From: Coriobacteriia bacterium
Lineage (GTDB): Bacteria > Actinomycetota > Coriobacteriia > Anaerosomatales > JAAXUF01
Assembly (NCBI GenBank): GCA_013336165.1
Contig: JAAXUF010000001.1
Location: 186,001 to 250,000 of the forward strand
Length of the DNA stretch: 64,000 nucleotides
Direction: 5' to 3'
Positions within the stretch are counted from its first letter, which is position 1, and each line of letters opens with the position of its first letter. The position numbers and the translations under genes were made by a program. This document shows, piece after piece, positions 1 through 64,000 of the stretch. The notes beneath the pieces are model-generated. The model ran no database searches. It had not been told where the DNA came from and was given only the letters and a program-made list of their open reading frames with translations.

Positions 1-546
1 ATCCGGTGCAATCTCATGCTCAGCCAACGGCCACTTCACGCCGGTGACAGACACTGTGGCCGGTCCGCCAAACGCAACAAGTGAGATGATACTGCCCGTG
101 CCACAGAGATGCAGATTCTCCCGTCCGCCGGGGGTCAGGATCCAGATGGCGGTGGCGCGCTCAAGGAGCCGAGGACGCAGATCCGCGCCATGAACTAGCG
201 CCGACAAGCCGAGGAGTTCGTGATCGGCACGCCCTCCCCATCCCCCGGTCACGGTTGCCCTCTTGGCTCCCATGGAACGCGCCTGATTAAGCGCCAGCAC
301 AAGATCGCTCTCGTCCTTGTCGGCGGGCAGCTGCACCAATTGGGTGCCTGCCATTTCCAGAGCGATCTTGTCGGCGGGGGTAATTGAATCCAGGTCGCCG
401 ATGAGAGTGTGAGGCACGATGCCTGCACGCAAACACAGGTTTCCGCCGCCATCAACGGCGATGACGACATCCTCTTGCGCGGCGAGTTCTGCGACCCACT
501 CAGGATCCGGCGCTGCCGGCGATGCGCATACCAAGAGGACGTTCAC
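1..546 (-). CDS. thiN: Thiamine pyrophosphokinase (3' end beyond the left edge)
   Basis: Transfers pyrophosphate from ATP to thiamine, giving thiamine diphosphate. Reading from a GTG at 546, 182 codons are visible before the window ends, so the C-terminus is missing. Family motifs are clear: DGGG near residues 32-35, GDLDS at 50-54, then an ADKDESD stretch that binds Mg and ATP, and GGWGGRADHELLG further on, typical of the catalytic domain. The GTG lies 4 bases after the thiT stop and is preceded by AAAGGGTAGGG, a plausible ribosome site. It is translated behind thiT from the same riboswitch-led transcript, so uptake and activation of thiamine are controlled together. The short N-terminus matches the family; an ATG start is not available nearby. 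Confidence 0.93.
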   Translation of the reverse strand, partial: MNVLLVCASPAAPDPEWVAELAAQEDVVIAVDGGGNLCLRAGIVPHTLIGDLDSITPADKIALEMAGTQLVQLPADKDESDLVLALNQARSMGAKRATVTGGWGGRADHELLGLSALVHGADLRPRLLERATAIWILTPGGRENLHLCGTGSIISLVAFGGPATVSVTGVKWPLAEHEIAPD

Positions 547-550
547 TGCC

Positions 551-1132
551 CTACCCTTTCGCGGATGATGACCCGGTTGGCACTGCACGCTCAAGAACCG
601 GAAGCACTACTGCTGCGACGATGATGGACCCTATCAGTGAAGGCGCCAAGTAGCTGAGATTGTAGACAACGGAGTAGAGCCAGACAGGCTGATCGGCCGG
701 CGCATAAGCTGCGAAGAAAAGTACCCCTGAGACCCAGTGGGAAGCGAATCGGGCAACTCCCCCGGCGAGCATCGCGAGTACCGCGAGAGCAGACGCCTTC
801 AGCGGGGACAAGGCAATCAGTCGCTTGTATGTTGTTGCCCAAAGCCCGCTGAGACCGACCAGAGCGAATGCAATCGGGTAGTCTAGGAGAACCTGTGCCC
901 AGAATACGATGTAGGGCTCGACGAGCAGATCGACGGTGCCCCAGATTGCCCCGGCAACAAGCCCCACTGCAGGCCCTCGGCGCAAAGCGATTATGAAGAG
1001 AGGTACCATCGCGAGCGAAATCTCGCCGCCGGCGATATTGATGGGCAGCCTGAAACGCAGCATGTTCAGAACCGCACACAGAGCAACCGTCAGTGCGATT
1101 TCAACTAAGGTGCGGATTCGTTCAGATCTCAT
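551..1132 (-). CDS. thiT: ECF-type thiamine transporter substrate-binding subunit ThiT
   Basis: Integral membrane S-component that binds thiamine and works with a shared energising module (EcfA/A'/T) not present in this window. About 193 residues with five to six hydrophobic segments. The segment GGEISLAMVPLFIIALRRG, followed by a glycine-rich helix and WGTVDLL, is the family signature. The reading frame is open for about 90 codons further upstream, but that extension runs through the TPP aptamer and has no transport-like sequence; the ATG at 1132 starts the protein at MRSERIRTL and follows AGGAGAAGGACAGG. It sits directly upstream of thiN, which supports thiamine as substrate. A riboflavin or queuosine S-component is less likely given the thiamine context. 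Confidence 0.9.
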   Translation of the reverse strand: MRSERIRTLVEIALTVALCAVLNMLRFRLPINIAGGEISLAMVPLFIIALRRGPAVGLVAGAIWGTVDLLVEPYIVFWAQVLLDYPIAFALVGLSGLWATTYKRLIALSPLKASALAVLAMLAGGVARFASHWVSGVLFFAAYAPADQPVWLYSVVYNLSYLAPSLIGSIIVAAVVLPVLERAVPTGSSSAKG

Positions 1133-1208
1133 CGTATCCTGTCCTTCTCCTGGGCCCATGACGAGAGCCGAAAAGGCCAGACAGGGAGACGTCGCAAGAA
1201 AACGTCGT

Positions 1209-1302
1209 ACCATCGTGCGGCTCCGCATTATCGGAGCCGTCCTTTCGGTCGCGGCGCGTACGCCGCCTCTCAGCCGCCTTTCCAAGCAGCTCCCGACACG
1301 GT
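1209..1302 (-). promoter_or_regulatory. TPP riboswitch (THI element) upstream of thiT-thiN
   Basis: On the minus strand the segment reads TCGGGAGC, a short arm, GGCTGAGA, then an extra GC-rich hairpin, and finally CTCCGATAATGCGGAGCCGC. CTGAGA and GATAATGC are the two recognition motifs of the TPP aptamer, and the ends can pair (ACCGTG with CACGATGGT). Downstream, TCTCCCTGTC can pair with GGAGAAGGACAGG, which carries the ribosome site of thiT, so control is probably at translation initiation. The usual CCTGA element in the second arm is degenerate, hence slight caution. Confidence 0.8.
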
Positions 1303-1436
1303 ATGTGATTATCTTCACGCATTCTCGCCCAGAGGACGCAAGTTCGCAAGCGCTCTCGGTTGTGCGCTCGCCCAAACCGCGAGTATCCTGCATTCTCACG
1401 CAACTACTTGCCGAGCCGAAAGGAGCGCCCGTACCA

Positions 1437-1712
1437 ATGACCCGCTACGATTATCGCTGCACCGCTTGTGCCGAGTCGTTCGAAATCAGCAAGCCGATGG
1501 GCAAGACTGACGACGAACAGTGCCCGGTATGCGGTGCATCAGCAAAGCGCATCTATTCTGCCGCCGCAATCGCATTCAAAGGTTCCGGGTTCCATAACAC
1601 GGACTACAGATCTCAGCCCAAGGACGGCCAAAGCCACTCGGATTCCGCCCCCGGCTGCCCCGCCGAGAGCGGGACAGGATCCTGCGCGTCATGCCCGGCG
1701 GCGACTGGCTGA
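1437..1712 (+). CDS. FmdB-family zinc-ribbon regulatory protein
   Basis: A 91-residue protein starting MTRYDYRCTACAESFE with two CxxC pairs (CTAC near residue 8 and CPVC near 30), the FmdB/CxxC_CXXC_SSSS zinc ribbon. The tail is rich in Ser, Gly and Cys, including a CPAESGTGSCASCP stretch, which is common in this small family. The name comes from a regulator of formamidase in Methylophilus; the actual function in most bacteria is unknown. AAAGGAG precedes the ATG by about 12 bases. It is transcribed alone, divergent from thiT and facing glpX, with a shared hairpin terminator after it. Confidence 0.85.
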   Translation: MTRYDYRCTACAESFEISKPMGKTDDEQCPVCGASAKRIYSAAAIAFKGSGFHNTDYRSQPKDGQSHSDSAPGCPAESGTGSCASCPAATG

Positions 1713-1732
1713 TCTGCTTCACCGAAGCACAC

Positions 1733-1767
1733 AGACGGCCTCCCCATGAGTTATGGGGAGGCCGTCT
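1733..1767. terminator. Bidirectional hairpin terminator between the fmdB-type gene and glpX
   Basis: A perfect 15-base inverted repeat (AGACGGCCTCCCCAT with ATGGGGAGGCCGTCT) around a 5-base loop lies between two convergent genes. It has only a weak T run on either side, but position and stability make a terminator the best reading. Confidence 0.85.
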
Positions 1768-1809
1768 CATTCCTATGACCCTTGGGCGGGGCAGGGATTC
1801 TGCTTATTG

Positions 1810-2775
1810 TTAGTCCATCCGTACCCAGAACTTCTCGGTTCCGGTGCGAAACACCGTATCTACGAAGCGGACCGTCCTGCTGCTGGCATCCATCGCCACT
1901 GAGTGCGTGCGTGCGCCAGAACCGAAATACCGCACGCCGCGCAGCATCTCACCGTCCGTCACGCCGGTTGCAATGAAAGCGGCCTCGTCGGTATTGACGA
2001 GAGTGTCCATGGTAAGGATTCCGTCCAAGTGAGGGGTACCCATTTCGACGGCACGAGCCCTCTCTTCATCACTGCGCCACTCAAAGCGGCCCATGAAGCA
2101 GCCGCCAATGCATTTCATCGCCGCACACGCGAGAACACCTTCCGGGGCAGCACCGGTTCCAAGGTACAGGTGGATTCCGGTGCCCTCGATAGCGGTGGCA
2201 ACAGCGCCGAAGACATCTCCGTCCGAGATCAGCCTGATGCGTGCTCCCGTTCGGCGCACCTCGGCGATCAGATCAATGTGCCGCTCCCGCTCAAGGATGC
2301 AGACGACCAGGTCCCCAACATCGCGCTTGAGCGCGTTGGCGACGGCATTGATGTTCTCCGTGGGAGTGGCATCGATGTGAACTGCATCAGCTGCTTCAGG
2401 TCCGACTGCGATCTTCTTCATGTAGGTGTCCGGCGCATGAAGCAACGTACCGTGAGGGGCGAAAGCCAGAACAGCAAGAGAGTTCGACTGGCCGTAGGCC
2501 GTCAGGTTTGTTCCCTCGAGCGGGTCAACAGCGATATCGATGAGCTCGCCGCCTTTTCCGACCTTCTCGCCGATATAGAGCATCGGGGCTTCATCGCGCT
2601 CACCTTCGCCGATTACGATCGTTCCGTCGATCTCAACGGAGTTGAACGCTGCTCGCATTCCCTCCACAGCGGCATCATCTGCAGCGTGCTTGTCGCCCTT
2701 CCCCATCCAACGACCGGCAGCCAAGGCCGCAGCCTCGGTCACTTCCATCATTTCCATGACACGAGTAGCGCGCAT
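1810..2775 (-). CDS. glpX: Class II fructose-1,6-bisphosphatase GlpX
   Basis: Hydrolyses fructose 1,6-bisphosphate to fructose 6-phosphate in gluconeogenesis and is Mg/Mn dependent. About 321 residues, the usual length. Motifs: GKGDKHAADDAAVEGMR near residues 25-41, IGEGERDEAPML, and the metal-binding DPLEGTN around residue 83, all family hallmarks. I chose the ATG at 2775, which gives MRATRVMEMMEVTEAAA and follows GAGGGAGGAAAC; an earlier start ten codons upstream would include the ribosome site. It follows rsmB closely (about 50 bases) and may be co-transcribed with it, ending at the hairpin at 1733-1767. The cell can thus run gluconeogenesis; no class I enzyme is in this window. Confidence 0.95.
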   Translation of the reverse strand: MRATRVMEMMEVTEAAALAAGRWMGKGDKHAADDAAVEGMRAAFNSVEIDGTIVIGEGERDEAPMLYIGEKVGKGGELIDIAVDPLEGTNLTAYGQSNSLAVLAFAPHGTLLHAPDTYMKKIAVGPEAADAVHIDATPTENINAVANALKRDVGDLVVCILERERHIDLIAEVRRTGARIRLISDGDVFGAVATAIEGTGIHLYLGTGAAPEGVLACAAMKCIGGCFMGRFEWRSDEERARAVEMGTPHLDGILTMDTLVNTDEAAFIATGVTDGEMLRGVRYFGSGARTHSVAMDASSRTVRFVDTVFRTGTEKFWVRMD

Positions 2776-2826
2776 GTTTCCTCCCTCGGGACACATGGAA
2801 CCCATCGGCGGGTCACCATGAATTCA

Positions 2827-4188
2827 TTATGAAATGCGTACAAGCCGAGCAGCAAAATGGCCGTCGAGACCTCCGGGCTCAGGAAGGGACTGAAAGTACC
2901 CTTCCGCCGTGACGAACCGCTTCCACGTTTCCGGGACGTCTCCAGCGACCGAATCCACTCGGAAATCGTGTCCGGACACCGATTCGAGAAATCCGCGAAT
3001 GACTGCATCGTTCTCTCGCTTCGCGATGGTACACGTCGAGTACACCACGAAACCCCCTACACGGACAAGACCGGCAGCCTCAGTCAGAAGTTCCTGGCCA
3101 AGTGATGCCATTGCATTGACGTCTTCCGAGGTCACACGCCACCTCTTGTCCGGATGGCGCCTGAGTGTTCCGAGACCCGAACAGGGAGCATCGACCAGAA
3201 CCGCATCCACAGAGCCCGACACGGGGGCGTCGGCGATGGACGACATGTCCCGCGCGTCGCCGGTGAGTCCAACGACGCCGGGCACGCCGAACGACGCCAT
3301 GCGCTCCGCAAGTATGCGTGTCTTGAACTCGTGAGAATCGATCGCCGTGATGCTTGCGGGACCTCCGGAGCGAACCGCCTCCGCCTGAAGCAGTATGGAC
3401 TTGGTGCCTCTCCCCGCCCCAACCTCAACGATTCGCTCTCCGGACCGAGGTCGTACGAGCATGCAGACCAATTGCGCGCCGGCATCGGCGACGAGGACTT
3501 CACCCCGCGCGAGCGCGTCGCCGCCAACCGCGGATGCGGGATTATCCACACTCAGGCATCCAGGCAGGATGCACGATGTCGCTGTGGTTCCCTCCGCTCT
3601 GAGAGTCGCAAGCGCTTCCTCCGCCGAGGCGACAAAGGGATTCACGGCCAAGTGGAGCGGTGCGGGCTCGTTGTCCGCAGCCAGGACTGTCGCTGCGATG
3701 GCGTGACCCAGTTCGGTGACCCACATGTCTGTCAACCACAGCGGGTGCCCGTAGAGTCGTGCGAGCGCCGCCGAGTCGGCATTCGGGTCACCCCAGGGAA
3801 ACCCTGCGACATCGTCTGCAAGACGGCGCAGGATGGCATTCGCGAGCCCTGCCGCCTGCCGCCTGACCTCGCGAACGAGTTCCACGCCCTGATGGACCGC
3901 CACTCGGTCCGGCGTGCGAAGGTAGATCAACTCGTACGCTGCGACACTGAGTGCGTCCATGATCCGCGGCTCGACGCGCTTGCCGTCGAGATAGCGCTCG
4001 ACGGTCTCCCTCAGCGTTCCGCTGGTCTGGATAGACCCGTACGCAATTCTCGTTGCCAAGGCGGTGTCAGCACTCGACAGATTCGCTGCCTTGAGCGCGG
4101 CGTCAAGCGTTTCATGCGCGAATGAGCCGCGCTCTCTGACGCGGGTGAACACCTTGCGCGCTACCCGCCGAGCAGGACTGGCGCTCAA
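2827..4188 (-). CDS. rsmB: 16S rRNA (cytosine-967-C5)-methyltransferase RsmB
   Basis: SAM-dependent RNA m5C methyltransferase acting on the small-subunit rRNA. The N-terminal half is a NusB-like RNA-binding domain (SASPARRVARKVFTRV onward); the C-terminal half is the Rossmann methyltransferase with VGAGRGTKS, DAPCSGLGTLRRHPD (motif IV, catalytic Pro-Cys) and YSTCTI (motif VI, second cysteine). About 453 residues. I chose the TTG at 4188: it overlaps the fmt stop by four bases (TTGA) and has GGGGAG seven bases before it. A TTG five codons earlier is possible but coincides with the ribosome site. It is translationally coupled to fmt, a common def-fmt-rsmB arrangement. Confidence 0.94.
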   Translation of the reverse strand: MSASPARRVARKVFTRVRERGSFAHETLDAALKAANLSSADTALATRIAYGSIQTSGTLRETVERYLDGKRVEPRIMDALSVAAYELIYLRTPDRVAVHQGVELVREVRRQAAGLANAILRRLADDVAGFPWGDPNADSAALARLYGHPLWLTDMWVTELGHAIAATVLAADNEPAPLHLAVNPFVASAEEALATLRAEGTTATSCILPGCLSVDNPASAVGGDALARGEVLVADAGAQLVCMLVRPRSGERIVEVGAGRGTKSILLQAEAVRSGGPASITAIDSHEFKTRILAERMASFGVPGVVGLTGDARDMSSIADAPVSGSVDAVLVDAPCSGLGTLRRHPDKRWRVTSEDVNAMASLGQELLTEAAGLVRVGGFVVYSTCTIAKRENDAVIRGFLESVSGHDFRVDSVAGDVPETWKRFVTAEGYFQSLPEPGGLDGHFAARLVRIS

Positions 4189-5111
4189 AGGACAACTCCC
4201 CAAACGGCATTCGCGAGGTCACGAGCTCCTCGGGCCCATGCGCACACGTCCATTTCACTCCTGCTTTCGGGTTTCACTCGAGTAACCTCAAGCACTCCAT
4301 CTGCGAAGCCAAGGAGCAGTGCCTCATCCTTGCAGACAACTGATCCGGAAGGTATGTGATCCGACCCCACATGTGCATCAAGAAGCGTCAGAACGTAGCC
4401 GGCAACCTGTACCCGTGACGGGGCTGTCGGAAGCGAGGCGCGGATTCGGCGCAGAGCTTCGTCGGCACTCATTTCGGGTCCGACCAAGACGTCACCCTTG
4501 GTGACCTTCTCGGCGTATGTTACGAGGGCCTCGTCCTGCCGAGTCCACTCGGCACTTCCGCCTTCGATCGCCGGAAGCGTTGACACGAGCAGTCCCGCGC
4601 CCATCACGGCCAGCTTCTCGGTCAGATCGCGCGCAGTCAGATCGTCAGATGGTATCCCGGCTTGGGCGCAATACGCGCCGGTGTCCAGACCCTCTTCCAC
4701 CCGCATGATCGAAACGCCGACGGCACTGTCACCGGCCAGGATGGCGCGCTGAATGGGAGCCGCGCCCCGCCAGCGAGGCAACAGGGATGCGTGCACATTT
4801 AGTGTGCCCAGAGTCGGAATCTCAAGGATGTTCGCCGGTAGGATCAAGCCATAGGCGACCACGACGATCAGGTCGGGGGCCAGTTCGCGCAGAATCTCAT
4901 GCTCGTCTGTGGACCGTAGCGTCCTTGGCTGGTGAACGGGTATGCCGAGCTCATCCGCAGCAACCTTCACCCCGCATGGTCGCCGAGCAGACCCTCGGCC
5001 CGACACAGAGTCGGGGCGTGTGTAGACGGCGAGCAGAGTGTGCCCCGCTGCATCCAAAGCCTTCAACGAAGGCACGGCAAACGCGGGCGTCCCCATGAAT
5101 ACGACGCGCAT
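4185..5111 (-). CDS. fmt: Methionyl-tRNA formyltransferase
   Basis: Formylates Met-tRNA(fMet) with 10-formyl-tetrahydrofolate for translation initiation. 308 residues. The start MRVVFMGTPAFAVPSLKAL is the classic N-terminus. The catalytic core shows NVHASLLPRWRGAAPIQRAI (formyl-transfer Asn, His and following loop) and GVSIMRVEEGLDTG. The C-terminal tRNA-binding domain follows from about residue 205. ATG at 5111 is preceded by GAGGGGATTGTTC. It lies 27 bases after def and overlaps rsmB by four bases, so the two steps of N-formyl addition and removal are made together. Confidence 0.96.
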   Translation of the reverse strand: MRVVFMGTPAFAVPSLKALDAAGHTLLAVYTRPDSVSGRGSARRPCGVKVAADELGIPVHQPRTLRSTDEHEILRELAPDLIVVVAYGLILPANILEIPTLGTLNVHASLLPRWRGAAPIQRAILAGDSAVGVSIMRVEEGLDTGAYCAQAGIPSDDLTARDLTEKLAVMGAGLLVSTLPAIEGGSAEWTRQDEALVTYAEKVTKGDVLVGPEMSADEALRRIRASLPTAPSRVQVAGYVLTLLDAHVGSDHIPSGSVVCKDEALLLGFADGVLEVTRVKPESRSEMDVCAWARGARDLANAVWGVVL

Positions 5112-5138
5112 GAACAATCCCCTCACATTTGCGTCGGA

Positions 5139-5663
5139 CTAAATGATATGCGTTTGACCCGGCTTCGCGCCGTGAGCGAGTGCATCGCGGTATCGTTGCA
5201 GTGCTGCTTTGCGCTCTTCGGGCGTTGCCCTGTCAATGATCAGCATTCCGTCCAAGTGGTCGATTTCGTGCTGAAGGACGCGGGCGTGGAAATCCGACGC
5301 CTTGATGCGAACCTTCTTGCCGTTGAGGCTCAGTGCCTCGCATGTGACTCTCACAGGGCGCAGTATCGGCACGGTAATCCCTGGGAGCGAAAGACAGCCT
5401 TCGTCGTCGACTTCGCATGCGTCACTGGCTTCGACGATCCTCGGATTGCACAGAGCGATCGCGCTGCGCTTGCCTTCGTCGACGTCGTAGACGATTACGC
5501 GCTTCAGCACGCCGACCTGCGGGGCAGCCAGACCCACCCCTGGCGCCTCGTACATGATCCGGGCCATCTGCCTGGTCAATTCACGCAGTTCATCGTCCGC
5601 TGTCGGATCGACCTCTTCCGACCGCGCCTTCAGGACTGTATTCGGATGCAGAAGTACTTCCAT
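5139..5663 (-). CDS. def: Peptide deformylase
   Basis: Metalloenzyme that removes the formyl group from nascent proteins. All three motifs are present: GVGLAAPQVG (motif 1), EGCLSLP (motif 2, metal Cys) and HEIDHLDG (motif 3, two metal His and catalytic Glu). 174 residues from the ATG at 5663 (MEVLLHPNTVLK); a ten-codon upstream extension was rejected because family members start at this point. First gene of def-fmt-rsmB. Confidence 0.96.
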   Translation of the reverse strand: MEVLLHPNTVLKARSEEVDPTADDELRELTRQMARIMYEAPGVGLAAPQVGVLKRVIVYDVDEGKRSAIALCNPRIVEASDACEVDDEGCLSLPGITVPILRPVRVTCEALSLNGKKVRIKASDFHARVLQHEIDHLDGMLIIDRATPEERKAALQRYRDALAHGAKPGQTHII

Positions 5664-5734
5664 CGTTCTTGCTTTCCTCGTGTCTCGTGGCAAACGAACC
5701 TACGCAGCGCTCAATATCGCCTTCTTCTGCAGGT

Positions 5735-5743
5735 ATCATACCA
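5735..5743 (-). promoter_or_regulatory. Possible extended -10 promoter for def-fmt-rsmB
   Basis: On the minus strand TGGTATGAT (TG-N-TATGAT) lies about 72 bases before the def start, in the 90-base gap after priA. No good -35 was found, as expected for an extended -10 element. Its place in the only gap fits a fresh transcript, but priA read-through cannot be excluded. Confidence 0.4.
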
Positions 5744-5753
5744 GCCCTTCAGC

Positions 5754-7994
5754 TCAGAGCATGTCGACCGGATCGATATCGGTGACAACCGATACGTCGC
5801 TGCGGCGGCGCACCTGATGCAGCACATCCCCAACCAGACCCGGAAGGTCATCTCCGAGAGGAGCCTTCACCATTGCGTGCCAACGCCAGACTCCTTTGAG
5901 ACGAGCGATCGGCGCCGGACTTGGCCCAAGAATCAACCACGCTTCAGGTGCAGTTTCGCGCAACCGGGCCGCAATCTCGTGTGCGCATTCAGAGACCTGT
6001 GCCGCGTCTTCGCCCCAGATCATGACGTTCGCCAACCGAGAATATGGTGGGTAGCTGAGCTCTCGGCGCAGCTCTCTCTCCGGAACGTAGACAATCTCAG
6101 GATCGTGCGCCGCGACGGCGGCGATGGCGGGGTGGTCGGGCCAATAGGTCTGTATGACGACGAGACCGGGCCTGACTCCACGGCCGGCTCTACCGGCGAC
6201 CTGTTCCAGAAGCTGGTATGTCCTCTCGGCAGCACGGAAATCGGGCATATGAAGGGTCGTATCGGCGTTGATAACCCCCACCAGCGTCACGTCGGGATAG
6301 TCCAGCCCCTTGGCGATCATCTGGGTGCCGAGGAGGACGCCGCTTTCGAGGCTCTCAAACTCCGCAAGAGCCCGTTCGTGACCGCCCTTGCCTTTGGTCG
6401 TGTCCGCGTCCATGCGCACACGCGGGAGATCGGGAAGAAGAGCAGCCAGTTCGGCCTCTACACGCTGGGTGCCCGCTCCGAACTGCCGCAGATACGGACT
6501 CGCGCACCTCGGACACACCGGAGGGACACTCTGCGAGATGCCGCAGTGGTGACAGACAAGCTTGCTTCCGACTTCATGATAGGTCAGCGACGTGGAGCAA
6601 GTTTCACACGTGGGCACGAACCCGCACTCCCGGCAGAGCAGAAACGAAGCGAAGCCGCGCCGGTTCAGGAAGAGAACCGCTTTCTCACCCCGAGCCGCGA
6701 CTCCGTGCAGCGCCTCAGCAAGCGGGCGAGAGAACATGGACCGGTGACCTGCCGCGAACTCTGCCGACATGTCGACAACGCAAACCGCAGGCAAGTCCCG
6801 GCCTGTCACGCGCTCAGGCATGTGCACGCGCGTCCATTCACCGTCTTGGCAACGGCGTTGCGCCTCCATTGACGGCGTAGCGCTGCCGAGCACCAAGGGT
6901 GCGCCTGTCAGACTGGCGAGCTTGGCGGCCACTTCTCGTGCATGATAGCGGGGCGAGGATCCTTGTTTGTACGAAGGTTCGTGCTCCTCGTCGATCACGA
7001 TGAGGCGCAGATTGTTGAACGGAGCGAAGATCGCAGATCGGGCGCCGATGACCACGTGCGCCGAGCCCTCGCGAACGCGGTCCCACTGGTCGTAGCGTTC
7101 GCCGGAGGAAAGGCGGGAGTGGAGCACGGCGATATCCTCGCCAAACCGTGAGCGGAACCGTCCGACGGTTTGCGGCGTCAGTGAGATTTCCGGCACTAGG
7201 ACGCAAGCACATCCTCCGCATGCGATTGCGGACTCGATCGCCCGAAGGTAGACTTCCGTCTTTCCTGAGCCGGTCACTCCGTCCAGAAGAATGACTTCCC
7301 CTACACCCTGTGAGACGGCACCTTCGATGGTCTCAAGCGCCAGTTTCTGCCCATCAGAAAGGTTCGAGTGTCTCGGAGCGGCGCGACGGACTCCGCCAGC
7401 ACTCCGAACGCGTCGTCGGTACTCGATGCCGACAGCACCCGCCTCTTGGAGCCGCTTGAGAGCCCCGTCACAACTGCCGAGATTGGCGACAAGCTCCGCC
7501 GCCCGAACCGGTCCTTCGCTGAGGGCGTCAAGCACGGCTCGCTGAAGTGTAGCTCCGCGCTTGGGGACGAAACCGTTTCTCTCTGGCGTCCGAACCACCC
7601 AGCGGTCATCGACAGGGCCGACTTCGGCGGCTTTGAGAACCCACTGCGCACCCGTTTCCCTGCCTCTGACGATCCGTGGTGTTGCCCCTGGTGGCAGGAA
7701 CAGCCTAACTGTCTCCGCGAGGGGTGCCACGTATTCCTTGGCCATCCACTCCGAGAGCCATACCCCATGATCGCGGAAGAACGGCTCCCCCATCACGGCT
7801 TTGATTGGCAGGAGCTGTTCATGCGCGCTGACCTCGGCCAGCCCGACCACATAGCCTATTGCTGGCCTGTGTCCGAAATCCACAAGAACACACGATCCGA
7901 CTTGGACGTTGCCAAGGCCGACCGGAACGTCATAGTCAAACGGCTTATCGAGCTGCCGTGTCGGAATATCGAGGATGACGCGTGCGACGCTCAA
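5754..7994 (-). CDS. priA: Primosomal replication restart helicase PriA
   Basis: Superfamily 2 helicase that reloads the replisome at stalled forks. Order: 3' DNA-binding domain (SVARVILDIPTRQLDKPFDYDV), winged-helix region, Walker A GVTGSGKTE, Walker B DEEH (VIDEEHEPSYK), a zinc-binding insertion with eight cysteines in CxxC pairs (CRECG, CETC, CHHC, CPRC), then the second helicase lobe with QVAGRAGRG. 746 residues from a TTG at 7994, which gives the family N-terminus and has GGAGG four bases upstream; spacing is short, and an in-frame ATG at 8027 is the alternative. It follows metK by under 100 bases. Confidence 0.94.
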   Translation of the reverse strand: MSVARVILDIPTRQLDKPFDYDVPVGLGNVQVGSCVLVDFGHRPAIGYVVGLAEVSAHEQLLPIKAVMGEPFFRDHGVWLSEWMAKEYVAPLAETVRLFLPPGATPRIVRGRETGAQWVLKAAEVGPVDDRWVVRTPERNGFVPKRGATLQRAVLDALSEGPVRAAELVANLGSCDGALKRLQEAGAVGIEYRRRVRSAGGVRRAAPRHSNLSDGQKLALETIEGAVSQGVGEVILLDGVTGSGKTEVYLRAIESAIACGGCACVLVPEISLTPQTVGRFRSRFGEDIAVLHSRLSSGERYDQWDRVREGSAHVVIGARSAIFAPFNNLRLIVIDEEHEPSYKQGSSPRYHAREVAAKLASLTGAPLVLGSATPSMEAQRRCQDGEWTRVHMPERVTGRDLPAVCVVDMSAEFAAGHRSMFSRPLAEALHGVAARGEKAVLFLNRRGFASFLLCRECGFVPTCETCSTSLTYHEVGSKLVCHHCGISQSVPPVCPRCASPYLRQFGAGTQRVEAELAALLPDLPRVRMDADTTKGKGGHERALAEFESLESGVLLGTQMIAKGLDYPDVTLVGVINADTTLHMPDFRAAERTYQLLEQVAGRAGRGVRPGLVVIQTYWPDHPAIAAVAAHDPEIVYVPERELRRELSYPPYSRLANVMIWGEDAAQVSECAHEIAARLRETAPEAWLILGPSPAPIARLKGVWRWHAMVKAPLGDDLPGLVGDVLHQVRRRSDVSVVTDIDPVDML

Positions 7995-8081
7995 AGGGCC
8001 TCCGTGTTCGCTGAACGTGGCAAGCATACACAAGACCGCCGACACGCCAAGGCGTCAGCGGCCCGGAAGTGCCCGTCGCCC

Positions 8082-9314
8082 CTAGGAATCCAACCGTGCG
8101 GCCGCGACCAGCTGGTCAACCTTGTCGGTGCGTTCCCACGTGAAGTCCCTGTCGGTACGCCCGAAGTGTCCGTATGCAGCTGTCTTGCGATAGATTGGAC
8201 GCAGCAGATCGAGATCGCGAATGATCGCGCCCGGGCGCAGATCGAACACCTCTCGCACCGCCTCCACGATGCGGGCAACCGGGAGCGTCTCGGTCCCGAA
8301 CGTCTCCACCATCAGCGAGAGCGGATGCGCCACGCCGATCGCGTAGGCGAGCTGGATCTCACAGCGTTGCGCGAGGCCGGCCGCCACGACGTTTTTCGCG
8401 ACCCAGCGGGCGGCATACGCGCCGGAACGGTCGACCTTGGTCGCGTCCTTTCCGGAGAATGCTCCGCCTCCGTGGCGCCCCATGCCGCCGTACGTATCGA
8501 CGATGATCTTGCGTCCGGTGAGCCCGGTGTCTCCCATGGGTCCGCCGATGACGAAACGGCCTGTAGGATTGATGAAGATCTCGGATGCCGACCAATCAAG
8601 GTTTTCGAGTTGAAAGACGGGCGCAATCACGTGTTCGATGATGTCGGGCCGGAGAAGCTCCTCGACGTCGACGCTCTCGGCATGCTGGGTCGAGATGAGG
8701 ATCTTCTCGACGGCAACCGGTCTTCCGTCGACATAGCGGACAGAGACCTGAGTCTTCCCGTCCGGGCGCAGGTATCCCAGTACTCCGCCTCTCCTGACGG
8801 CGGCAAGCCGTTCAGCCAACCGATGGGCCAGGTATATCGGCATGGGCATCAGTGTCGAAGTCTCGTCGCAGGCATATCCGAACATCATGCCTTGGTCACC
8901 GGCGCCGATCTCGTCCAGTGGATCCGCGGTCTCGCCTCTCTGGGCCTCGAACGACTCGTCAACTCCCAACGCGATGTCGGGACTCTGCTCGTGTATCGTT
9001 GAGACGACGCCGCAGGTCTCAAAATCAAACCCGTATTTCGCCCGTGTATATCCGATGTCACTGACCACGCCCCGGGCGATGGACTGAACGTCGACATACG
9101 CGTTCGTCCTGATTTCGCCGCCGACGACGATCAACCCGGTCGTGATGAACGTCTCGCATCCGACTCGTGCGCGGGTAACGTCACCATCTTTGCCGAGTTC
9201 GATCTCCCGGGCGAGTATCGCATCCAGAATGGCATCGGATATCTGGTCGCAGATCTTGTCCGGATGACCCTCCGTCACCGACTCCGACGTGAAGAGGAAT
9301 CCTCTTTCCGACAT
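8082..9314 (-). CDS. metK: S-adenosylmethionine synthetase
   Basis: Makes SAM from methionine and ATP. 410 residues, slightly longer than the E. coli enzyme. Signatures: [20 protein letters not shown] at the N-terminus (active-site His and Asp), [12 protein letters not shown] in the centre, and [18 protein letters not shown] in the C-terminal half. ATG at 9314 has AAGGAGA seven bases upstream. The leader carries an S-box riboswitch and terminator, so expression falls when SAM is plentiful. priA follows and may share the transcript. Confidence 0.97.
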
Positions 9315-9354
9315 GATGTCTCCTTGCCTCGCTATTCGTAAGCTTCAGTCGCGC

Positions 9355-9392
9355 AAAACAAAAGAACCCCGGTCTGGAAAGACAGGGATTCT
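9355..9392 (-). terminator. Riboswitch-controlled terminator in the metK leader
   Basis: On the minus strand AGAATCCCTGTCT pairs with AGACCGGGGTTCT (one mismatch, one G-T) around TTCC, followed by TTTTGTTTT. It lies between the SAM aptamer and metK. The stretch AGCCTTCAAGC just before it can compete for the aptamer's closing stem (GATGAAGG), the usual antiterminator logic. Confidence 0.85.
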
Positions 9393-9422
9393 GCTTGAAG
9401 GCTGGCATGCAGCCGTCAGCTG

Positions 9423-9560
9423 TTCCTTCATCTTCCAGGCCTTTGTGCAGCCTGCCGAGACTTGGCACCGTACGTCGCTTTTGACGCCGGTTGCCGGGGT
9501 TTCACAGGGCTCGGTCCCTCGACCCGCTGCGATCGAAACACGATCGCCTCTTGATGATAG
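9423..9560 (-). promoter_or_regulatory. SAM-I (S-box) riboswitch of metK
   Basis: Minus-strand reading shows the S-box core in order: ATCAAGAG, GTCGAGGGACC, TGTGAAACCCCGGCAACC, GGTGCCAA, and a closing GATGAAGG. These are the conserved P1, P2, kink-turn, J3/4 and P4 elements. Between AAGAG and the P2 core there is an extra 7-bp hairpin, GCGATCG-TGTTT-CGATCGC, not part of the usual consensus. The aptamer ends about 30 bases before the terminator. Confidence 0.93.
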
Positions 9561-9564
9561 GAAG

Positions 9565-9592
9565 ACTGTAGCACGATATCGGCAACCGACAA
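9565..9592 (-). promoter_or_regulatory. Likely promoter of metK
   Basis: On the minus strand TTGTCG, 16 bases, then TACAGT. Transcription would start at about 9558, at the beginning of the SAM aptamer, which is the expected position. Confidence 0.6.
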
Positions 9593-9653
9593 GAGCTCAA
9601 GTGCTACCATAATGGGTCATTCGACCCAAGATTCTCTCAAGGAGCTTCCAGTC

Positions 9654-11117
9654 GTGACCGACACCGTCCGCGTTCGCTTTGCCCCAAGCCCGACCGGAAA
9701 CCTTCATATCGGAGGAGCCCGTACTGCCATCTATAACTGGGCCTTCGCCCGCCGTCATGGTGGCACGTTTGTCCTGCGAATCGACGACACCGATCCTGAG
9801 CGTTCAACCGACGAAAACACCCTCGCGATTCTTCGAGCCATGAGGTGGCTCGGGCTTGATTGGGACGAAGGCCCCGAGGTGGGCGGCGATTTCGGCCCCT
9901 ATTTCCAGACGCAACGCTTCGCCCGCTACGCCGAGGGTCTGGAACTCCTCAAGGCCGCTGGTGCGGCATATCCCTGCTTCTGTTCGGCAGAGGAGCTGTC
10001 GGCCAAGCGCGAATCCGGACGTTTGGGCGACGGCCCAGCGGGCTATGATCGCACATGCCGTTCGCTGTCCGCCGAGGAGGCCGAAGCGCGAATCGCTGCC
10101 GGGGAACCGCACACATGGCGCCTCTTGGTGCCCGAAGACCGCGGAGAAATACTCTTCACCGACGCCGTGCGCGGCGAGGTGTCCTTTGCTGCGGAGTCCA
10201 TGGACGACTTCGTTCTGATGCGCAGTGACGGCACTCCGACCTACAACTACGCCACGGTCTTAGATGACGTGGACATGAGGATCACGCACGTCATTCGCGG
10301 TGACGATCACCTGTCGAACACTCCGCGCCAAATCCTTGTCTATGAGGCGTTGGGTGCTCCCGTGCCGATATTCGCGCACCTTTCGATGATCTGGGGGCCC
10401 GACGGTAAGCGCCTCTCCAAGCGCCATGGAGCAACCAGCGTAGAGTCCTATCGGGACATGGGCTATCTCCCTGAGGCTCTCATCAACTACCTGGCTCTTC
10501 TCGGCTGGTCACTCGACGGCGAAACCACGATCATCAGCCCAGCTACGCTGAAGGAGAACTTCTCTCTCGATCGCATCTCCAAGAACCCGGCCATCTTCGA
10601 CGCCGAGAAACTGGATTGGATGAACGGCGTCTACATGCGTGAGTTGTCCCCCGCCGAGTTTGTCGACCGCATGCTTCCATGGCTAGAGGCAGCACATCTC
10701 TCGGACGCTGCGGATGTGGATTCACGTCGGGAATGGTTCCTTCGTCTCGCACCCCTCGTCTCAGAACGAGTCAAACGGCTTGACGAAATCGTGCCCAAGG
10801 TTGCCTTCCTCTTTGCCGACGTCACTGTCGACGACGATGCGCGCGTCAAGGTTCTCGGCAAGGAAGGTGCCGGGCGCTCCCTCTCGGCGGCAGCCGAAGC
10901 CCTCAAGTGTGCGCCATGGACCACCACCGAGATCGAGACCGCCCTGCGCGATCTTCCGGCACAGCTCGACCTCAAGTCGAAGATCGTGTTCCAGGCGATA
11001 CGCGTGGCGGCGACGGGCACCGCTGTCTCTCCGCCGTTGTTTGAATCGCTCGAACTGCTCGGCAGGGAGAAGACGCTCGCTCGAATCGCCGCTGCCGTGC
11101 CCCTGGCGCGTGAGTAA
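9654..11117 (+). CDS. gltX: Glutamyl-tRNA synthetase
   Basis: Class I synthetase. APSPTGNLHIGGART carries the HIGH-type motif and KRLSKRHGATSV the KMSKS-type motif. 487 residues from a GTG at 9654 with AAGGAG nine bases before it; a start 14 codons earlier lacks a ribosome site and extends beyond the family N-terminus. Because a dedicated glutaminyl-tRNA synthetase lies 370 bases away, this enzyme probably charges only tRNA-Glu here, unlike the non-discriminating enzyme of many Actinobacteria; that is inference. Transcribed divergently from metK, and followed by a tRNA-Gln and a tRNA-Glu gene. Confidence 0.95.
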   Translation: MTDTVRVRFAPSPTGNLHIGGARTAIYNWAFARRHGGTFVLRIDDTDPERSTDENTLAILRAMRWLGLDWDEGPEVGGDFGPYFQTQRFARYAEGLELLKAAGAAYPCFCSAEELSAKRESGRLGDGPAGYDRTCRSLSAEEAEARIAAGEPHTWRLLVPEDRGEILFTDAVRGEVSFAAESMDDFVLMRSDGTPTYNYATVLDDVDMRITHVIRGDDHLSNTPRQILVYEALGAPVPIFAHLSMIWGPDGKRLSKRHGATSVESYRDMGYLPEALINYLALLGWSLDGETTIISPATLKENFSLDRISKNPAIFDAEKLDWMNGVYMRELSPAEFVDRMLPWLEAAHLSDAADVDSRREWFLRLAPLVSERVKRLDEIVPKVAFLFADVTVDDDARVKVLGKEGAGRSLSAAAEALKCAPWTTTEIETALRDLPAQLDLKSKIVFQAIRVAATGTAVSPPLFESLELLGREKTLARIAAAVPLARE

Positions 11118-11144
11118 TCGGGCCGCTGACGGCGAAGAAAGGGG

Positions 11145-11173
11145 TTGACACTCGCCTGCGGCGTCCGTAACAT
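11145..11173 (+). promoter_or_regulatory. Promoter of the tRNA-Gln/tRNA-Glu pair
   Basis: TTGACA, 17 bases, TAACAT. The start of transcription would be near 11180, about 40 bases before tRNA-Gln. It gives the tRNA pair its own promoter in addition to any read-through from gltX. Confidence 0.75.
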
Positions 11174-11221
11174 TCCGTCCTGCGCCTTTGCAGGGCGCGC
11201 TTGAAAGAAGCGAGTAGCCGT

Positions 11222-11295
11222 TGGGGTGTCGTCTAATGGTAGGACAGCGGCTTCTGGTGCCGTATGTGAGGGTTCGACTCCTTCCACCCCAGCCA
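11222..11295 (+). tRNA. tRNA-Gln (anticodon CTG)
   Basis: Cloverleaf of 74 bases with encoded CCA. Acceptor TGGGGTG pairs with CACCCCA; the anticodon loop is TTCTGGT, anticodon CTG. The weak U1-A72 pair is typical of bacterial tRNA-Gln and is read by GlnRS. It lies between gltX and glnS. Confidence 0.96.
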
Positions 11296-11309
11296 AGACA
11301 CCATCGCAT

Positions 11310-11385
11310 GGCCCGTTCGTCTAGCGGTTAGGACACCGCCCTCTCAAGGCGGAGATCACGGGTTCGAATCCCGTACGGGCTACCA
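11310..11385 (+). tRNA. tRNA-Glu (anticodon CTC)
   Basis: 76 bases with encoded CCA. Acceptor GGCCCGT with ACGGGCT (G1-U72 wobble); the anticodon loop carries CTC flanked by GCC/GGC stem bases. Only 14 bases after tRNA-Gln, so one transcript likely holds both. The first acceptor pair is G-U rather than Watson-Crick. Confidence 0.95.
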
Positions 11386-11394
11386 GCAACATCA

Positions 11395-11422
11395 CAGGCC
11401 AGAGGTTCAATCCTCTGGCCTG
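11395..11422. terminator. Hairpin terminator between the tRNA pair and glnS
   Basis: CAGGCCAGAGG and CCTCTGGCCTG form an 11-bp stem around a 6-base loop, then TTCT on the plus strand. It can stop the tRNA transcript and, being symmetric, the convergent glnS transcript. Confidence 0.8.
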
Positions 11423-11483
11423 TTCTATGCTCTGATGAAGGACTCCTCAAGACAGACTCTCTCGAAGCCCAGAATCCGGTCTG

Positions 11484-13193
11484 CTATGCCGTGTCGTGAC
11501 GTCCCTGCGCCATGAGCTTGGCCCACGTGTCCTTAAGGGTGAGTGTGCGGTTGAAGACAGGCGCTCCGACAGCGGAGTCCGAGTCGGCGCAGAAGTAGCC
11601 GATCCGCTCGAACTGCACGGTCTCCCCTATCGCCGCTTCTCCAAGCATCGGCTCCACGTAGCATCCGGAGAGCACCGTTTCTGAGTTCGGGTTGACGTCA
11701 CCGAGAAGATCGCGGCCTTCGCTGCCCGGATGCGAGCTGACAAAGAGGTGGTCGTAGAGCCTCACCTCGGCAGGTATGGCATGCGCAGCCGAGAGCCAGT
11801 GCAGCGTCGCCTTCGGCCTGCGGCCGTCCGGTGCGCTCCCACCCCGGGTCGCCGGGTCATAGGTGCAGCGCAGCTCGACGACAGCACCGTCGGCGTCCTT
11901 GACGACCTCGTTGCAGGTGATGAGGTACGCCGAGCGCAACCGCACTTCTCGGCCCGGTGCGAGACGGAAGAACTTCTTGGGAGGATCCTCCATGAAGTCC
12001 TCGCGCTCGATCCAGAGTTCTCGCGAGAACGGCACGCGCCGAGTTCCTGCGGACTCATCTTCAGGGTTGTTGGGGACTTCCATCTCCTCGACTTGGCCCT
12101 CGGGGTAGTTCTCGATGACGACCTTCAGCGGGTCGAGCACCGCGAATCGGCGAAGCGCCGTTCGGTTCAACACGTCGCGTACCGCGTGCTCAAGCATCTC
12201 AATCTCAAGCACGCTGTCCGCGCGGCCGACACCGATCATAGCCGCGAAGTTGCGAATGGCCTCAGCAGGGAAGCCGCGACGTCGCAGGCCGGCAAGAGTC
12301 GGCATCCGAGGGTCGTCCCAGCCGCGCACTCGGCCGTCCTTAACGAGCTGCAGGAGCAGACGCTTCGAGAGCACCGTATGCGTGAGGTTCAAACGGGCGA
12401 ACTCGTACTGATGAGGGCGAGAGGGAACCGGCAGATTCTCAATGAACCAGTCGTATAGCGGCCGGTGGTCTTGAAACTCGAGGGTGCAGATCGAGTGTGT
12501 GATGTGCTCGATCGCATCCGACTGTCCATGCGCGAAATCGTACGACGGATAGATGCACCATGCGTCGCCCGTACGTGGGTGCTCGGCATGCAGGATGCGG
12601 TACATCACCGGGTCGCGAAAGTTGATGTTGCCCGAGGCCATGTCGATCTTCGCACGCAGTACTCGGGAGCCGTTGGGAAACTCACCTGCACGCATGCGCT
12701 CGAAGAGATCGAGGTTCTCCTCGGCGGATCGATCACGCCAAGGACTGTTCTTGCCGGGCTGTGTCAAAGTGCCGCGGTACTCGCGAATCTCCTCGGCGGT
12801 CAGGTCATCGACGTATGCCTTGCCTTCGCCGATGAGGTGCACGGCCCATTGGTAGAGCAGCTCGAAGTAGTCGGAGGTGTAGTACAGGTACTCGCCCCAG
12901 TCGAAGCCCAGCCAGCGCACGTCGGCTTTGATCGAGTCGATGTACTCCTGCTCCTCTTTGATGGGGTTCGTGTCATCGAAACGCAAGTGACATCGGCCGC
13001 CGAACTCCTGGGCCATGCCGAAGTTCAGGCAGATCGACTTCGCGTGCCCGATGTGGAGGTAGCCATTGGGTTCCGGCGGGAACCTCGTGACGACATGGTC
13101 GATACTACCCCCAGCAAGATCGCTCGAGATGATGTCGCGAATGAAGTTGCCGCGCTCTGACGAATCCGTTGAAGAGAGAATGTCGTTGTCCAT
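11484..13193 (-). CDS. glnS: Glutaminyl-tRNA synthetase
   Basis: Charges tRNA-Gln directly with glutamine. 569 residues. [18 protein letters not shown] holds the HIGH motif and [11 protein letters not shown] the KMSKS-type motif; [16 protein letters not shown] and the [25 protein letters not shown] strands of the anticodon-binding beta-barrels are specific to GlnRS rather than GluRS. ATG at 13193; the preceding bases show no clear ribosome site, so the start is moderately certain. GlnRS is uncommon in Actinobacteria, which normally use GluRS plus GatCAB; its presence suggests acquisition by transfer. It converges on the tRNA-Gln gene it serves. Confidence 0.96.
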
Positions 13194-13314
13194 AGAGGCG
13201 AAGATATCACAGAAGCGGTGGGTCTGCCTCCTGCGCGTGCAGGGCAAACCGCAGGATTCGGGGAGCAGCGGATGCGGCTTCTGTCGTCTTTAAGACGCAC
13301 GACGCGGGATTGGC

Positions 13315-13323
13315 TGGTACACT
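13315..13323 (+). promoter_or_regulatory. Extended -10 promoter of the RNase P RNA gene
   Basis: TGGTACACT (TG-N-TACACT) ends seven bases before the first base of the RNase P RNA, which fixes the start of transcription. No convincing -35. Confidence 0.65.
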
Positions 13324-13330
13324 TGTCGGC

Positions 13331-13676
13331 GGAGTGGGCCGGGCGGTCGCGCGTCCCTTCGTGGGGCGTGAGGAAAGTCCGGACCCCATAGGGCAGGATG
13401 CCTGCTAACGGCAGGGCGGGGCGACCCGACGGAAAGTGCCACAGAAAAGAAAACTCCCTCGCTTCTAACGCGAGGGAAAAGCTGAAACGGTGCGGTAAGA
13501 GCGCACCAGCGCCGGGGCAACCCGACGGCTTGGCAAACCCCATCCGGAGCAAGGGCAAATAGGAGCGACTAAGACCGGCCCGGTCAACGCTCGGGTATGC
13601 CCGCGAGAGGCCGACGGCGACGTCGGTCCCAGATAGATGATCGTCCACGACAGAATCCGGCTTACAGGCCCACTCC
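13331..13676 (+). ncRNA. rnpB: RNase P RNA, bacterial type A
   Basis: Catalytic RNA that matures tRNA 5' ends. The ends pair (GGAGTGGGCC with GGCCCACTCC). Conserved blocks in order: GAGGAAAGTCCGGAC (CR-I), a GCAGG-rich arm, CGGTGCGGTAAGAGCGCACC, AACCCCATCCGGAGCAAG, GGCCGACGG, and AGATAGATGATCGTC with ACAGAATCCGGCTTAC (CR-V). About 346 bases. It lies head-to-head with glnS, in a neighbourhood of tRNA-related genes. Confidence 0.96.
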
Positions 13677-13704
13677 ACCCACAACCTGTCCGTGCGTTTG
13701 CAGG

Positions 13705-14340
13705 CTACCTGCGCTGGAACGTCCCGCACTCATCCGGTGACTTCAGCCCCGCATCAGGGCATGTCTCCGGAAACACGCACGTCTCGCACGAGTCTGAGTC
13801 GATCGGCTGGGCTTCCGCATTCTGAGGGTCCGGCGCGCCAGAAACGCCCTCGTCGGCCACGGTCGCTGGTTCATCTAAAGACGGCGGTGTCGCGCATATG
13901 TCCTCAACGACACTTGCGATCAAGGTTCGAAGCGACGCCGCGGCGACTTGGAATGAATCACCATGAGGGTCGATGACGAACAGGTCGGAATCCGCAGACA
14001 ACACCGCAGTCTGAGGCTCGAGAACGAGCTCCGCGTCTTTGGTGGGAAGCGTCTCGACGGCCGACTCGGCGCGCACGCTCGGCACCGCCGGGACTGCGAT
14101 CTCGGGCGTCTGCGCGCTTGGAACGCCGACAGGTGCCACCGGAGGCCAGACGATGAGCACCGGCTGTGCCGTCTCGATATCGAGTAGGTAGACCTCGGCA
14201 CCGCGCAGATTGGACTCAGCCTCGCCGGCCAGTGTTTCAAGCCGCACAAGAGCATAGCGCGAAGCGGTGAAGGGCTCTTTCGAAAGCAATCGCACGGAGC
14301 CGTCAGGGTCACGCGCAATGAGCACCAAAGCCATCTTCAT
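13705..14340 (-). CDS. Uncharacterised protein with a C-terminal cysteine cluster
   Basis: 211 residues, family not recognised. The first 65 residues form a compact domain (MALVLIARDPDGSVRLLSKE, then VYLLDIETAQPVLIV). A proline/alanine-rich low-complexity linker follows, then a second strand-rich part (SDLFVIDPHGDSFQVAA). The last 30 residues hold four cysteines in CETCVFPETCPDAG and DECGTF, the spacing C-x2-C-x5-C-x10-C, which could bind zinc or an iron-sulfur cluster. No signal peptide or membrane segment. ATG at 14340 has GGAAGGC before it; MALV two codons later is an alternative. It stands alone between rnpB and nfo, on the minus strand. Confidence 0.6.
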   Translation of the reverse strand: MKMALVLIARDPDGSVRLLSKEPFTASRYALVRLETLAGEAESNLRGAEVYLLDIETAQPVLIVWPPVAPVGVPSAQTPEIAVPAVPSVRAESAVETLPTKDAELVLEPQTAVLSADSDLFVIDPHGDSFQVAAASLRTLIASVVEDICATPPSLDEPATVADEGVSGAPDPQNAEAQPIDSDSCETCVFPETCPDAGLKSPDECGTFQRR

Positions 14341-14405
14341 GCCTTCCTGCTTGGAGTGATCGTCCTCATTCTAGGGACACTGACAGCCGAGAACAACCGG
14401 AGGCT

Positions 14406-15278
14406 TTACAGACCGTCGTTGCACGCAGCTTCGCGAAGGACCTTGAGCCGCGCGATGTTGACGATATCCTTCTCAGGCGCCTGCCCTGGCATCTCAGTAC
14501 ACGCGCACGTATCGCGTAACTCCGCCATGTGGACCATCGCCGAGAACCCCGTTTCGCCGATGAAGCCCTGACCGATCCACGCATGCCGGTCTCTTCGGGA
14601 GCCGCGCTCGAACATGCTGTCATTGGCGTGCACGAGACCAAGGCGTTCGATTCCGCACGTGTTCGTGATGGTGTGTAGCGTCTGTTCCCAACCATCAGCC
14701 GTGTCCAAAGCCATGCCGAATGCGAACCCGTGGCATGTGTCCAAGCAGACGCCCAAACGTTCCGAGGGAAGTCCGGAGGCCTCGATGCAATCCGCCAGTT
14801 GCTCGAACGACGATCCGAAGGTGTGGCCGGCACCAGAGGTGTTCTCCAGGAGCAGACGGGTGTTGCATGCGTCGCCGCCCGCCAGTTCGAACGCGGCATT
14901 GACCGCCTCTCCTATCCGCCGTGCAGCCGCAGCGCAGTCATCGTCCGGATCGCTGCCTAAATGAGTCACCACGCCTGCAGCGCCAAGCGCGGAGCCACGA
15001 AGGAGTTCATCACCGAGAGCCGCAATCGATTTCTCCCGATGGACTGGATCAGAAGTCGCTAGGCTGATCAGATATGCACCGTGCGTGAAGACAGGTCCAA
15101 AGCCTCGCTCTGCGCGCAGAGACCGAAACCTCTCGGCGGCCAGCGGATTGATGGGTTGCGCATTCCATTGCCGAGGACTCTTGGCGAATATCTGGATGCA
15201 TTCACAACCTACCTCAACCGCATAGTCCAGCGCCTTCTCGTATCCCCCGCCGACCGAAACATGAGCGCCGATGAGCAT
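14406..15278 (-). CDS. nfo: Endonuclease IV (AP endonuclease)
   Basis: Cleaves DNA at abasic sites; a TIM barrel with three Zn ions. 290 residues. Family signatures: LIGAHVSVGGG at the start, LLLENTSGAGHTFG (metal Glu), GVCLDTCHGFAFG (Asp and His), and VHANDSMFERGSRRDRHAWIGQG near residues 215-235. ATG at 15278 has AGAAGAGGCAC upstream; the open frame extends 24 codons further without family similarity. Divergent from dinB with about 80 bases between the two starts, so two DNA-damage genes share one promoter region. Confidence 0.95.
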   Translation of the reverse strand: MLIGAHVSVGGGYEKALDYAVEVGCECIQIFAKSPRQWNAQPINPLAAERFRSLRAERGFGPVFTHGAYLISLATSDPVHREKSIAALGDELLRGSALGAAGVVTHLGSDPDDDCAAAARRIGEAVNAAFELAGGDACNTRLLLENTSGAGHTFGSSFEQLADCIEASGLPSERLGVCLDTCHGFAFGMALDTADGWEQTLHTITNTCGIERLGLVHANDSMFERGSRRDRHAWIGQGFIGETGFSAMVHMAELRDTCACTEMPGQAPEKDIVNIARLKVLREAACNDGL

Positions 15279-15357
15279 GTGCCTCTTCTCTCCGATACCT
15301 GTCCCAGCGGCCTGAAGGGAACAACGCCGTGACAGTGTCAGGTTGTACACTCACAGC

Positions 15358-16611
15358 ATGAGCGAAACAGTCGACAACTGCGAGTCTACGCCTTGGGAGG
15401 GACGCGCGATCCTGCATGTGGATCTCGATGCGTTCTTCGCGGCCGTAGAGCAGCTCGATCATCCCGAATGGCGCGGCAAACCCGTCATCGTTGGAGGGGA
15501 TTCGCGGAGCCGAGGCGTCGTTTCGACGTGCAGCTACGAGGCGCGCGTCTTCGGCGTTCATTCTGCGATGCCGTCCTCACAGGCCGAGAGGCTCTGTCCG
15601 CAGGCGATCTGGGCCCCTTGCCGTTTTGCTCGCTATCACGAAATATCCCTTGCGGTTCGCGCCATCTTTGCCGAGGAGACTCCTCTTGTGCAACCCGTAT
15701 CGATTGATGAGGCGTATCTCGATGTGACTCCAGGCCGCCATCTCTCTGAACACCCCGTCGCGATCGCTCGACGAATACGATCCAAGGTTGCGGCTCTCGG
15801 AATCACGTGTTCGGTGGGCATCTCCGCGGTCAAGTCCGTCGCCAAGATAGCCAGCGACTACCATAAGCCTGATGGCCTTACGGTCGTGTGCCCGGGCCAC
15901 GAACGGGAGTTCCTCGCGCCGCTCCCCCTTCGAGCGCTGCCTGGGCTGGGTCCCAAGACCGCGAGACGGCTGGAAGGTCTGGGTATCCGCACGCTGGCCG
16001 ACCTAGCGGGTTTGGACGACCTCACGACGATTGAGGTGCTGGGCGCTCACGGATCGGCACTTGTCGTGCGCGCGCGCGGACGAGATTCGCGAGATGTTCA
16101 CGAAAACGATGGCGTGAAGTCTCTCTCAAGCGAGCACACCTTTGCTACCGATGTCCGAAGTCTGGAAGATATCCAGGATGCGTTGCACGCACTGACGGCC
16201 AAAGTGGGACGCCGCCTCCGTCGCAAAGGGCTGGCCGGAAGAACCATCACCGTCAAGCTGCGCTTCTCGGACTTCACGACCAAGACAGTGCGCCGAACGC
16301 TACCGGTCCCCACGGACGACGAGTCCTGCTTCATGCCTGTTGCGCGGGAGTTGCTCGCATCGGCATGGTCGCCGGGAATCGGGCTCAGACTCCTCGGAGT
16401 GGGCCTTTCCGGATTCGACGAGAAAGCGACCCAGCTCAACCTGCTCGAAGGCCTCGGCCACTCGGCGACGGCCGACGAAGCCAGCCCGCGACCTGAACGG
16501 CTGGTTCGAAGCATCGACTCGGTCCGTGACAAGTTTGGCGAGAAGGCGATCCGTTTCGGAAGGGACATGCGAACTCACTCGGCTGCCGAGGATCCTTCCG
16601 AGGACGCATGA
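15358..16611 (+). CDS. dinB: DNA polymerase IV (Y family)
   Basis: Error-prone translesion polymerase. 417 residues. Catalytic residues are in HVDLDAFFAAVEQ (Asp) and SIDEAYLDVT (Asp-Glu); the helix-hairpin-helix LPGLGPKTARRLEGLG and the little-finger domain follow. Near the C-terminus QLNLLEG resembles a beta-clamp binding peptide. Start ATG at 15358. The 3' end overlaps the end of the convergent dtxR-type gene by 37 bases. A LexA box was not evident. Confidence 0.94.
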   Translation: MSETVDNCESTPWEGRAILHVDLDAFFAAVEQLDHPEWRGKPVIVGGDSRSRGVVSTCSYEARVFGVHSAMPSSQAERLCPQAIWAPCRFARYHEISLAVRAIFAEETPLVQPVSIDEAYLDVTPGRHLSEHPVAIARRIRSKVAALGITCSVGISAVKSVAKIASDYHKPDGLTVVCPGHEREFLAPLPLRALPGLGPKTARRLEGLGIRTLADLAGLDDLTTIEVLGAHGSALVVRARGRDSRDVHENDGVKSLSSEHTFATDVRSLEDIQDALHALTAKVGRRLRRKGLAGRTITVKLRFSDFTTKTVRRTLPVPTDDESCFMPVARELLASAWSPGIGLRLLGVGLSGFDEKATQLNLLEGLGHSATADEASPRPERLVRSIDSVRDKFGEKAIRFGRDMRTHSAAEDPSEDA

Positions 16612-17264
16612 GCCGTGTCGCGTGATTCAACGGTAACCAGGCCTGCAACCTCGCAGGACAAGGCGATGCGTTTGCCGCCTATATCGATGCTCAGAGGTCC
16701 GTTGAATGGCGCTCTTTCTGATACCAAGACCGACGTGCCAGGCGTTAATCCCAGTTCACCGAGATAGCCCAAGAGCTCGTCGTTGCTCTCATCAACTCTC
16801 AACACCGTCACTCGCGATCCACTTTCTGCTTCAGACAAGAGGAGACCGGGCACCGTCGTGACACGCCCATCGGCCGAGGGGATGGGGTGACCGTGCGGGC
16901 AAGACTCCGGGTTCTGAAGAAAGCGCTCAAGCGCTTCGAGAACTCGCGGCGAGAGTGCATGCTCAAGCAAACAGGCGTCCTCGTGCGCGACACCCCAGTC
17001 CATGCCGAGCGTGTTCACGAGAAATGCCTCCGCAACGCGATGCCGCCTTACGATGTCAAGAGCCCGTGCGGTCCCCTCGGCCGTGAGTACAACCGCGGTG
17101 CCTGTCCGCGTGATAAGGCCCTGTCCTTCCAGCCGGTGCAATGTCGCAGTGACAGTCGCACCAGAAACGCCAGCCGCCTCCGCAATCTGTGAGGGTTTGA
17201 CACAACCCCGCAGTGACAACTTGTAGACCGTCTCCAAGTACTCTTCGAGAGTGGCTGTAGGCAT
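16575..17264 (-). CDS. DtxR/MntR-family metal-dependent transcription regulator
   Basis: Three parts: winged helix (residues 1-60, with SQIAEAAGVSGATVTATLHRL), metal-binding dimerisation helices (RRHRVAEAFL, AHEDACLLEH), and a C-terminal SH3/FeoA-like domain (LGYLGELGLTPGTSVLVSE). Candidate ligands are Glu8, Glu11, His75, Glu79, His94, Cys98, Glu101 and His102. Glu8 and Glu11 resemble MntR, whereas Cys98 matches the iron-sensing DtxR/IdeR site, so the metal cannot be named. Length 229 fits the DtxR/IdeR subgroup. Its own promoter holds an imperfect palindrome that could be an operator. ATG at 17264 lacks a strong ribosome site. No metal transporter gene is adjacent. Confidence 0.88.
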   Translation of the reverse strand: MPTATLEEYLETVYKLSLRGCVKPSQIAEAAGVSGATVTATLHRLEGQGLITRTGTAVVLTAEGTARALDIVRRHRVAEAFLVNTLGMDWGVAHEDACLLEHALSPRVLEALERFLQNPESCPHGHPIPSADGRVTTVPGLLLSEAESGSRVTVLRVDESNDELLGYLGELGLTPGTSVLVSERAPFNGPLSIDIGGKRIALSCEVAGLVTVESRDTAHASSEGSSAAE

Positions 17265-17311
17265 CAGGTGGCTTTCTCGTTGACGGGATGACGATCTCGC
17301 GTCGTGATTTC

Positions 17312-17340
17312 AGTCTAGGCAGTTTGCCAAGTTGGCGCAA
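17312..17340 (-). promoter_or_regulatory. Promoter and possible operator of the dtxR-type gene
   Basis: On the minus strand TTGCGC, 17 bases, TAGACT. The spacer holds TTGGCAAA, which with the upstream TTTGCGCCAA forms an imperfect palindrome over the -35, the place expected for autorepression. Transcription would start about 40 bases before the ATG. Confidence 0.55.
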
Positions 17341-17456
17341 ATGCGGTGATTGTGCTGGTGAGGATAACCGTCAGTACCGTTAATCAGTCTATTGGAACCA
17401 CTGATAGTAAGTCTATGACCGTATGTCAGGAATACCACGATCAACGCAAAATCGCG

Positions 17457-17485
17457 TTGACACAGTCATGAAGTCTGAGTAGAGT
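17457..17485 (+). promoter_or_regulatory. Strong consensus promoter facing away from any protein gene
   Basis: TTGACA, exactly 17 bases, TAGAGT. Transcription on the plus strand would begin near 17491. No plus-strand protein gene follows (queD is on the other strand), so the likely product is an RNA. Confidence 0.7.
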
Positions 17486-17490
17486 CCATC

Positions 17491-17667
17491 TTGTCCCGAG
17501 AGGTCGGACGCAGCGGACTCCGAAAGACGGTTGACCAGCAGCTGCCCGAGAGGGACCCGATGAAGGTGACAAGCCGTGAGGTGGTCACGCTGATACGGGG
17601 CCTTGGAGGTAAGAAACGGAAAACCGTTCCGGTACGAGGAACCCGTCGGCGAGGTCTCTCGGGATTA
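17491..17667 (+). ncRNA. Candidate small structured RNA, family unknown
   Basis: The segment starts at the predicted transcription start and its ends pair: CCCGAGAG (17494-17501) with CTCTCGGG near 17655-17662. Inside, GACGG pairs with CCGTC, GGTGAC with GTCAC, GACCCG with CGGGGCC (one mismatch), and AACGG-AAAA-CCGTT forms a small hairpin. The overall shape is a long rod with internal loops about 175 bases long, the size and plan of 6S RNA, but I could not match conserved 6S bases. CCCGAGAGG occurs twice (17494 and 17544), so alternative pairing is possible. No T-rich terminator is obvious. A 90-codon open frame here has no recognisable protein features. Confidence 0.5.
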
Positions 17668-17701
17668 CTACGTTCTCACACCCGGCTTGCCTGCCATCGT
17701 T

Positions 17702-18067
17702 TCAAGGCCGATACGTCAGCTTGGCGACCGGTGACTCCCATACACTCACTTCGACAACCTTGATCGACGGGTCGACGCGCAAGGCAAGACGCTCGTAGAT
17801 CTCCCGCGCAAGGTTCTCCGCGGTTGGATTCCGGGTGTCAAACGGTGCAACGTCGTTCAGGTACTTGTGGTCGTAGTCTTGCAGTACTCCAGCCAAGTCC
17901 TCTTTGAGACGCTTGAAGTCGTAGACGATTCCTATCTCGTCGAGCGTTTCAGCAGCGATCATGACCTCGATATCCCACGTGTGACCGTGCAACTGCCGAC
18001 ATTCGCCCGGATAGCCGTGCAGCGCGTGGGCGGCGTCGAAATGTGACTTGACCGTGAGTTCGAACAT
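17702..18067 (-). CDS. queD: 6-carboxy-tetrahydropterin synthase (6-pyruvoyl-tetrahydropterin synthase family)
   Basis: Second step of queuosine/7-deazaguanine synthesis. 121 residues. Zinc histidines are in SHFDAAHAL and LHGHTWDIEV; the catalytic Cys is in GECRQLHGH; VYDFKRLKEDL and a late Glu in VSVWESP complete the site. ATG at 18067 (MFELTVKSHF). It is the last gene of the iscR-led run, 20 bases after the RNase H gene. No other queuosine gene (queC, queE, queF) is in the window, so the partner genes are elsewhere. Confidence 0.9.
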   Translation of the reverse strand: MFELTVKSHFDAAHALHGYPGECRQLHGHTWDIEVMIAAETLDEIGIVYDFKRLKEDLAGVLQDYDHKYLNDVAPFDTRNPTAENLAREIYERLALRVDPSIKVVEVSVWESPVAKLTYRP

Positions 18068-18087
18068 GGCAGTCTCAGGCTCGCTTC

Positions 18088-18540
18088 CTAGAACAAGGTT
18101 GGGGCGGAGGAACCGCCGGGGCCGCACGGAGCGTCGCCGACCGTCCCCCGTGAATCCATCGCCGCATTTGCCATCGCGTCTGCTTGGACATTTTGCTCCC
18201 GGCGTACGTGAACCACCTTGGATGAACGAAAGGCTCGCAACAAGGCGGCGGCGCGCACAAAGAGCGGACGCAGGTTCTCATTTCGTACTCGGTACTGACC
18301 GTTGATCTGTTTGACCAGCAGCTCACTGTCCGCGTAGACGGTCACCTGGTCGAAGCCAAGCGCGGCTACATTCTCCAGTCCCCAGATCATCGCCTCATAC
18401 TCGGCAACATTGTTGGTCTGGCTGCCAAGAAACCGACCGCCTCGGCAGATGATTTCGCCGTCGCGCTCGATCACAAACCCGGCGCCGGCTGGTCCCGGAT
18501 TGCCGCGCGAGCCGCCGTCGGTTCGCAGTACCGCGCTCAC
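18088..18540 (-). CDS. Ribonuclease HI-family protein
   Basis: 150 residues with the RNase H fold: TDGGSRGNPGPAGAGFVI (first Asp), NNVAEYEAMIWGLE (Glu), VYADSELLVKQINGQY (Asp) and NVQADAMANAAM (last Asp), a complete D-E-D-D site. It is shorter than E. coli RnhA and lacks its basic handle, like the YpdQ/Rv2228c-type proteins of Gram-positives. GTG start at 18540 overlaps the upstream zinc-ribbon stop by four bases (GTGA), so the genes are translationally coupled. Confidence 0.88.
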   Translation of the reverse strand: MSAVLRTDGGSRGNPGPAGAGFVIERDGEIICRGGRFLGSQTNNVAEYEAMIWGLENVAALGFDQVTVYADSELLVKQINGQYRVRNENLRPLFVRAAALLRAFRSSKVVHVRREQNVQADAMANAAMDSRGTVGDAPCGPGGSSAPTLF

Positions 18541-19253
18541 TCATGATCCGATCTCACGACGATCATGCGGTGGCACTGTGGGCAGACGCCTATCGCATCC
18601 CCGGCCTCGAGACTGGCAACCCGCTGGGCGGGCAGCAGCATCCGACAGGCCGAGCACGCTCCAGCCTCCAGCCTCCCAACACCCACGCCGCCCTTGCTCG
18701 CTCTGACGGCCTCGTAGCGCTCGGCGAGCTCGACCGGCAGGCTGCTCGCGAGTGCGGCGCGCCTCGCCTCGAGTGCGGCGATTTCGCTCTGCGCCGCTCT
18801 TCCAACCGTTTTGTAACGTTCTACCAGCGCCGCATCCTTGGTCTTGAGCTGTTCAAGCGCTTCATCGATCGTGCCGATCTGCCCGGTCGCCTTTTCAACG
18901 CGCTCCATGAGCGCTATGGCCTCGACTTCCAGCTTGTCCCGCCTGCGTCTCAGCCCGTCCATCTCCCGGGTCATCGAGGTGATGGCACGATGATCCGTAG
19001 ACGCCGAGACCTTCGCCTGTTCACCCTTGATCTTCTCGGAGAGCATGAATACCTCGTCTTGGTGAGCCTTGAGATCCTTCTGCAGCTTGCCGAGCAGTAC
19101 CTCCGCTCTGGCATGCAACGCCATTACCTCACGCTGTTTCGCTCTCAATTCGAGGATCGCTTGTTTCTCCGGCAGTTCATCTAGACGCTTCTTGTTGCGG
19201 AGGATCTCCAGGTCAACGGCCTGAAGGTCGAGCAGTGCTGCAGCCTGAGTCAT
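18537..19253 (-). CDS. Coiled-coil protein with C4-type zinc ribbon (CT398-like)
   Basis: 238 residues. Residues 1-170 are a long antiparallel coiled coil with heptad leucines and many Glu/Lys/Arg; the C-terminus holds CSACRMLLPAQ and CPQCHRMIVV, two knuckles of a zinc ribbon. This matches the zf-RING_7/CT398-like family, often found beside NIF3 and RNase H genes as here. Function is unproven. ATG at 19253 has AAAGGAGATCCGG before it. It lies 11 bases after the NIF3 gene and overlaps the RNase H gene. Confidence 0.85.
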   Translation of the reverse strand: MTQAAALLDLQAVDLEILRNKKRLDELPEKQAILELRAKQREVMALHARAEVLLGKLQKDLKAHQDEVFMLSEKIKGEQAKVSASTDHRAITSMTREMDGLRRRRDKLEVEAIALMERVEKATGQIGTIDEALEQLKTKDAALVERYKTVGRAAQSEIAALEARRAALASSLPVELAERYEAVRASKGGVGVGRLEAGACSACRMLLPAQRVASLEAGDAIGVCPQCHRMIVVRSDHE

Positions 19254-19264
19254 CCGGATCTCCT

Positions 19265-20371
19265 TTAAGGGGTCCACCACCCTGGTATGGCTGGCAGAAC
19301 ATGCACTCCGTTTTGGTCGATGCCTGCAACCGACAGAACCGCGTCGCGCAGGAGATCGACAAGCGGCCATTCTGAGACGTCGTGTCCAAGCTCAATCACA
19401 GAAAGCCCTGAACCGACAGCTTCCAAGGCATCATGATAGCGTACCTCACCGGCGATCAAGACTGACGCACCGCTCGCGCGGACATCTCTCATCAATCCCC
19501 CACCTGACCCTGTTGCCGTCACGACGCGCTCGACCTCGGCGTGAGGGTTTCCCCAGACCCGCGGTCTGGCTCCAAAGACGCTGTGTGCTCGATCGGCAAG
19601 CTGCCCGAGTGGGACCGGCTCCCGCGTACAACACAGCATTCCCATCCGCGCCGACGAACGAAGAACCGCCGCCTCGAAGGCAACGATGACCGGCTCTTCG
19701 TACGGATGAGCCGATCGAGCGGCAGCCAGAACGGCGAGTCTGTGTCTTCTCGGCGCAACCATGCGTACCTCCACCTCGGTTGCGGAGGATCGTTCACCCG
19801 GTGAGCCAATGTAGGGCGTACCAGTCTCAGGAGCCGTGAACTCGCCGGCTCCGACGGCGGACGTAAACGCGCAACCCACATAGTCGCCCACACGACCTGC
19901 TCCGGCTGCGGTCATCGCGCTGATGATGCCCTGTGCGCTCTCGGGCGGCACGAAGACGCTGATGAGCAGCATCGGCATCGGCGCCTGCTCAACGGGTCCT
20001 TCGGGCACGAGGTCCAGCAACTCGCCGAGGAGTCGCCCGGCACGCGGAGCGCGATCGAGATTGGTGTGCGCATTCACGAGAGCGACCCCGGCGTCGACCG
20101 AAGCGAAGACAATGCCTGCTGCTCCGTCGCTGGGCACAAGCCGGTCGGGAGACGTCAGGAACGCCGGATGGTGCGTCACAAGCACATTGGCACCGAGCGA
20201 GACAGCCTCAGCGAGCGCTTCGCGTGTAGGGTCGAGAGCGCACACCACGCCCGTAACCAACCGGTCGGGATCGCCCACGAGTAGTCCGACGCGATCCCAG
20301 TCCTCCGCCCACTCCGGTGGGAAATTCCGAGCGAGCGCATGCTCTATGTCTGCGATGCGAACGGTTGTCAC
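19265..20371 (-). CDS. NIF3-like dinuclear metal-centre protein (DUF34)
   Basis: 368 residues. The N-terminal half has EDWDRVGLLVGD and VTHHPAF (metal His pair), NAHTNLDRA, and the C-terminal half GEVRYHDALEAVGSGLSVIELGH, which supplies the rest of the metal site. The middle (about residues 130-240) is the PII-like insertion seen in longer members. Sometimes annotated GTP cyclohydrolase I type 2, but that activity is not established for the family. GTG at 20371 overlaps the previous stop by four bases. Confidence 0.9.
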   Translation of the reverse strand: MTTVRIADIEHALARNFPPEWAEDWDRVGLLVGDPDRLVTGVVCALDPTREALAEAVSLGANVLVTHHPAFLTSPDRLVPSDGAAGIVFASVDAGVALVNAHTNLDRAPRAGRLLGELLDLVPEGPVEQAPMPMLLISVFVPPESAQGIISAMTAAGAGRVGDYVGCAFTSAVGAGEFTAPETGTPYIGSPGERSSATEVEVRMVAPRRHRLAVLAAARSAHPYEEPVIVAFEAAVLRSSARMGMLCCTREPVPLGQLADRAHSVFGARPRVWGNPHAEVERVVTATGSGGGLMRDVRASGASVLIAGEVRYHDALEAVGSGLSVIELGHDVSEWPLVDLLRDAVLSVAGIDQNGVHVLPAIPGWWTP

Positions 20372-21189
20372 AGCGCCAACTCCCTCCATCCTCCGGAGCC
20401 GTCGGGAAAAGCGACACTCGCGTAGCCTGCGCGCGCCATGGCGTCGTAGACCTCTGAGATCCCTTCGCCTACCTCACTTGGCGCGTGAGCGTCTGATCCT
20501 GCAGTCGCGCTCACGCCGGCGTGGTGGAATGCGCGCAGCAGATCGAATGCGGGGTAGATCTCTCCTACCGGCTTGCGCAGCCCCGCCGATGAGACCTCGA
20601 CCCGTACACAGCCCTCTGACGCGGCTGCTGCGGCCTCGCGGTAGAGATCGCATGGGTCAAACGACGGACGGTGTCCGAACTTCTTCACCAGGTCCGGGTG
20701 CGCCATCACGTCGAAGAGCCCCGAGCGCGCCGCGCCGCACCACCGGTCGAAGTAGGCTCGCCACACCGAGTCGATATTTCGGGTATCCCATTCGGCGATT
20801 CGGCTGGGGTCGTCGAATGCCCAGCCGTCTTCCAGAAAGTGAACACTGCCCAAAACGACGCTTACACCGCGGAGACGCAGTTCCTTAAGGGTCGCAGCCG
20901 TCTGTGCTGCACGGCCGGGAAGATAGTCGGCTTCAAGGCCGGTCACGATGGCAATCTCCGGATGCAAGTCCCGAACTGCGGCGATCTCGGCGAGGTAATC
21001 ACTCATCTCTTCCGACCTCATGGACAGCGTGCGAGACGGATCGAGGTCCTCCGGCAGCGCGAGATGCTCTGTGAAGACGATACCCGATAGGCCTCGCTCG
21101 ATGGCCACGCGGACGCATTCCTCCGCTGTGCCGGCTGCGTGGCCACACCGGCGCGTATGAATGTGGCAGTCTGTCAGTTCGCGCGACAT
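20368..21189 (-). CDS. PHP-domain phosphatase, histidinol-phosphatase (HisJ) type
   Basis: 273 residues. Metal-binding PHP motifs: DCHIHTRRCGHA at the start, IVFTEHL, TGLEADYL, VLGSVHFL, MAHPDLVKKFG and AGSDAH near the end. This is the polymerase-and-histidinol-phosphatase type that makes histidinol. No other his gene lies next to it (hisC is 16 kb away), so the substrate is not certain. ATG at 21189 overlaps the end of mnmA by 16 bases. Confidence 0.83.
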   Translation of the reverse strand: MSRELTDCHIHTRRCGHAAGTAEECVRVAIERGLSGIVFTEHLALPEDLDPSRTLSMRSEEMSDYLAEIAAVRDLHPEIAIVTGLEADYLPGRAAQTAATLKELRLRGVSVVLGSVHFLEDGWAFDDPSRIAEWDTRNIDSVWRAYFDRWCGAARSGLFDVMAHPDLVKKFGHRPSFDPCDLYREAAAAASEGCVRVEVSSAGLRKPVGEIYPAFDLLRAFHHAGVSATAGSDAHAPSEVGEGISEVYDAMARAGYASVAFPDGSGGWRELAL

Positions 21190-22259
21190 ATGGTCCCTCC
21201 GCCGATCACGACGTCTCCCCTATAGCATACGACGGCCTGGCCGGGAGCGACTCCAAGAAGAGGAGAATCGAACACCACGTCAAGCGTATCACCCACAACT
21301 GAAGATTTCGCGGCCTGTGGCTCCATGCGGTATCGCACGACGGCGGCAACATCCTCTGTCGGCTCGCCGCCCCAGACGATGTCATCTGCCTCGACCCGCG
21401 TTATGGCCGAGGCTTCACGCGGGCCGACGACGACCCGGTTTGTTCCGAACTCCACGCCGAGTACATAGAACGGCCCTCCGCTGAGGCCAAGCCCCTTGCG
21501 TTGGCCTACAGTGTAGTTGGCGATCCCTTCGTGCGTGCCCAGAAGTTTTCCGTTGACGTCAACGATCTCTCCGGGCACCAGAGCATCGGGCCTTCTCTCG
21601 CGCACGACACGAGTGTGCTCCCCAGCCGGCGCGAAACAGACCTCTTGGCTGTCTGGCTTCTCTGCAACGTGGAGGCCGAGGCGCTGGGCATACGCGCGAA
21701 CGTCATCTTTGTGAAATTCGCCCACAGGGAAGAGAACATGCTCCAACTGAGTACGTGTGAGCCGGTAGAGGAAGTACGACTGGTCCTTCCACAGGTCCAA
21801 GCCGCGCGCAAGCCTGGGTACCCCGTCCGGTTCGCGCACGATTCGCGCGTAGTGTCCTGTAGCAAGGAAACCGGCCCCCTGCAGCGACACCTTGGCGAGC
21901 AGCTCAGAGAACTTCAGGCGATCGTTGCAGACGATGCAAGGATTGGGAGTAAGCCCTCGTGCGTAATCGTCGGCAAACGGGCCAACGACCTCACGCTCGA
22001 AAGCATCACGAAAGTTCAAGGTATAGTGCGGTATTCCGAGGAGGTCGCACACCCGCCGAGCGTCCCGGACGGCCGAAACCGAGCAACAGCCGCCTTCATC
22101 TTCCGATGACGGCCACAGCTGCATTGTGACGCCTGTGACGTCGTATCCCTGCTCGATGAGCAGGGCAGCCGATACGGACGAGTCGACTCCACCGCTCATG
22201 GCGACGAAGACGCGTTTCGTCGCGCCTTTCCCCGCGCTGTCAGCGGGGCGAATGCTCAC
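21174..22259 (-). CDS. mnmA: tRNA-specific 2-thiouridylase
   Basis: Thiolates U34 of tRNA-Glu, -Gln and -Lys. 361 residues. PP-loop MSGGVDSSVSAAL at the start, catalytic Cys in NPCIVCNDRLKF and second Cys in SQEVCF, and GHYARI; the C-terminal beta-barrel ends VVIGGGTICRAN. GTG at 22259 overlaps the nifU stop by four bases (GTGA) and has GAGG ten bases upstream; an ATG three codons earlier has the ribosome site too close. The position behind iscS and nifU fits its need for sulfur from cysteine desulfurase. Confidence 0.95.
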   Translation of the reverse strand: MSIRPADSAGKGATKRVFVAMSGGVDSSVSAALLIEQGYDVTGVTMQLWPSSEDEGGCCSVSAVRDARRVCDLLGIPHYTLNFRDAFEREVVGPFADDYARGLTPNPCIVCNDRLKFSELLAKVSLQGAGFLATGHYARIVREPDGVPRLARGLDLWKDQSYFLYRLTRTQLEHVLFPVGEFHKDDVRAYAQRLGLHVAEKPDSQEVCFAPAGEHTRVVRERRPDALVPGEIVDVNGKLLGTHEGIANYTVGQRKGLGLSGGPFYVLGVEFGTNRVVVGPREASAITRVEADDIVWGGEPTEDVAAVVRYRMEPQAAKSSVVGDTLDVVFDSPLLGVAPGQAVVCYRGDVVIGGGTICRAN

Positions 22260-22729
22260 AGGCCGCATGCCTCGGCGTCATCGTGTGGCTCGTCCTCGTC
22301 GGAATGAGGATCGAAGTTTGGGTCGGCCGACTTCACTTCGCCGGCAATGCGTTCACGCCCGTGCTTGACCAAGTAGTCGTCGACTGCGACCTTGAGGCCG
22401 TCGGTGGCAAGTACCGAGCAGTGCATCTTCGCGGCCGGCAGACCACCCAACTCATCGGCAACTTGCTGCTTCGATATGCCTACGGCGTCCTGAATAGACA
22501 TGCCTCTTGCAAGTTCAGTGACGATCGATGAGGTCGCGATGGCAGCGCCACACCCGAGCGTCTGGAATTTGACGTCGGAGATATGGTCCGTGTCGTCAAC
22601 CTTGATGGTGATCTTCATGATGTCGCCGCAGACAGGGTTGCCGACCTCCCCTACTCCATCGGCGTCTTCGATCACTCCGACGTTACGCGGGTTATTGAAA
22701 TGCTCCATGACCTTCTCGGTGTACTGCAA
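22256..22729 (-). CDS. nifU: Iron-sulfur cluster scaffold protein (IscU/NifU N-terminal type)
   Basis: 157 residues. QYTEKVMEHFNNPRNVG is the conserved start; the three cluster cysteines are in GNPVCGD, TLGCGAA and KMHCSVLA. A charged C-terminal tail (DPHSDEDEPHDD) of about 30 residues is extra to the minimal scaffold and unconserved. I chose the TTG at 22729, with AGGAGAC eight bases before it. It follows iscS by about 30 bases and is coupled to mnmA. Confidence 0.93.
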   Translation of the reverse strand: MQYTEKVMEHFNNPRNVGVIEDADGVGEVGNPVCGDIMKITIKVDDTDHISDVKFQTLGCGAAIATSSIVTELARGMSIQDAVGISKQQVADELGGLPAAKMHCSVLATDGLKVAVDDYLVKHGRERIAGEVKSADPNFDPHSDEDEPHDDAEACGL

Positions 22730-22760
22730 CGTAAAGTCTCCTAACAACGATCGCTATGCA

Positions 22761-23948
22761 TTAGCGGGAAGCAGATCCAAACATTCTCTCGTACACAGGC
22801 GACATCTGGCGCAGACGCTCGACGATGGGCGGAAAGACCTCGAGGAAGTAGTCGACATCGGCCTCGGTCGAGAAACGGCCCAGAGACAGGCGAAGCGACC
22901 CATGCGCGATTTCCTGACGAACGCCGATAGACAACAGCACGTGACTGGGTTCGAGAGAGCCCGACGAGCATGCCGAGCCGGTTGAAACCGCAATTCCTTT
23001 GTTGTCGAGCTGCAGAAGCATGGCTTCGCCCTCGACACCGTTGATGAGAAGCGAGGCTATGTGGGGCAGTCGAGGACCCACCGGCGCGGTGGCCTGCGTG
23101 TTCTCAAGCGCGGATATGACTCCGTCAGTCAGCCTGTCGCGCAAACGCGAGAGCCGCTCAATCTCAGCCTGCTGGCCTTGAAGCGAGAGTTCGAGCGCCT
23201 TGGCGAAACCGACTGCGCCGGGTGTGTTCTGAGTGCCGCTTCTGCGCTTCGACTCTTGTCCTCCGCCTCGAATAAACGGAGAAAACGGGGTGCGCTTCCT
23301 CAGGTACAGCGCCCCGAACCCTTTCGGACCATAGATCTTATGGCTTGAGAACGATGCGGCATCCACACCGAGTTCCTGAACGTCAAACGGGATCTTGCCC
23401 AGTGTCTGGACTGCATCTGTGTGCATCAGCGCGCCACCCTCATGAGCGACGACTGCAAGCTCGGCCATCGGGTTGATCGACCCGATCTCGTTGTTTCCGT
23501 GGATGATCGACACGAGCTTGGTGTTAGGCTTCATCGCTGCGCGCAGGTCTTCCGGTGACACATGACCGTCGGTTCTCGGCTTGAGGATCGTGACCTCATA
23601 GCCGAGACGCTCAAGGTGGTGAGCGGGCTCCAACACGGCATGATGCTCATACGCCGAGACGATGAGATGTGCCCCGCCGTCCGGCGCGATTCTTGACAGA
23701 ATACCGAGAAGTGCGGCGTTGTCGGACTCGGTTCCGCCGCTGGTGAAGATGATTTCTTCTGGAGTTGCAGCCCCGATTGAGGCAGCTACGCGCTCACGTG
23801 CATCCTCAAGCGCCCGATATGCGTCACGGCCAAGCCCGTAGAGTGAGTTCGCATTGCCGAACCTCTCGGTGAAAAATGGCAGCATCTCGGCGACCACACG
23901 TTCATCAACCGGTGTCGTGGCGGCACAATCGAAATACACGGTGTTCAT
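22761..23948 (-). CDS. iscS: Cysteine desulfurase (IscS/NifS)
   Basis: PLP enzyme that supplies sulfur for clusters and tRNA thiolation. 395 residues. VYFDCAATTPVDERV at the start, THGN-type loop region IIHGNNEIGSINP, PLP lysine in FSSHKIYGPKGFGAL, and active-site cysteine in TGSACSSGSLEPSHVL. ATG at 23948 overlaps the iscR stop by four bases (ATGA) and has AAGGAG before it. Confidence 0.96.
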   Translation of the reverse strand: MNTVYFDCAATTPVDERVVAEMLPFFTERFGNANSLYGLGRDAYRALEDARERVAASIGAATPEEIIFTSGGTESDNAALLGILSRIAPDGGAHLIVSAYEHHAVLEPAHHLERLGYEVTILKPRTDGHVSPEDLRAAMKPNTKLVSIIHGNNEIGSINPMAELAVVAHEGGALMHTDAVQTLGKIPFDVQELGVDAASFSSHKIYGPKGFGALYLRKRTPFSPFIRGGGQESKRRSGTQNTPGAVGFAKALELSLQGQQAEIERLSRLRDRLTDGVISALENTQATAPVGPRLPHIASLLINGVEGEAMLLQLDNKGIAVSTGSACSSGSLEPSHVLLSIGVRQEIAHGSLRLSLGRFSTEADVDYFLEVFPPIVERLRQMSPVYERMFGSASR

Positions 23949-24400
23949 GACTGCTCCTTGTCTTGCGGAGTACCTTTGCTCTGGTCCAACAAACCTTGCG
24001 TGGAGGCCAGTGATGCCAGCGTCGTCGTCGCGAAAACGTCCCTGAGTGCATCGGTCGCTCGCGCCCACACCGGAGCTGCAGCACACGATCCGCTGCAGCT
24101 GCAGATCTCATCGCGTTCGCTATCGCATACGCTTGAGGTTAGGGGGCCTTCGAGTGCCTGAACAACATCAAGCACGGTGACCAACTCGGGGTCTCGAGTC
24201 AGTGCAAACCCGCCATGTGCCCCGCGGACTGCGGTCACGATACCCGAGCGGCGAAGCAAGACGAGCAGTTGCTCGAGGAAGCGGGGCGGAATGTTCCTGC
24301 GCTCGGCGATCTCACGTGCACTCACCGGGCCAGCGCCATGAGTACAGGCCAAGTCGATCGCGGCAAGCAACCCATACTCGCTCTTTGCGGTCAATCTCAC
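23945..24400 (-). CDS. iscR: Rrf2-family regulator IscR
   Basis: 151 residues. Winged helix with LTAKSEYGLLAAIDLA, IPPRFLEQLLVLLRRSGIV and VRGAHGGFAL, then a cluster-binding loop with four cysteines in a short run (CDSERDEICSCSGSC); E. coli IscR has three. Probably senses a [2Fe-2S] cluster and represses the operon. GTG at 24400 has GAGGGG seven bases before it. First gene of the iscR-iscS-nifU-mnmA run, with its promoter and a candidate operator directly upstream. Confidence 0.92.
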   Translation of the reverse strand: MRLTAKSEYGLLAAIDLACTHGAGPVSAREIAERRNIPPRFLEQLLVLLRRSGIVTAVRGAHGGFALTRDPELVTVLDVVQALEGPLTSSVCDSERDEICSCSGSCAAAPVWARATDALRDVFATTTLASLASTQGLLDQSKGTPQDKEQS

Positions 24401-24421
24401 AGGTATCCCCTCTGCTGGCAA

Positions 24422-24474
24422 TTCCTACTAACTCAGTAATGATTGTATGATACCCCTTGGATGGGGCGTGTCAA
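24422..24474 (-). promoter_or_regulatory. Promoter of the iscR operon with a candidate IscR operator
   Basis: On the minus strand TTGACA (24469-24474), 16 bases, TATCAT (24447-24452). Just downstream TACTGAGTTAGTA is an imperfect inverted repeat placed around the transcription start, the expected place for autorepression by IscR. The operator assignment is inference. Confidence 0.6.
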
Positions 24475-24834
24475 ATCTCTGTGATGGTCTATTCCCACTG
24501 AGGCACTCAGATTTCAGAATTCGGCTGATCGGTGTGCCGAATCTCACGGGCATCGCACGATGAATCGGTTGTCGATACGTCCTGTTGTCGCCCGATGGTA
24601 GCCTGTCGTGACATGTATCGGACCGTTTGTCAGATGGTCCCGTGCCGTTCTTGTAGACGGACAACCCAGTCGGCTAAGATAGCGCCCCGTCTCGTTTTGC
24701 GAGACAGAAGTGTGGGAGCAAGGTTCATGGTTGACAGCCGCTGGCGGCGAGAACCCACTGTGCCTGATGCGCTAGAGGCCCGGCAGGTGCAGTCGCAGCG
24801 GCCGGGCCTCTCACTGTATGCATGCCGTATTCGG
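24475..24834. other. Intergenic stretch with several strong hairpins, no protein gene seen
   Basis: About 360 bases between ribE and the iscR promoter. On the plus strand there is TTGTAG, 18 bases, TAAGAT (24655-24684), then a hairpin GTCTCG-TTTTG-CGAGAC, an arm in which GTGGG, GGTTC and GCCGC pair with GCGGC, GAACC and CCCAC, and a long stem AGAGGCCCGGC with GCCGGGCCTCT at about 24774-24817. The last stem may be the terminator of ribE on the minus strand. A small RNA is possible; see the finding. Long plus-strand open frames here are shadows. Confidence 0.4.
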
Positions 24835-25503
24835 CTATCGACCTTCTCTGAACTCGCGAAGCGCATCGCCAAGTCCGCGCCGAGTGGTTTCCGGACCTTC
24901 CGCGCCAGTTCGAGCGTAGAGGTCTACGAAGCGTTTGACGTACCGGGCCATGATGTCCACCTCGATGTTGACCATCGAATCGATGGGCTTGTCTCTAAGG
25001 GTGGTGCTCTCCTCCGTTTGCGGAATGACAGCAGCCGAGAATCCCTCGCCGCGAACCTGCGCGACAGCCAGCGAGATGCCGTCCACAGCAAGCGAACCTC
25101 TCGGCACGATGTATTCCATCAGTGCGGGAGGCATGTGGAACGTATATATCGTCGAGTTACCGGCGGCCTGGCGCATGACAAGTCTACCCACGCCATCGAC
25201 GTGACCGGTGACCATATGCCCACCCATACGGTCGGAGAACCGAAGTGCGCGCTCAAGATTGACGGTTGATCCGCTCCTCAGATCGCTGAGCGTCGTGCGA
25301 TCCAGCATATCGCCGCTCACGTCGGCGACGAAGGCACCACGTTGGAACTGCGACACCGTGAGGCTGACACCATCCACACAGATCGAATCGCCCATTGCCA
25401 TGTCTCGACCAAAATCCGGTGCATAGACCTGCAACCGAACGCCGCCGGACACCGCCTGCACCGCCGTGACGGAGCCTCGGGTTTCGATGAGTCCTGTGAA
25501 CAT
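24835..25503 (-). CDS. ribE: Riboflavin synthase alpha chain
   Basis: Dismutates two lumazines to riboflavin. 222 residues made of two similar barrels: MFTGLIETRGSV, then VDGVSLTV, and in the second half GGHMVTGHVDGVGR and AVDGISLAV. ATG at 25503 has GAGGGGGAA upstream. It follows rpe by about 50 bases. No other rib gene is near and no FMN riboswitch was found in front, so regulation seems to follow rpe. Confidence 0.95.
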   Translation of the reverse strand: MFTGLIETRGSVTAVQAVSGGVRLQVYAPDFGRDMAMGDSICVDGVSLTVSQFQRGAFVADVSGDMLDRTTLSDLRSGSTVNLERALRFSDRMGGHMVTGHVDGVGRLVMRQAAGNSTIYTFHMPPALMEYIVPRGSLAVDGISLAVAQVRGEGFSAAVIPQTEESTTLRDKPIDSMVNIEVDIMARYVKRFVDLYARTGAEGPETTRRGLGDALREFREGR

Positions 25504-25556
25504 GCTTCCCCCTCGCCTAGTTCGCTCGCATTGGTCCAAAACCGGCCGGTAGTCAG

Positions 25557-26225
25557 CTAGATCTCGGCCGCCTCGCGAATAGCTCGGATCGCCGACGCAA
25601 CGTCCGGAGTGCCAAACACCGCATTTCCGGCGACGAGGCAGCGGGCGCCCGCCGCAGCGACGATCGGCGCAGTCTCAGCCGTGATGCCGCCGTCAATCTG
25701 GATGAGCGGATGCGCGCTCTCCTGCTCGCACAGCGCCGTCAACTCGCGGATCTTGGCGGCCGTCCTCGGAATGAATGCTTGCCCGCCGAATCCCGGGTTC
25801 ACGCTCATAAGGAGCACCATATCGACGTCGGCGATGATGTCGCGCAGGACATCGACGGGCGTGGCAGGATTCAGTGCTACCGCCGGCGACACACCCGCTG
25901 AACGAATGCGCTGAATGACCCGGTGCAGGTGATGAGTGCCCTCGGCGTGCACCGAAATGATGTCGGCACCGGCGTCGAGATACCAGCCGATCGTGTCGTC
26001 AACATTGTCGATCATCAGGTGGACATCAACAGGCTTGGTGGCTACCCGCTTGATAGCGGCCACAACCGGCGGGCCTATAGTGAGATTGGGGACGAAATGT
26101 CCGTCCATGACGTCCACGTGTATCAGATCGGCCCCACCGCCCTCGGCGAGCTGGATTGCATCGGCAAGACGGGCGAAGTCCGCCGACAAGATCGACGGAG
26201 CGATCAGGATCCCTTCAGGCAGCAC
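25557..26225 (-). CDS. rpe: Ribulose-5-phosphate 3-epimerase
   Basis: Pentose-phosphate enzyme, TIM barrel with metal site. 222 residues. APSILSADFARL, HVDVMDGHFVPNLTIGPP, VDVHLMI, VNPGFGGQAFI and QIDGGI give the catalytic Asp and His ligands. GTG at 26225 has GAGGGGGAACC before it. Lies 26 bases after gpsA; with ribE it ends the long run. Confidence 0.95.
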   Translation of the reverse strand: MLPEGILIAPSILSADFARLADAIQLAEGGGADLIHVDVMDGHFVPNLTIGPPVVAAIKRVATKPVDVHLMIDNVDDTIGWYLDAGADIISVHAEGTHHLHRVIQRIRSAGVSPAVALNPATPVDVLRDIIADVDMVLLMSVNPGFGGQAFIPRTAAKIRELTALCEQESAHPLIQIDGGITAETAPIVAAAGARCLVAGNAVFGTPDVASAIRAIREAAEI

Positions 26226-26251
26226 GGTTCCCCCTCGTGTCGTCGTGCGCA

Positions 26252-27268
26252 CTAGTCCTCCACAAGTCCAAGTCCATGCAGTTCGTCACGAGCTTCACGG
26301 CCGAGCAAAGCGTCCTCGGCGTTGGTGACCTGCACTCCTTCGTACAGGATCGCTCGAACCTGCTGGGTTATCGGCAGTTCGAGACCTTCGCTCTTCCCCA
26401 GCTCATCTACGGTGATGCAAGCCAGCGCGCCCTCGGCGACCATGTGAGTCTGCTCGTAGAACTGCTCCATCGAGCCGCCCTTTGCGACCAGCTCGCCCAG
26501 CGCCCGGTTGCGTGAGTGACGCGAAGTACACGTCGCGATGAGATCTCCCATGCCTGCAAGACCCATGTACGTGAGCGGGTTGGCGCCGCGAGCGCGACCC
26601 AGCCGGCTCATCTCCGCCAGCCCGCGAGTCATCAGAGTGGCTTTGGTGTTGTCTCCGTAGCCCAAGCCGTCGGAAATGCCCGCCGCGAGCGCGATGACGT
26701 TCTTGCTCGCACCACACAACTCAACGCCCACCACATCGGGATTGGTATAGACGCGGAATGAGCGGGTCATGAAGATGTCCTGAAACAGGCGACCGACGCT
26801 CTCGTCATACGCAGCGACGACCGTCGCAGAGGGGACACCGCGGCTGACTTCTTCGGCGTGATTGGGGCCCGAAAGGCCGGCGATGCGCTCTCGTCTGCCG
26901 AGAACGTCCTCAAGAACCTCCGTCATCAGCATTTTCGTGCCGCCCTCGACGCCCTTGGACAGAACGATGACAGGCGTGGTGGTAGGCAGGTACGGACCCA
27001 TGGATTCGGCGGTACCGCGCACGCCGATCGACGGCGTGACCATGACCACGGCTTCGGCGCCGGACAGAACGCTTTCGATATCGGTGCCGGCAACCACGTT
27101 GGGCGCGAGAATGACCTCGGGGAGATAGATGGGGTTGCGGTGCTCGGCATTCACGCCCTCGGCGATATCGGCTTCACGCGCCCACAGCTGAACGTCGTGG
27201 CCTTTGCCTCCCAGCAGCCAGCAGACGGCTGTCCCCCAGGAACCGGCTCCGATAACGGCAACCTTCAT
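26252..27268 (-). CDS. gpsA: Glycerol-3-phosphate dehydrogenase [NAD(P)+]
   Basis: Makes sn-glycerol 3-phosphate from dihydroxyacetone phosphate for phospholipids. 338 residues. Rossmann motif VIGAGSWGTAVCWLL, LSKGVEGG, GPNHAEEV, catalytic Lys in GASKNVIALAAG and YGDNTKATLMTRGL. The ATG overlaps the plsY stop by one base (TGATG). Its product is the substrate of PlsY, the preceding gene. Confidence 0.96.
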   Translation of the reverse strand: MKVAVIGAGSWGTAVCWLLGGKGHDVQLWAREADIAEGVNAEHRNPIYLPEVILAPNVVAGTDIESVLSGAEAVVMVTPSIGVRGTAESMGPYLPTTTPVIVLSKGVEGGTKMLMTEVLEDVLGRRERIAGLSGPNHAEEVSRGVPSATVVAAYDESVGRLFQDIFMTRSFRVYTNPDVVGVELCGASKNVIALAAGISDGLGYGDNTKATLMTRGLAEMSRLGRARGANPLTYMGLAGMGDLIATCTSRHSRNRALGELVAKGGSMEQFYEQTHMVAEGALACITVDELGKSEGLELPITQQVRAILYEGVQVTNAEDALLGREARDELHGLGLVED

Positions 27269-27939
27269 CAGGAGCCCCCTTTCATCCTTTTCGCGACGCT
27301 GCCACGCTCTTTGAAGGATATCCTATTTTCTTCGCCCCTGAAGATACGGCCGATATTGCTTCGATGCCGCCAAATGACGATTGCGGCAACAGCCAGTGCG
27401 AAGATCAGCCGAGGCCAGTCGCGCGGGTAGACAAGTGCGCATGCCAGAGGATAGGCGGCCAAAGCAAGTATCGATGCCAGCGACATGATTCGAGTCGAAA
27501 ACAACAGTGCGAGCCATAGCGCGAAGATCCACGGCAGCGCCCACGGGCTGAGCACTAATAACGCGCCGCCGGTCGTTGCCACACCCTTCCCTCCCGCGAA
27601 CCGAATGTAAGGAGAGTACGAATGTCCAGCAACGGCGCAGATTGCCGCAAGGATCATTGCCCACTCCCGTGCAATGAGACCGAATTGGCCGCTGCTGACA
27701 AAGAGCATTGCGAGCCCCACGGCCGCGGCGCCTTTGCCTATGTCCACGACGGCGGTGCCGATCGCCGCCTTTGCGCCCAATGTCCGGAGTACGTTGGTCG
27801 CACCGAGGTTCCCCGAGCCGTGCTGCCTCACATCAACGTGGTAGAAGATCTTGCCTATGATGAGGGCCGATGGCATCCCACCAAGCAGATACGCCACAAC
27901 GGCCAGAGCCACCAAGTGTGCGACGAGTAGCCAGTCCAC
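27268..27939 (-). CDS. plsY: Glycerol-3-phosphate acyltransferase PlsY
   Basis: Integral membrane enzyme using acyl-phosphate to make lysophosphatidic acid. 223 residues with about six hydrophobic segments. The three cytosolic motifs are present: GSGNLGATNVLR, GHSYSPYIRFAGGKGVAT and HRSNIGRI. GTG start at 27939, AAGGATTAGGCA before it. Lies 3 bases after der and is followed directly by gpsA; its partner plsC is upstream in the same run. Confidence 0.95.
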   Translation of the reverse strand: MDWLLVAHLVALAVVAYLLGGMPSALIIGKIFYHVDVRQHGSGNLGATNVLRTLGAKAAIGTAVVDIGKGAAAVGLAMLFVSSGQFGLIAREWAMILAAICAVAGHSYSPYIRFAGGKGVATTGGALLVLSPWALPWIFALWLALLFSTRIMSLASILALAAYPLACALVYPRDWPRLIFALAVAAIVIWRHRSNIGRIFRGEENRISFKERGSVAKRMKGGS

Positions 27940-27942
27940 TGC

Positions 27943-29256
27943 CTAATCCTTCTTGCGGAACTTCAGGATGATTGGGGTGCCGAGCAGGTCGAACGCGTCT
28001 CGCATCCGGTTTTCGACGTACCTCCGGAAGTTGTCGTCGGCAAGTATCGGGTGATTCGCGAAGAAGGTGAAGCCTGGGGGCGCCGTGCGAGTCTGTGTGA
28101 CGTAGTTCACACGCAGTGTCATGCCGTTCTTGTTGACAGTGTGACCGAAGTCCCTCATCTCAGTGAGCATCTTGTTCAGGCGGCTCGTGGAGATCTCCTG
28201 CATGTAGTTTGCGTACACGGTTGCGATCGCATCCCAGATGCGATCAACACCTTTGCCGGTCAGGGCGCTGATGCGAAGCACCGGTGCAAAGCTGATGAAT
28301 CCCAAGCGGTCGGTGATCTTCTCGGCGATCGCATCTTTGGCTTCCTGGGTCTCAAGCGCGTCCCACTTGTTCAGCAGAACGATGATGGCACAGCCACGCT
28401 CAAGCGCGAAGTTGGCCACACGCTGGTCCTGATCGGTCAGTCCGATCGTGGAGTCGATGACCAGCAGCGCCACCTGCGCGCGGTCGATCGCCCGCATTGC
28501 GCGCACGAAGCCGTAGTACTCGACATCGGCGTCGATGAGGGCCTTGCGTCGGATGCCGGCGGTGTCCACGAGGCGAAATGCGCGTTCGTCGCGCTCAACC
28601 AACAGGTCGATCGCGTCGCGCGTTGTGCCCGCCACGTCCGAAACGATTGCTCGGTCAACGCCGGACATGCGGTTCAGGAGCGAAGACTTGCCAGCATTCG
28701 GACGGCCGATGATGGCGACGTCGATGGCCTTGGTCTCGTCCTCAGGCTCGCCCGTGGTGACAGGCAGGGCTTTCACGATCTCGTCCAGCAGGTCTCCGGT
28801 GCCGTGACCGTGAGTTGCCGAGACCGACCAAGGCTGCCCGAGGCCAAGATTCCAGAACTCGAACGCCTCGTCTTCGCGGTTGGGTGTGTCCATCTTGTTC
28901 ACAGCCAGGAACACGGGCCGGCTTGAGCGCTTCAGCACTCGCGCGACCTCCATGTCATCGGGCGTGAGGCCCGTCTTGCCGTCGACCAGAAGGATTATGA
29001 CGTCGGCTTCCTCGGCGGCCATGAGTGCCTGAGCACGGATCGAAGACTGGAACTTGTCGATGTTGCCGCTCTCAATACCGCCGGTGTCGATGAGGAGGAA
29101 GTCCACACCGTTCCAGTCGGCCTGATGGTAGCTGCGGTCACGCGTAACACCGCGCGCTTCGTGAACGATGGCGTCAGTGGTCTGCGTCAGACGGTTGACC
29201 AACGTCGACTTGCCAACGTTGGGCCGGCCGACGACTGCGACTATTGGTAGCGCCAT
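27943..29256 (-). CDS. der: Ribosome-assembly GTPase Der (EngA)
   Basis: Double-GTPase protein for 50S assembly. 437 residues. First G domain GRPNVGKSTLVNRL, DTGG, NKMD; second GRPNAGKSSLLNRM, DTAGIRRK, NKWD; C-terminal KH-like domain. ATG at 29256, AGAGGAG ten bases before it; the frame runs on upstream but family members start here (MALPIVAVVGRPN). Seven bases after the radical-SAM gene. Confidence 0.96.
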   Translation of the reverse strand: MALPIVAVVGRPNVGKSTLVNRLTQTTDAIVHEARGVTRDRSYHQADWNGVDFLLIDTGGIESGNIDKFQSSIRAQALMAAEEADVIILLVDGKTGLTPDDMEVARVLKRSSRPVFLAVNKMDTPNREDEAFEFWNLGLGQPWSVSATHGHGTGDLLDEIVKALPVTTGEPEDETKAIDVAIIGRPNAGKSSLLNRMSGVDRAIVSDVAGTTRDAIDLLVERDERAFRLVDTAGIRRKALIDADVEYYGFVRAMRAIDRAQVALLVIDSTIGLTDQDQRVANFALERGCAIIVLLNKWDALETQEAKDAIAEKITDRLGFISFAPVLRISALTGKGVDRIWDAIATVYANYMQEISTSRLNKMLTEMRDFGHTVNKNGMTLRVNYVTQTRTAPPGFTFFANHPILADDNFRRYVENRMRDAFDLLGTPIILKFRKKD

Positions 29257-29263
29257 GGGCGCA

Positions 29264-30574
29264 TCACTCCTCTGGGTTGGAAGCGGGTACTTCCGCTGCG
29301 GTTCGTAGCGCCGAGAGCAACCCGGCAGCGTCACAGGATACCAGACGAACATCTTTCCTTGAGAGAGTACCCAGCTGCGAGGCGGGGACGTCGTCAAGCA
29401 GAAGCCCGTCGGCATTCACGACGACGTCGGGAACGAGCACTATCGCGCCCTGTGCCTGCTCCGTGATCGCGGGCACGAGGTCGCTTCCGACCAGGAGTCC
29501 TGTAACGCTCACATTGCCTCCGAAGAACCTGTTCTCGACCGCGAGGACTTGAATATGGGCGTGCGGGTCGGTCTCGGCGAGAAGCCGTTCAAGTACGGGA
29601 GCGAAGAGCATGCCGCTGACGAGCGTTACCGCCGGATGCCCTTGAAGGCGCAAGACTGCGTCTTCGAACTGATCGTGCAGCTCGAAGGAATCGTCGATGA
29701 AGCTGCGGACGAGGCCGATGCCGTTTTCATACTGCGGGAAGTCGTCATAGTACCGGGCGGGGGGAATGTCGACCTCGGCGTTGAGGTAGAACTCATCGGC
29801 AAGGTAGAGCCATGTGATGCCGTCTCGCTTGCGGAAGGCTTCCTGCCACGGAGTCACCTGCGCGATCACGGCTCGTGCTGCTTGCGCACTCTCAAACGAA
29901 CCCGAGAACCGCTCCTGATGCGCCGTGTAGCCGAGCGGAACGACGCCGACCGAGAGCACGCCCTCGCGCTCGGCGAGCCAGGTGAGCGTTCGCTCAAGAA
30001 CAGGACCGTCGTTGATGCCGGGAACCAGGACGATCTGCACATGCATCTCGATCCCGGCATCCAGGAGTTCGTCGAATCTCTCGAGCGCACGGTCCTCCTG
30101 CGCACAGACGAGTGCGGCGCGCACATCGCGGTCGATCGCATGGAGCGAGACGTAGAGCGGTGAGAGGAACTGCTCGGCGATGCGGCCGAGATCGGCGTCG
30201 AAGAGGTTGGTGAGAGTTATGAAGTTGCCTTGCAGAAACGACAGCCGGAAATCGTCGTCGCGAAGGTAGAGCGCCGGACGCAGGCCTTTGGGGAGTTGCG
30301 TCATGAAACAGAATGCGCAGTTGTTGCGGCAGGTGCGTACGCCGTCGAAGACGGTGTCGGCGAATGTGACGCCCCACGTCTGGCTTGCTTCGCGCGTGAG
30401 CGTGGTGCGACGCGCGGGCTCCCCTGCCACCTCGACCGTGACACTCGCGTTGTCGGCCAGCCACTGCCAGTCGATCACGTCGCGCAACGGTTGGTCATCG
30501 GCGTGCGCGAGAATGTCCCCCGGAGTGAGTCCTGCAAGCGCCGCCGGGCTGCCCACATCGACGGCGGCGATCAT
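29264..30574 (-). CDS. PDZ / radical-SAM / DUF512 protein
   Basis: 436 residues: an N-terminal PDZ-like domain (MIAAVDVGSPAALAGLTPGD), a radical-SAM core with CRNNCAFCFM (the C-x3-C-x2-C cluster motif), then DUF512 with FFGGNVSVTGLL and LLDDVP near the end. The family has no proven reaction. An alternative GTG at 30628 would add 18 residues without a better ribosome site. It is nearly always found next to der, as here (7 bases), which hints at a role with ribosome assembly or a modification; that link is inference. Confidence 0.88.
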   Translation of the reverse strand: MIAAVDVGSPAALAGLTPGDILAHADDQPLRDVIDWQWLADNASVTVEVAGEPARRTTLTREASQTWGVTFADTVFDGVRTCRNNCAFCFMTQLPKGLRPALYLRDDDFRLSFLQGNFITLTNLFDADLGRIAEQFLSPLYVSLHAIDRDVRAALVCAQEDRALERFDELLDAGIEMHVQIVLVPGINDGPVLERTLTWLAEREGVLSVGVVPLGYTAHQERFSGSFESAQAARAVIAQVTPWQEAFRKRDGITWLYLADEFYLNAEVDIPPARYYDDFPQYENGIGLVRSFIDDSFELHDQFEDAVLRLQGHPAVTLVSGMLFAPVLERLLAETDPHAHIQVLAVENRFFGGNVSVTGLLVGSDLVPAITEQAQGAIVLVPDVVVNADGLLLDDVPASQLGTLSRKDVRLVSCDAAGLLSALRTAAEVPASNPEE

Positions 30575-30633
30575 ACCGCCGCCTCGCTTCAGTAGCGTTT
30601 TGCCACCATAGTCGGCACGCGCGGGCACGACCG

Positions 30634-31473
30634 CTATCCGATCGCTCGAATGGCGTGCACGACGGCCTGCATCTGTTCGTCAGGCGTAGATGCGCCCGCT
30701 GTTACACCCACCGACTCGGCTCCTTCAAACCACGAGACGTCGAGCTCGTCCGGCGTCTCTACGTGATGCACGTGGGCGTTGACTTCGGCGCAGATCTCGG
30801 CGAGGCGGGTCGTGTTACCCGAGTTGTGCCCACCGACAACGATCATGACGTCCACGTCGCAGGCAAGCTCTTCGGCCGCCCTTTGGCGTTTGCCGGTCGA
30901 GGCGCAGATCGTGTTGAAGACGCGCAGTTCGCTGACTTTTGGCAGGATCGCTGCGACGACCTCGTTCAAGCGCCTCGCAGACTGCGTGGTCTGCACGACG
31001 ATGCCCACGCGCGCGCTGGGCATGCGCTCCGGAAGCTCTGACGCCGAGGAGACCACCAAGGCCGAGCCGCCCGCGTGCGCCAGAATGCCCTCGACCTCGG
31101 GGTGTTCGGCTTCCCCGACGATGACGATCGTGTACCCGCCGTTGAGGAGTTCCGCGGCGGCCTCATGCGCCTTGCTGACGTGAGGGCACGTCGCGTCGAC
31201 GACGTCGAGCCCGCGCTTGCGTGCTGCCTCGATGATCGCCGGCTCCACGCCGTGAGAACGGATGACGAGAATCCCCTCGGCGGCATCGTCGAGAGTCTCG
31301 GCAACTCCGACGCCCTGGTCTTTGAGCGCCGAGACGGCCTGAGGATTGTGGATCAGGGGACCGAGCGTGTGAACCGCAGCGCCGCTCTCCGCGGCCTGTG
31401 CGGCCATCCTGAGGGCGCGCTCAACTCCGTAGCAGATGCCCGCAGATTTTGCGACCTCGACGCGCACGCTCAC
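30634..31473 (-). CDS. ispH: 4-hydroxy-3-methylbut-2-enyl diphosphate reductase IspH
   Basis: Last step of the MEP isoprenoid pathway; a [4Fe-4S] enzyme. 279 residues. The three cluster cysteines are in AGICYGVERAL, DATCPHVSKAH and FNTICASTGKRQ; IRSHGVEP and GGHNSGNTTRL bind the diphosphate. GTG at 31473 overlaps the plsC stop by four bases. Confidence 0.95.
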   Translation of the reverse strand: MSVRVEVAKSAGICYGVERALRMAAQAAESGAAVHTLGPLIHNPQAVSALKDQGVGVAETLDDAAEGILVIRSHGVEPAIIEAARKRGLDVVDATCPHVSKAHEAAAELLNGGYTIVIVGEAEHPEVEGILAHAGGSALVVSSASELPERMPSARVGIVVQTTQSARRLNEVVAAILPKVSELRVFNTICASTGKRQRAAEELACDVDVMIVVGGHNSGNTTRLAEICAEVNAHVHHVETPDELDVSWFEGAESVGVTAGASTPDEQMQAVVHAIRAIG

Positions 31474-32150
31474 ACCACTCCCGCTTTGTCGCGCTCCTCG
31501 CCGATACGCTTCATGATCTCGGCGGTCATAGCCTCCATGCGTTCCTTGCGCTCGCCATCTTTGAATCGCGATGGTGAGACCGGCTTGCCGAAGCTGATGC
31601 GCACCTGCGGGAAGCGCGGGATCCGCGCGCCGGCCGGAAGGGCTTTCTCGGTACCCGAGATCCCGACCGGGATCACCGGCACACCGGCATGCATCGCTAT
31701 GAAAGCCGCACCGAGGTGCGCCGAGACGGTCTCATCCTCGTCTCCGGGCCGCCTGCGCGTGCCCTCGGGGAATATGGCCACCGGCTCGCCGGCCTTCAGG
31801 AGGGTTGTCGCGCGAGTGATGGCCTCACGATCGCTCTCGCCGCGGCGAACGGGAAACGCCCAAAGCCGGGAAAGCCCCCAACCCATCAGGGGCGAGGACC
31901 AGAACTCCGCCTTGGCCATGAAGTGTGTGGGTCGCGGCACGCACGACCACAACAAGGCCGGATCGAGGTAGCTGACATGGTTGCCGGCGAGGATGTAGCC
32001 TCCCTTGGCAGGAAGGTTCTTCACGCCCTCGACCCGCACTCGGTATATCACTAGCAGAAGCGTGGCGATCGTCGATTGCACAAAGTGTGCGAAACGCCAT
32101 TTGGGCGCTCCGGGACCTTCTGCACGGCTTCCCAGTGGCGGGGCACTCAT
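31470..32150 (-). CDS. plsC: 1-acylglycerol-3-phosphate acyltransferase (PlsC family)
   Basis: Makes phosphatidic acid. 226 residues. NHVSYLD is the catalytic H-x4-D motif, FPEGTRRR the second motif, and VIPVGI the third. A hydrophobic N-terminal segment (IATLLLVIYRV) anchors it to the membrane. ATG overlaps the cmk stop by four bases (ATGA). With plsY and gpsA later in the run, this gives a nearly complete phosphatidate route. Confidence 0.93.
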   Translation of the reverse strand: MSAPPLGSRAEGPGAPKWRFAHFVQSTIATLLLVIYRVRVEGVKNLPAKGGYILAGNHVSYLDPALLWSCVPRPTHFMAKAEFWSSPLMGWGLSRLWAFPVRRGESDREAITRATTLLKAGEPVAIFPEGTRRRPGDEDETVSAHLGAAFIAMHAGVPVIPVGISGTEKALPAGARIPRFPQVRISFGKPVSPSRFKDGERKERMEAMTAEIMKRIGEERDKAGVV

Positions 32151-32815
32151 GGCTGACGCTCCTTTGCTAGCGATACGATACGGTCAACAACTTCTTCGAG
32201 AGACACGCCAGTGGTATCGATTTCCACCGCATCATCGGCCGACGTCAGCGGCGAGTGTTCGCGTGTCGAGTCAATCTCGTCGCGTCTCTCGATCGCGTCC
32301 CTGACATCCGACTGTGCGACCTGCATCCCGCTGGCCTTCTGCTGCGCTGCTCGGCGACGTGCACGCTCTTCAGGCGCCGCTGTGAGAAAGACCTTCAGTT
32401 CAGCGTCGGGGAACACGACCGTACCGATGTCACGGCCCTCCATCACGACGTTACCGATCCGAGCGAGTTCGCGCTGCTGATCAACCAACGCCTCGCGCAC
32501 GTGAGGTATGCGTGCGACGACGCTCACGGCCTCGTCGATCCGAGGCATTCTGATCGCCGATGTGACGTCCGTCCCAGCGATCAACACCTTGGACGCACAC
32601 GACCCCCTCTCCGGCACGAATTCAATCGAATCGCGTCGCGCCAGACGAGTGACAGCGCCCTCATCGGCAAGCGCGATTCCCTCGTCAAGCGCGCGAACGG
32701 CGACTGCGCGATACATGGCGCCCGTATCCAGATAGCAGAAGCCGAGTTGTGCAGCTACCCTCTTCGCTACGGTTGACTTGCCGGAACCAGCCGGGCCGTC
32801 GATCGCTATGATCAT
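32147..32815 (-). CDS. cmk: Cytidylate kinase
   Basis: Phosphorylates CMP/dCMP. 222 residues. P-loop DGPAGSGKSTVAKRVA, LDTGAMYRAVA, and VVMEGRDIGTVVFPDA are family signatures. The ATG at 32815 gives MIIAIDGPAG; the frame is open 36 codons upstream but with no family similarity. Sits 64 bases after aroA and is coupled to plsC. Confidence 0.95.
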   Translation of the reverse strand: MIIAIDGPAGSGKSTVAKRVAAQLGFCYLDTGAMYRAVAVRALDEGIALADEGAVTRLARRDSIEFVPERGSCASKVLIAGTDVTSAIRMPRIDEAVSVVARIPHVREALVDQQRELARIGNVVMEGRDIGTVVFPDAELKVFLTAAPEERARRRAAQQKASGMQVAQSDVRDAIERRDEIDSTREHSPLTSADDAVEIDTTGVSLEEVVDRIVSLAKERQP

Positions 32816-32879
32816 CGTGGTTTCAGGTCGCTTTCGGCGAGGTGGCTTTCGGTTCTGTATCGTATCACGCGCAGAAGAG

Positions 32880-34223
32880 TCAGGTGCCTGCTTCGGCCTG
32901 GAGTAATGCGATGTCACGAGCAAAATCGGGGTAGCTCACGGAGACGGCGTCGAAGTCTTGTACGGTGACCGCTCCGTCGGCAACAAATCCCGCGACAGCC
33001 CAGGTCATGGCGAGACGGTGATCGCCCAGGGAATCGAGCGAAGCGCTCCGCAACCGGGACGGCCCCACAACGATAAGCGTATCGTCTTCTGCAGAAGCCA
33101 CCGCGCCCAGAGCGGTCAGCCCGTCAACAATCGCCGCCAGCCGGTCGGACTCCTTCACGCGTAACTCGCCGACTCCTTCAAACCGGGTTTCGCCGTGCGC
33201 CTGAGTCGCCACGAGGGCCAGAATCGGCACCTCGTCGATCAGGAACGGCACCTCTCCTGCACAGACAGTGGTCGCAGCAAGCACCGGTGTGTGCCGCACT
33301 ACGATCTCTCCCACCCGCTCGGCACCCGTCTGAGGCCACGGCACGACCTCGATCCGGGCACCCATCCGGTCGAGCACACGGAGGAAGCCCGTGCGCGTCT
33401 CATTGAGCGAGACCCCCGGCAGCGTGACATGACTGCCGGCAACCACCAGGGCGGCCACTGTCAGAAACGCTGCCGAAGAGGGATCGCGGGGCACTACGAT
33501 CTCACCCGCCGAGTGCAGAGTCGCCGGTCCTTCCACCGCGGCAGAGCAGGTGTCCCGCTCCACCTCGACGTCGACCCCGAACACGGGAAGCAGCAACTCG
33601 GTGTGGTCTCGGCTCTGTTTCGGCTCGACGACTTTCGTACGGCCATGTGCGCGAAGTCCCGCGAGAAGAATCGCACTCTTCACCTGCGCCGAAGCGACCG
33701 GGGACTCGTATGCGATCGGCTCCAGGGCGTCACTGCCCCTTATCGCCAGCGGAAGCGTCCAGTTCACGCCGCACGCCGCGCAGTTCATCTCAAAGGTCGC
33801 GCCCATCTGTTCGAGCGGTCGAATGACTCGACGCATGGGACGCTTCGACAGCGATTCGTCACCGGTCAGGGTCACCGTCATCGGCCACCCTGCGAGAACC
33901 CCCATCAGTAGGCGCGCAGTCGTCCCGCTGTTTCCACAGTCGATCGTAAGGCCCGAGTCCGCCTGCGGCCCGCGCTCTCCCCAGCCCTCGATGGTGCCGG
34001 CGAGCGACCCATCCGGCTGGCTCTCCAGCATGACGTGAGCGCCAAGCGAAGTCACCGCCCGGATGGTGGATCGCACGTCTGCCGAGTTAAGCACGCCCGC
34101 CACCCGCGTCACACCTTCGGCCATCGCCGAGAACAACACCGCGCGATGCGACAGCGACTTGTCTCCGGGTACGTGCACTTCGCCGCACAGAGGGTTCGAC
34201 CCGGGTCCGAATGACGCGATCAT
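32880..34223 (-). CDS. aroA: 3-phosphoshikimate 1-carboxyvinyltransferase (EPSP synthase)
   Basis: Shikimate-pathway enzyme. 447 residues. VPGDKSLSHRAVLFSAMA, CGNSGTTARLLMG, GDESLSKRPM and RVKESDRLAAI are the classical motifs. LLMGVLAGWP, after CGNSGTTAR, differs from the E. coli sequence there; no claim about inhibitor sensitivity is made. ATG overlaps the tyrA stop by four bases. Confidence 0.96.
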   Translation of the reverse strand: MIASFGPGSNPLCGEVHVPGDKSLSHRAVLFSAMAEGVTRVAGVLNSADVRSTIRAVTSLGAHVMLESQPDGSLAGTIEGWGERGPQADSGLTIDCGNSGTTARLLMGVLAGWPMTVTLTGDESLSKRPMRRVIRPLEQMGATFEMNCAACGVNWTLPLAIRGSDALEPIAYESPVASAQVKSAILLAGLRAHGRTKVVEPKQSRDHTELLLPVFGVDVEVERDTCSAAVEGPATLHSAGEIVVPRDPSSAAFLTVAALVVAGSHVTLPGVSLNETRTGFLRVLDRMGARIEVVPWPQTGAERVGEIVVRHTPVLAATTVCAGEVPFLIDEVPILALVATQAHGETRFEGVGELRVKESDRLAAIVDGLTALGAVASAEDDTLIVVGPSRLRSASLDSLGDHRLAMTWAVAGFVADGAVTVQDFDAVSVSYPDFARDIALLQAEAGT

Positions 34224-35368
34224 GCGTCCTCCCCTGCCGCTTCAAGCGGGGTTAGGCGTGGCTCGTAACCGCGCGACATCAGGTCCTCAAGCAGACCACC
34301 CATGTCGCCCTCATCGGTGAGCACCAGCACGAGCACAGCCGTATCTTCACTCTGGTGATCGATGTCGATCCCTTCGATGTTGCCTCCTACGCGCGAAACC
34401 GCACTGGTGATCTCGGCGACCTGACCGGGGCGGTCCAGCATCGGCACCGCGAGTTCGAGGAGCCGGGAAGTCGCCGGTACCCACTGGCTGGGCAAAGACC
34501 TGCGGATTTCCGATGCCGAGGAAAGCCACTCGCGAATGGCGGCTGCGTCACGAGCGCGCACAAGCGCCTCAAACGAGCCGAGCCGTTCGCGCAGCTCCTC
34601 GATCCCCTCGGCAAGTGCGGTGGCGTTGTCGAGGCAGATGCCGGTCCACAACTCCGCGCTGCCAGCGGCGATGCGTGTGGTGTCTTTGAAGCCACCTGCG
34701 GCCAACCGCATGAGCTCGCCGCGCTCGCCAGAGTGAGCCGCCGCGAGACCGACCAGTGCCGCTGCGGTGACGTGTGGGACGTGACTCACGATCGCGACAG
34801 CCTCGTCGTGCGCGGCCGCGTCGACCGAGATCACGCGCGCGCCGATGGCGGCGATGAGCGCGTAGACAGCGCTGAACAGGTCGGGATCGGTGTTGTGCGA
34901 GGGCGTAAGCAGCCAGTACGCGCCGTCGAAGAGGTCGGCGCGCGCCGCGGTGATGCCGGATCTTTCACTGCCGGCCATTGGGTGTCCGCCGACGAACTGC
35001 GACGGATCCGCCAGCTCCTCGCGCACGGCCGCAAGCACGCCGGCCTTCGTGGAGGCGACGTCGGTCACTGCGCCGCGATACCCCGCCGAGCCCAGCACCC
35101 GAAGCCACTCGCGCACGTACTGTGCGGGCGTGGCCAGCACCACAAGATCGACGCCCTCGGCGCCGAGCCACTCGGCAACCCGGGGATCGTCCGCTGGTGC
35201 GCCCTCATCCACGATGCCGTGCTCGACGGCGTAGCGAAGCGCCGCCGTATCCGAGTCGATGCCGACCACACGCGGCGCATCCGGCAGCCGCTTGAGCGCC
35301 GCCGCGAGCGACCCGCCGATCAACCCGACGCCGATGACAGCGATGCGAGAAAAGCCTCCGACGCTCAT
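34220..35368 (-). CDS. tyrA: Prephenate dehydrogenase with C-terminal ACT domain
   Basis: Tyrosine branch. 382 residues. Rossmann IAVIGVGLIGGSLAAAL, TDVASTKAGVL, GHPMAGSERSG, then SHVPHVTAAALVGLA; the last 80 residues (LAVPMLDRPGQVAEITSAVS) form an ACT domain, likely feedback control by tyrosine. Start ATG at 35368 overlaps the aroF stop by four bases. Confidence 0.94.
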   Translation of the reverse strand: MSVGGFSRIAVIGVGLIGGSLAAALKRLPDAPRVVGIDSDTAALRYAVEHGIVDEGAPADDPRVAEWLGAEGVDLVVLATPAQYVREWLRVLGSAGYRGAVTDVASTKAGVLAAVREELADPSQFVGGHPMAGSERSGITAARADLFDGAYWLLTPSHNTDPDLFSAVYALIAAIGARVISVDAAAHDEAVAIVSHVPHVTAAALVGLAAAHSGERGELMRLAAGGFKDTTRIAAGSAELWTGICLDNATALAEGIEELRERLGSFEALVRARDAAAIREWLSSASEIRRSLPSQWVPATSRLLELAVPMLDRPGQVAEITSAVSRVGGNIEGIDIDHQSEDTAVLVLVLTDEGDMGGLLEDLMSRGYEPRLTPLEAAGEDA

Positions 35369-36390
35369 TCGTCGACTCCCATGTGTTTGCCTTCCAGAGC
35401 CACGAGCGGCGTGACCCGCTTCATCAGCTCGGTGAAGTCCGCCGGCTTCAAGGACTGCGGCCCGTCGCAGCGTGCGCGTTCAGGGTCCGGGTGAACCTCG
35501 ACCATCACGCCGTCTGCGCCCGCAACAACCGAGGCGCGCGTCATCGGCACGATAAGGTCTCGGCGGCCTGTGGAGTGCGACGGGTCCACGATCACAGGCA
35601 GGTGCGTAAGCGTCTTGAACGCCGCCACCGCCGCAAGATCGAGCGTATTGCGCGTGTAGGTCTCGAACGTGCGGATGCCGCGCTCACACACCATTACGTC
35701 GCGGTTACCACCCTTGAGCACGTATTCGGCGGCAGAAAGCGTCTCTTCAATCGTCGCCGAAAGTCCCCGCTTGAGCAGCACCGGCCGGTTCATCTTGCCC
35801 AGTTCCTCAAGCATCATGAAGTTTTGCATGTTGCGGGCGCCGACCTGGAGCACGTCGGCCCACTCGCCGACCGTCTCGGCGTCGCGCACGTCGAGTACCT
35901 CGGTGACAACCGGCAGGTTCACCATGTCGCCGGCCGCACGCAGGAGTTTGAGGCCCTCAAGGCCCATACCCTGGAACGCGTACGGGCTCGATCGCGGCTT
36001 GTACGCGCCGCCGCGCAGCATCGTAGCTCCGGCCGCGGCGACTTCACGAGCGGCCGACATCATCTGCTCCTCGGACTCGATCGAGCAGGGTCCGGCGATC
36101 ATCGCGAATGCACCGCCGCCGACTGTCGCGCGGCCGATCCGGATGACGGTGTCCTCGGGTTGGAAATCGCGGGTCACGAGCTTGTACGGCTTGAGGACCC
36201 TGATGACTTCCTCGACCTCGGGTAGACCCTCAAGATCGAGCGTGTAGATGACCTCGCGCGGACCGATGACTCCAATAATGGTCTTGATTTGGCCCTGAGA
36301 CAGATGCGCCTCGGCACCGGCTTCGTGCAAGAGCTCGACTACGTGATCTATGGACATCTGGGACGCATGGTCCCTCATGACTACCAGCAT
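35365..36390 (-). CDS. aroF: 3-deoxy-7-phosphoheptulonate synthase, type I-beta with N-terminal regulatory domain
   Basis: First step of the shikimate pathway. 341 residues. The first 70 residues are a ferredoxin-like domain (as in Thermotoga), then [39 protein letters not shown] and [12 protein letters not shown] at 36390 with AGGGGTGAGCAC before it. It opens the aroF-tyrA-aroA coupled set and follows hisC. Confidence 0.95.
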
Positions 36391-36467
36391 GTGCTCACCC
36401 CTGTCGCTTCGCGTTGTTAAGCGGTCGTTTGCATTCCGCCGCAAAGCCCGCTTGAAAGGGTGCTTCC

Positions 36468-37571
36468 CTAGATCGAGCCAAGCTTCGCGACGGTGGCTTC
36501 AAAAGCCGCGACGGTGGCGTCCGTGTCGCCTGGGGTCCCGATACCGACCCGCAATGCCTGCGACGTACCGAAGTCGCGAACGATCACGCCTTCGGCAAGG
36601 AGCGCCTCAAATACTTCGACCGGCTTCTCCGTCAGGACATAGACGAAGTTCGTTTCCGACGGCACGTACGCAACGCCGAGCCGATCGAAGCACGAATACA
36701 GGTACGTCTTCTGTTCCTGATTTTCGCGCCTGCGGCGTTCGACTTCGGCCACGTCATCGAGCGAGTAGTACGCAGCAATCTGCGCGACGGTGTTCAAGTT
36801 GAACGGCTCGCGGACCTTCTCGACTGCAGCGACGAGCGGCTCCGGCAGCACGCCGTAACCGACGCGCGCGCCCGCAAGCGAGTAAATCTTCGAGAACGTG
36901 CGCAAGACGGCGATAGGACGCGTGCCGTCGAAGTAGTTGAGCCCGTTGGGCATCTCGGGAGAGGTCGCGTATTCGAAGTAGGCCTCGTCGACGACCACCA
37001 GCACATGCTCCGGCACCTTCGCAAGGAAGTCCTCAAACGCAGTTCGCGAGTAGATTGTGCCTGTCGGGTTGTTGGGGTTGCAGAGGAAGACGAGCTTCGT
37101 GCGCTCGGTGATCGCCGCGAGCATGGCGGGAAGGTCGTGAGTCTCACCGTCGGTAAGGGGAACCATCACTGCCGTAGCACCCATGAGCTGAGTCGACATC
37201 GGATAGACGACGAAGCTCGGCCACGCGAAGACGCACTCGTCGCCGGGGCGCAAAACGCACTGCGCGATGATACGCAAAAGCTCGTTGCTGCCGGAGCCGG
37301 TCACGAGATAGCGCTCATCGACGCCGAGATGCTCGGCGAGACGGCCTTTGAGGGCGCGCGAACCGCCTTCGGGGTAACGGTTCAGGTGAGGGAGCACGGC
37401 GCGCATGCCTTCGATGGCGCGCGGCACCGGGCCATAAGGGTTCTCATTGCTGGAGAGTTTGTGGATCACATCGCAGCCGGATCGCTCGCGCACTTCACTC
37501 GCGCGCAGGCCGGGAGCGTACGGCGTCATCGGCGTGAGTTCCGGTCGTATGAGCGCGTCCCAGTCCATCAT
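36468..37571 (-). CDS. hisC: Histidinol-phosphate/aromatic aminotransferase
   Basis: PLP aminotransferase, fold type I. 367 residues. KLSSNENPYGP, GSGSNELL, CNPNNPTGT, VDEAYFEYA, PLP lysine in TFSKIYSLAGARVGYG, and LRVGIGT at the end. By sequence it belongs to the HisC group. Its place directly before aroF, tyrA and aroA suggests it may act mainly as the aromatic aminotransferase (tyrosine/phenylalanine), a dual role known for HisC homologues. ATG at 37571 has GGAAGGA before it. Confidence 0.88.
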   Translation of the reverse strand: MMDWDALIRPELTPMTPYAPGLRASEVRERSGCDVIHKLSSNENPYGPVPRAIEGMRAVLPHLNRYPEGGSRALKGRLAEHLGVDERYLVTGSGSNELLRIIAQCVLRPGDECVFAWPSFVVYPMSTQLMGATAVMVPLTDGETHDLPAMLAAITERTKLVFLCNPNNPTGTIYSRTAFEDFLAKVPEHVLVVVDEAYFEYATSPEMPNGLNYFDGTRPIAVLRTFSKIYSLAGARVGYGVLPEPLVAAVEKVREPFNLNTVAQIAAYYSLDDVAEVERRRRENQEQKTYLYSCFDRLGVAYVPSETNFVYVLTEKPVEVFEALLAEGVIVRDFGTSQALRVGIGTPGDTDATVAAFEATVAKLGSI

Positions 37572-37671
37572 GAGTCCTTCCGTCCGTACGCCGTGCCGGT
37601 GGGTACGTGGTGCGGACGATTGTCGCAGGTCAGCGACGAGGAGGCAACCGTATCCGCCGTGGCGCTCGATC

Positions 37672-38256
37672 CTATGCCCGCACGAATTCGACGAGCATGC
37701 CGTGTCCGTCAATGATCCGGACCGTGGCAACTTGGGCGTTATGTATCTGAAACGCCCAGATGTCGTCGGCACAGAGTCCGAGCAACTGCACGAGAAGCAC
37801 ACGGAATACGCCCGCGTGGGTGACTATTGCCACGCGGTTTCCATTCTCCACCAACTCGGTCGCGATCGATGCCACACGCCGCCCCAGCGAGTGTCGTGAC
37901 TCCCCTTCCGGTGCCACCGGTTCGTCCATCGACCGATAGTTGAACTTCAAGCCGGCTGCTTCGATCTCGGCATACGTCTTTCCCTCGGCGAGGCCGAAGT
38001 CGATCTCCATCAGACGATCGTCGCGGCGCAACGGCACGCCGGTCAGCTTCGCGGCATCCGATGCCACCACCAGCGCGCGTTCCAGAGGAGACGACCACAC
38101 GGAGGCGGGTGCAAACCTGGCGATGACAGCCGACAGACGGCGTGCCTGCAGCTCCCCTTCCGCTGTGAACGGAGAGGTACCGCGGCCCACAAACCGGCCG
38201 GCCACGTTGGCTTCGGTCTCGGGATGTCGGATGATGAGGATGGTGGTATCGGCCAT
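37672..38256 (-). CDS. cobC: Histidine phosphatase, probable alpha-ribazole phosphatase (CobC)
   Basis: Removes phosphate from alpha-ribazole 5'-phosphate in the nucleotide-loop pathway. 194 residues. The catalytic motif reads RHPETEAN where most members have RHGET; the second His is in VTHAGVFR, and SSPLERAL and EIDFGLAEG complete the family. Assignment to CobC rests on its place just after cobS (4 bases). A general phosphatase is possible. Confidence 0.8.
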   Translation of the reverse strand: MADTTILIIRHPETEANVAGRFVGRGTSPFTAEGELQARRLSAVIARFAPASVWSSPLERALVVASDAAKLTGVPLRRDDRLMEIDFGLAEGKTYAEIEAAGLKFNYRSMDEPVAPEGESRHSLGRRVASIATELVENGNRVAIVTHAGVFRVLLVQLLGLCADDIWAFQIHNAQVATVRIIDGHGMLVEFVRA

Positions 38257-38260
38257 GGCT

Positions 38261-39031
38261 TTACACCACCGCCAGCACGAAAGCGACAAGCAGCACTGTC
38301 TCGGTGAGCAGGACGCTCGCGCCCATGACATCGCCCGTGACGCCGCCGAAACGCTCCGAAAGGACATGCGGGATTGCGAGAGCCAGGAGCATCCCAAGTC
38401 CGCCGAGAACGGCACCCGTCACGCCGAAGCCGAACCACAGGACCGCGAACGCTATCGCGACCGTGAGCCCCACGATAGCGAGCGAAAGCGGCGTAGGAGC
38501 GCCCATCACCGAGCGCCCCAGCCCGCCTGGGCGCGCAGGCTTGCCGAGCCATGCGGCCATCGTCGCCGAGAACCGCGCGAACGCCGGAACGACGATCAGA
38601 ACCGATTCATGAGACGCCGAGAGGATCGCGGCAATCGCGGCGACTTGCAGGATCGCCGTCAGCGAGAGCACGGTTGCCCCAAAGGCGCCCGTGTGGCTGT
38701 CTGACATGATCTCCAGACGGCGAGCCGTATCGTGCGAACCCCAAAAACCGTCGGCAACATCGGCCAGGCCGTCCCAGTGTAAGAGGCGCGTAACCAGCGC
38801 CCACGCCACAACGATGCAGCCAGCGACAACAAGGGGGGCGCGCAGCGCTCCACCGGCGAGCGCGGCTAGCTTCGCAGCGCCGTACCCTGCGATGCCGAGC
38901 AACAATCCGACGGCCGGGAACCACGCCGCGCTCTGCACTCGCCCGTCCTCCGGCCAACCTGCGCGCGTCGGAATGGCCGTCAGCAACGACAGCGCCAAAC
39001 CCGCATCGCGCAGAGGATGCTCAGTCGCCAT
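38261..39031 (-). CDS. cobS: Adenosylcobinamide-GDP ribazoletransferase (cobalamin synthase)
   Basis: Membrane enzyme joining alpha-ribazole to adenosylcobinamide-GDP. 256 residues with about seven hydrophobic helices. LLHWDGLADVADGFWGS, MSDSHTGAFG and the LGRSVMGAP loop are family motifs. ATG at 39031 has AAAGGAGT upstream. Between cobT and cobC. Confidence 0.93.
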   Translation of the reverse strand: MATEHPLRDAGLALSLLTAIPTRAGWPEDGRVQSAAWFPAVGLLLGIAGYGAAKLAALAGGALRAPLVVAGCIVVAWALVTRLLHWDGLADVADGFWGSHDTARRLEIMSDSHTGAFGATVLSLTAILQVAAIAAILSASHESVLIVVPAFARFSATMAAWLGKPARPGGLGRSVMGAPTPLSLAIVGLTVAIAFAVLWFGFGVTGAVLGGLGMLLALAIPHVLSERFGGVTGDVMGASVLLTETVLLVAFVLAVV

Positions 39032-39046
39032 TCGCGTCCTACTCCT

Positions 39047-40120
39047 TTAAGCCTCGTCTACGCCGGCCTCTGCGAACGTGGCCATGCCCGACATCATCCT
39101 GCAAGCAGCATCGATCACGCCCATCGCGAGCGCAGCGCCGGTTCCCTCACCCAGTCGCATGTCCAGATCGAACACAGGGGTCAATTCGAGATGATCCAGC
39201 ACCGCGCGATGCCCGGGCTCGGCCGAAAGATGTGACGGGAACACGTAGTCGCGCGCGGCGGGACACAGCGCAACGGCCGCAAGCGTCGCCGAGCTCGCGA
39301 TGAAACCGTCGCTCACGACGGCCACGCCCTCCTCGGCAGCGCCGAGCACGACTCCGGCCAGGGCTGCGATCTCAAGGCCCCCAACCGCGGCGAGCACGCC
39401 AAGCGTGTCCAGAGTACCGATACCGTTGACTTCGAGTGCTCGCCGGACGACCGACGCTTTGTGCGCGACACCTGTATCGTCAAGCCCCGTACCGCGCCCG
39501 ACGACCGCTTCCGGCGCCATCCCGGTGAATGCGGCGGTCAGCGCCGCGGCTGCAGTCGAGTTGCCGATCCCCATCTCACCGGTGCCGATGAGCGTGAAAC
39601 CTTGCTCCGCAGCTTCGCGGACCGCTTCAACGCCGACGAGCATCGCCTGCGCGCACTCTTCACGCGTCATGGCCGGACCGGCCGCCATGTTCGCAGTGCC
39701 ATGCGCGACGTTGGTGTGACGGATGCCGGGGGTATCGGCGAGGTCGCGCACCACGCCGACGTCGAAGACCTCGACCTGCGCGCCGACAGTCTGGGCGATC
39801 TGATTGATCGCCGCGCCGCCACCGATGAAGTTCGCGACCATCTGCCAGGTGACGTCCTGCGGGTAGGGAGCGACCCCCTCGGCGACAACGCCATGATCGC
39901 CTGCCATGAGCAGAATCGTCTTCTTCGCGACGCTCGGCCGGTCGGTGTTCTGGATGCGTGCGACCTGTGCGGCAATCCGCTCAAGACGTCCAAGCGAGCG
40001 AGGAGGCTTGGCGAGACTGTCAAGACGTTCCCGTGCACGGGTCTCGGCGGCTGGATCCGTCACCATGACCGAGGCGATAACCTCGGCAAGCTGATTCTCA
40101 AAGGTGTGAGAGAAACTCAC
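39047..40120 (-). CDS. cobT: Nicotinate-nucleotide-dimethylbenzimidazole phosphoribosyltransferase
   Basis: Makes alpha-ribazole 5'-phosphate. 357 residues. LAKPPRSLGRLERIA, MAGDHGVVAEGVAPYPQDVT, GGAAIN, GEMGIGNSTAAAAL and the catalytic Glu in RLGEGTGAAL. GTG at 40120 has AAAGGAACTTC before it; the open frame extends only eight codons more. In line with cobU and cobS. Confidence 0.95.
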   Translation of the reverse strand: MSFSHTFENQLAEVIASVMVTDPAAETRARERLDSLAKPPRSLGRLERIAAQVARIQNTDRPSVAKKTILLMAGDHGVVAEGVAPYPQDVTWQMVANFIGGGAAINQIAQTVGAQVEVFDVGVVRDLADTPGIRHTNVAHGTANMAAGPAMTREECAQAMLVGVEAVREAAEQGFTLIGTGEMGIGNSTAAAALTAAFTGMAPEAVVGRGTGLDDTGVAHKASVVRRALEVNGIGTLDTLGVLAAVGGLEIAALAGVVLGAAEEGVAVVSDGFIASSATLAAVALCPAARDYVFPSHLSAEPGHRAVLDHLELTPVFDLDMRLGEGTGAALAMGVIDAACRMMSGMATFAEAGVDEA

Positions 40121-40156
40121 GAAGTTCCTTTCGTTGGTTCGCAAAGGAGAAGTGTG

Positions 40157-40771
40157 TCAGTCCTCAGGCCATGGCGCCGTCTGCGGCAGCACGCTCAAGT
40201 CAACCAGTCGACCCGCCACACACAAGTACGCCGATTCGGCGCGATCCACTATCCTGCGGTTGGCACGCCCCAGCGCATCGCGAAAGATCCGTCCGCTGAG
40301 GTACGCGGGAACGACGCCGCCGCCAACCTCGTTGGTCACCACGATCGTGTCCCCTATACGCGACAGCAGCCACGTGAGCGTCGGCTCGAATGCCCGATCC
40401 AGCGCCGCCTCAAGGCCCGCGGGAGCAGTCTCACCTGCGTCCGCCAGCACCTCGCCACCCGTGCAGGCCTCCCACGCCGTCTCCATCGCAAGCCCGAGCA
40501 GCGTGCCCAGGCAGTCGACCACCAGCAGCGCGTCTGAAGGCACCTGCGCCATCCACCCCTCGGCGGAGCGAGACTCGAGCGTCTCGAACCCGGCGGGCCG
40601 GCTCGCACGATGGCGCGCGACGCGCTCGGCGAATTCGGCATCGAGCGGCTCCTCGCGACCGAACACCGCGACCACTACTCGTGTTCCATCGAGAGCGCGG
40701 GTCTCGGCCAGCCGCTGAGCAGCGCGAGATTTCCCGCTTCGCGCTCCTCCGGTGAAGACGACAAGCGCCAT
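40157..40771 (-). CDS. cobU: Adenosylcobinamide kinase / cobinamide-phosphate guanylyltransferase
   Basis: Bifunctional enzyme that phosphorylates and then guanylylates adenosylcobinamide. 204 residues. P-loop FTGGARSGKSRAAQRLA, LLVVDCLGTLL, VTNEVGGGVVP and GRANRRIVD. ATG at 40771, two bases after the rluB stop. Corrin-ring genes are absent, so this window supports salvage or late steps only. Confidence 0.94.
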   Translation of the reverse strand: MALVVFTGGARSGKSRAAQRLAETRALDGTRVVVAVFGREEPLDAEFAERVARHRASRPAGFETLESRSAEGWMAQVPSDALLVVDCLGTLLGLAMETAWEACTGGEVLADAGETAPAGLEAALDRAFEPTLTWLLSRIGDTIVVTNEVGGGVVPAYLSGRIFRDALGRANRRIVDRAESAYLCVAGRLVDLSVLPQTAPWPED

Positions 40772-40773
40772 TG

Positions 40774-41502
40774 CTATCCAACCTCGCCCATGTCGACCGC
40801 CGCCTTGAGCTCGGCGACCTCTTTGGCCGTCAGGTAGCGCCACTTTCCTTTGCCGAGCGAATCCAGCGTGATCGGCCCGAAGCTCACTCTGGTCAGTTCG
40901 ATCACCGGGTGGCCGACCGATGAGAACATACGACGGACCTGCCTCTTGCGCCCTTCGCTGATCGTGATCTCGCAGTAGCTGGTTGCTCCCACGCGCAGTG
41001 CTCGCACCTGCGCAGGCGCCGTCATGCCGTCGTCAAGCAACACGCCCTCGCGCAAGCGACCGAGCTCGGCTGCGGTGATGCGCCCGTCGACCTCGGCACG
41101 GTAGACTTTCTCGACATGCCAACGCGGATGAAGGACGCGGTGCGCCAGTTCGCCGTCGGTCGTGAACAGCAAAAGACCGGTGGTCTCGAAGTCGAGGCGT
41201 CCCACCGGGAACAGCCCCGGATGCTCGCGAACAGGCACGAACGATGTCACGGTGGTGCGCCCCTGCGGATCACTCATCGTCGTCATGACACCGGCGGGCT
41301 TGTACAGCGCAATGTACACCGCTTCATCGGCAATGGAGACGGGCACCCCATCGAGCGTGACCACGTCTGTAGAGGGGTCGACTTTCGCGCCGAGCTCAGT
41401 CACGACGACGCCGTTGACGCACACTCGGCCGCCGGTCATGAAGTCTTCACTGCCGCGCCGAGACGCCACACCGGCCCGCGCAAGGAACTTCTGCAGGCGC
41501 AT
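40774..41502 (-). CDS. rluB: 23S rRNA pseudouridine synthase (RluB/RsuA family)
   Basis: 242 residues. N-terminal S4 domain (MRLQKFLARAGVASRRGSEDFM), catalytic GRLDFETTGLLLFTTDG with the essential Asp, and EGRKRQVRRMF. The length and scpAB neighbours match RluB of Gram-positives. ATG at 41502 chosen for the S4 start; the frame is open 20 codons upstream. Ribosome site is weak. Confidence 0.92.
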   Translation of the reverse strand: MRLQKFLARAGVASRRGSEDFMTGGRVCVNGVVVTELGAKVDPSTDVVTLDGVPVSIADEAVYIALYKPAGVMTTMSDPQGRTTVTSFVPVREHPGLFPVGRLDFETTGLLLFTTDGELAHRVLHPRWHVEKVYRAEVDGRITAAELGRLREGVLLDDGMTAPAQVRALRVGATSYCEITISEGRKRQVRRMFSSVGHPVIELTRVSFGPITLDSLGKGKWRYLTAKEVAELKAAVDMGEVG

Positions 41503-41533
41503 GGGAACCACGCGCTCTTCGTTTGCGCCTTCG

Positions 41534-42157
41534 TCAGTCAATGGTCTCGAGCATTTCGTCATCGGCGTACTCGGATTCCGGCATTCCAGCCTGTCCGCTG
41601 GAGAGCCGATCGCGGATGGCTTGCTGAGTCGTCGGATCCGGAGCGAACTCGTCTAATGGGGGCAGACCGGAGAGATCCTTCAGTCCAAACTTCTCGAGGA
41701 ACGTGCGGGTGGTTCCGTAGAGGATTGCGTTGCCCGAGTTCTTGTCGCGAGCGACTTCGCGCACGAGGCCCTTCTCGACGAGCGACGAGATAACGGCTTC
41801 GCTGTTCACCCCGCGGATGGCGTTGACGCCCTGCCGGGAAACAGGCTGATGATACGCGACTACAGCGAGCGCCTCGAGCGCCGCCTGCGACAGCTTGCGT
41901 GTGTCCCACGACAGCACATACGCCTCGATGACGTCGTGGAAGCCCGGATGTGTGTACAGTCTCCAGCCGCCAGCGACCTCGCGCAGCTGAAAGCCGCGCT
42001 CCGCTTCGCGGTACTCCTCGGCGAGGTTCGATAGCGCCTCGTCGACGTCACCCGGCGAGGCGTCGAGCACCTTCGACAGGCGAACCGCCGATACCGGCTC
42101 GTCGGAGACGAACAGCAGCGCCTCAAGTGCGCCGCGAAGTGATGCATTCTCATTCAT
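41534..42157 (-). CDS. scpB: Segregation and condensation protein B
   Basis: SMC partner. 207 residues with two winged helices: ALEALLFVSDEPVSAVRLS and LSQAALEALAVVAYHQPVSR, then IRGVNSEAVISSLVEKGLV. ATG overlaps the scpA stop by four bases (ATGA). The C-terminal tail is acidic. Confidence 0.95.
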   Translation of the reverse strand: MNENASLRGALEALLFVSDEPVSAVRLSKVLDASPGDVDEALSNLAEEYREAERGFQLREVAGGWRLYTHPGFHDVIEAYVLSWDTRKLSQAALEALAVVAYHQPVSRQGVNAIRGVNSEAVISSLVEKGLVREVARDKNSGNAILYGTTRTFLEKFGLKDLSGLPPLDEFAPDPTTQQAIRDRLSSGQAGMPESEYADDEMLETID

Positions 42158-42936
42158 CGAAGATCCTCCGGGTCCTTCAGGCTGCGGCGGGCAGCCTCTT
42201 CGTCGTCCAGGTGCGTGATCATGATGTCGCCGAACAGGTCGTCCTGGCTCACATCGGCCATCCCGCGTTTGTAGAGCTCAAGGATAGCCAGCAGCGTGAC
42301 GACGACGATTTCCGGTGTTGCATTCTCGCCGAGCAGCTCACTGAAACGCGCAGAGCCGTTGCGAACGAGTTGGCGGTGCACGCTTTCTGCATGCAGTTCG
42401 AGCGACACCGGCATCGAGGCGACATGCTCGGCTTCCAGCAGAAAGGTTTCTTTCCGGTTCGCAAGATCGGCGCAAATGACGGCGAGGCCTCGGAGAGTGA
42501 TGCCTTCGAGGTAGTCCGGCATCAGCCCCAGGAAACCCTGCTCCAGCCCGGATTGCCTCGGGTGCATCTTGTCCTCGGACTCCATGCGCGCGGACAGCTC
42601 TGCGGCTGCGTTCTTGAACTGCTTGTAGGCGAGCAGGCGGGCCACGAGGATGTCGCGCGCCTCGTCCGGCGAGAGATCATCGAGTTCATCGCCGAAATAG
42701 GCTTCCTCCTTAGGAAGAAGCGACGCAGCCTTGATCTCCAGCAATGTGGCCGCGACGAGCAAGAAGTCGCTCGCGACATCAAGATCGAGGTCCTGCATGC
42801 GGTCGATGTACTCGAGGTACTGATCGGCCACCGTCGAAACGGAGATCGTGTTCACATCGAGCTTCTGGCGGGAGACAAGGTGCAGTAGCAGATCGAACGG
42901 TCCTTCGAAGACGTCTGTTCTTACTACGTAGCCCAC
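42154..42936 (-). CDS. scpA: Segregation and condensation protein A (kleisin)
   Basis: Bridges the SMC heads. 260 residues. FEGPFDLLLHLVSRQKLDV is the signature, LLVAATLLEIKAASLLP follows, and the C-terminal winged helix has VVTLLAILELYKRG. GTG at 42936 with a weak ribosome site. About 37 bases after trpS. Confidence 0.94.
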   Translation of the reverse strand: MGYVVRTDVFEGPFDLLLHLVSRQKLDVNTISVSTVADQYLEYIDRMQDLDLDVASDFLLVAATLLEIKAASLLPKEEAYFGDELDDLSPDEARDILVARLLAYKQFKNAAAELSARMESEDKMHPRQSGLEQGFLGLMPDYLEGITLRGLAVICADLANRKETFLLEAEHVASMPVSLELHAESVHRQLVRNGSARFSELLGENATPEIVVVTLLAILELYKRGMADVSQDDLFGDIMITHLDDEEAARRSLKDPEDLR

Positions 42937-42973
42937 GCTCTAAGCACTCGCCTTCCGGAGCCGAGAGACGGTA

Positions 42974-44047
42974 TTACGCATCCGAATCCGCGACCGCAGC
43001 GTTGGATGCGGCTTTGCCGCTGACGGGCTTCTCAATCCCAGCAGAAAGCGCTGTGCGTGCCGAGACGCCCACGAGTTCGCGACACGTCGCCACGACCTCC
43101 GCAGTGATCGGACGGGCCCGCTTGGCACCCTTTGCAAGCACTTCATCGGCAAACCCGGGAATCGCGGCCAACTCGGCTCTGCGCTTCTGAAAGTCGGCGA
43201 GGTAACTCACGAGGTCCTCGGCGAATGCGCGCTTGTGCTGCACGCAACCGCACTCGGCGACGCGGCAACAACGGTCGAACTCAGAGATGGCATCCGCATC
43301 GCCGATCAGCTTGTGCACCTGATGCAGCGGGCAGATGTCGGGGTCGCCCGGATCGGTCTTCAGGCGTCGCGCGGGATCGGTCATGAACGACATGGCTTTG
43401 GCGCGCAACTCCTCGGGCGGGTCAGACAGGAAGATCGAGTTTCCGTAGCTCTTTGACATCTTCCGGCCGTCGGTTCCCGGTACGCGGGCGCCTTCCTTGG
43501 CGATGATCGATTTGGGCTCGACCAGGTAGGTGCCATACGTGTTATTAAATCTCCGCACAATCTCGCGTGTCAGCTCGAGATGCGGGAGTTGGTCCTCCCC
43601 CACGGGCACGGCGTCGGCAAGCACGATGGTTATGTCGGCTGCCTGCATCTCCGGATACAAGAAGAACCCCACATTGCCCAGATCCTTGTCGGAGATCTGA
43701 TCGCGCTGCTCCTTGTAGCTGGGAACGCGCTCAAGCCACGCCATCGGCGTGACCATGGTGAAGTACAGGGTGAGCTCGGCGACTTCAGGCACATCGCTCT
43801 GGCGGTAGATCGTGGAGACGTCGGGGTCGAGGCCGGCAGCGCACCAGTCAAGCACCATCTCTTCGGTGAACGCGCGGATCTCGCTCGGGTCGGCCCACAG
43901 CGTGGTCAGTGCGTGCCAATCGGCGATGAAGTAGTAGGCGTCATAGTCGTGCTGCATCTGAAGCATGTTCTGGAGGTTGCCGAACCAGTGCCCAAGGTGA
44001 AGCTTGCCGGTCGGGCGGTATCCGGTCAGGGTGCGCTTCTTGGTCAT
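42974..44047 (-). CDS. trpS: Tryptophanyl-tRNA synthetase with an altered iron-sulfur motif
   Basis: Class I synthetase. 357 residues. TGYRPTGKLHLGHWFGNL (HIGH-type), VGEDQLPHLELTREI, and DGRKMSKSYGNSI. Residues 239-271 hold Cys239, Cys260, Cys261, Cys266, Cys268 and His271. The spacing C-x21-C-x6-C-x2-H is close to the C-x22-C-x6-C-x2-C that binds a [4Fe-4S] cluster in the Thermotoga maritima enzyme, with the last Cys replaced by His. A 30-residue Ala-rich C-terminal tail is extra. ATG at 44047. Confidence 0.95.
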   Translation of the reverse strand: MTKKRTLTGYRPTGKLHLGHWFGNLQNMLQMQHDYDAYYFIADWHALTTLWADPSEIRAFTEEMVLDWCAAGLDPDVSTIYRQSDVPEVAELTLYFTMVTPMAWLERVPSYKEQRDQISDKDLGNVGFFLYPEMQAADITIVLADAVPVGEDQLPHLELTREIVRRFNNTYGTYLVEPKSIIAKEGARVPGTDGRKMSKSYGNSIFLSDPPEELRAKAMSFMTDPARRLKTDPGDPDICPLHQVHKLIGDADAISEFDRCCRVAECGCVQHKRAFAEDLVSYLADFQKRRAELAAIPGFADEVLAKGAKRARPITAEVVATCRELVGVSARTALSAGIEKPVSGKAASNAAVADSDA

Positions 44048-44109
44048 GGTGCGGAAAGACCTCCTATACGTGCGGACGACGGGGACACGTGAGCATCATA
44101 CCGTCTTGG

Positions 44110-44757
44110 CTAGGGCAGTATCGCGTTCAAGATCGGAACCACGGTGTGATCGAAGTACCAGCCGAAGGGATCCAGCCCGGGTACAAGCGAGGGCAGGAGG
44201 AAGATCAAAACGATCAGAATCGCGAACGAGTACCGCTGCAACTGGTACCAACCCTTTAGCGCCCGATTTGGCAGGAAGACCGGCACGATGCTCGATCCGT
44301 CCAGTGGAGGAATCGGAATGAGATTGAAGAACATCAACACGAGGTTCGCGTACGCAAGCACAACTCCGACGAGTCTGACTCCGTCAGCGAGCGACCCCGA
44401 AAGGAGAAGCGAGGCCCACGCCAGGAGGGCGCCAGCGAGGGCAAGCGCCAGGTTGGCCGCAGGCCCAGCAAGGCCAACTATCAATTCACCCTTGCGCAGA
44501 TTCTTGAAGTAGCGCGGATTGTAGGGCACGGGCTTCGCATAGCCGAAGATGAATCCACCGAAGATGAAACCTATCAGCGGCAACACAATGGATCCAAACG
44601 GATCGATCGACGCGATTGGATTCATCGTCAAACGTCCTGCGTTCTTGGCGGTGAGATCGCCCAGCCGATAGGCCGCATAGCCATGCATGAATTCATGGAA
44701 TGTGATCGACGGTATGAGGAGTACAAGCCAAACGATGGTCACCGGGCTGATATTCAC
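44110..44757 (-). CDS. Site-2-type intramembrane metalloprotease (M50 family)
   Basis: 215 residues, about five membrane segments. Zinc motif HEFMHG (HExxH) in the first helix and NLIPIPPLDG with the third ligand Asp; GYAKPVPYNP lies between. This is the small YwhC/Rv-type class without PDZ. Substrate unknown. GTG at 44757 has AAAGGATATTGA before it and starts on the base after the stop of the small gene upstream. Confidence 0.9.
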   Translation of the reverse strand: MNISPVTIVWLVLLIPSITFHEFMHGYAAYRLGDLTAKNAGRLTMNPIASIDPFGSIVLPLIGFIFGGFIFGYAKPVPYNPRYFKNLRKGELIVGLAGPAANLALALAGALLAWASLLLSGSLADGVRLVGVVLAYANLVLMFFNLIPIPPLDGSSIVPVFLPNRALKGWYQLQRYSFAILIVLIFLLPSLVPGLDPFGWYFDHTVVPILNAILP

Positions 44758-44949
44758 TCAATATCCTTTCAGGGGCGCAAGAGCCCCGCGCGCAACGCGA
44801 GCCGTCTGAAGGTTCGCGAGTTCGGCTTGTCTGCCAACAGCGCGACCGTCAAGACGGTCATCGCGGGCTCGCGCAAGTATAGCCGAGAACGCCTCGGACG
44901 GTGTTGCGCCCCACCCGGTCAGATCGCCCCTGCTGTCCTCGCGTGCCAT
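44758..44949 (-). CDS. Small unrecognised protein, 63 residues
   Basis: Fills the gap between deoA and the M50 protease almost exactly. ATG at 44949 (MAREDSRGDLTGWGATPSEA) is preceded by GGTAGGGACAC, a fair ribosome site; the stop is directly followed by the GTG of the next gene, as in a coupled operon. Predicted to be helical and soluble, rich in Ala and Arg. Phase and placement support a real gene, but there is no family match known to me. N-terminal DLTGWGATPSEAFSAIL recalls HicB-like antitoxins or dodecin-like small proteins only loosely. Confidence 0.45.
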   Translation of the reverse strand: MAREDSRGDLTGWGATPSEAFSAILARARDDRLDGRAVGRQAELANLQTARVARGALAPLKGY

Positions 44950-44959
44950 GTGTCCCTAC

Positions 44960-46231
44960 CTATGCAGCTCCCACACGCACAGCCTCACGAAATCGCTTCT
45001 CAGCCGCATCGAGAAGCGATTCTTCCGAAGCATACAAGCGCCCGACGACACTTCCCGCAACGATGCGGTCTCCCACTCGCACATCAAGCACGAGACCTGC
45101 AGCCGGATCAACCGTATCGCCGATGCGCTGCCGCCCGGCGCCAAGTGCAGCAGCTGCCCGGCCGATCTGCTCGGCATCGAGCCGAGTCACCCGGCCGGCC
45201 GTCTCAACTCGCACCTCGCGCATGAAGGCCGCTTGCGGCAGCAGCGAAGGATCCTCGGCGACGCGAGGGTCACCGCCCTGCGCTTCGACCCACAGCCGGA
45301 AGCGCTCGATCGCGCGTCCTGAAGCGATCGCGTCGATCAACATCGCGCGTGCGGCGCCCTCATCGGCTGCGACCTCGCCCATCACCAGCAGCCGAGAACC
45401 CAGCGCCAGGCACAGCTCCGTCAGCTCCGCCGGACCCTCGCCGCGCAGAGTGCGGATCGCCTCGGCGACCTCGATGGCGTTACCCACCGCCATGCCGAGC
45501 GGTGCATCCATGTCGGAAAGCACGCACTCGATCCGCCTGCCCAAGGCCGTACCGACGGCCGTCAGCTCTTCGGCCAGGCAGAGGGCGTCCTTGCGCGTCT
45601 TCATGAACGCGCCCGAGCCGACTTTCACGTCCACCAGGATCGCGTCGGCCCCGCCCGCAATCTTCTTCGAGACGATGGAACTCACGATGAGAGGTATCGA
45701 CGGCACCGTTCCGGTCACGTCGCGCAGCGCGTAGATGAGGCGGTCGGCCGGGTCAATGTCGGCGGTCTGTGCGACCACGGCCACGCCAATGCGCCGTACC
45801 TGCGCGATCATCTCTTCGACCGAGAGCGCCGTGCGCAACCCCGGAACGGATTCCAGCTTGTCCAGCGTCCCTCCGGTGAAGCTTAAGCCGCGGCCACTCA
45901 TCTTGGCGACCGGCACGCCGCACGACGCAACCAGAGGAGCGAGCACGAGCGTGGTGGTGTCGGCGACTCCGCCCGTGGAGTGCTTGTCGACCTTCACCCC
46001 GGGAATCGCCGAGAGGTCCACGCGCCGTCCGGATCGCACCATGGCATCGGTCATGGCGATCGTCTCAGGCCGTGAGAGCCCGCGCAGCAGCACCGCCATC
46101 AGCCACGCGGACATCTGGTAGTCGGGAACGTCGCCGGCAACGAATCCGGCAACTATCGCCGCGATCTCTTCGGCAGAGTGCTCGCCGCCGTCGCGCTTGC
46201 GTTCGATCAGCTCCTCGAAAGATGCGTCCAT
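44960..46231 (-). CDS. deoA: Thymidine/pyrimidine-nucleoside phosphorylase
   Basis: Phosphorolysis of pyrimidine nucleosides. 423 residues. VDKHSTGGVADTTTLVLAP is the glycine-rich phosphate-binding motif, SGRGLSFTGGTLDKLESVPG the signature, and DVKVGSGAFMKT the following one. The C-terminal biotinyl-like domain ends the protein. ATG at 46231; upstream extension into deoB was rejected. It follows deoB by 5 bases, so deoxyribose 1-phosphate made here can be isomerised by DeoB. Confidence 0.93.
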   Translation of the reverse strand: MDASFEELIERKRDGGEHSAEEIAAIVAGFVAGDVPDYQMSAWLMAVLLRGLSRPETIAMTDAMVRSGRRVDLSAIPGVKVDKHSTGGVADTTTLVLAPLVASCGVPVAKMSGRGLSFTGGTLDKLESVPGLRTALSVEEMIAQVRRIGVAVVAQTADIDPADRLIYALRDVTGTVPSIPLIVSSIVSKKIAGGADAILVDVKVGSGAFMKTRKDALCLAEELTAVGTALGRRIECVLSDMDAPLGMAVGNAIEVAEAIRTLRGEGPAELTELCLALGSRLLVMGEVAADEGAARAMLIDAIASGRAIERFRLWVEAQGGDPRVAEDPSLLPQAAFMREVRVETAGRVTRLDAEQIGRAAAALGAGRQRIGDTVDPAAGLVLDVRVGDRIVAGSVVGRLYASEESLLDAAEKRFREAVRVGAA

Positions 46232-46236
46232 CAGGA

Positions 46237-47436
46237 TCACACTCCCTGCAGCGGAGTCAGAAACGATGTTCCGCGCAGCCCAGAGTTCGCAAGCCCATAG
46301 AACTCCGCCACCGTTGCGCCGATGTCGGAGAACGTCGCCCGCACGCCGAGATCGACGCCGCGCGTGGCGCCCTTCACGCACGCGAGCAGCGGTGCATACT
46401 CACGGCTGTGGTCGGTCGACGGCGTAGTGGGGTCACAGCCGTGGTCGGCTGTCACGACCAGCAGATCGCCATCGGTCATGGCGCCGAGCAACTCCGGCAT
46501 CCGCGCATCCAACTCCTCGAGCCCGCGAGCATAGCCGTGGGCGTCGTTCCGGTGGCCCCAGACCATATCGAAGTCGACAAGGTTCGCGAACACGAAGCCG
46601 GGTGCCGACCCGCCCACCAGCTCAACCAGCTTGTCGAACGCATCCATGTTGTCCGTCACATGTGGTGAGTCGCACACACCTCGCCATGCGAAGATTTCGC
46701 CGATCTTGCCCACGCCATGTGTCGCGATTCCCGCCTCCGCAAGCCGATCCAGAACGGTGGGACCCGTCGGCGGCAGTGCGAAGTCGCGCCGCCGATGTGT
46801 GCGCACGAACGCGCCACTGGCATCAGGACCGGTAAACGGCCGCGCGATCACGCGCCCGACCGCGTGTTCGCCGACCAAGACGCGCTCGCGCGCCACAACG
46901 CAGATGCGATAGAGCTCGGCGACCGGAATCACGTCCTCGTGCGCGGCGATCTGAAACACGCTGTCAGCGCTCGTGTAGACAATCGGCTTGCCCGTCGCGA
47001 CGTGCTGTGCACCCAGTCGCTGGATAATCTCGGTACCGCTGGCAGCGCAGTTGCCGAGCCACCCCAAGCCGGTCTCGCGCGTGAACGCATCCATCACCTC
47101 TGGCGGAAAGCCGTCCGGGTACGTCGGGAACGGGGTCTCCAGGCGCAGACCCATCATCTCCCAATGGCCGGTCGTGGTGTCCTTGCCGGCCGACTCCTCG
47201 GCACACCGGCCCCACGAAGCTCGCGGAGACTCCACCGCGGGCACGCCGAGAATCTCGGTCACGTTGCCCAGCCCCATCGCTTCCAGATTGGGCAACGTGA
47301 GGCCGCCCACGGCGCGAGCGGTGTTCGAGAGCGTGTTCGAGCCGCTATCGCCGTACGCATCAGCGTCCGGCAGAGCGCCCGCCCCCACACTGTCGAGAAC
47401 CAGGACGATAGCGCGCGCGGCCCGCATCGCCACCAT
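46237..47436 (-). CDS. deoB: Phosphopentomutase
   Basis: Interconverts (deoxy)ribose 1- and 5-phosphates; alkaline-phosphatase fold with two Mn. About 399 residues. AIVLVLDSVGAGALPDADAY carries the first metal Asp, GKDTTTGHWEMMG the catalytic Thr, and VVTADHGCDPTTPSTDHSRE the metal Asp and His. Two ATGs are possible (47436 or 47427); the first is closest to the preceding gene's stop. Long upstream extensions read through the PilB gene and were rejected. Confidence 0.94.
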   Translation of the reverse strand: MVAMRAARAIVLVLDSVGAGALPDADAYGDSGSNTLSNTARAVGGLTLPNLEAMGLGNVTEILGVPAVESPRASWGRCAEESAGKDTTTGHWEMMGLRLETPFPTYPDGFPPEVMDAFTRETGLGWLGNCAASGTEIIQRLGAQHVATGKPIVYTSADSVFQIAAHEDVIPVAELYRICVVARERVLVGEHAVGRVIARPFTGPDASGAFVRTHRRRDFALPPTGPTVLDRLAEAGIATHGVGKIGEIFAWRGVCDSPHVTDNMDAFDKLVELVGGSAPGFVFANLVDFDMVWGHRNDAHGYARGLEELDARMPELLGAMTDGDLLVVTADHGCDPTTPSTDHSREYAPLLACVKGATRGVDLGVRATFSDIGATVAEFYGLANSGLRGTSFLTPLQGV

Positions 47437-47437
47437 G

Positions 47438-49108
47438 CTAGGCCACGACCCTCGCGACTTCTTCGAGACTCGTGATGCCTTCGGCCACCTTGTCGAGGGC
47501 GTCTCGGCGAAGTGTGCGCATGCCCTTGGAGATAGCGAGTTCACGCAACTCCTCAGAGGGCGCGTTCTTGATGAAGAGACGTGTGAGGTCTTCGTCCATC
47601 TCCATGATCTCAAAGACAGCCTGACGACCTTTGTAGCCCGTCTTGCGGCACTGTTCGCACCCGACCGGGCCATACGCCTGAACGCTGCGAGCCTCATCGT
47701 TATCGAATCCGACAGCCACCAGTTCGTCCCAACTCGCTTTGACCGGCTTCTTACAGTGTGGGCACAGCACGCGCACGAGGCGCTGCGCGATTGAACCGAT
47801 CAGTGCCGATGAGGTCACATACGACTCGACCCCCATATCGTTCAAACGCGTCAGGGCCGAGGGCGCGTCGTTGGTGTGGATCGACGACAACACCAAGTGT
47901 CCTGTCAGAGCTGCGCGAATCGCGATCGATGCGGTTTCCGCGTCGCGCACCTCGCCCACCATGACCACATCGGGGTCGAACCTGAGGATCGTGCGCAGCC
48001 CGGCAGCGAACGTGAGACCTATACGCGTGTTGACGGCCACCTGCGTAAGGCCCTCCATCCGGTACTCGATAGGGTCTTCAACCGTGACTATCTTGCGCGT
48101 CGGCAGGTTCACGTAATTGAGAGAGGCGTAGAGCGTCGTCGTCTTGCCGGAACCGGTCGGACCGGCGATCAGAATGGCGCCATAGGGCCGGGCGAGCATG
48201 CGCTCGAGAATCGGACGATTGTGCGTCGATAGGCCGAGGTCGTCGAGCTGATGAAACGATACCCCGCTGTTGAGTACTCGGATGACGATGCCCTCGCCGT
48301 TGGGCGTCGGTAGGGTTGCGACGCGCATGTCGAGCGTCATTTCGTCCATTTTGAGCGCGATTCGGCCGTCCTGCGGACGCCGGCGCTCGGTGATGTCCAT
48401 GTCGGCCATGACCTTGACTCGGCTGAGAATTCCCGCTTGAGTCGACTTGGGAAGATTCGCCACATCCTGCAGGACACCGTCAATACGGTACCGAATTCTG
48501 AGTTGGTGTTCCTGGGGCTCAAAATGGATGTCGCTCGCGTTGTCCATAACCGCTTCGCGAATCAATTGATTGACGATCCTGACAACCGGGACGTCGCCTT
48601 CGACGACGATGCCCTCCCCCTCATCGGACTCCTCTTCCGCGACGTCGGCCGCCCCGAACTCCTGCATGACGTCAGAGGACATGCTGTATTTTTCGATCGC
48701 GTAAAGCACTTGCGTGGATGAGGCGACGACCGGATCGATCTTATAGCCTGTGCGAATGGCGGTCTCGTCAATAGCCTCCACATCAAGCGGATCAGACATG
48801 GCTAGGATCAGATGATCGCCATTGAAGCCAATGGGAATGATGTTACGGCGGCGTGCCACTCGAACCGGCAGGAGAGAAACGGCGCTTCGGTCGATTTCGG
48901 TCGCAGCCAGATTGACGTGGGGCAGCCCTTTCTGTGAAGCGAGTGCCTCGGCGATCTGATCCTCCGTCAGAACAAGCTGGTGTACCAAGATCTCGCCGAT
49001 CTTGCCCCCGTTGGCCTTCTGCATGACCAGTGCGGAGTCGAGCTGCGCCTCTGTCACAAGTCCAAGTCGAACAAGCAGTTCGCCCATCTTCTCTCGGGTG
49101 TAGCTCAC
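47438..49108 (-). CDS. Type IV pilus / type II secretion assembly ATPase (PilB/GspE)
   Basis: 556 residues. The N-terminus carries two MshEN-like repeats (GELLVRLGLVTEAQLDSALV and GEILVHQLVLTEDQIAEALA), a module that binds c-di-GMP in some homologues. The C-terminal ATPase has Walker A AGPTGSGKTTTLY, the Asp box, Walker B VGEVRDAETA, the His box, and a four-cysteine zinc motif (CPHCKK, CEQCRK). GTG at 49108 has GGAGGAGAT before it. The usual partners pilC, pilT and pilM are not in this window; two small genes precede it on the same strand. Confidence 0.93.
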   Translation of the reverse strand: MSYTREKMGELLVRLGLVTEAQLDSALVMQKANGGKIGEILVHQLVLTEDQIAEALASQKGLPHVNLAATEIDRSAVSLLPVRVARRRNIIPIGFNGDHLILAMSDPLDVEAIDETAIRTGYKIDPVVASSTQVLYAIEKYSMSSDVMQEFGAADVAEEESDEGEGIVVEGDVPVVRIVNQLIREAVMDNASDIHFEPQEHQLRIRYRIDGVLQDVANLPKSTQAGILSRVKVMADMDITERRRPQDGRIALKMDEMTLDMRVATLPTPNGEGIVIRVLNSGVSFHQLDDLGLSTHNRPILERMLARPYGAILIAGPTGSGKTTTLYASLNYVNLPTRKIVTVEDPIEYRMEGLTQVAVNTRIGLTFAAGLRTILRFDPDVVMVGEVRDAETASIAIRAALTGHLVLSSIHTNDAPSALTRLNDMGVESYVTSSALIGSIAQRLVRVLCPHCKKPVKASWDELVAVGFDNDEARSVQAYGPVGCEQCRKTGYKGRQAVFEIMEMDEDLTRLFIKNAPSEELRELAISKGMRTLRRDALDKVAEGITSLEEVARVVA

Positions 49109-49144
49109 ATCTCCTCCAAAGGGACTCGGTAAGGCAACCGCCGT

Positions 49145-49429
49145 CTAAGCGCGCTTCCGAAGGCGCGAAACTAACAACTCCGCTGCTACGAGCACTATCA
49201 CCGTCAATGCGGTATCTGCCAAGAACATTCCACCATACGGAGTCTGAACACTGCGAACCCCGAATGGAACAACCATATACGCAGTCCACGCCAAGTACGA
49301 CTTCATGACGTAGTGCGTTGACAATCCCCCGAGGAATGAAATCGTCAAGCGAACCGTAAGCAAGAGGGCCCACACCAAGAGGACATTCATGAACGTCGAA
49401 TAGAACCCTTGTGCACGCGCGGAACTCAC
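49145..49429 (-). CDS. Small membrane protein with YggT-like features
   Basis: About 94 residues. Two hydrophobic helices: NVLLVWALLLTVRLTISFLG and ADTALTVIVLVAAELLVSRL. Between them is VVPFGVRSVQTPYGGMF, a conserved-looking loop that recalls, but does not prove, the YggT family. I chose GTG at 49429 because AGAGG lies six bases before it; ATG at 49390 would begin at MNVLLV. It lies between the FlgM-like gene and the pilus ATPase, and could be a companion of either. Function unknown. Confidence 0.55.
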   Translation of the reverse strand: MSSARAQGFYSTFMNVLLVWALLLTVRLTISFLGGLSTHYVMKSYLAWTAYMVVPFGVRSVQTPYGGMFLADTALTVIVLVAAELLVSRLRKRA

Positions 49430-49490
49430 AAAGAGCCTCTCTCGATCACCGGAGGGACCTCTAAGTGAAAGTATGGCTCCACAGGGGCCT

Positions 49491-49739
49491 TTAGCGCAAA
49501 GACTCGAGAACGATGCTCTCAATCATGTGTGAGGCGATCTTCTTGGAATCGATTCCGCTGGCGCAAAGGTTCTCAACAGCCCGCCGGACGCGGTCGTCGC
49601 TGGTCTCTGGCGCGCTTTCGATCGCGAGGTAAACCTTCTCCATGAACTCTGCAGAATACTCAGATGACCCGATGCGGGTCCGTCCCGAATTCCCGGAACT
49701 GCCGGCGGTGGTCAGTATGTGCTCATATGCGTTCGTCAT
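49491..49739 (-). CDS. FlgM-like anti-sigma factor candidate
   Basis: 82 residues from ATG 49739. The last 50 residues, EKVYLAIESAPETSDDRVRR then a short loop, ASGIDSKKIASHMIES, follow the layout of FlgM (helix, then xxG-Y-x-VD-x-IA-x-M). NAYEHI at the start resembles the N-terminus of some clostridial FlgM. Neither ATG (49739 or 49787) has a strong ribosome site. No flagellar gene is in the window, but the next gene but one is a pilus ATPase, so a motility sigma factor could be its partner. That is inference. Confidence 0.5.
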   Translation of the reverse strand: MTNAYEHILTTAGSSGNSGRTRIGSSEYSAEFMEKVYLAIESAPETSDDRVRRAVENLCASGIDSKKIASHMIESIVLESLR

Positions 49740-49810
49740 GGTACTGATATCGGCATCGCTCGGACACGACTTGATAGTCACAAACATGCCTGGAAAGAAA
49801 TGCTGCCGAG

Positions 49811-49846
49811 AAAAAGGGGAGCCCCAAGGCCGGCACCTTGAGGCTC
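49811..49846 (-). terminator. Intrinsic terminator after the ABC-F gene
   Basis: On the minus strand GAGCCTCAAGG pairs perfectly (11 bp, one T-G) with CCTTGGGGCTC around a TGCCGG loop, followed by CCCTTTTTC, a T run of five. It lies 70 bases after the ABC-F stop. Confidence 0.9.
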
Positions 49847-49915
49847 AGGGGTAAGGGGTTGCAAATGAATGCAACTCGATAGTCAGGTTATCATCGGCGC
49901 AGGGCGTGCGCAACC

Positions 49916-52000
49916 TCAGCGTGCCTTCTGATCCACCTTGTTTTGAGCGTCACTCTCGGCCTCGGCAAGTGCTAGCCACTCTTCCTCAAGCTTCGGAATC
50001 GACACCTTCAGCGTCGCGTATTCGGTCATAGCTGCGTCGAACTTCTTCGTGTCGGTATAGAGAGCAGGATCCGCCATCATCACGATGAGTTCGTCGTATC
50101 TGGCTCGTGCGGTCTCGAGTCTACGTTCGACTGCCTGCAGACCATCTGTGGCGCCGCGCGTTTCGCGATGGACCCGATTTCGGGCCTCCGCCTCGGCTCG
50201 TTTCTGTTCCTTGCTCTTTGGCCCGCCGCCCTGCGTCATAACCGGTGGTGGCGTAGCGGCTACAGTGCCGGTTTGGTCGTGTATCCTGCGCGGAGCTTTC
50301 TCGCTCTTGCTACTACTCGAAAGCACAGAAAGGGCCGGCTTGGCGGCTCCCTTGGCGGGTGTGCCTGGCGCGGGGAGGCCCTTCTCTTTCGCCTCACGCT
50401 CGGCGACCTTCGAAAGGTAGTAGTCGTAGTCACCGTCGAATGCTGTGATGCGTCCGTCGCGAACTTCGATGGTCTTGGTCGCGATCGCTCGAATCAGGTG
50501 GCGGTCATGAGTTATGAGGACGATGGTGCCCTGATAGCGCTTGAGCGCCTGTTCGAGGACGTCGGACGATGTGATATCGAGGTGGTTGGTGGGCTCGTCG
50601 AGGCACAGAAGCGGTGCAGGTTTCACCAGCATCTTCGCCAGCGCAAGCCTCCCCTTCTCCCCTCCCGACAAGACGCGAACCTTCTTCTTGACGTCATCAC
50701 CATTGAAAAGAAACGCGCCGAGAAGACTGCGGACCTCCGATTGAGTCCACCCGGGCGTGGTATCGTCGAGCTCCTGGTACACGGTCTTGTCGAGGTGCAA
50801 CGCTTGCAACTGATGCTGAGCGAAGTACGAGACCTCGACGTTCTGGCCCAGCACACGCGTGCCGGACGTGGGCTCAAGAACGCCGGCGATCATTTTCAGC
50901 AGCGTGGACTTGCCGGCGCCGTTGGGGCCGACCAGCGCTATCTTCTCGCCGCGCCACAAGGAGAGATCCAGCCCGGTGTAGACGGCCTTGTCCCCATACG
51001 ACTTACTGACGCCTTCGAGCTTGAGTACAAGATCGCCCGTCCGCGGAGGTTGAGGGAACCGAAACTTCACGGTCTTGCGCTCGGCAGGAAGCACGATGCG
51101 CTCGATCTTGTCGAGTTTCCGCTGTCGATCCTGCGCCTGCTTCGCCTTCGTGGCCTTGGCGTGGAAGCGCTCGACAAACGCCTCAAGGTGAGCGATCTCC
51201 TTCTGCTGCGCCTCGAATGCGACTTTCAGCTGCTCCAGGGCAAGTTCGCGTGCGGCCTGGAATTGCGTATAGCTACCTTTGTAGACGGTGATCTGCCCGA
51301 GATCGATCTCGGCAACGTGGTCGGCCAATGCCTCCATAAACGCGCGGTCGTGGCTCACGAGCAGGATGGCGCCGTCGTAGGAGCGAAGGAAGCTCTCAAG
51401 CCATGTGACAGACTCGAGATCCAAGTGGTTGGTGGGTTCGTCGAGCAACAATACATCAGGCTGGCGCAGCAGAAGCTTCGCCAGAGCCAAGCGCATCTGC
51501 CAGCCGCCTGAGAACTCCGCAGTCATCCTGCTGAGATCTTCTTCCTTGAAGCCGAGCCCGAACAGCACAGCGCGTGCGCTGGCCTCGATACCGTAGCCTC
51601 CCAGTGCTTCGAATCTCTCGTGCAGGTGGCCGTACTCTTCCAGCAGCTCCTCTTGGTCCTCGCCAGGCTCGCTGGCGGCGAGTTCCTCCTCAAGCAGACG
51701 CAGACGGTGCTCGATTGAGGTGACGTGCTCGGCGGCGGTCATTGCCTCGGCCAGCACCGTCTGGTCGGCCATCTCGATGGCTTCCTGCTCGAGGTAGCCC
51801 ACGACGGCACCGCGCGCCAACGTGACCAGGCCGGAGTCGGGATCCTGTTTGCCCGCGATGATGTCGAGCAGCGTGGTCTTCCCCGCGCCGTTTGGGCCGA
51901 CCAGCGCCACGCGGTCGCGTACGCCAACGCGCAAACGCGCGTCCCGGAAGAGGTCACGCGCACCGAACGATTTGGTTATGTTATCGATTGAGAGGATCAC
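49916..52000 (-). CDS. ABC-F family ATPase (Uup/YheS-like)
   Basis: 694 residues, soluble, two ATPase halves. First: [39 protein letters not shown]; second: [38 protein letters not shown]. The linker (about residues 240-320) is the charged helical arm seen in ABC-F proteins, and the last 150 residues hold a proline-rich stretch and a Glu/Lys/Arg-rich coiled coil. It probably acts on ribosomes; antibiotic resistance cannot be judged from the sequence. GTG at 52000 lacks a ribosome site, and TACACT lies nine bases upstream, so the mRNA may be leaderless. Divergent from the oxidoreductase. Confidence 0.93.
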
Positions 52001-52102
52001 GGCGGTACAGTGTAGCAGACCCCGCCGCACGGTTACTCCTGCATCACCTCGGGCATTCTCTTCTCAGAGCAACTAACGCCGAGAGCGCGCAGGAGGTCTC
52101 AC

Positions 52103-53455
52103 GTGACTGGCAAAGGCACCGTTGTGGTGATCGGGTCCGGTGCGGCCGGAAGGGCCGCTGCAAGGTCGCTGGCGTCCTTCGGGTGGAACGTCACGATCGC
52201 CGAGAATGACCGGGTGGGTGGCACCTGCCTGTGGCACGGCTGCATCCCGAAGAAGGTCCTCTATATGGCCGCCTCCTCGGCGAGGGACGCTCGGCGCGCG
52301 GCGCAGTTCGGAGTCGCGTGCGAGGAACCGAGGGTCGACTGGCAAGAGACGCTCGCATGGAAGTGGCACGCACAGGAAACGTTCGCCGGAGACCAGAAAG
52401 CGGCACTGGCATCCCGAGGCATCACGCTCATTGAAGGCACCGCCCAGTTTGCATCGGACACGGAAATCGAAGTGGGAGACAGACGGATTCGGTTTGATCA
52501 CGCCGTCATCGCGACCGGCGCCGAGCCGATCATGCCGACCATACCCGGGATCGAGTTCGCCGACAGTTCAGCGGAAGCCCTCGGCTATCCGGAACTGCCT
52601 GAGTCCATCGCAATCATCGGGGCGGGTTTCATAGCTCTCGAGTTCGCAGGAATCTTCGCCTCACTGGGCAGTGACGTAACCGTCATCGCCCGCGGTGACC
52701 GCATTCTTCGTGCGCTTGACGACGAACTCGCCGACATTGCACGCCGACGCCTTTCAGCACTCGGCGTGAAGTTCCTCCTGCAGACTGCCACCGAGGCAAT
52801 CGTGCGGGAAGGCGACGGGTTCGGCGTGCGGCCCACGACGCAAGATGGTCCCGAAACCACGGTCCGCTGCGCACGAGTCCTTTCGGCCGTCGGGCGAAGC
52901 CCTGCGCTTGGTGATCTGCGAATCGACGCTGCGGGCATTGTGCGAAACGAGAGTGGCGACCTCGATCTCACTGCCGCACTCCAGACCTCGAACCCGCGCG
53001 TGTGGGCATGCGGCGACGCTGTGGGAAGGATGATGCACACACCCGTTGCATCAATGGAGGGCCGGCTCGTCGCCATGTCGATCGAAACCGGAACGCCTAT
53101 CGCCCCCGACTACGGCGTCATACCCGTCGCCTGTTTCACGGTTCCGCAACTGGCCAGCGTCGGCCTGACTCAGGCAGAGGCGGAGGCCGAAGGCATACCC
53201 ATGAGAGTCAGCCGCACGCTCTCCCCCGACCTCGGCGCGGCGGTAATCGACGATGAACGTGACACTCTCACCAAACTCATCATCGCCGAGAAGGACGGTC
53301 GTATCCTTGGCGCTCAAATCGCCGGGCCCACCGCCAGCGACTCGATCTTTGCCGCCGCAATCGCCGTCAAGGCGCAGATGACCGCCAAGCAACTGCGAGA
53401 CGTGCCGGGAGTGCATCCGTCGTATGCCGAAGGTGAGTTCTACGCGGCCTGGTAG
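52103..53455 (+). CDS. Pyridine-nucleotide disulfide oxidoreductase (class I)
   Basis: 450 residues. FAD motif VVVIGSGAAGRAAA, redox disulfide in GGTCLWHGCIPKK (C-x4-C), NAD(P) motif IIGAGFIALEFAG, FAD motif VWACGDAVG, and a C-terminal dimerisation domain with the acid-base His-Glu pair in GVHPSYAEGEF. The Glu at the end of the NAD(P) strand is not visible and the second Rossmann ends VIARGD, which may favour NADPH. The substrate is open: dihydrolipoamide, a thiol, or mercury. No lipoyl complex or mer genes are near. GTG at 52103 has AGGAGGTCTCAC before it. Confidence 0.88.
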   Translation: MTGKGTVVVIGSGAAGRAAARSLASFGWNVTIAENDRVGGTCLWHGCIPKKVLYMAASSARDARRAAQFGVACEEPRVDWQETLAWKWHAQETFAGDQKAALASRGITLIEGTAQFASDTEIEVGDRRIRFDHAVIATGAEPIMPTIPGIEFADSSAEALGYPELPESIAIIGAGFIALEFAGIFASLGSDVTVIARGDRILRALDDELADIARRRLSALGVKFLLQTATEAIVREGDGFGVRPTTQDGPETTVRCARVLSAVGRSPALGDLRIDAAGIVRNESGDLDLTAALQTSNPRVWACGDAVGRMMHTPVASMEGRLVAMSIETGTPIAPDYGVIPVACFTVPQLASVGLTQAEAEAEGIPMRVSRTLSPDLGAAVIDDERDTLTKLIIAEKDGRILGAQIAGPTASDSIFAAAIAVKAQMTAKQLRDVPGVHPSYAEGEFYAAW

Positions 53456-54616
53456 CTACAAACCGATGTAGTACGCGATGCCCTCGAAGTTATACGTGGC
53501 GCTGTAGTTCAAGATGGTGTTGTTGGCCTCTTGGAGCGAAACAGTGTAGAAGTGGCTTCCGTTCTTCTTGTTGTAGAAGCGGTAGACGGGAGAACCGCCC
53601 GTTGAGGTCATCGAGACATTGTATGCCGGACCCTCGAACCTGTAGGTACTCGACCAGTTGGCAATTACCGTGTCACGCTCTTGCGCGCTTGCGGTGTAGA
53701 AGTGGCTGCCGTTCTTGACGTTGTAGAAACGGTAGAGAGGCACACTGTTGGCCGTATTCGATGCGTTGACCGAGTATGCGGGACCTTCGAATGTGTAGGT
53801 CGCGGACATAGTATTCATCACGGTGTAGCGCTCAAGTTCTGATCCAGTATAGAAGTGGCTGCCGTTGGTCTTGTTGTAGAAACGATAGACAGGCTTCAAT
53901 GCTGGCGAAGCCAACGGGTCGCCGAAGAACAACATGTACTGGTTCCATACGCTCTGCTGCGGATAGTACGGAGTGTAGGTGTAGAAGTTCCAGGTCGGCT
54001 GATTCACCGGTGTTATCAGAATGTAGGCCCCGTCAGGGTAACTCCAGACCAGCTTCTGCTGTCCGGGTTGCCACTTGTAGGAGCCGGTCGTGCAACCGAG
54101 CGTTTGGGCGCCGGTCCACACCTGGTCCCCGAAACCCGGATGCCTGTCCGGGCTGCCTTCATATACGCCACAGCCCATGGCGTTCGTCAGATGATAGTCG
54201 GTTCCATAGGGGTCGGATGCGCTCGCCGTATGGAAAGGCTGCGTTATGAGGGACTGCTCTTTCTGTAACGTCGCAATGATGAGCTTCGGATTGACGTTCC
54301 AGTACCCCGCGGCCTCAGCGATGATCTGTGATGCTGGCTTGATCACCTGACTGTGAAGTCCGTTCGGTCCCCCCTCGGCACAAGAGTAGGACTTCAACAC
54401 GCCGTTCTGAGTCTCGAGGAATGCCTGAATCTCAGCCTGAGACATCGAGTAACCGGCACGCCAGTTCTCATCGGAGATGATGTAGAGAGGATTGAAGGTA
54501 GCAGCAAATGCCTTTGTCGTTCCGAATGCCAGGATCCCTAAGGCCAGTGTCGCGGCGATCAATCCGAGCCTGACGACCACACTGCGACGCGTTCCTGCTG
54601 ACACAAATGAATTCAT
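53456..54616 (-). CDS. Secreted transglycosylase-like protein with three DUF5648-type repeats
   Basis: 386 residues. An N-terminal signal peptide (hydrophobic to about residue 38, ending TTKAFAA). Residues 40-240 are a globular domain with NVNPKLIIATLQKEQSLIT and GCGVYEGS, GFGDQVWTGAQTL: the KEQ-Glu layout recalls transglycosylase-like domains of actinobacterial cell-wall proteins. Residues 240-386 contain three repeats of about 47, each with VYRFYN, NGSHFYT, and FEGPAY/FEGIAY. Catalysis is inferred, not shown. A 60-base line is 50% GC by hand count. It is followed by the secreted protease on the same strand. Confidence 0.75.
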   Translation of the reverse strand: MNSFVSAGTRRSVVVRLGLIAATLALGILAFGTTKAFAATFNPLYIISDENWRAGYSMSQAEIQAFLETQNGVLKSYSCAEGGPNGLHSQVIKPASQIIAEAAGYWNVNPKLIIATLQKEQSLITQPFHTASASDPYGTDYHLTNAMGCGVYEGSPDRHPGFGDQVWTGAQTLGCTTGSYKWQPGQQKLVWSYPDGAYILITPVNQPTWNFYTYTPYYPQQSVWNQYMLFFGDPLASPALKPVYRFYNKTNGSHFYTGSELERYTVMNTMSATYTFEGPAYSVNASNTANSVPLYRFYNVKNGSHFYTASAQERDTVIANWSSTYRFEGPAYNVSMTSTGGSPVYRFYNKKNGSHFYTVSLQEANNTILNYSATYNFEGIAYYIGL

Positions 54617-54743
54617 CTGGAAACCACCTTACGAGCTTCTGTGCACGCTTGCTAGGACGAAGAGCGCGACTGCGGCACTCCCGTGAGTATACATCGGTCG
54701 TTCGGACATGGCACCTTAGCTTTGGTAACGCCTAGCCATCGGC

Positions 54744-56588
54744 CTACTGCCCGACGTAGTAGGCGACACCTTCGTAGCTGTAGATCCCAGGGTAGTTGGC
54801 GATGACATTGTTCCGCTCGAGATCCGACGCCGTGTAGAAATGCGTGCCGGTTTGTACGTTGTAGAAACGGTACACGGTCAACGCATTTGCCGGAGTCATC
54901 GAGACGTAGTATGCGACTCCCTCGAGCCTGAAGACCGTCGGATAGTTGGCCAGTGCACTGTTCTTTTCGTCCTCTGACGACGTGTAAAAATGCGTCCCTG
55001 TCTGCATGTTATAGAAGCGGTAGAGAGGTACGTTGTTTGCGGCATTGGAGGAGTTGATCGAGTAGGCGGCTCCCTCAAGACGATAAACCGACGAGTAATT
55101 CGCAAGGACCGTGTTCTTCTCATCTTCGGATGCCGTGTAGAAGTGCGTCCCGGTGTTCATGTTATAGGAACGATAGACACTTACCAAGGTTGGCGGCGAG
55201 ACAAGGGCCCGATACGCCGCCTCCATGTTCACTTCACCGTACCCATAGAGGTCATCGCGGCCAGCAGTGCCGAGGTCCGTAGCGGTATTCTGTACCAGGG
55301 CCACTACCTGCGCATTGGTCATCGACGGCATTCCCCGCCAGATGTAGGCGATGGCACCCGCAGCTACCGGAGCAGACGCGCTCGTACCGTAGAACGCCGT
55401 GTCACCGGACGGTGTAGCAGCGTACACGGCTTCACCGGGGGCGCAGATGTCGACGCTCGGCCCGTAGCTGCTGAAGCTCGACTTTCTCACGCTGCCGACG
55501 TAGATTCCCACCGATGCCACGCTGACCACGTTGTTATACGCAGCGGGATACACCGGGGTGGATGAGTTGTTGTTGCCAGCGCTCGCAACGACAACGGCTC
55601 CTTTCCCCCACGCGTAGTTGACAGCAGCTTGACCAATGTCGGAGCGCCCGTAGCCGCCCTGCGAGATGCTGATGACCCTGCAACCATCGTCAGCTGCGCC
55701 AATAATTGCGGCGATGAGCTGACTTTCCAAGATGCATGTCTGCCCGGCGACATAGCCGTTCAGCGCCGTCGTGCACAGCCCCGCGTCCTTGTAGACGTAA
55801 ACAGTGGGGTTCCATCCCACGCCGATGGTGCCAATGCCGTCTACAGGCGAGCCGATGATGGATGCAACAGCCGTTCCATGCGTGGAATCATCCGGAGGGA
55901 CAGAAGGCGCGGAGGGAGTGACGTCACTATCTTGTATCACCGTGAGTAAATTCGTCGAAGTCTCGAAGCTGACACTGTCGCAATAGTCCCATTTCCCGAT
56001 CACGTTTCCGCCGGCGAAGTCCGGTGACGTCAGATACACACCCGTGTCGATGACGCCTACTTTGACGTCGTTGGCAGTACCACGCAGGGGATACGTATCT
56101 CCGTTTCCGAGCGCCCACGCACCGTCGGCCTTGACACTCCGCAGCCACCAGGACTTCGTGTACACCCCTTGCGCATACATCGTCGTGTCGGTCCACATGC
56201 TCTCCGTGGGCGGCGTGTAGGTCATCGATTGAAGAATGTAGTTGGGCTCGGCGTACTTCACGTTTGGTGACGCGAGAAGCTCACTCGCGTACTGGGCGTC
56301 GGTGAGTCCGGAAGGCGTGCTGAGGGTGTAGACACCGAAGCCCGTATTCACTGCGGTCGCTTCTGTGCCGTCGGCCACCTGTATGGATTGTGCGCTGGAA
56401 GCCGCGCTGAGAGCATCTTCAAACATGACCACAACGCCAAGGGACTGAGGCTGCTGGCTCGCAGCCATTGTGGCAATGCTCGGCGTGCTAGCCGAAAAGG
56501 CCGCAGTCGCAGCAAGCGGCCGCACAGCGAATGTGGCCACGACGAGCAGAATTGCAACAAGCGCCGCGCTTCGTTTCATGCTGGGCAT
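54744..56588 (-). CDS. Secreted subtilisin-like serine protease with three DUF5648-type repeats
   Basis: 614 residues. Signal peptide to about residue 30, an I9-type propeptide, then a peptidase S8 domain with the triad in GVIDTGVY (Asp), STHGTAVAS (His) and YGTSASAPVAAG (Ser); an extra loop holds three cysteines (CTT, CIL, GCR). The C-terminal 150 residues are three repeats of about 47 (VYRFYN, TGTHFYT, LEGVAY), closely related to those in the neighbouring secreted protein. The repeats probably bind the cell surface or a glycan. ATG at 56588 has AAGGA five bases before it. Confidence 0.88.
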   Translation of the reverse strand: MPSMKRSAALVAILLVVATFAVRPLAATAAFSASTPSIATMAASQQPQSLGVVVMFEDALSAASSAQSIQVADGTEATAVNTGFGVYTLSTPSGLTDAQYASELLASPNVKYAEPNYILQSMTYTPPTESMWTDTTMYAQGVYTKSWWLRSVKADGAWALGNGDTYPLRGTANDVKVGVIDTGVYLTSPDFAGGNVIGKWDYCDSVSFETSTNLLTVIQDSDVTPSAPSVPPDDSTHGTAVASIIGSPVDGIGTIGVGWNPTVYVYKDAGLCTTALNGYVAGQTCILESQLIAAIIGAADDGCRVISISQGGYGRSDIGQAAVNYAWGKGAVVVASAGNNNSSTPVYPAAYNNVVSVASVGIYVGSVRKSSFSSYGPSVDICAPGEAVYAATPSGDTAFYGTSASAPVAAGAIAYIWRGMPSMTNAQVVALVQNTATDLGTAGRDDLYGYGEVNMEAAYRALVSPPTLVSVYRSYNMNTGTHFYTASEDEKNTVLANYSSVYRLEGAAYSINSSNAANNVPLYRFYNMQTGTHFYTSSEDEKNSALANYPTVFRLEGVAYYVSMTPANALTVYRFYNVQTGTHFYTASDLERNNVIANYPGIYSYEGVAYYVGQ

Positions 56589-56714
56589 ACTCTTCCTTGA
56601 ATCATCGTCGGAGAACCCACCAAGCTATCTTCCCTCGGCAGTAGTATCGGTACGCAGAAGCCGTGCCATGAGCGCCTACTCAGCCGGAACACGTATCGGA
56701 TGCATCAAGAGCAG

Positions 56715-56766
56715 AAACAAAAACGGCGCCCCTTCGAGCATCTCCATGCGGGAGCGCGAAGGGGCT
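56715..56766 (-). terminator. Intrinsic terminator of the DUF805 gene
   Basis: On the minus strand AGCCCCTTCG pairs with CGAAGGGGC around a long loop, followed by GTTTTTGTTT. It lies 55 bases after the DUF805/DUF2510 stop. The stem and loop share GCCCCTTCGAG and ATCTCC with the hairpin at 58586-58633. Confidence 0.75.
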
Positions 56767-56820
56767 GCCGATTGTCCTCCAAGCGTTGGCAGGCCAACCC
56801 ACCAGCGCGATTGCTTCTTT

Positions 56821-57315
56821 CTACGGTTGCACGGGATCAGTTGACGCCACGCCGGCATCCGAGACGTGGCTGGTCCAGACGCTAGAGTCCCAATACCGCA
56901 TCTCATGCCTGCCGGTAGGGTCCTTGTACCAACCGGCCGGAACGCTTGCGGCAACCGGACCTCCCGCAGAAGCGAGCTTGGGGCTCGGCCCGTACTGGTT
57001 TTCACCTGGCTGTCCCTCTGTCGCAAAGAAGATCAGAAGGATAATCCAGCCCACAAGAGGAATGAGGCCAATAAACCACCACCAGCCGCTGCGATTGGTG
57101 TCATGGAGCCTGCGTACGCCAACGGCGAGGCTGGGCACGAAAACGGCGAGGCCATACAGGCTGCCCAGCACACCACCAGAGCCAACGATGCCGTCGACAA
57201 TGGAAAGCACGATCGAAGCAAGGAAGTTGAAGAGCGCGAACATCCAGAACTCCGTGCGGCGTGCCCGACCACTGAACACCGCGTACTTCTTGAATACTCC
57301 CAAGTACCAGTCCAT
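56821..57315 (-). CDS. DUF805 membrane protein with DUF2510 domain
   Basis: 164 residues. The N-terminal 110 residues are DUF805 (FSGRARRTEFWMF, VRRLHDTNRSGWWWF), with three to four membrane helices; residues 125-155 are a DUF2510 module (PAGWYKDPTGRHEMRYWD, WTSHV), common in Actinobacteria. Both are of unknown function. ATG at 57315 with GGGGGTAGGC before it. Confidence 0.88.
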   Translation of the reverse strand: MDWYLGVFKKYAVFSGRARRTEFWMFALFNFLASIVLSIVDGIVGSGGVLGSLYGLAVFVPSLAVGVRRLHDTNRSGWWWFIGLIPLVGWIILLIFFATEGQPGENQYGPSPKLASAGGPVAASVPAGWYKDPTGRHEMRYWDSSVWTSHVSDAGVASTDPVQP

Positions 57316-57498
57316 GCCTACCCCCGTCTAGTCGTCCTGCCCCAGCCCTGCATGGTCCGCAGGCGAGCTTACCTTGCAATATAGACTAGCACTTTTCGAA
57401 TGCTCGCTATCTCGATCTTCTCATGAACTCACGTCCGAATGCGTACCGGCCGGACCACTTCAATTCCGAGGGTCCTGTCACCATCGTCTGCGACGAAG

Positions 57499-58467
57499 TC
57501 ATCGCGGTATTCCCACTTCGATATCGCCGGACATCCTTTCGAACGTGAGACCACATTCCTCAAGCTCCTCAATGAATGCGTGACAAACGGTTTCATCGTA
57601 TAGCGTCCCCACACCTTGCTCTATCTCGGCGCGAGCCGCTTCCACTCCCAGTGCAGGCCGATAGGGTCGCTCAGACGAGATCGCTTCTGCCACATCGGCG
57701 ACCATGAGCACCTTCGCACCCATGAGGATTTCTTGAGCCTTTAGACCACGCGGGTATCCCGAGCCGTCACAGCGTTCATGGTGCTGATAGACGAGTTCAA
57801 CCACATCCCCAGGAATATGAGCATGCGACAATATGTCGTAACTCGCCTGAGCATGCTCGTGAATCATCCCCAATTCACTTGGCGTGAGTCTGCCTGACTT
57901 GTTCAGAATCTCGAAGGGCACCGCCATCTTGCCGACATCGTGTATCGTTCCGGCGATTTCGATATCGGCCACTTGCGTCTCCTGCATGCCCATCCTTCGA
58001 GCGATTGCCACTGCCAGGGCACTCACACGTTGCTGATGGCCGGCTGTATAGGGATCTCGCATTTCCGTGACTCTGCCGAGCACCTTGACAGTGGACTCGA
58101 ATGCGTGCCTAAGCTGGTGCTCACTATCTTCAAGCTGATCGACCACCCGCTGAATACGAGCAAAATAGTCTCTAACCAACACGAACAGTAGTCCCGAGGT
58201 TACGGCAACGAACACCACTCCCTTCGCGACTGAGACTCCTGTAAGCAGGTTCGGGTTCAATGTCCACACCCGGGCCACAACATCCGAGATCAGAATCCAG
58301 ATAGTTGCAACAACGGCGTACGTCGCCACGATTCTGGTGACACTTCCTGAACTGCCAAGTTCGCCAAGAACGGATCGGCGTCCCGACCTTGCTGCCACCT
58401 TCCCCATGAGGCCCAGCTTCCCTCCAGTCAAGGGCGACCACAGCTTCGTCTTGGGGCGGCCCGCCAC
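57499..58467 (-). CDS. HD-GYP domain protein, probable c-di-GMP phosphodiesterase
   Basis: About 322 residues. Two membrane helices near residues 45-65 and 80-98, a short coiled coil, then HD-GYP with TAGHQQRVSALA, HDVGKMAVP (HD), HEHAQASYDIL, HHERCDGSGYPRGL (the GYP motif) and ADVAEAISSERPY. No sensor domain beyond the membrane part. GTG at 58467 lacks a ribosome site; ATG at 58407 has GGAGGG thirteen bases before it and may be the true start. Probably a signalling membrane enzyme degrading c-di-GMP. Confidence 0.9.
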   Translation of the reverse strand: MAGRPKTKLWSPLTGGKLGLMGKVAARSGRRSVLGELGSSGSVTRIVATYAVVATIWILISDVVARVWTLNPNLLTGVSVAKGVVFVAVTSGLLFVLVRDYFARIQRVVDQLEDSEHQLRHAFESTVKVLGRVTEMRDPYTAGHQQRVSALAVAIARRMGMQETQVADIEIAGTIHDVGKMAVPFEILNKSGRLTPSELGMIHEHAQASYDILSHAHIPGDVVELVYQHHERCDGSGYPRGLKAQEILMGAKVLMVADVAEAISSERPYRPALGVEAARAEIEQGVGTLYDETVCHAFIEELEECGLTFERMSGDIEVGIPR

Positions 58468-58585
58468 AACAACTTACGGTAATCATCCCCGAGGTAAGAC
58501 AGAACGAAGCAGGTCAGCGCGGTGCTAGATGTGATTCAGTTCGATCTGTACCATCTTGACCACGGCGATATAGTGTCCTACCAGC

Positions 58586-58633
58586 TAAAACGCCCCTTCG
58601 AGTATCTCCGGAGAGACCCCTCAGGGGCGTTTC
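58586..58633 (-). terminator. Terminator after tRNA-Val
   Basis: On the minus strand AAACGCCCC pairs with GGGGCGTTT; the T run continues as TTTTAGC. It lies directly after the tRNA-Val 3' end. The inner bases (GAGATACTCGAAGGGGC) match those of the terminator at 56715-56766. Confidence 0.8.
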
Positions 58634-58641
58634 GTTTCCAA

Positions 58642-58716
58642 TGGTGGGCGATGTAGGATTTGAACCTACGACTTCTTCCGTGTGAAGGAAGCGCTCTCCC
58701 CCTGAGCTAATCGCCC
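58642..58716 (-). tRNA. tRNA-Val (anticodon CAC)
   Basis: 75 bases with encoded CCA. Acceptor GGGCGAT with ATCGCCC; anticodon loop TTCACAC, anticodon CAC; T arm TAGGTTCAAATCCTA. It follows galE by about 33 bases on the same strand. Confidence 0.96.
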
Positions 58717-58749
58717 ATCTGTACCGCTTTCAAGCGGCAAGCAGTGATT

Positions 58750-59730
58750 CTAGCGGTAGCCGTCCGGGTGTTCAAGGTGCCAGCGCCATGCATCTCCGAC
58801 GATGTCGTCCAAATCGCCCCTTTGCGGGCGCCAGCCGAGCTCTCGGCCGGCCTTCTCGGCAGACGCGATGAGCATCGCAGGATCGCCTGCTCGGCGCGGC
58901 CCGATCAGGACTTCAACGTCTCGCCCGCTGACGCGCGCACAGGCGCTGACCACTTGCAGGTTGCTGTAGCCCTGCCCGTTGCCAAGGTTGTAGACACCAC
59001 CTGCGCCACCCGCTCCGACTCTCTCCAGGGCGATCCGGTGCGCGTTGGCGAGATCCAGTACGTGGATGTAGTCTCGAACGCAGGTGCCGTCAGCAGTGGG
59101 ATAGTCGCCTCCAAACACCTCAAACCGCTCCTGCCCACTCCGCAAAGACGTCAGAATACGCGGAATGATGTGGGTTTCGGGGTTGTGCGCCTCGCCGATA
59201 GACCCGTCGGGCCATGCTCCCGCCACATTGAAGTAGCGGAACCGGATCGCCCTCAGTCCGGCGCTTGCGGCTCGCTGCTCGAGTATCTCCTCGAAAGCCA
59301 GTTTGCTAGCGCCGTACGGGTTGATAGGCCGGGTGGGCGCGTCCTCGAAAATCGGGACGCTATCGGGCTCGCCATAGGTCGCAGCCGTAGAGGAAAACAC
59401 GATTGCCGAAACGCCGCTTTCCTCCATCACGTCGAGCATCACAGTCGGCTGGGTGGTATTGGCAGCAAAGTACTTCTCGGGATACGCGACCGACTCGGCG
59501 ACCTCGATGTAGCCCGCCAGATGCATTACGGCATCGCAACCGGGCAAAACGCGCTCCAGGGCTTCGCGATCACCAACCGAGCCTGAAACGAGTTCGGCTC
59601 GAGGATCGACCGCCTCGCGATGCCCGCGCTCGAGCGTATCCAGCACCACACACTCATGACCCGCATCGAGCAACACCCGAGTGGTGATCGAACCGATATA
59701 GCCGGCACCGCCGGTGACCAAGAACCTCAC
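58750..59730 (-). CDS. galE: UDP-glucose 4-epimerase
   Basis: Interconverts UDP-glucose and UDP-galactose, an NAD-dependent SDR enzyme. 326 residues. Rossmann TGGAGYIGSITTRVLLDAGH, SSTAATYG with the catalytic Ser/Thr, YGASKLAFEE (Tyr-x3-Lys), RYFNVAGA and CVRDYIHVLDLA. GTG at 59730 has GAGAGGAG before it. Lies 18 bases after the amidase, so both envelope genes are co-transcribed. Confidence 0.95.
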   Translation of the reverse strand: MRFLVTGGAGYIGSITTRVLLDAGHECVVLDTLERGHREAVDPRAELVSGSVGDREALERVLPGCDAVMHLAGYIEVAESVAYPEKYFAANTTQPTVMLDVMEESGVSAIVFSSTAATYGEPDSVPIFEDAPTRPINPYGASKLAFEEILEQRAASAGLRAIRFRYFNVAGAWPDGSIGEAHNPETHIIPRILTSLRSGQERFEVFGGDYPTADGTCVRDYIHVLDLANAHRIALERVGAGGAGGVYNLGNGQGYSNLQVVSACARVSGRDVEVLIGPRRAGDPAMLIASAEKAGRELGWRPQRGDLDDIVGDAWRWHLEHPDGYR

Positions 59731-59748
59731 ACGAACTCCTCTCGACCG

Positions 59749-60657
59749 CTACCTGCCGATAGTCTGCAGGTAGGCCACGACTCCGTCTGCGATACCCTCA
59801 GCGATCTTGTCCTGATACTCGGAACTGGTCAGAAGCCGATCCTCTGTGGGGTTCGACTGGAACCCCGTTTCGACCAGAACCGATGGCACTTGCGCCCAGT
59901 TGAATCCGATCAGATCTCCGCGCCCCACTACGCCCCTGTCACGTGCGCCGGTTTCGGCAGTGACGCTCTGCTGGATGAGTCTCGCGGCATTCACACTGGC
60001 CGCGGCAAACGAGTGTGTCCACTGGTTGTCGGCGGGATACAGCGCGGATATTCCGGCTAGGGAGCCATCCGTGCTGCTGTCGGCATGAATCCTCAGGAAG
60101 AGATCTGCATGAGCGGCGTTCGCGATGTCGGCGCGCTGAGCATTTGTGAGCGCTACGTCGTTGGTCACGCGCGTCATGACCACCACGACGCCGGCCTTCT
60201 CCAGCCGCGCTTTCAGGTTCATCGAGATAGCAAGGTTGACCTGATACTCCGGAACGCGTGTGACGACGCCTGTGGCCCCTCCGCCGTCGCTGAGCATCAT
60301 CTGTGTCGAACCGGGGCCGAGAGGCTCTGTCCGCCCGTCTGTGCGCGCCTGGTGGCCCGGATCGATGCACACAACGTAGGTTCTCTGCGGCACCTCGGCT
60401 GGTTGAGTGACACTGGCCGCGGGGGCAGAAGTTGTGGCGGCCGATGCCGTGGCATCCGCCGAACCAACATTGGGCTGTGACCCGACCGCCGTGTTGGATG
60501 CCTGGCCCCCGAATTGGCAGCTAACGACGCTGACCGTCGCGAACGCCAAACTCAGCGCGCACAACGCCAATCGTAGTGACCGGCGTCTCGAGAGTGCGTT
60601 CTTACCGCACCCCGCGATTCCGTGAGTCGTCAACTTGTTCAGAAGAGAGTCCTTCAT
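59749..60657 (-). CDS. N-acetylmuramoyl-L-alanine amidase (Amidase_3), probable lipoprotein
   Basis: Cleaves the peptide from murein. About 302 residues. Hydrophobic stretch at residues 28-45 ending VVSC, a possible lipobox. Linker rich in Ala/Ser/Thr, then the catalytic domain with CIDPGHQ (His), VPEYQVNLA (Glu), RIHADSS (His) and VLVETGFQSN (Glu). The ATG at 60657 is the very next base after the tRNA CCA at 60658, with no room for a ribosome site. Later in-frame starts (TTG near 60630) are alternatives. It is the first gene of the amidase-galE pair. Confidence 0.88.
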   Translation of the reverse strand: MKDSLLNKLTTHGIAGCGKNALSRRRSLRLALCALSLAFATVSVVSCQFGGQASNTAVGSQPNVGSADATASAATTSAPAASVTQPAEVPQRTYVVCIDPGHQARTDGRTEPLGPGSTQMMLSDGGGATGVVTRVPEYQVNLAISMNLKARLEKAGVVVVMTRVTNDVALTNAQRADIANAAHADLFLRIHADSSTDGSLAGISALYPADNQWTHSFAAASVNAARLIQQSVTAETGARDRGVVGRGDLIGFNWAQVPSVLVETGFQSNPTEDRLLTSSEYQDKIAEGIADGVVAYLQTIGR

Positions 60658-60732
60658 TGGTGGGCCCGGTAGGATTCGAACCTACAACCAAGGGATTATG
60701 AGTCCCCTGCTCCACCATTGAGCTACGGGCCC
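60658..60732 (-). tRNA. tRNA with CAT anticodon (elongator Met or Ile2)
   Basis: 75 bases with encoded CCA. Acceptor GGGCCCG with CGGGCCC; anticodon loop CTCATAA, anticodon CAT; T arm AGGTTCGAATCCT. It is not an initiator, as position 1 pairs. Whether it is elongator Met or the lysidine-modified Ile2 cannot be decided by eye; the extra arm TTGG after the anticodon stem leans toward Ile2. The amidase start follows immediately. Confidence 0.9.
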
Positions 60733-60782
60733 GTGAAGTCACGTCGTAACGCAAGATTCTAACGTATCTTGGACCCAATCGG

Positions 60783-60811
60783 TTGCAAACAACCGGCCCG
60801 ATTCGTATATA
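60783..60811 (+). promoter_or_regulatory. Promoter of tRNA-Asn
   Basis: TTGCAA, 17 bases, TATATA. Transcription would start near 60818, about 34 bases before the tRNA. The same gap serves the divergent CAT tRNA. Confidence 0.6.
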
Positions 60812-60851
60812 CTGTCGTCTCGCGCCTCGCAGAAGGCAAGATGGTTTAGAT

Positions 60852-60926
60852 TCCTCGGTAGCTCAATGGTAGAGCGTTCGGCTGTTAACCGAAATGTTGC
60901 AGGTTCGAGTCCTGCCCGGGGAGCCA
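60852..60926 (+). tRNA. tRNA-Asn (anticodon GTT)
   Basis: 75 bases with encoded CCA. Acceptor TCCTCGG with CCGGGGA; anticodon loop CTGTTAA, anticodon GTT. Isolated gene facing rpoD. Confidence 0.96.
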
Positions 60927-60938
60927 CACAAATCTAAA

Positions 60939-60964
60939 AAGGCCCCGCACAGCGGGGCCTTTTC
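60939..60964. terminator. Bidirectional terminator between tRNA-Asn and rpoD
   Basis: AAGGCCCCGC and GCGGGGCCTT around ACA, with AAAA on the left and TTTTCTT on the right, so it can stop both tRNA-Asn and the convergent rpoD. Confidence 0.92.
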
Positions 60965-60986
60965 TTATTCGTTGGAGAACATGACG

Positions 60987-62342
60987 CTAATCGAGATAGT
61001 CCTTCAGACGGCTCGACCGGCTCGGATGGCGTAGCTTCGAAAGCGTCTTGCTCTCGATCTGCCGAATCCGCTCGCGGGTCACACCAAACTCCCGGCCGAC
61101 CTCCTCGAGCGTCCGAGGATGGCCGTCAACTAGGCCGAACCGCAGCTCGATCACCTTGCGCTCGCGCTCGGCCAGTCCGTCGAGGACCTTGCACAGCTGC
61201 TCCTGCAGCATCGAGAAGCTCGCCGCATCCGGCGGCACGACAGCTTCGCCGTCCTCGATGAAGTCGCCAAGCTGGCTGTCCTCCTCCTCACCGATGGGCG
61301 TCTCAAGCGACACCGGCTCCTGCGAGATCTTGAGGATCTCCCGCACGCGATCGGCGGTCATCTCCATCTTCTCGCCGATTTCCTCGGGAGCAGGCTCGCG
61401 GCCCAGTTCCTGGAGGAGCTGGCGCTGAACGCGAATGAGCTTGTTGATCGTCTCGACCATATGCACGGGAATGCGGATTGTGCGGGCCTGGTCGGCAATT
61501 GCGCGCGTGATCGCCTGACGGATCCACCACGTAGCGTACGTCGAGAACTTGAAGCCCTTGGTATAGTCGAACTTCTCGACAGCACGGATCAGCCCGAGAT
61601 TGCCCTCCTGAATGAGGTCCAGGAAGAGCATCCCTCGACCGACGTAACGCTTGGCGATCGAGACGACGAGGCGAAGGTTCGCTTCGACGAGCTGCTGCTT
61701 GGCGTCTATGCCCACTTGCTCGATCCGAGACAACCGGCGCTTCTCGGGGCGATCGAGCGTGACGTTGTTGTCAAAAGCGTCCTCAAGACGCTTTCCGGCT
61801 TCAAGTCCGGCCTCAATCTTCATTGCAAGATCGATTTCCTGCGCCGCTGTGAGAAGCGGTACCTTGCCGATCTCCTTGAGATACATCCGCACCGGATCGC
61901 CCGTAAGCGCCGTCACGGAGTTGAGGCTCTCGCGCTTCTTGGTTTTCTTCTTGCCGGTCTTGGGCGCGACCTTGGGGATCACGATATCGACGGCTTCGTC
62001 GCCGCCCAGCTCTGAAACCACGTCGATATCCACGATGTCGCCGTCCGACACGATCCGGACCGAACCCTCAACGTCATCGGGAACCATAAGGCCGTCGGTG
62101 CTCAGATCGTCAACGACCTCGATCCCGCTGTCGCGAAAGTGGGCGTAGACGTGCTCGAACTGCTCCTCGGTCAGATCGATATCTGACAAGGCTCCTTGGA
62201 TCTCTTCCTCAGTGAGGTTGCCTTTCGACTTCCCCATCTTCGTGAGTGTCCGGACTTCGGCAAGCTCAAGTTCGGGAACGGTCTTCGAATCGATAGCGCT
62301 CTTTTTGGGTGTAGTGGAGTTTTCGGGCACGCTGACTGTCAC
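60987..62342 (-). CDS. rpoD: Primary RNA polymerase sigma factor (sigma-70 type)
   Basis: 451 residues. Region 1.2 ([21 protein letters not shown]), region 2 ([32 protein letters not shown]), region 3 and region 4 ([20 protein letters not shown]) are complete. A Lys-rich stretch (GKKKTKKRE) precedes region 1.2; region 1.1 ([10 protein letters not shown]) is present. GTG at 62342, GGAGG one base and AAGGA nine bases before it. Follows dnaG by 12 bases, the usual dnaG-rpoD pair. Confidence 0.96.
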
Positions 62343-62354
62343 GCCTCCAGATCC

Positions 62355-64000
62355 TTATCCGACATCTCGGGCTCCCCTGCGGTACTCATCGAGTTCACTT
62401 TGCAGCGCAGAGACCTTCTTAAACATCTCGTCATAATCAGCCTTTTCCTTGAATGATTCCGGCTGCCTCAGACGTCCCTTCCCTTCCGCAATGCGGCGCT
62501 CAAGCTCAAATTCCTTGAGTTTGACCGCCAAGTCGTGCTCAACCGCATCGACTTCCGAGTCATCGACAAGCAACGACGATCCGGAAATCGCCTCAACGGC
62601 GTGTGGAAACCGCTCTTCCAATGTGCCGATAAGTTCGACCGCACTCGCCTGAGGCAACGCATGCATCAGGACCTCAGCTATTTGCCTGCTGGTCGGGTCT
62701 GACAGCAGGTTCTCGGTAAGCAAGAACTGTGCCCTGCTTCTCAGAGACGGCTTGCGAACCAGCAACGCGAGCAACTCATACTCAACCTGGACCTCGCGCG
62801 TCAGCGACAAGCCACCAAATGGAGTAGTCCCTTTGCTCGCTTGAGCGCCCTCGTCCTGCTGAGAAGGATTCACTTTCATCGACGCCATGCGGCCGATGAC
62901 AATGGCGGGCTCCGTGAACAGCCTGCCCGCTATGTAGCGGGCATACTCACGCGCGGTCTCGGACTCCCTGATCGGCACCAGAAGCTGCACCGCATCGCCC
63001 AAGGCGCGTTCACGCTGTTCGGGCCGATCGAGGTCCCATCGCGCAAGCCGACGGTCGATACCGAAGCGCAGGAGCGGCGTCGCGTCGGCGACAAGGTCCC
63101 TGACGGCCTCGGGACCCTTCTTCGACACGAGATCGGCGGGATCCATGCCCTCCGGGATCACTGCGGCGAAGAGATCTATCCGCGAACTCCCAGCTTCCAT
63201 CGTGCTGTCCCGCCCGACGAACTCCACCGCCCGGTCGGCAGCGCGAAGCCCCGCTGCGTCGCCGTCGAACAGATAGACGACCCTCTTGGCAAACCGCGAC
63301 AGCAGCCGCACGTGCTCGCGCGTCAACGCCGTGCCGAGCGTGGCCACCGTATTGGGAAACCCCGCTTGGTGCATAGCGATGACGTCTGTGTAGCCCTCAA
63401 CGACGATCGCAGTACCGGTCGACGTAATGTGGGTCTTCGCACGGTCAATGCCGTACATGTTGGCCGACTTGTGAAAAACCGGCGTGTCCTGCGTGTTCAG
63501 ATACTTCGGCTCGCCGGAGCCGAGTACTCGCCCGCCGAACGCGATAATGCGGCCCTGCAGATCGCCGATCGGAAACATCAGGCGTTCGTAGAAGCGGTCG
63601 CGCATCCGCCCGTTATCGCCCTTCATGCCGAGGTTTGCCTCGGTGATCTCTTCCGCCGAGAAGCCTGCACTCGCCAGGTGGGTCGAAAGAGCCGCTCGGC
63701 CGGGCGCATAGCCCAGCTTCCACACCTTCGCGACGTCGCTCCCGAACCCGCGGGTGGCAAGGTACTGGCGAGCCCCCTGCGACTCAGCGTCGCGCGACTT
63801 GGTGAGCATGTCATGGTAGAAGTCGGCTGCCGCCTCGCTCGCTGCCATGAGCCGCTCCCGCTGACCCCTCGGCGCGCCTCCGCTCTCCTCCACGATCTCG
63901 ATGTGAGCCCTGTCGGCGAGCATGCGAACCGTGTCGGCGAACTCAGCGTTCTCGGCCTTCATCAGGAAGCCGAACACGTCCCCGCCCAGCCCGCAGCCGA
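62355..64000 (-). CDS. dnaG: DNA primase (5' end beyond the right edge)
   Basis: Synthesises RNA primers. The window starts inside the zinc-finger domain, in frame at GCGLGGDVFGFLMK, so about 60 N-terminal residues are missing. The core follows: RDRFYERLMFPIGDLQGRIIAFGGR, TOPRIM with VVEGYTDVIAMHQAGF and LFDGDAAGLRAADRA, then the C-terminal helicase-interacting domain. About 548 residues visible. It is followed by rpoD. Confidence 0.95.
   Translation of the reverse strand, partial: GCGLGGDVFGFLMKAENAEFADTVRMLADRAHIEIVEESGGAPRGQRERLMAASEAAADFYHDMLTKSRDAESQGARQYLATRGFGSDVAKVWKLGYAPGRAALSTHLASAGFSAEEITEANLGMKGDNGRMRDRFYERLMFPIGDLQGRIIAFGGRVLGSGEPKYLNTQDTPVFHKSANMYGIDRAKTHITSTGTAIVVEGYTDVIAMHQAGFPNTVATLGTALTREHVRLLSRFAKRVVYLFDGDAAGLRAADRAVEFVGRDSTMEAGSSRIDLFAAVIPEGMDPADLVSKKGPEAVRDLVADATPLLRFGIDRRLARWDLDRPEQRERALGDAVQLLVPIRESETAREYARYIAGRLFTEPAIVIGRMASMKVNPSQQDEGAQASKGTTPFGGLSLTREVQVEYELLALLVRKPSLRSRAQFLLTENLLSDPTSRQIAEVLMHALPQASAVELIGTLEERFPHAVEAISGSSLLVDDSEVDAVEHDLAVKLKEFELERRIAEGKGRLRQPESFKEKADYDEMFKKVSALQSELDEYRRGARDVG

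Follow-up and report, generated by a model that had tools for sequence, protein, structure and literature searches.

Positions 17492-17666 on the plus strand of the window (the whole stretch of DNA analysed here, 64,000 nucleotides long) form a well-supported gene whose product is a stand-alone, structured non-coding RNA about 175 bases long. The feature is real: homology, covariation, promoter conservation, and non-coding nature have all been demonstrated. This agrees with the earlier note, which had proposed an orphan structured RNA of this size in this Coriobacteriia genome, matching no known family; homologs and covariation confirm the RNA, and the models of Rfam 15 return no family for it. 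As judged from sequence, no known family is detectably related, and hence the RNA family itself is new and not described in Rfam. No description of this RNA was found in the openly licensed literature. The features referred to below are as follows.

16575-17264, minus strand: divergent neighbour, a DtxR/IdeR-type metal repressor with a FeoA domain (Pfam PF02742, PF04023, PF01325); not part of the RNA
17377-17424, plus strand: CCGTTC-like direct-repeat array with 21-base spacing (CCGTTA at 17377-17382, a weak CCACTG at 17398-17403, CCGTAT at 17419-17424)
17457-17485, plus strand: promoter, with −35 box TTGACA at 17457-17462, a spacer of 17 bases, and −10 box TAGAGT at 17480-17485
17492-17666, plus strand: structured RNA gene, a covariance-model match of 175 bases (R1, 137.9 bits; R2, 130.4 bits)
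17492-17505, plus strand: 5′ strand of closing helix P1, 14 pairs
17522-17526, plus strand: internal-loop strand GAAAG, facing (A)GUA (aligned loop columns)
17531-17546, plus strand: core 5′ strand TTGACCAGCAGCTGCC (family consensus GUACCAGYWGCYGCC)
17575-17580, plus strand: apical hairpin loop C(GUGA)G of GNRA type (sequence and 28-sequence alignment)
17608-17622, plus strand: core 3′ strand GGTAAGAAACGGAAA (family consensus GGYRNGAAACGGGAA)
17631-17634, plus strand: GGTA, the strand opposite GAAAG in its internal loop (family consensus AGUA)
17653-17666, plus strand: 3′ strand of P1, partner of 17492-17505 (covariation alignment)
17667-17678, plus strand: pyrimidine-rich 3′ tail, a possible termination region (tail composition)
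17702-18127, minus strand: convergent neighbour queD, 6-pyruvoyl tetrahydropterin synthase family (Pfam PF01242, 5.8e-40)

The RNA region is covered by an open reading frame of 90 amino acids, for which a Pfam search gave no match. No frame is open through all of 29 homologs, the lengths of which are spread over all three classes modulo 3. With neither a conserved open frame nor a protein match, a protein-coding gene was ruled out; a good protein hit, which the earlier note had named as a refutation, was looked for and not found. The covariance-model search places a single copy in the window's own genome.

Fold, covariation, and conserved core

Folded alone, the sequence has an unremarkable energy (z −0.96, not significant), which was dropped as proof; the case therefore had to rest on relatives. 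In an alignment of 28 copies made by sequence alone (A1), a rod of 50 pairs shows double-sided changes at 29 pairs, a number reached by 0 of 500 shuffles, with 91.4% of cells in the rod paired as against 80.8% after shuffling; shifting the partner by one column lowers the paired cells to below 50%. An independent consensus from RNAalifold contains 43 pairs, 23 of them with double changes. A 102-sequence alignment gives 39 pairs and 798 double-changed cells versus 259 when shuffled, and the nested rod accounts for 90.1% of its cells. Because fitting to the model produced alignments A2, A5, and A6, their pair counts lean towards it.

The RNA is a long, mostly unbranched rod with its ends closed by a 14-bp helix, a fold that is well supported. 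The pairing ends and nested inner stems described from the single sequence are both recovered, the stems by the double-sided changes and the ends as P1, which is conserved in sequence; at its seventh pair, G-C, A-U, and C-G all occur among homologs. Every pair in P3, in P4, and in the helix beyond the core varies with pairing kept. The suggestion that a repeated CCCGAGAGG allows two alternative folds fails, since the second occurrence, present in the window at 17544-17552, is not conserved in relatives.

From the outside in, P1 is followed by a GGA/CGA loop, short helices, the GAAAG/(A)GUA loop, P4, GUA facing GAA, the CC/GG pairs, and a 6×6 loop (AGYWGC/NGAAAY); innermost are a short helix and a variable arm capped by the GNRA hairpin. 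The core CC/GG pairs and the closing C-G of the apical loop are invariant in the 28-sequence alignment. Among 94 full-length sequences, GUACCAG occurs in 94.7%—the window copy carries the rarer variant UUGACCAG in its place—and GAAANGGRAA in 97.9%. The loop columns read GAAAG or GAAAA in 68 of 100, with GUA on the facing strand in 70 of 100. This loop looks like a sarcin-ricin motif, a three-dimensional module predicted here from its loop sequences; the motif is widespread (PMC8450098).

In three loci of one family (L004, L006, and L007), a further hairpin arm, about 30 bases long, is inserted in the core GAAAC/GGGAA strand; this point thus tolerates extension and is useful for tagging the RNA. 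Resemblances of GUACCAGCAGC to the 530 loop of 16S rRNA and of the RNA tail to the 16S 3′ end are short matches of a kind expected by chance.

Promoter, gene neighbourhood, and distribution

The near-consensus promoter that had been read from the window (TTGACA, 17 bases, TAGAGT) stands: it scores 10 of 12 consensus matches, and one such promoter was found versus 0.3 expected. Each of the 16 copies examined from other families has TTGACA without a mismatch and a spacing of 16-18 bases, and in these distant copies the −10 box stops 4-8 bases short of the closing helix. That related genomes should conserve both promoter and stems had been set beforehand as a test of the claim; such conservation was looked for and found.

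Further upstream, CCGTTC-like hexamers lie at −80, −59, and −38 from the −35 box in 39, 44, and 39, respectively, of the 69 homolog promoters of the order. Upstream regions in the order contain 188 such hexamers versus 62 after shuffling, and 52 hexamer pairs lie at exactly 21-base spacing. The window's own repeats are degenerate, with two of the three sites kept in weakened form. In 20 raiA and 6S promoters sampled from the order, no hexamer pair lies 20-22 bases apart; the absence of the array from these promoters makes specific regulation of the RNA in Anaerosomatales likely, as far as promoter sequence can indicate. A genome-wide scan for other genes under the array, allowing three mismatches, gave no matches above the reversed-pattern control, and hence no regulon is defined; candidate sites elsewhere, inspected as a subset, had no common theme.

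At the 3′ end, pyrimidines make up on average 80% of the first 12 tail bases in the order, and T makes up 63% in other families. The tail is weak in the window copy, as is the intrinsic terminator, and no plus-strand terminator was called there by prediction.

The usual site in the order is between a divergent dtxR-type gene and a convergent queD; of 38 loci, 19 have the DtxR/IdeR-type family upstream and 12 have the queD family downstream. Copies in other families are flanked by different genes on either strand, among them UbiD, CobO, and cation efflux. As neighbours differ between groups, the RNA is its own gene rather than the leader of one gene.

Several further elements were observed in the vicinity. 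An RNase P RNA gene lies about 0.3-6 kb from the RNA in the window (13331-13680) and in two other families (L147 2726-3167; L148 2521-2978; L235 9007-9381), a proximity that reflects either chance or an old gene neighbourhood. A hairpin of about 45 bases, CCCCCATGGTTAATAGAGGCACGGGTCTCGAGAACCCACTGGGGG, adjoins RNA copies in several families outside the order (L146, L147, L148, L214, L218, L222, L226, L230, and L244), mostly just downstream but upstream in L218; in L146-L148 it has no Rfam match at E ≤ 0.1, and its possible identities are a terminator common to these loci or another orphan RNA. The window also contains a SAM riboswitch (S box leader) at 9425-9539 on the minus strand (51.2 bits). 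The assembly of 28 contigs to which the window belongs yielded no 16S rRNA gene.

Homologs were detected by blastn with a 321-base query in 22 of 41 relatives, and the covariance model R1 matches in 37 of 41. Class-wide, R1 matches 64 of 298 genomes with one to three copies each, all 64 within Anaerosomatales/OPB41, where they make up 64 of the 69 genomes sampled; four of the five members without the RNA are less than 75% complete. Anaerosomatales is an order of Coriobacteriia (PMC9686372). The class-wide search scored few candidates per genome and was therefore repeated with laxer filters, under which the RNA was absent from all 18 genomes sampled elsewhere in the class. Beyond the order, a phylum-wide R1 search added 15 genomes. 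The broader model R2, built by adding these phylum matches, matched 30 of 396 genomes, including families absent from the training set (f74, f89, f92, and f94) at 7.9e-21 to 2.1e-26 or better; one match, in G516 (1.9e-5), is doubtful. Besides the order, the range takes in several deep branches of Actinomycetota. Phages, plasmids, and viral contigs gave no match to the RNA, and pattern matches in Pseudoalteromonas, Edaphobacter, and a Porphyromonadaceae MAG were rejected, R2 being negative in those genomes.

In genomes that hold two copies, the members of the pair belong to different clades (for example, L077 with L083 and L080 with L138), and they are thus old paralogs that have been kept. Seven loci (L226, L230, L227, L228, and L244-L246) hold shorter or diverged relatives of about 120-163 bases, which keep the closing helix and have lost much of the core; one has a TTGACA promoter and lies near another copy. 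They are possibly a variant subfamily.

Proposed function and competing explanations

Taken as a whole, the locus is, with a high degree of confidence, best read as a new-family stand-alone structured RNA, expressed from a sigma-70 promoter with activator repeats and probably acting in trans as a ribonucleoprotein scaffold. We infer from the promoter that the gene is transcribed, in which case synthesis would start about seven bases after the −10 box. In Anaerosomatales, a candidate activator probably binds all three direct repeats, whose 21-base phase puts them on the same side of the DNA, and so would tune synthesis. The ends of the transcript would pair in the 14-bp helix, with the remainder forming the long rod and its small, purine-rich, near-invariant internal loops. 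A docking surface for a protein or larger machine would then be provided by the invariant loops together with the closing helix, whose sequence is conserved, and the transcript is predicted to be stable and abundant. For the ribonucleoprotein step taken alone, we consider the chances about even. It is a more tentative thought that this is an ancient housekeeping-type RNA of Actinomycetota, serving either in an undescribed ribonucleoprotein, as its RNA subunit, or as a regulator that acts on RNA polymerase or the ribosome, which may date from deep branches of the phylum, have been lost in other Coriobacteriia and most well-studied Actinomycetota, and have been duplicated into the kept paralogs of Anaerosomatales.

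Bacillus subtilis has two 6S RNAs, and the RNA could likewise be a second, diverged RNA polymerase-binding RNA, an end-closed rod that mimics promoter DNA. Its similar size, long end helix, own sigma-70 promoter, and old paralogs would all suit such a role, and the earlier note had found its size and shape to suit a 6S-like or other regulatory RNA. The 6S likeness is not supported: at the gathering threshold the 6S model RF00013 has no match in the window, and even E ≤ 10 gives none in the region; the same genome has a 6S RNA of its own (G000:C8:17740-17925) and in 35 of 41 relatives, and the middle of the rod consists of short, sequence-invariant internal loops, covariation supporting helices with small internal loops only and no large single-stranded central bubble of the 6S type. 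We therefore regard this explanation as improbable. The same low credence is due to a base-pairing small RNA, induced by an upstream activator and silencing target mRNAs through an exposed seed; the gene does stand alone and its promoter looks regulated, but nearly all positions lie in covarying helices or small invariant loops, and outside the tails there is no long conserved single-stranded stretch.

The usual position between dtxR and queD in the order could suggest a cis element of a neighbour—a riboswitch, leader, or shared terminator region—yet the divergent dtxR and the convergent queD, as arranged in the window and at most of the order's loci, cannot lie downstream in the same transcript. 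Other families have other neighbours on either strand, second copies are located elsewhere, and no conserved sense-strand position upstream of a gene was found in the window or in the other groups; this explanation is largely refuted. A ribozyme or a stand-alone RNA that senses a ligand could account for internal-loop nucleotides that are near-invariant beyond the needs of pairing, but a mostly unbranched rod with neither a predicted pseudoknot nor a multi-helix core, and without a match among known ribozymes, renders it quite unlikely.

A trans-acting ribonucleoprotein scaffold thus remains our preferred reading. The near-universal presence of the RNA in complete Anaerosomatales genomes, its old paralogs, and its dedicated promoter array together suggest that deep-branching anaerobic Actinomycetota have an RNA-based function not yet described. 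To our knowledge, trans-acting structured RNAs whose range covers many families of one bacterial phylum are few. Two cultured strains of the order exist (PMC9686372), and the RNA is therefore open to experiment.

Comparison with known RNAs

Rfam 15, with 4227 families, served as the reference library. At E ≤ 10 the window's RNA region matched no family apart from one chance-like archaeal-type snoRNA match (18.8 bits, cut-off 40); 20 homolog loci gave no match at E ≤ 1, and 16 distant loci returned solely RNase P genes nearby. The class A RNase P model (RF00010) has no match at 17492-17666, nor does the raiA motif/ModT model (RF03072) match the region, and the bacterial SRP model (RF00169) has none in the window or region. 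Separate raiA (G000:C4:191168-191412) and canonical SRP (G000:C15:14836-14931) RNAs are present in the same genome; identity with 6S, SRP, RNase P, or raiA RNA was rejected, each being found elsewhere in that genome.

A separate raiA RNA was found in 20 of 22 carriers tested, and 23 of 30 carriers of the RNA also have raiA. Co-occurrence was set aside as a link: raiA is far broader, being present in sampled Coriobacteriia outside the order that lack the rod-shaped RNA, and both distributions are confounded by phylogeny.

The RNA shares with 6S RNA its size, a rod closed by paired ends, and its own promoter, and differs from it in having no match to the 6S model and no large central bubble. The raiA/ModT RNA, also found in Actinomycetota, likewise stands alone, is some 200 bases long and structured, and has a sigma-A promoter of its own and no fixed neighbour; ModT is very abundant, about level with housekeeping RNAs, and acts in trans (PMC11706538). 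It has eight helices and two pseudoknots (PMC11706538, PMC11751092), whereas the RNA described here is a rod; that architecture was not found in a non-exhaustive search for pseudoknots, and the nested rod fits the great majority of alignment cells. Bacterial SRP RNA is likewise a rod with conserved purine-rich internal loops, which in SRP dock protein, but its conserved sequences differ from those found here. As a broader kind, the stand-alone structured RNA already has company in 6S and raiA/ModT.
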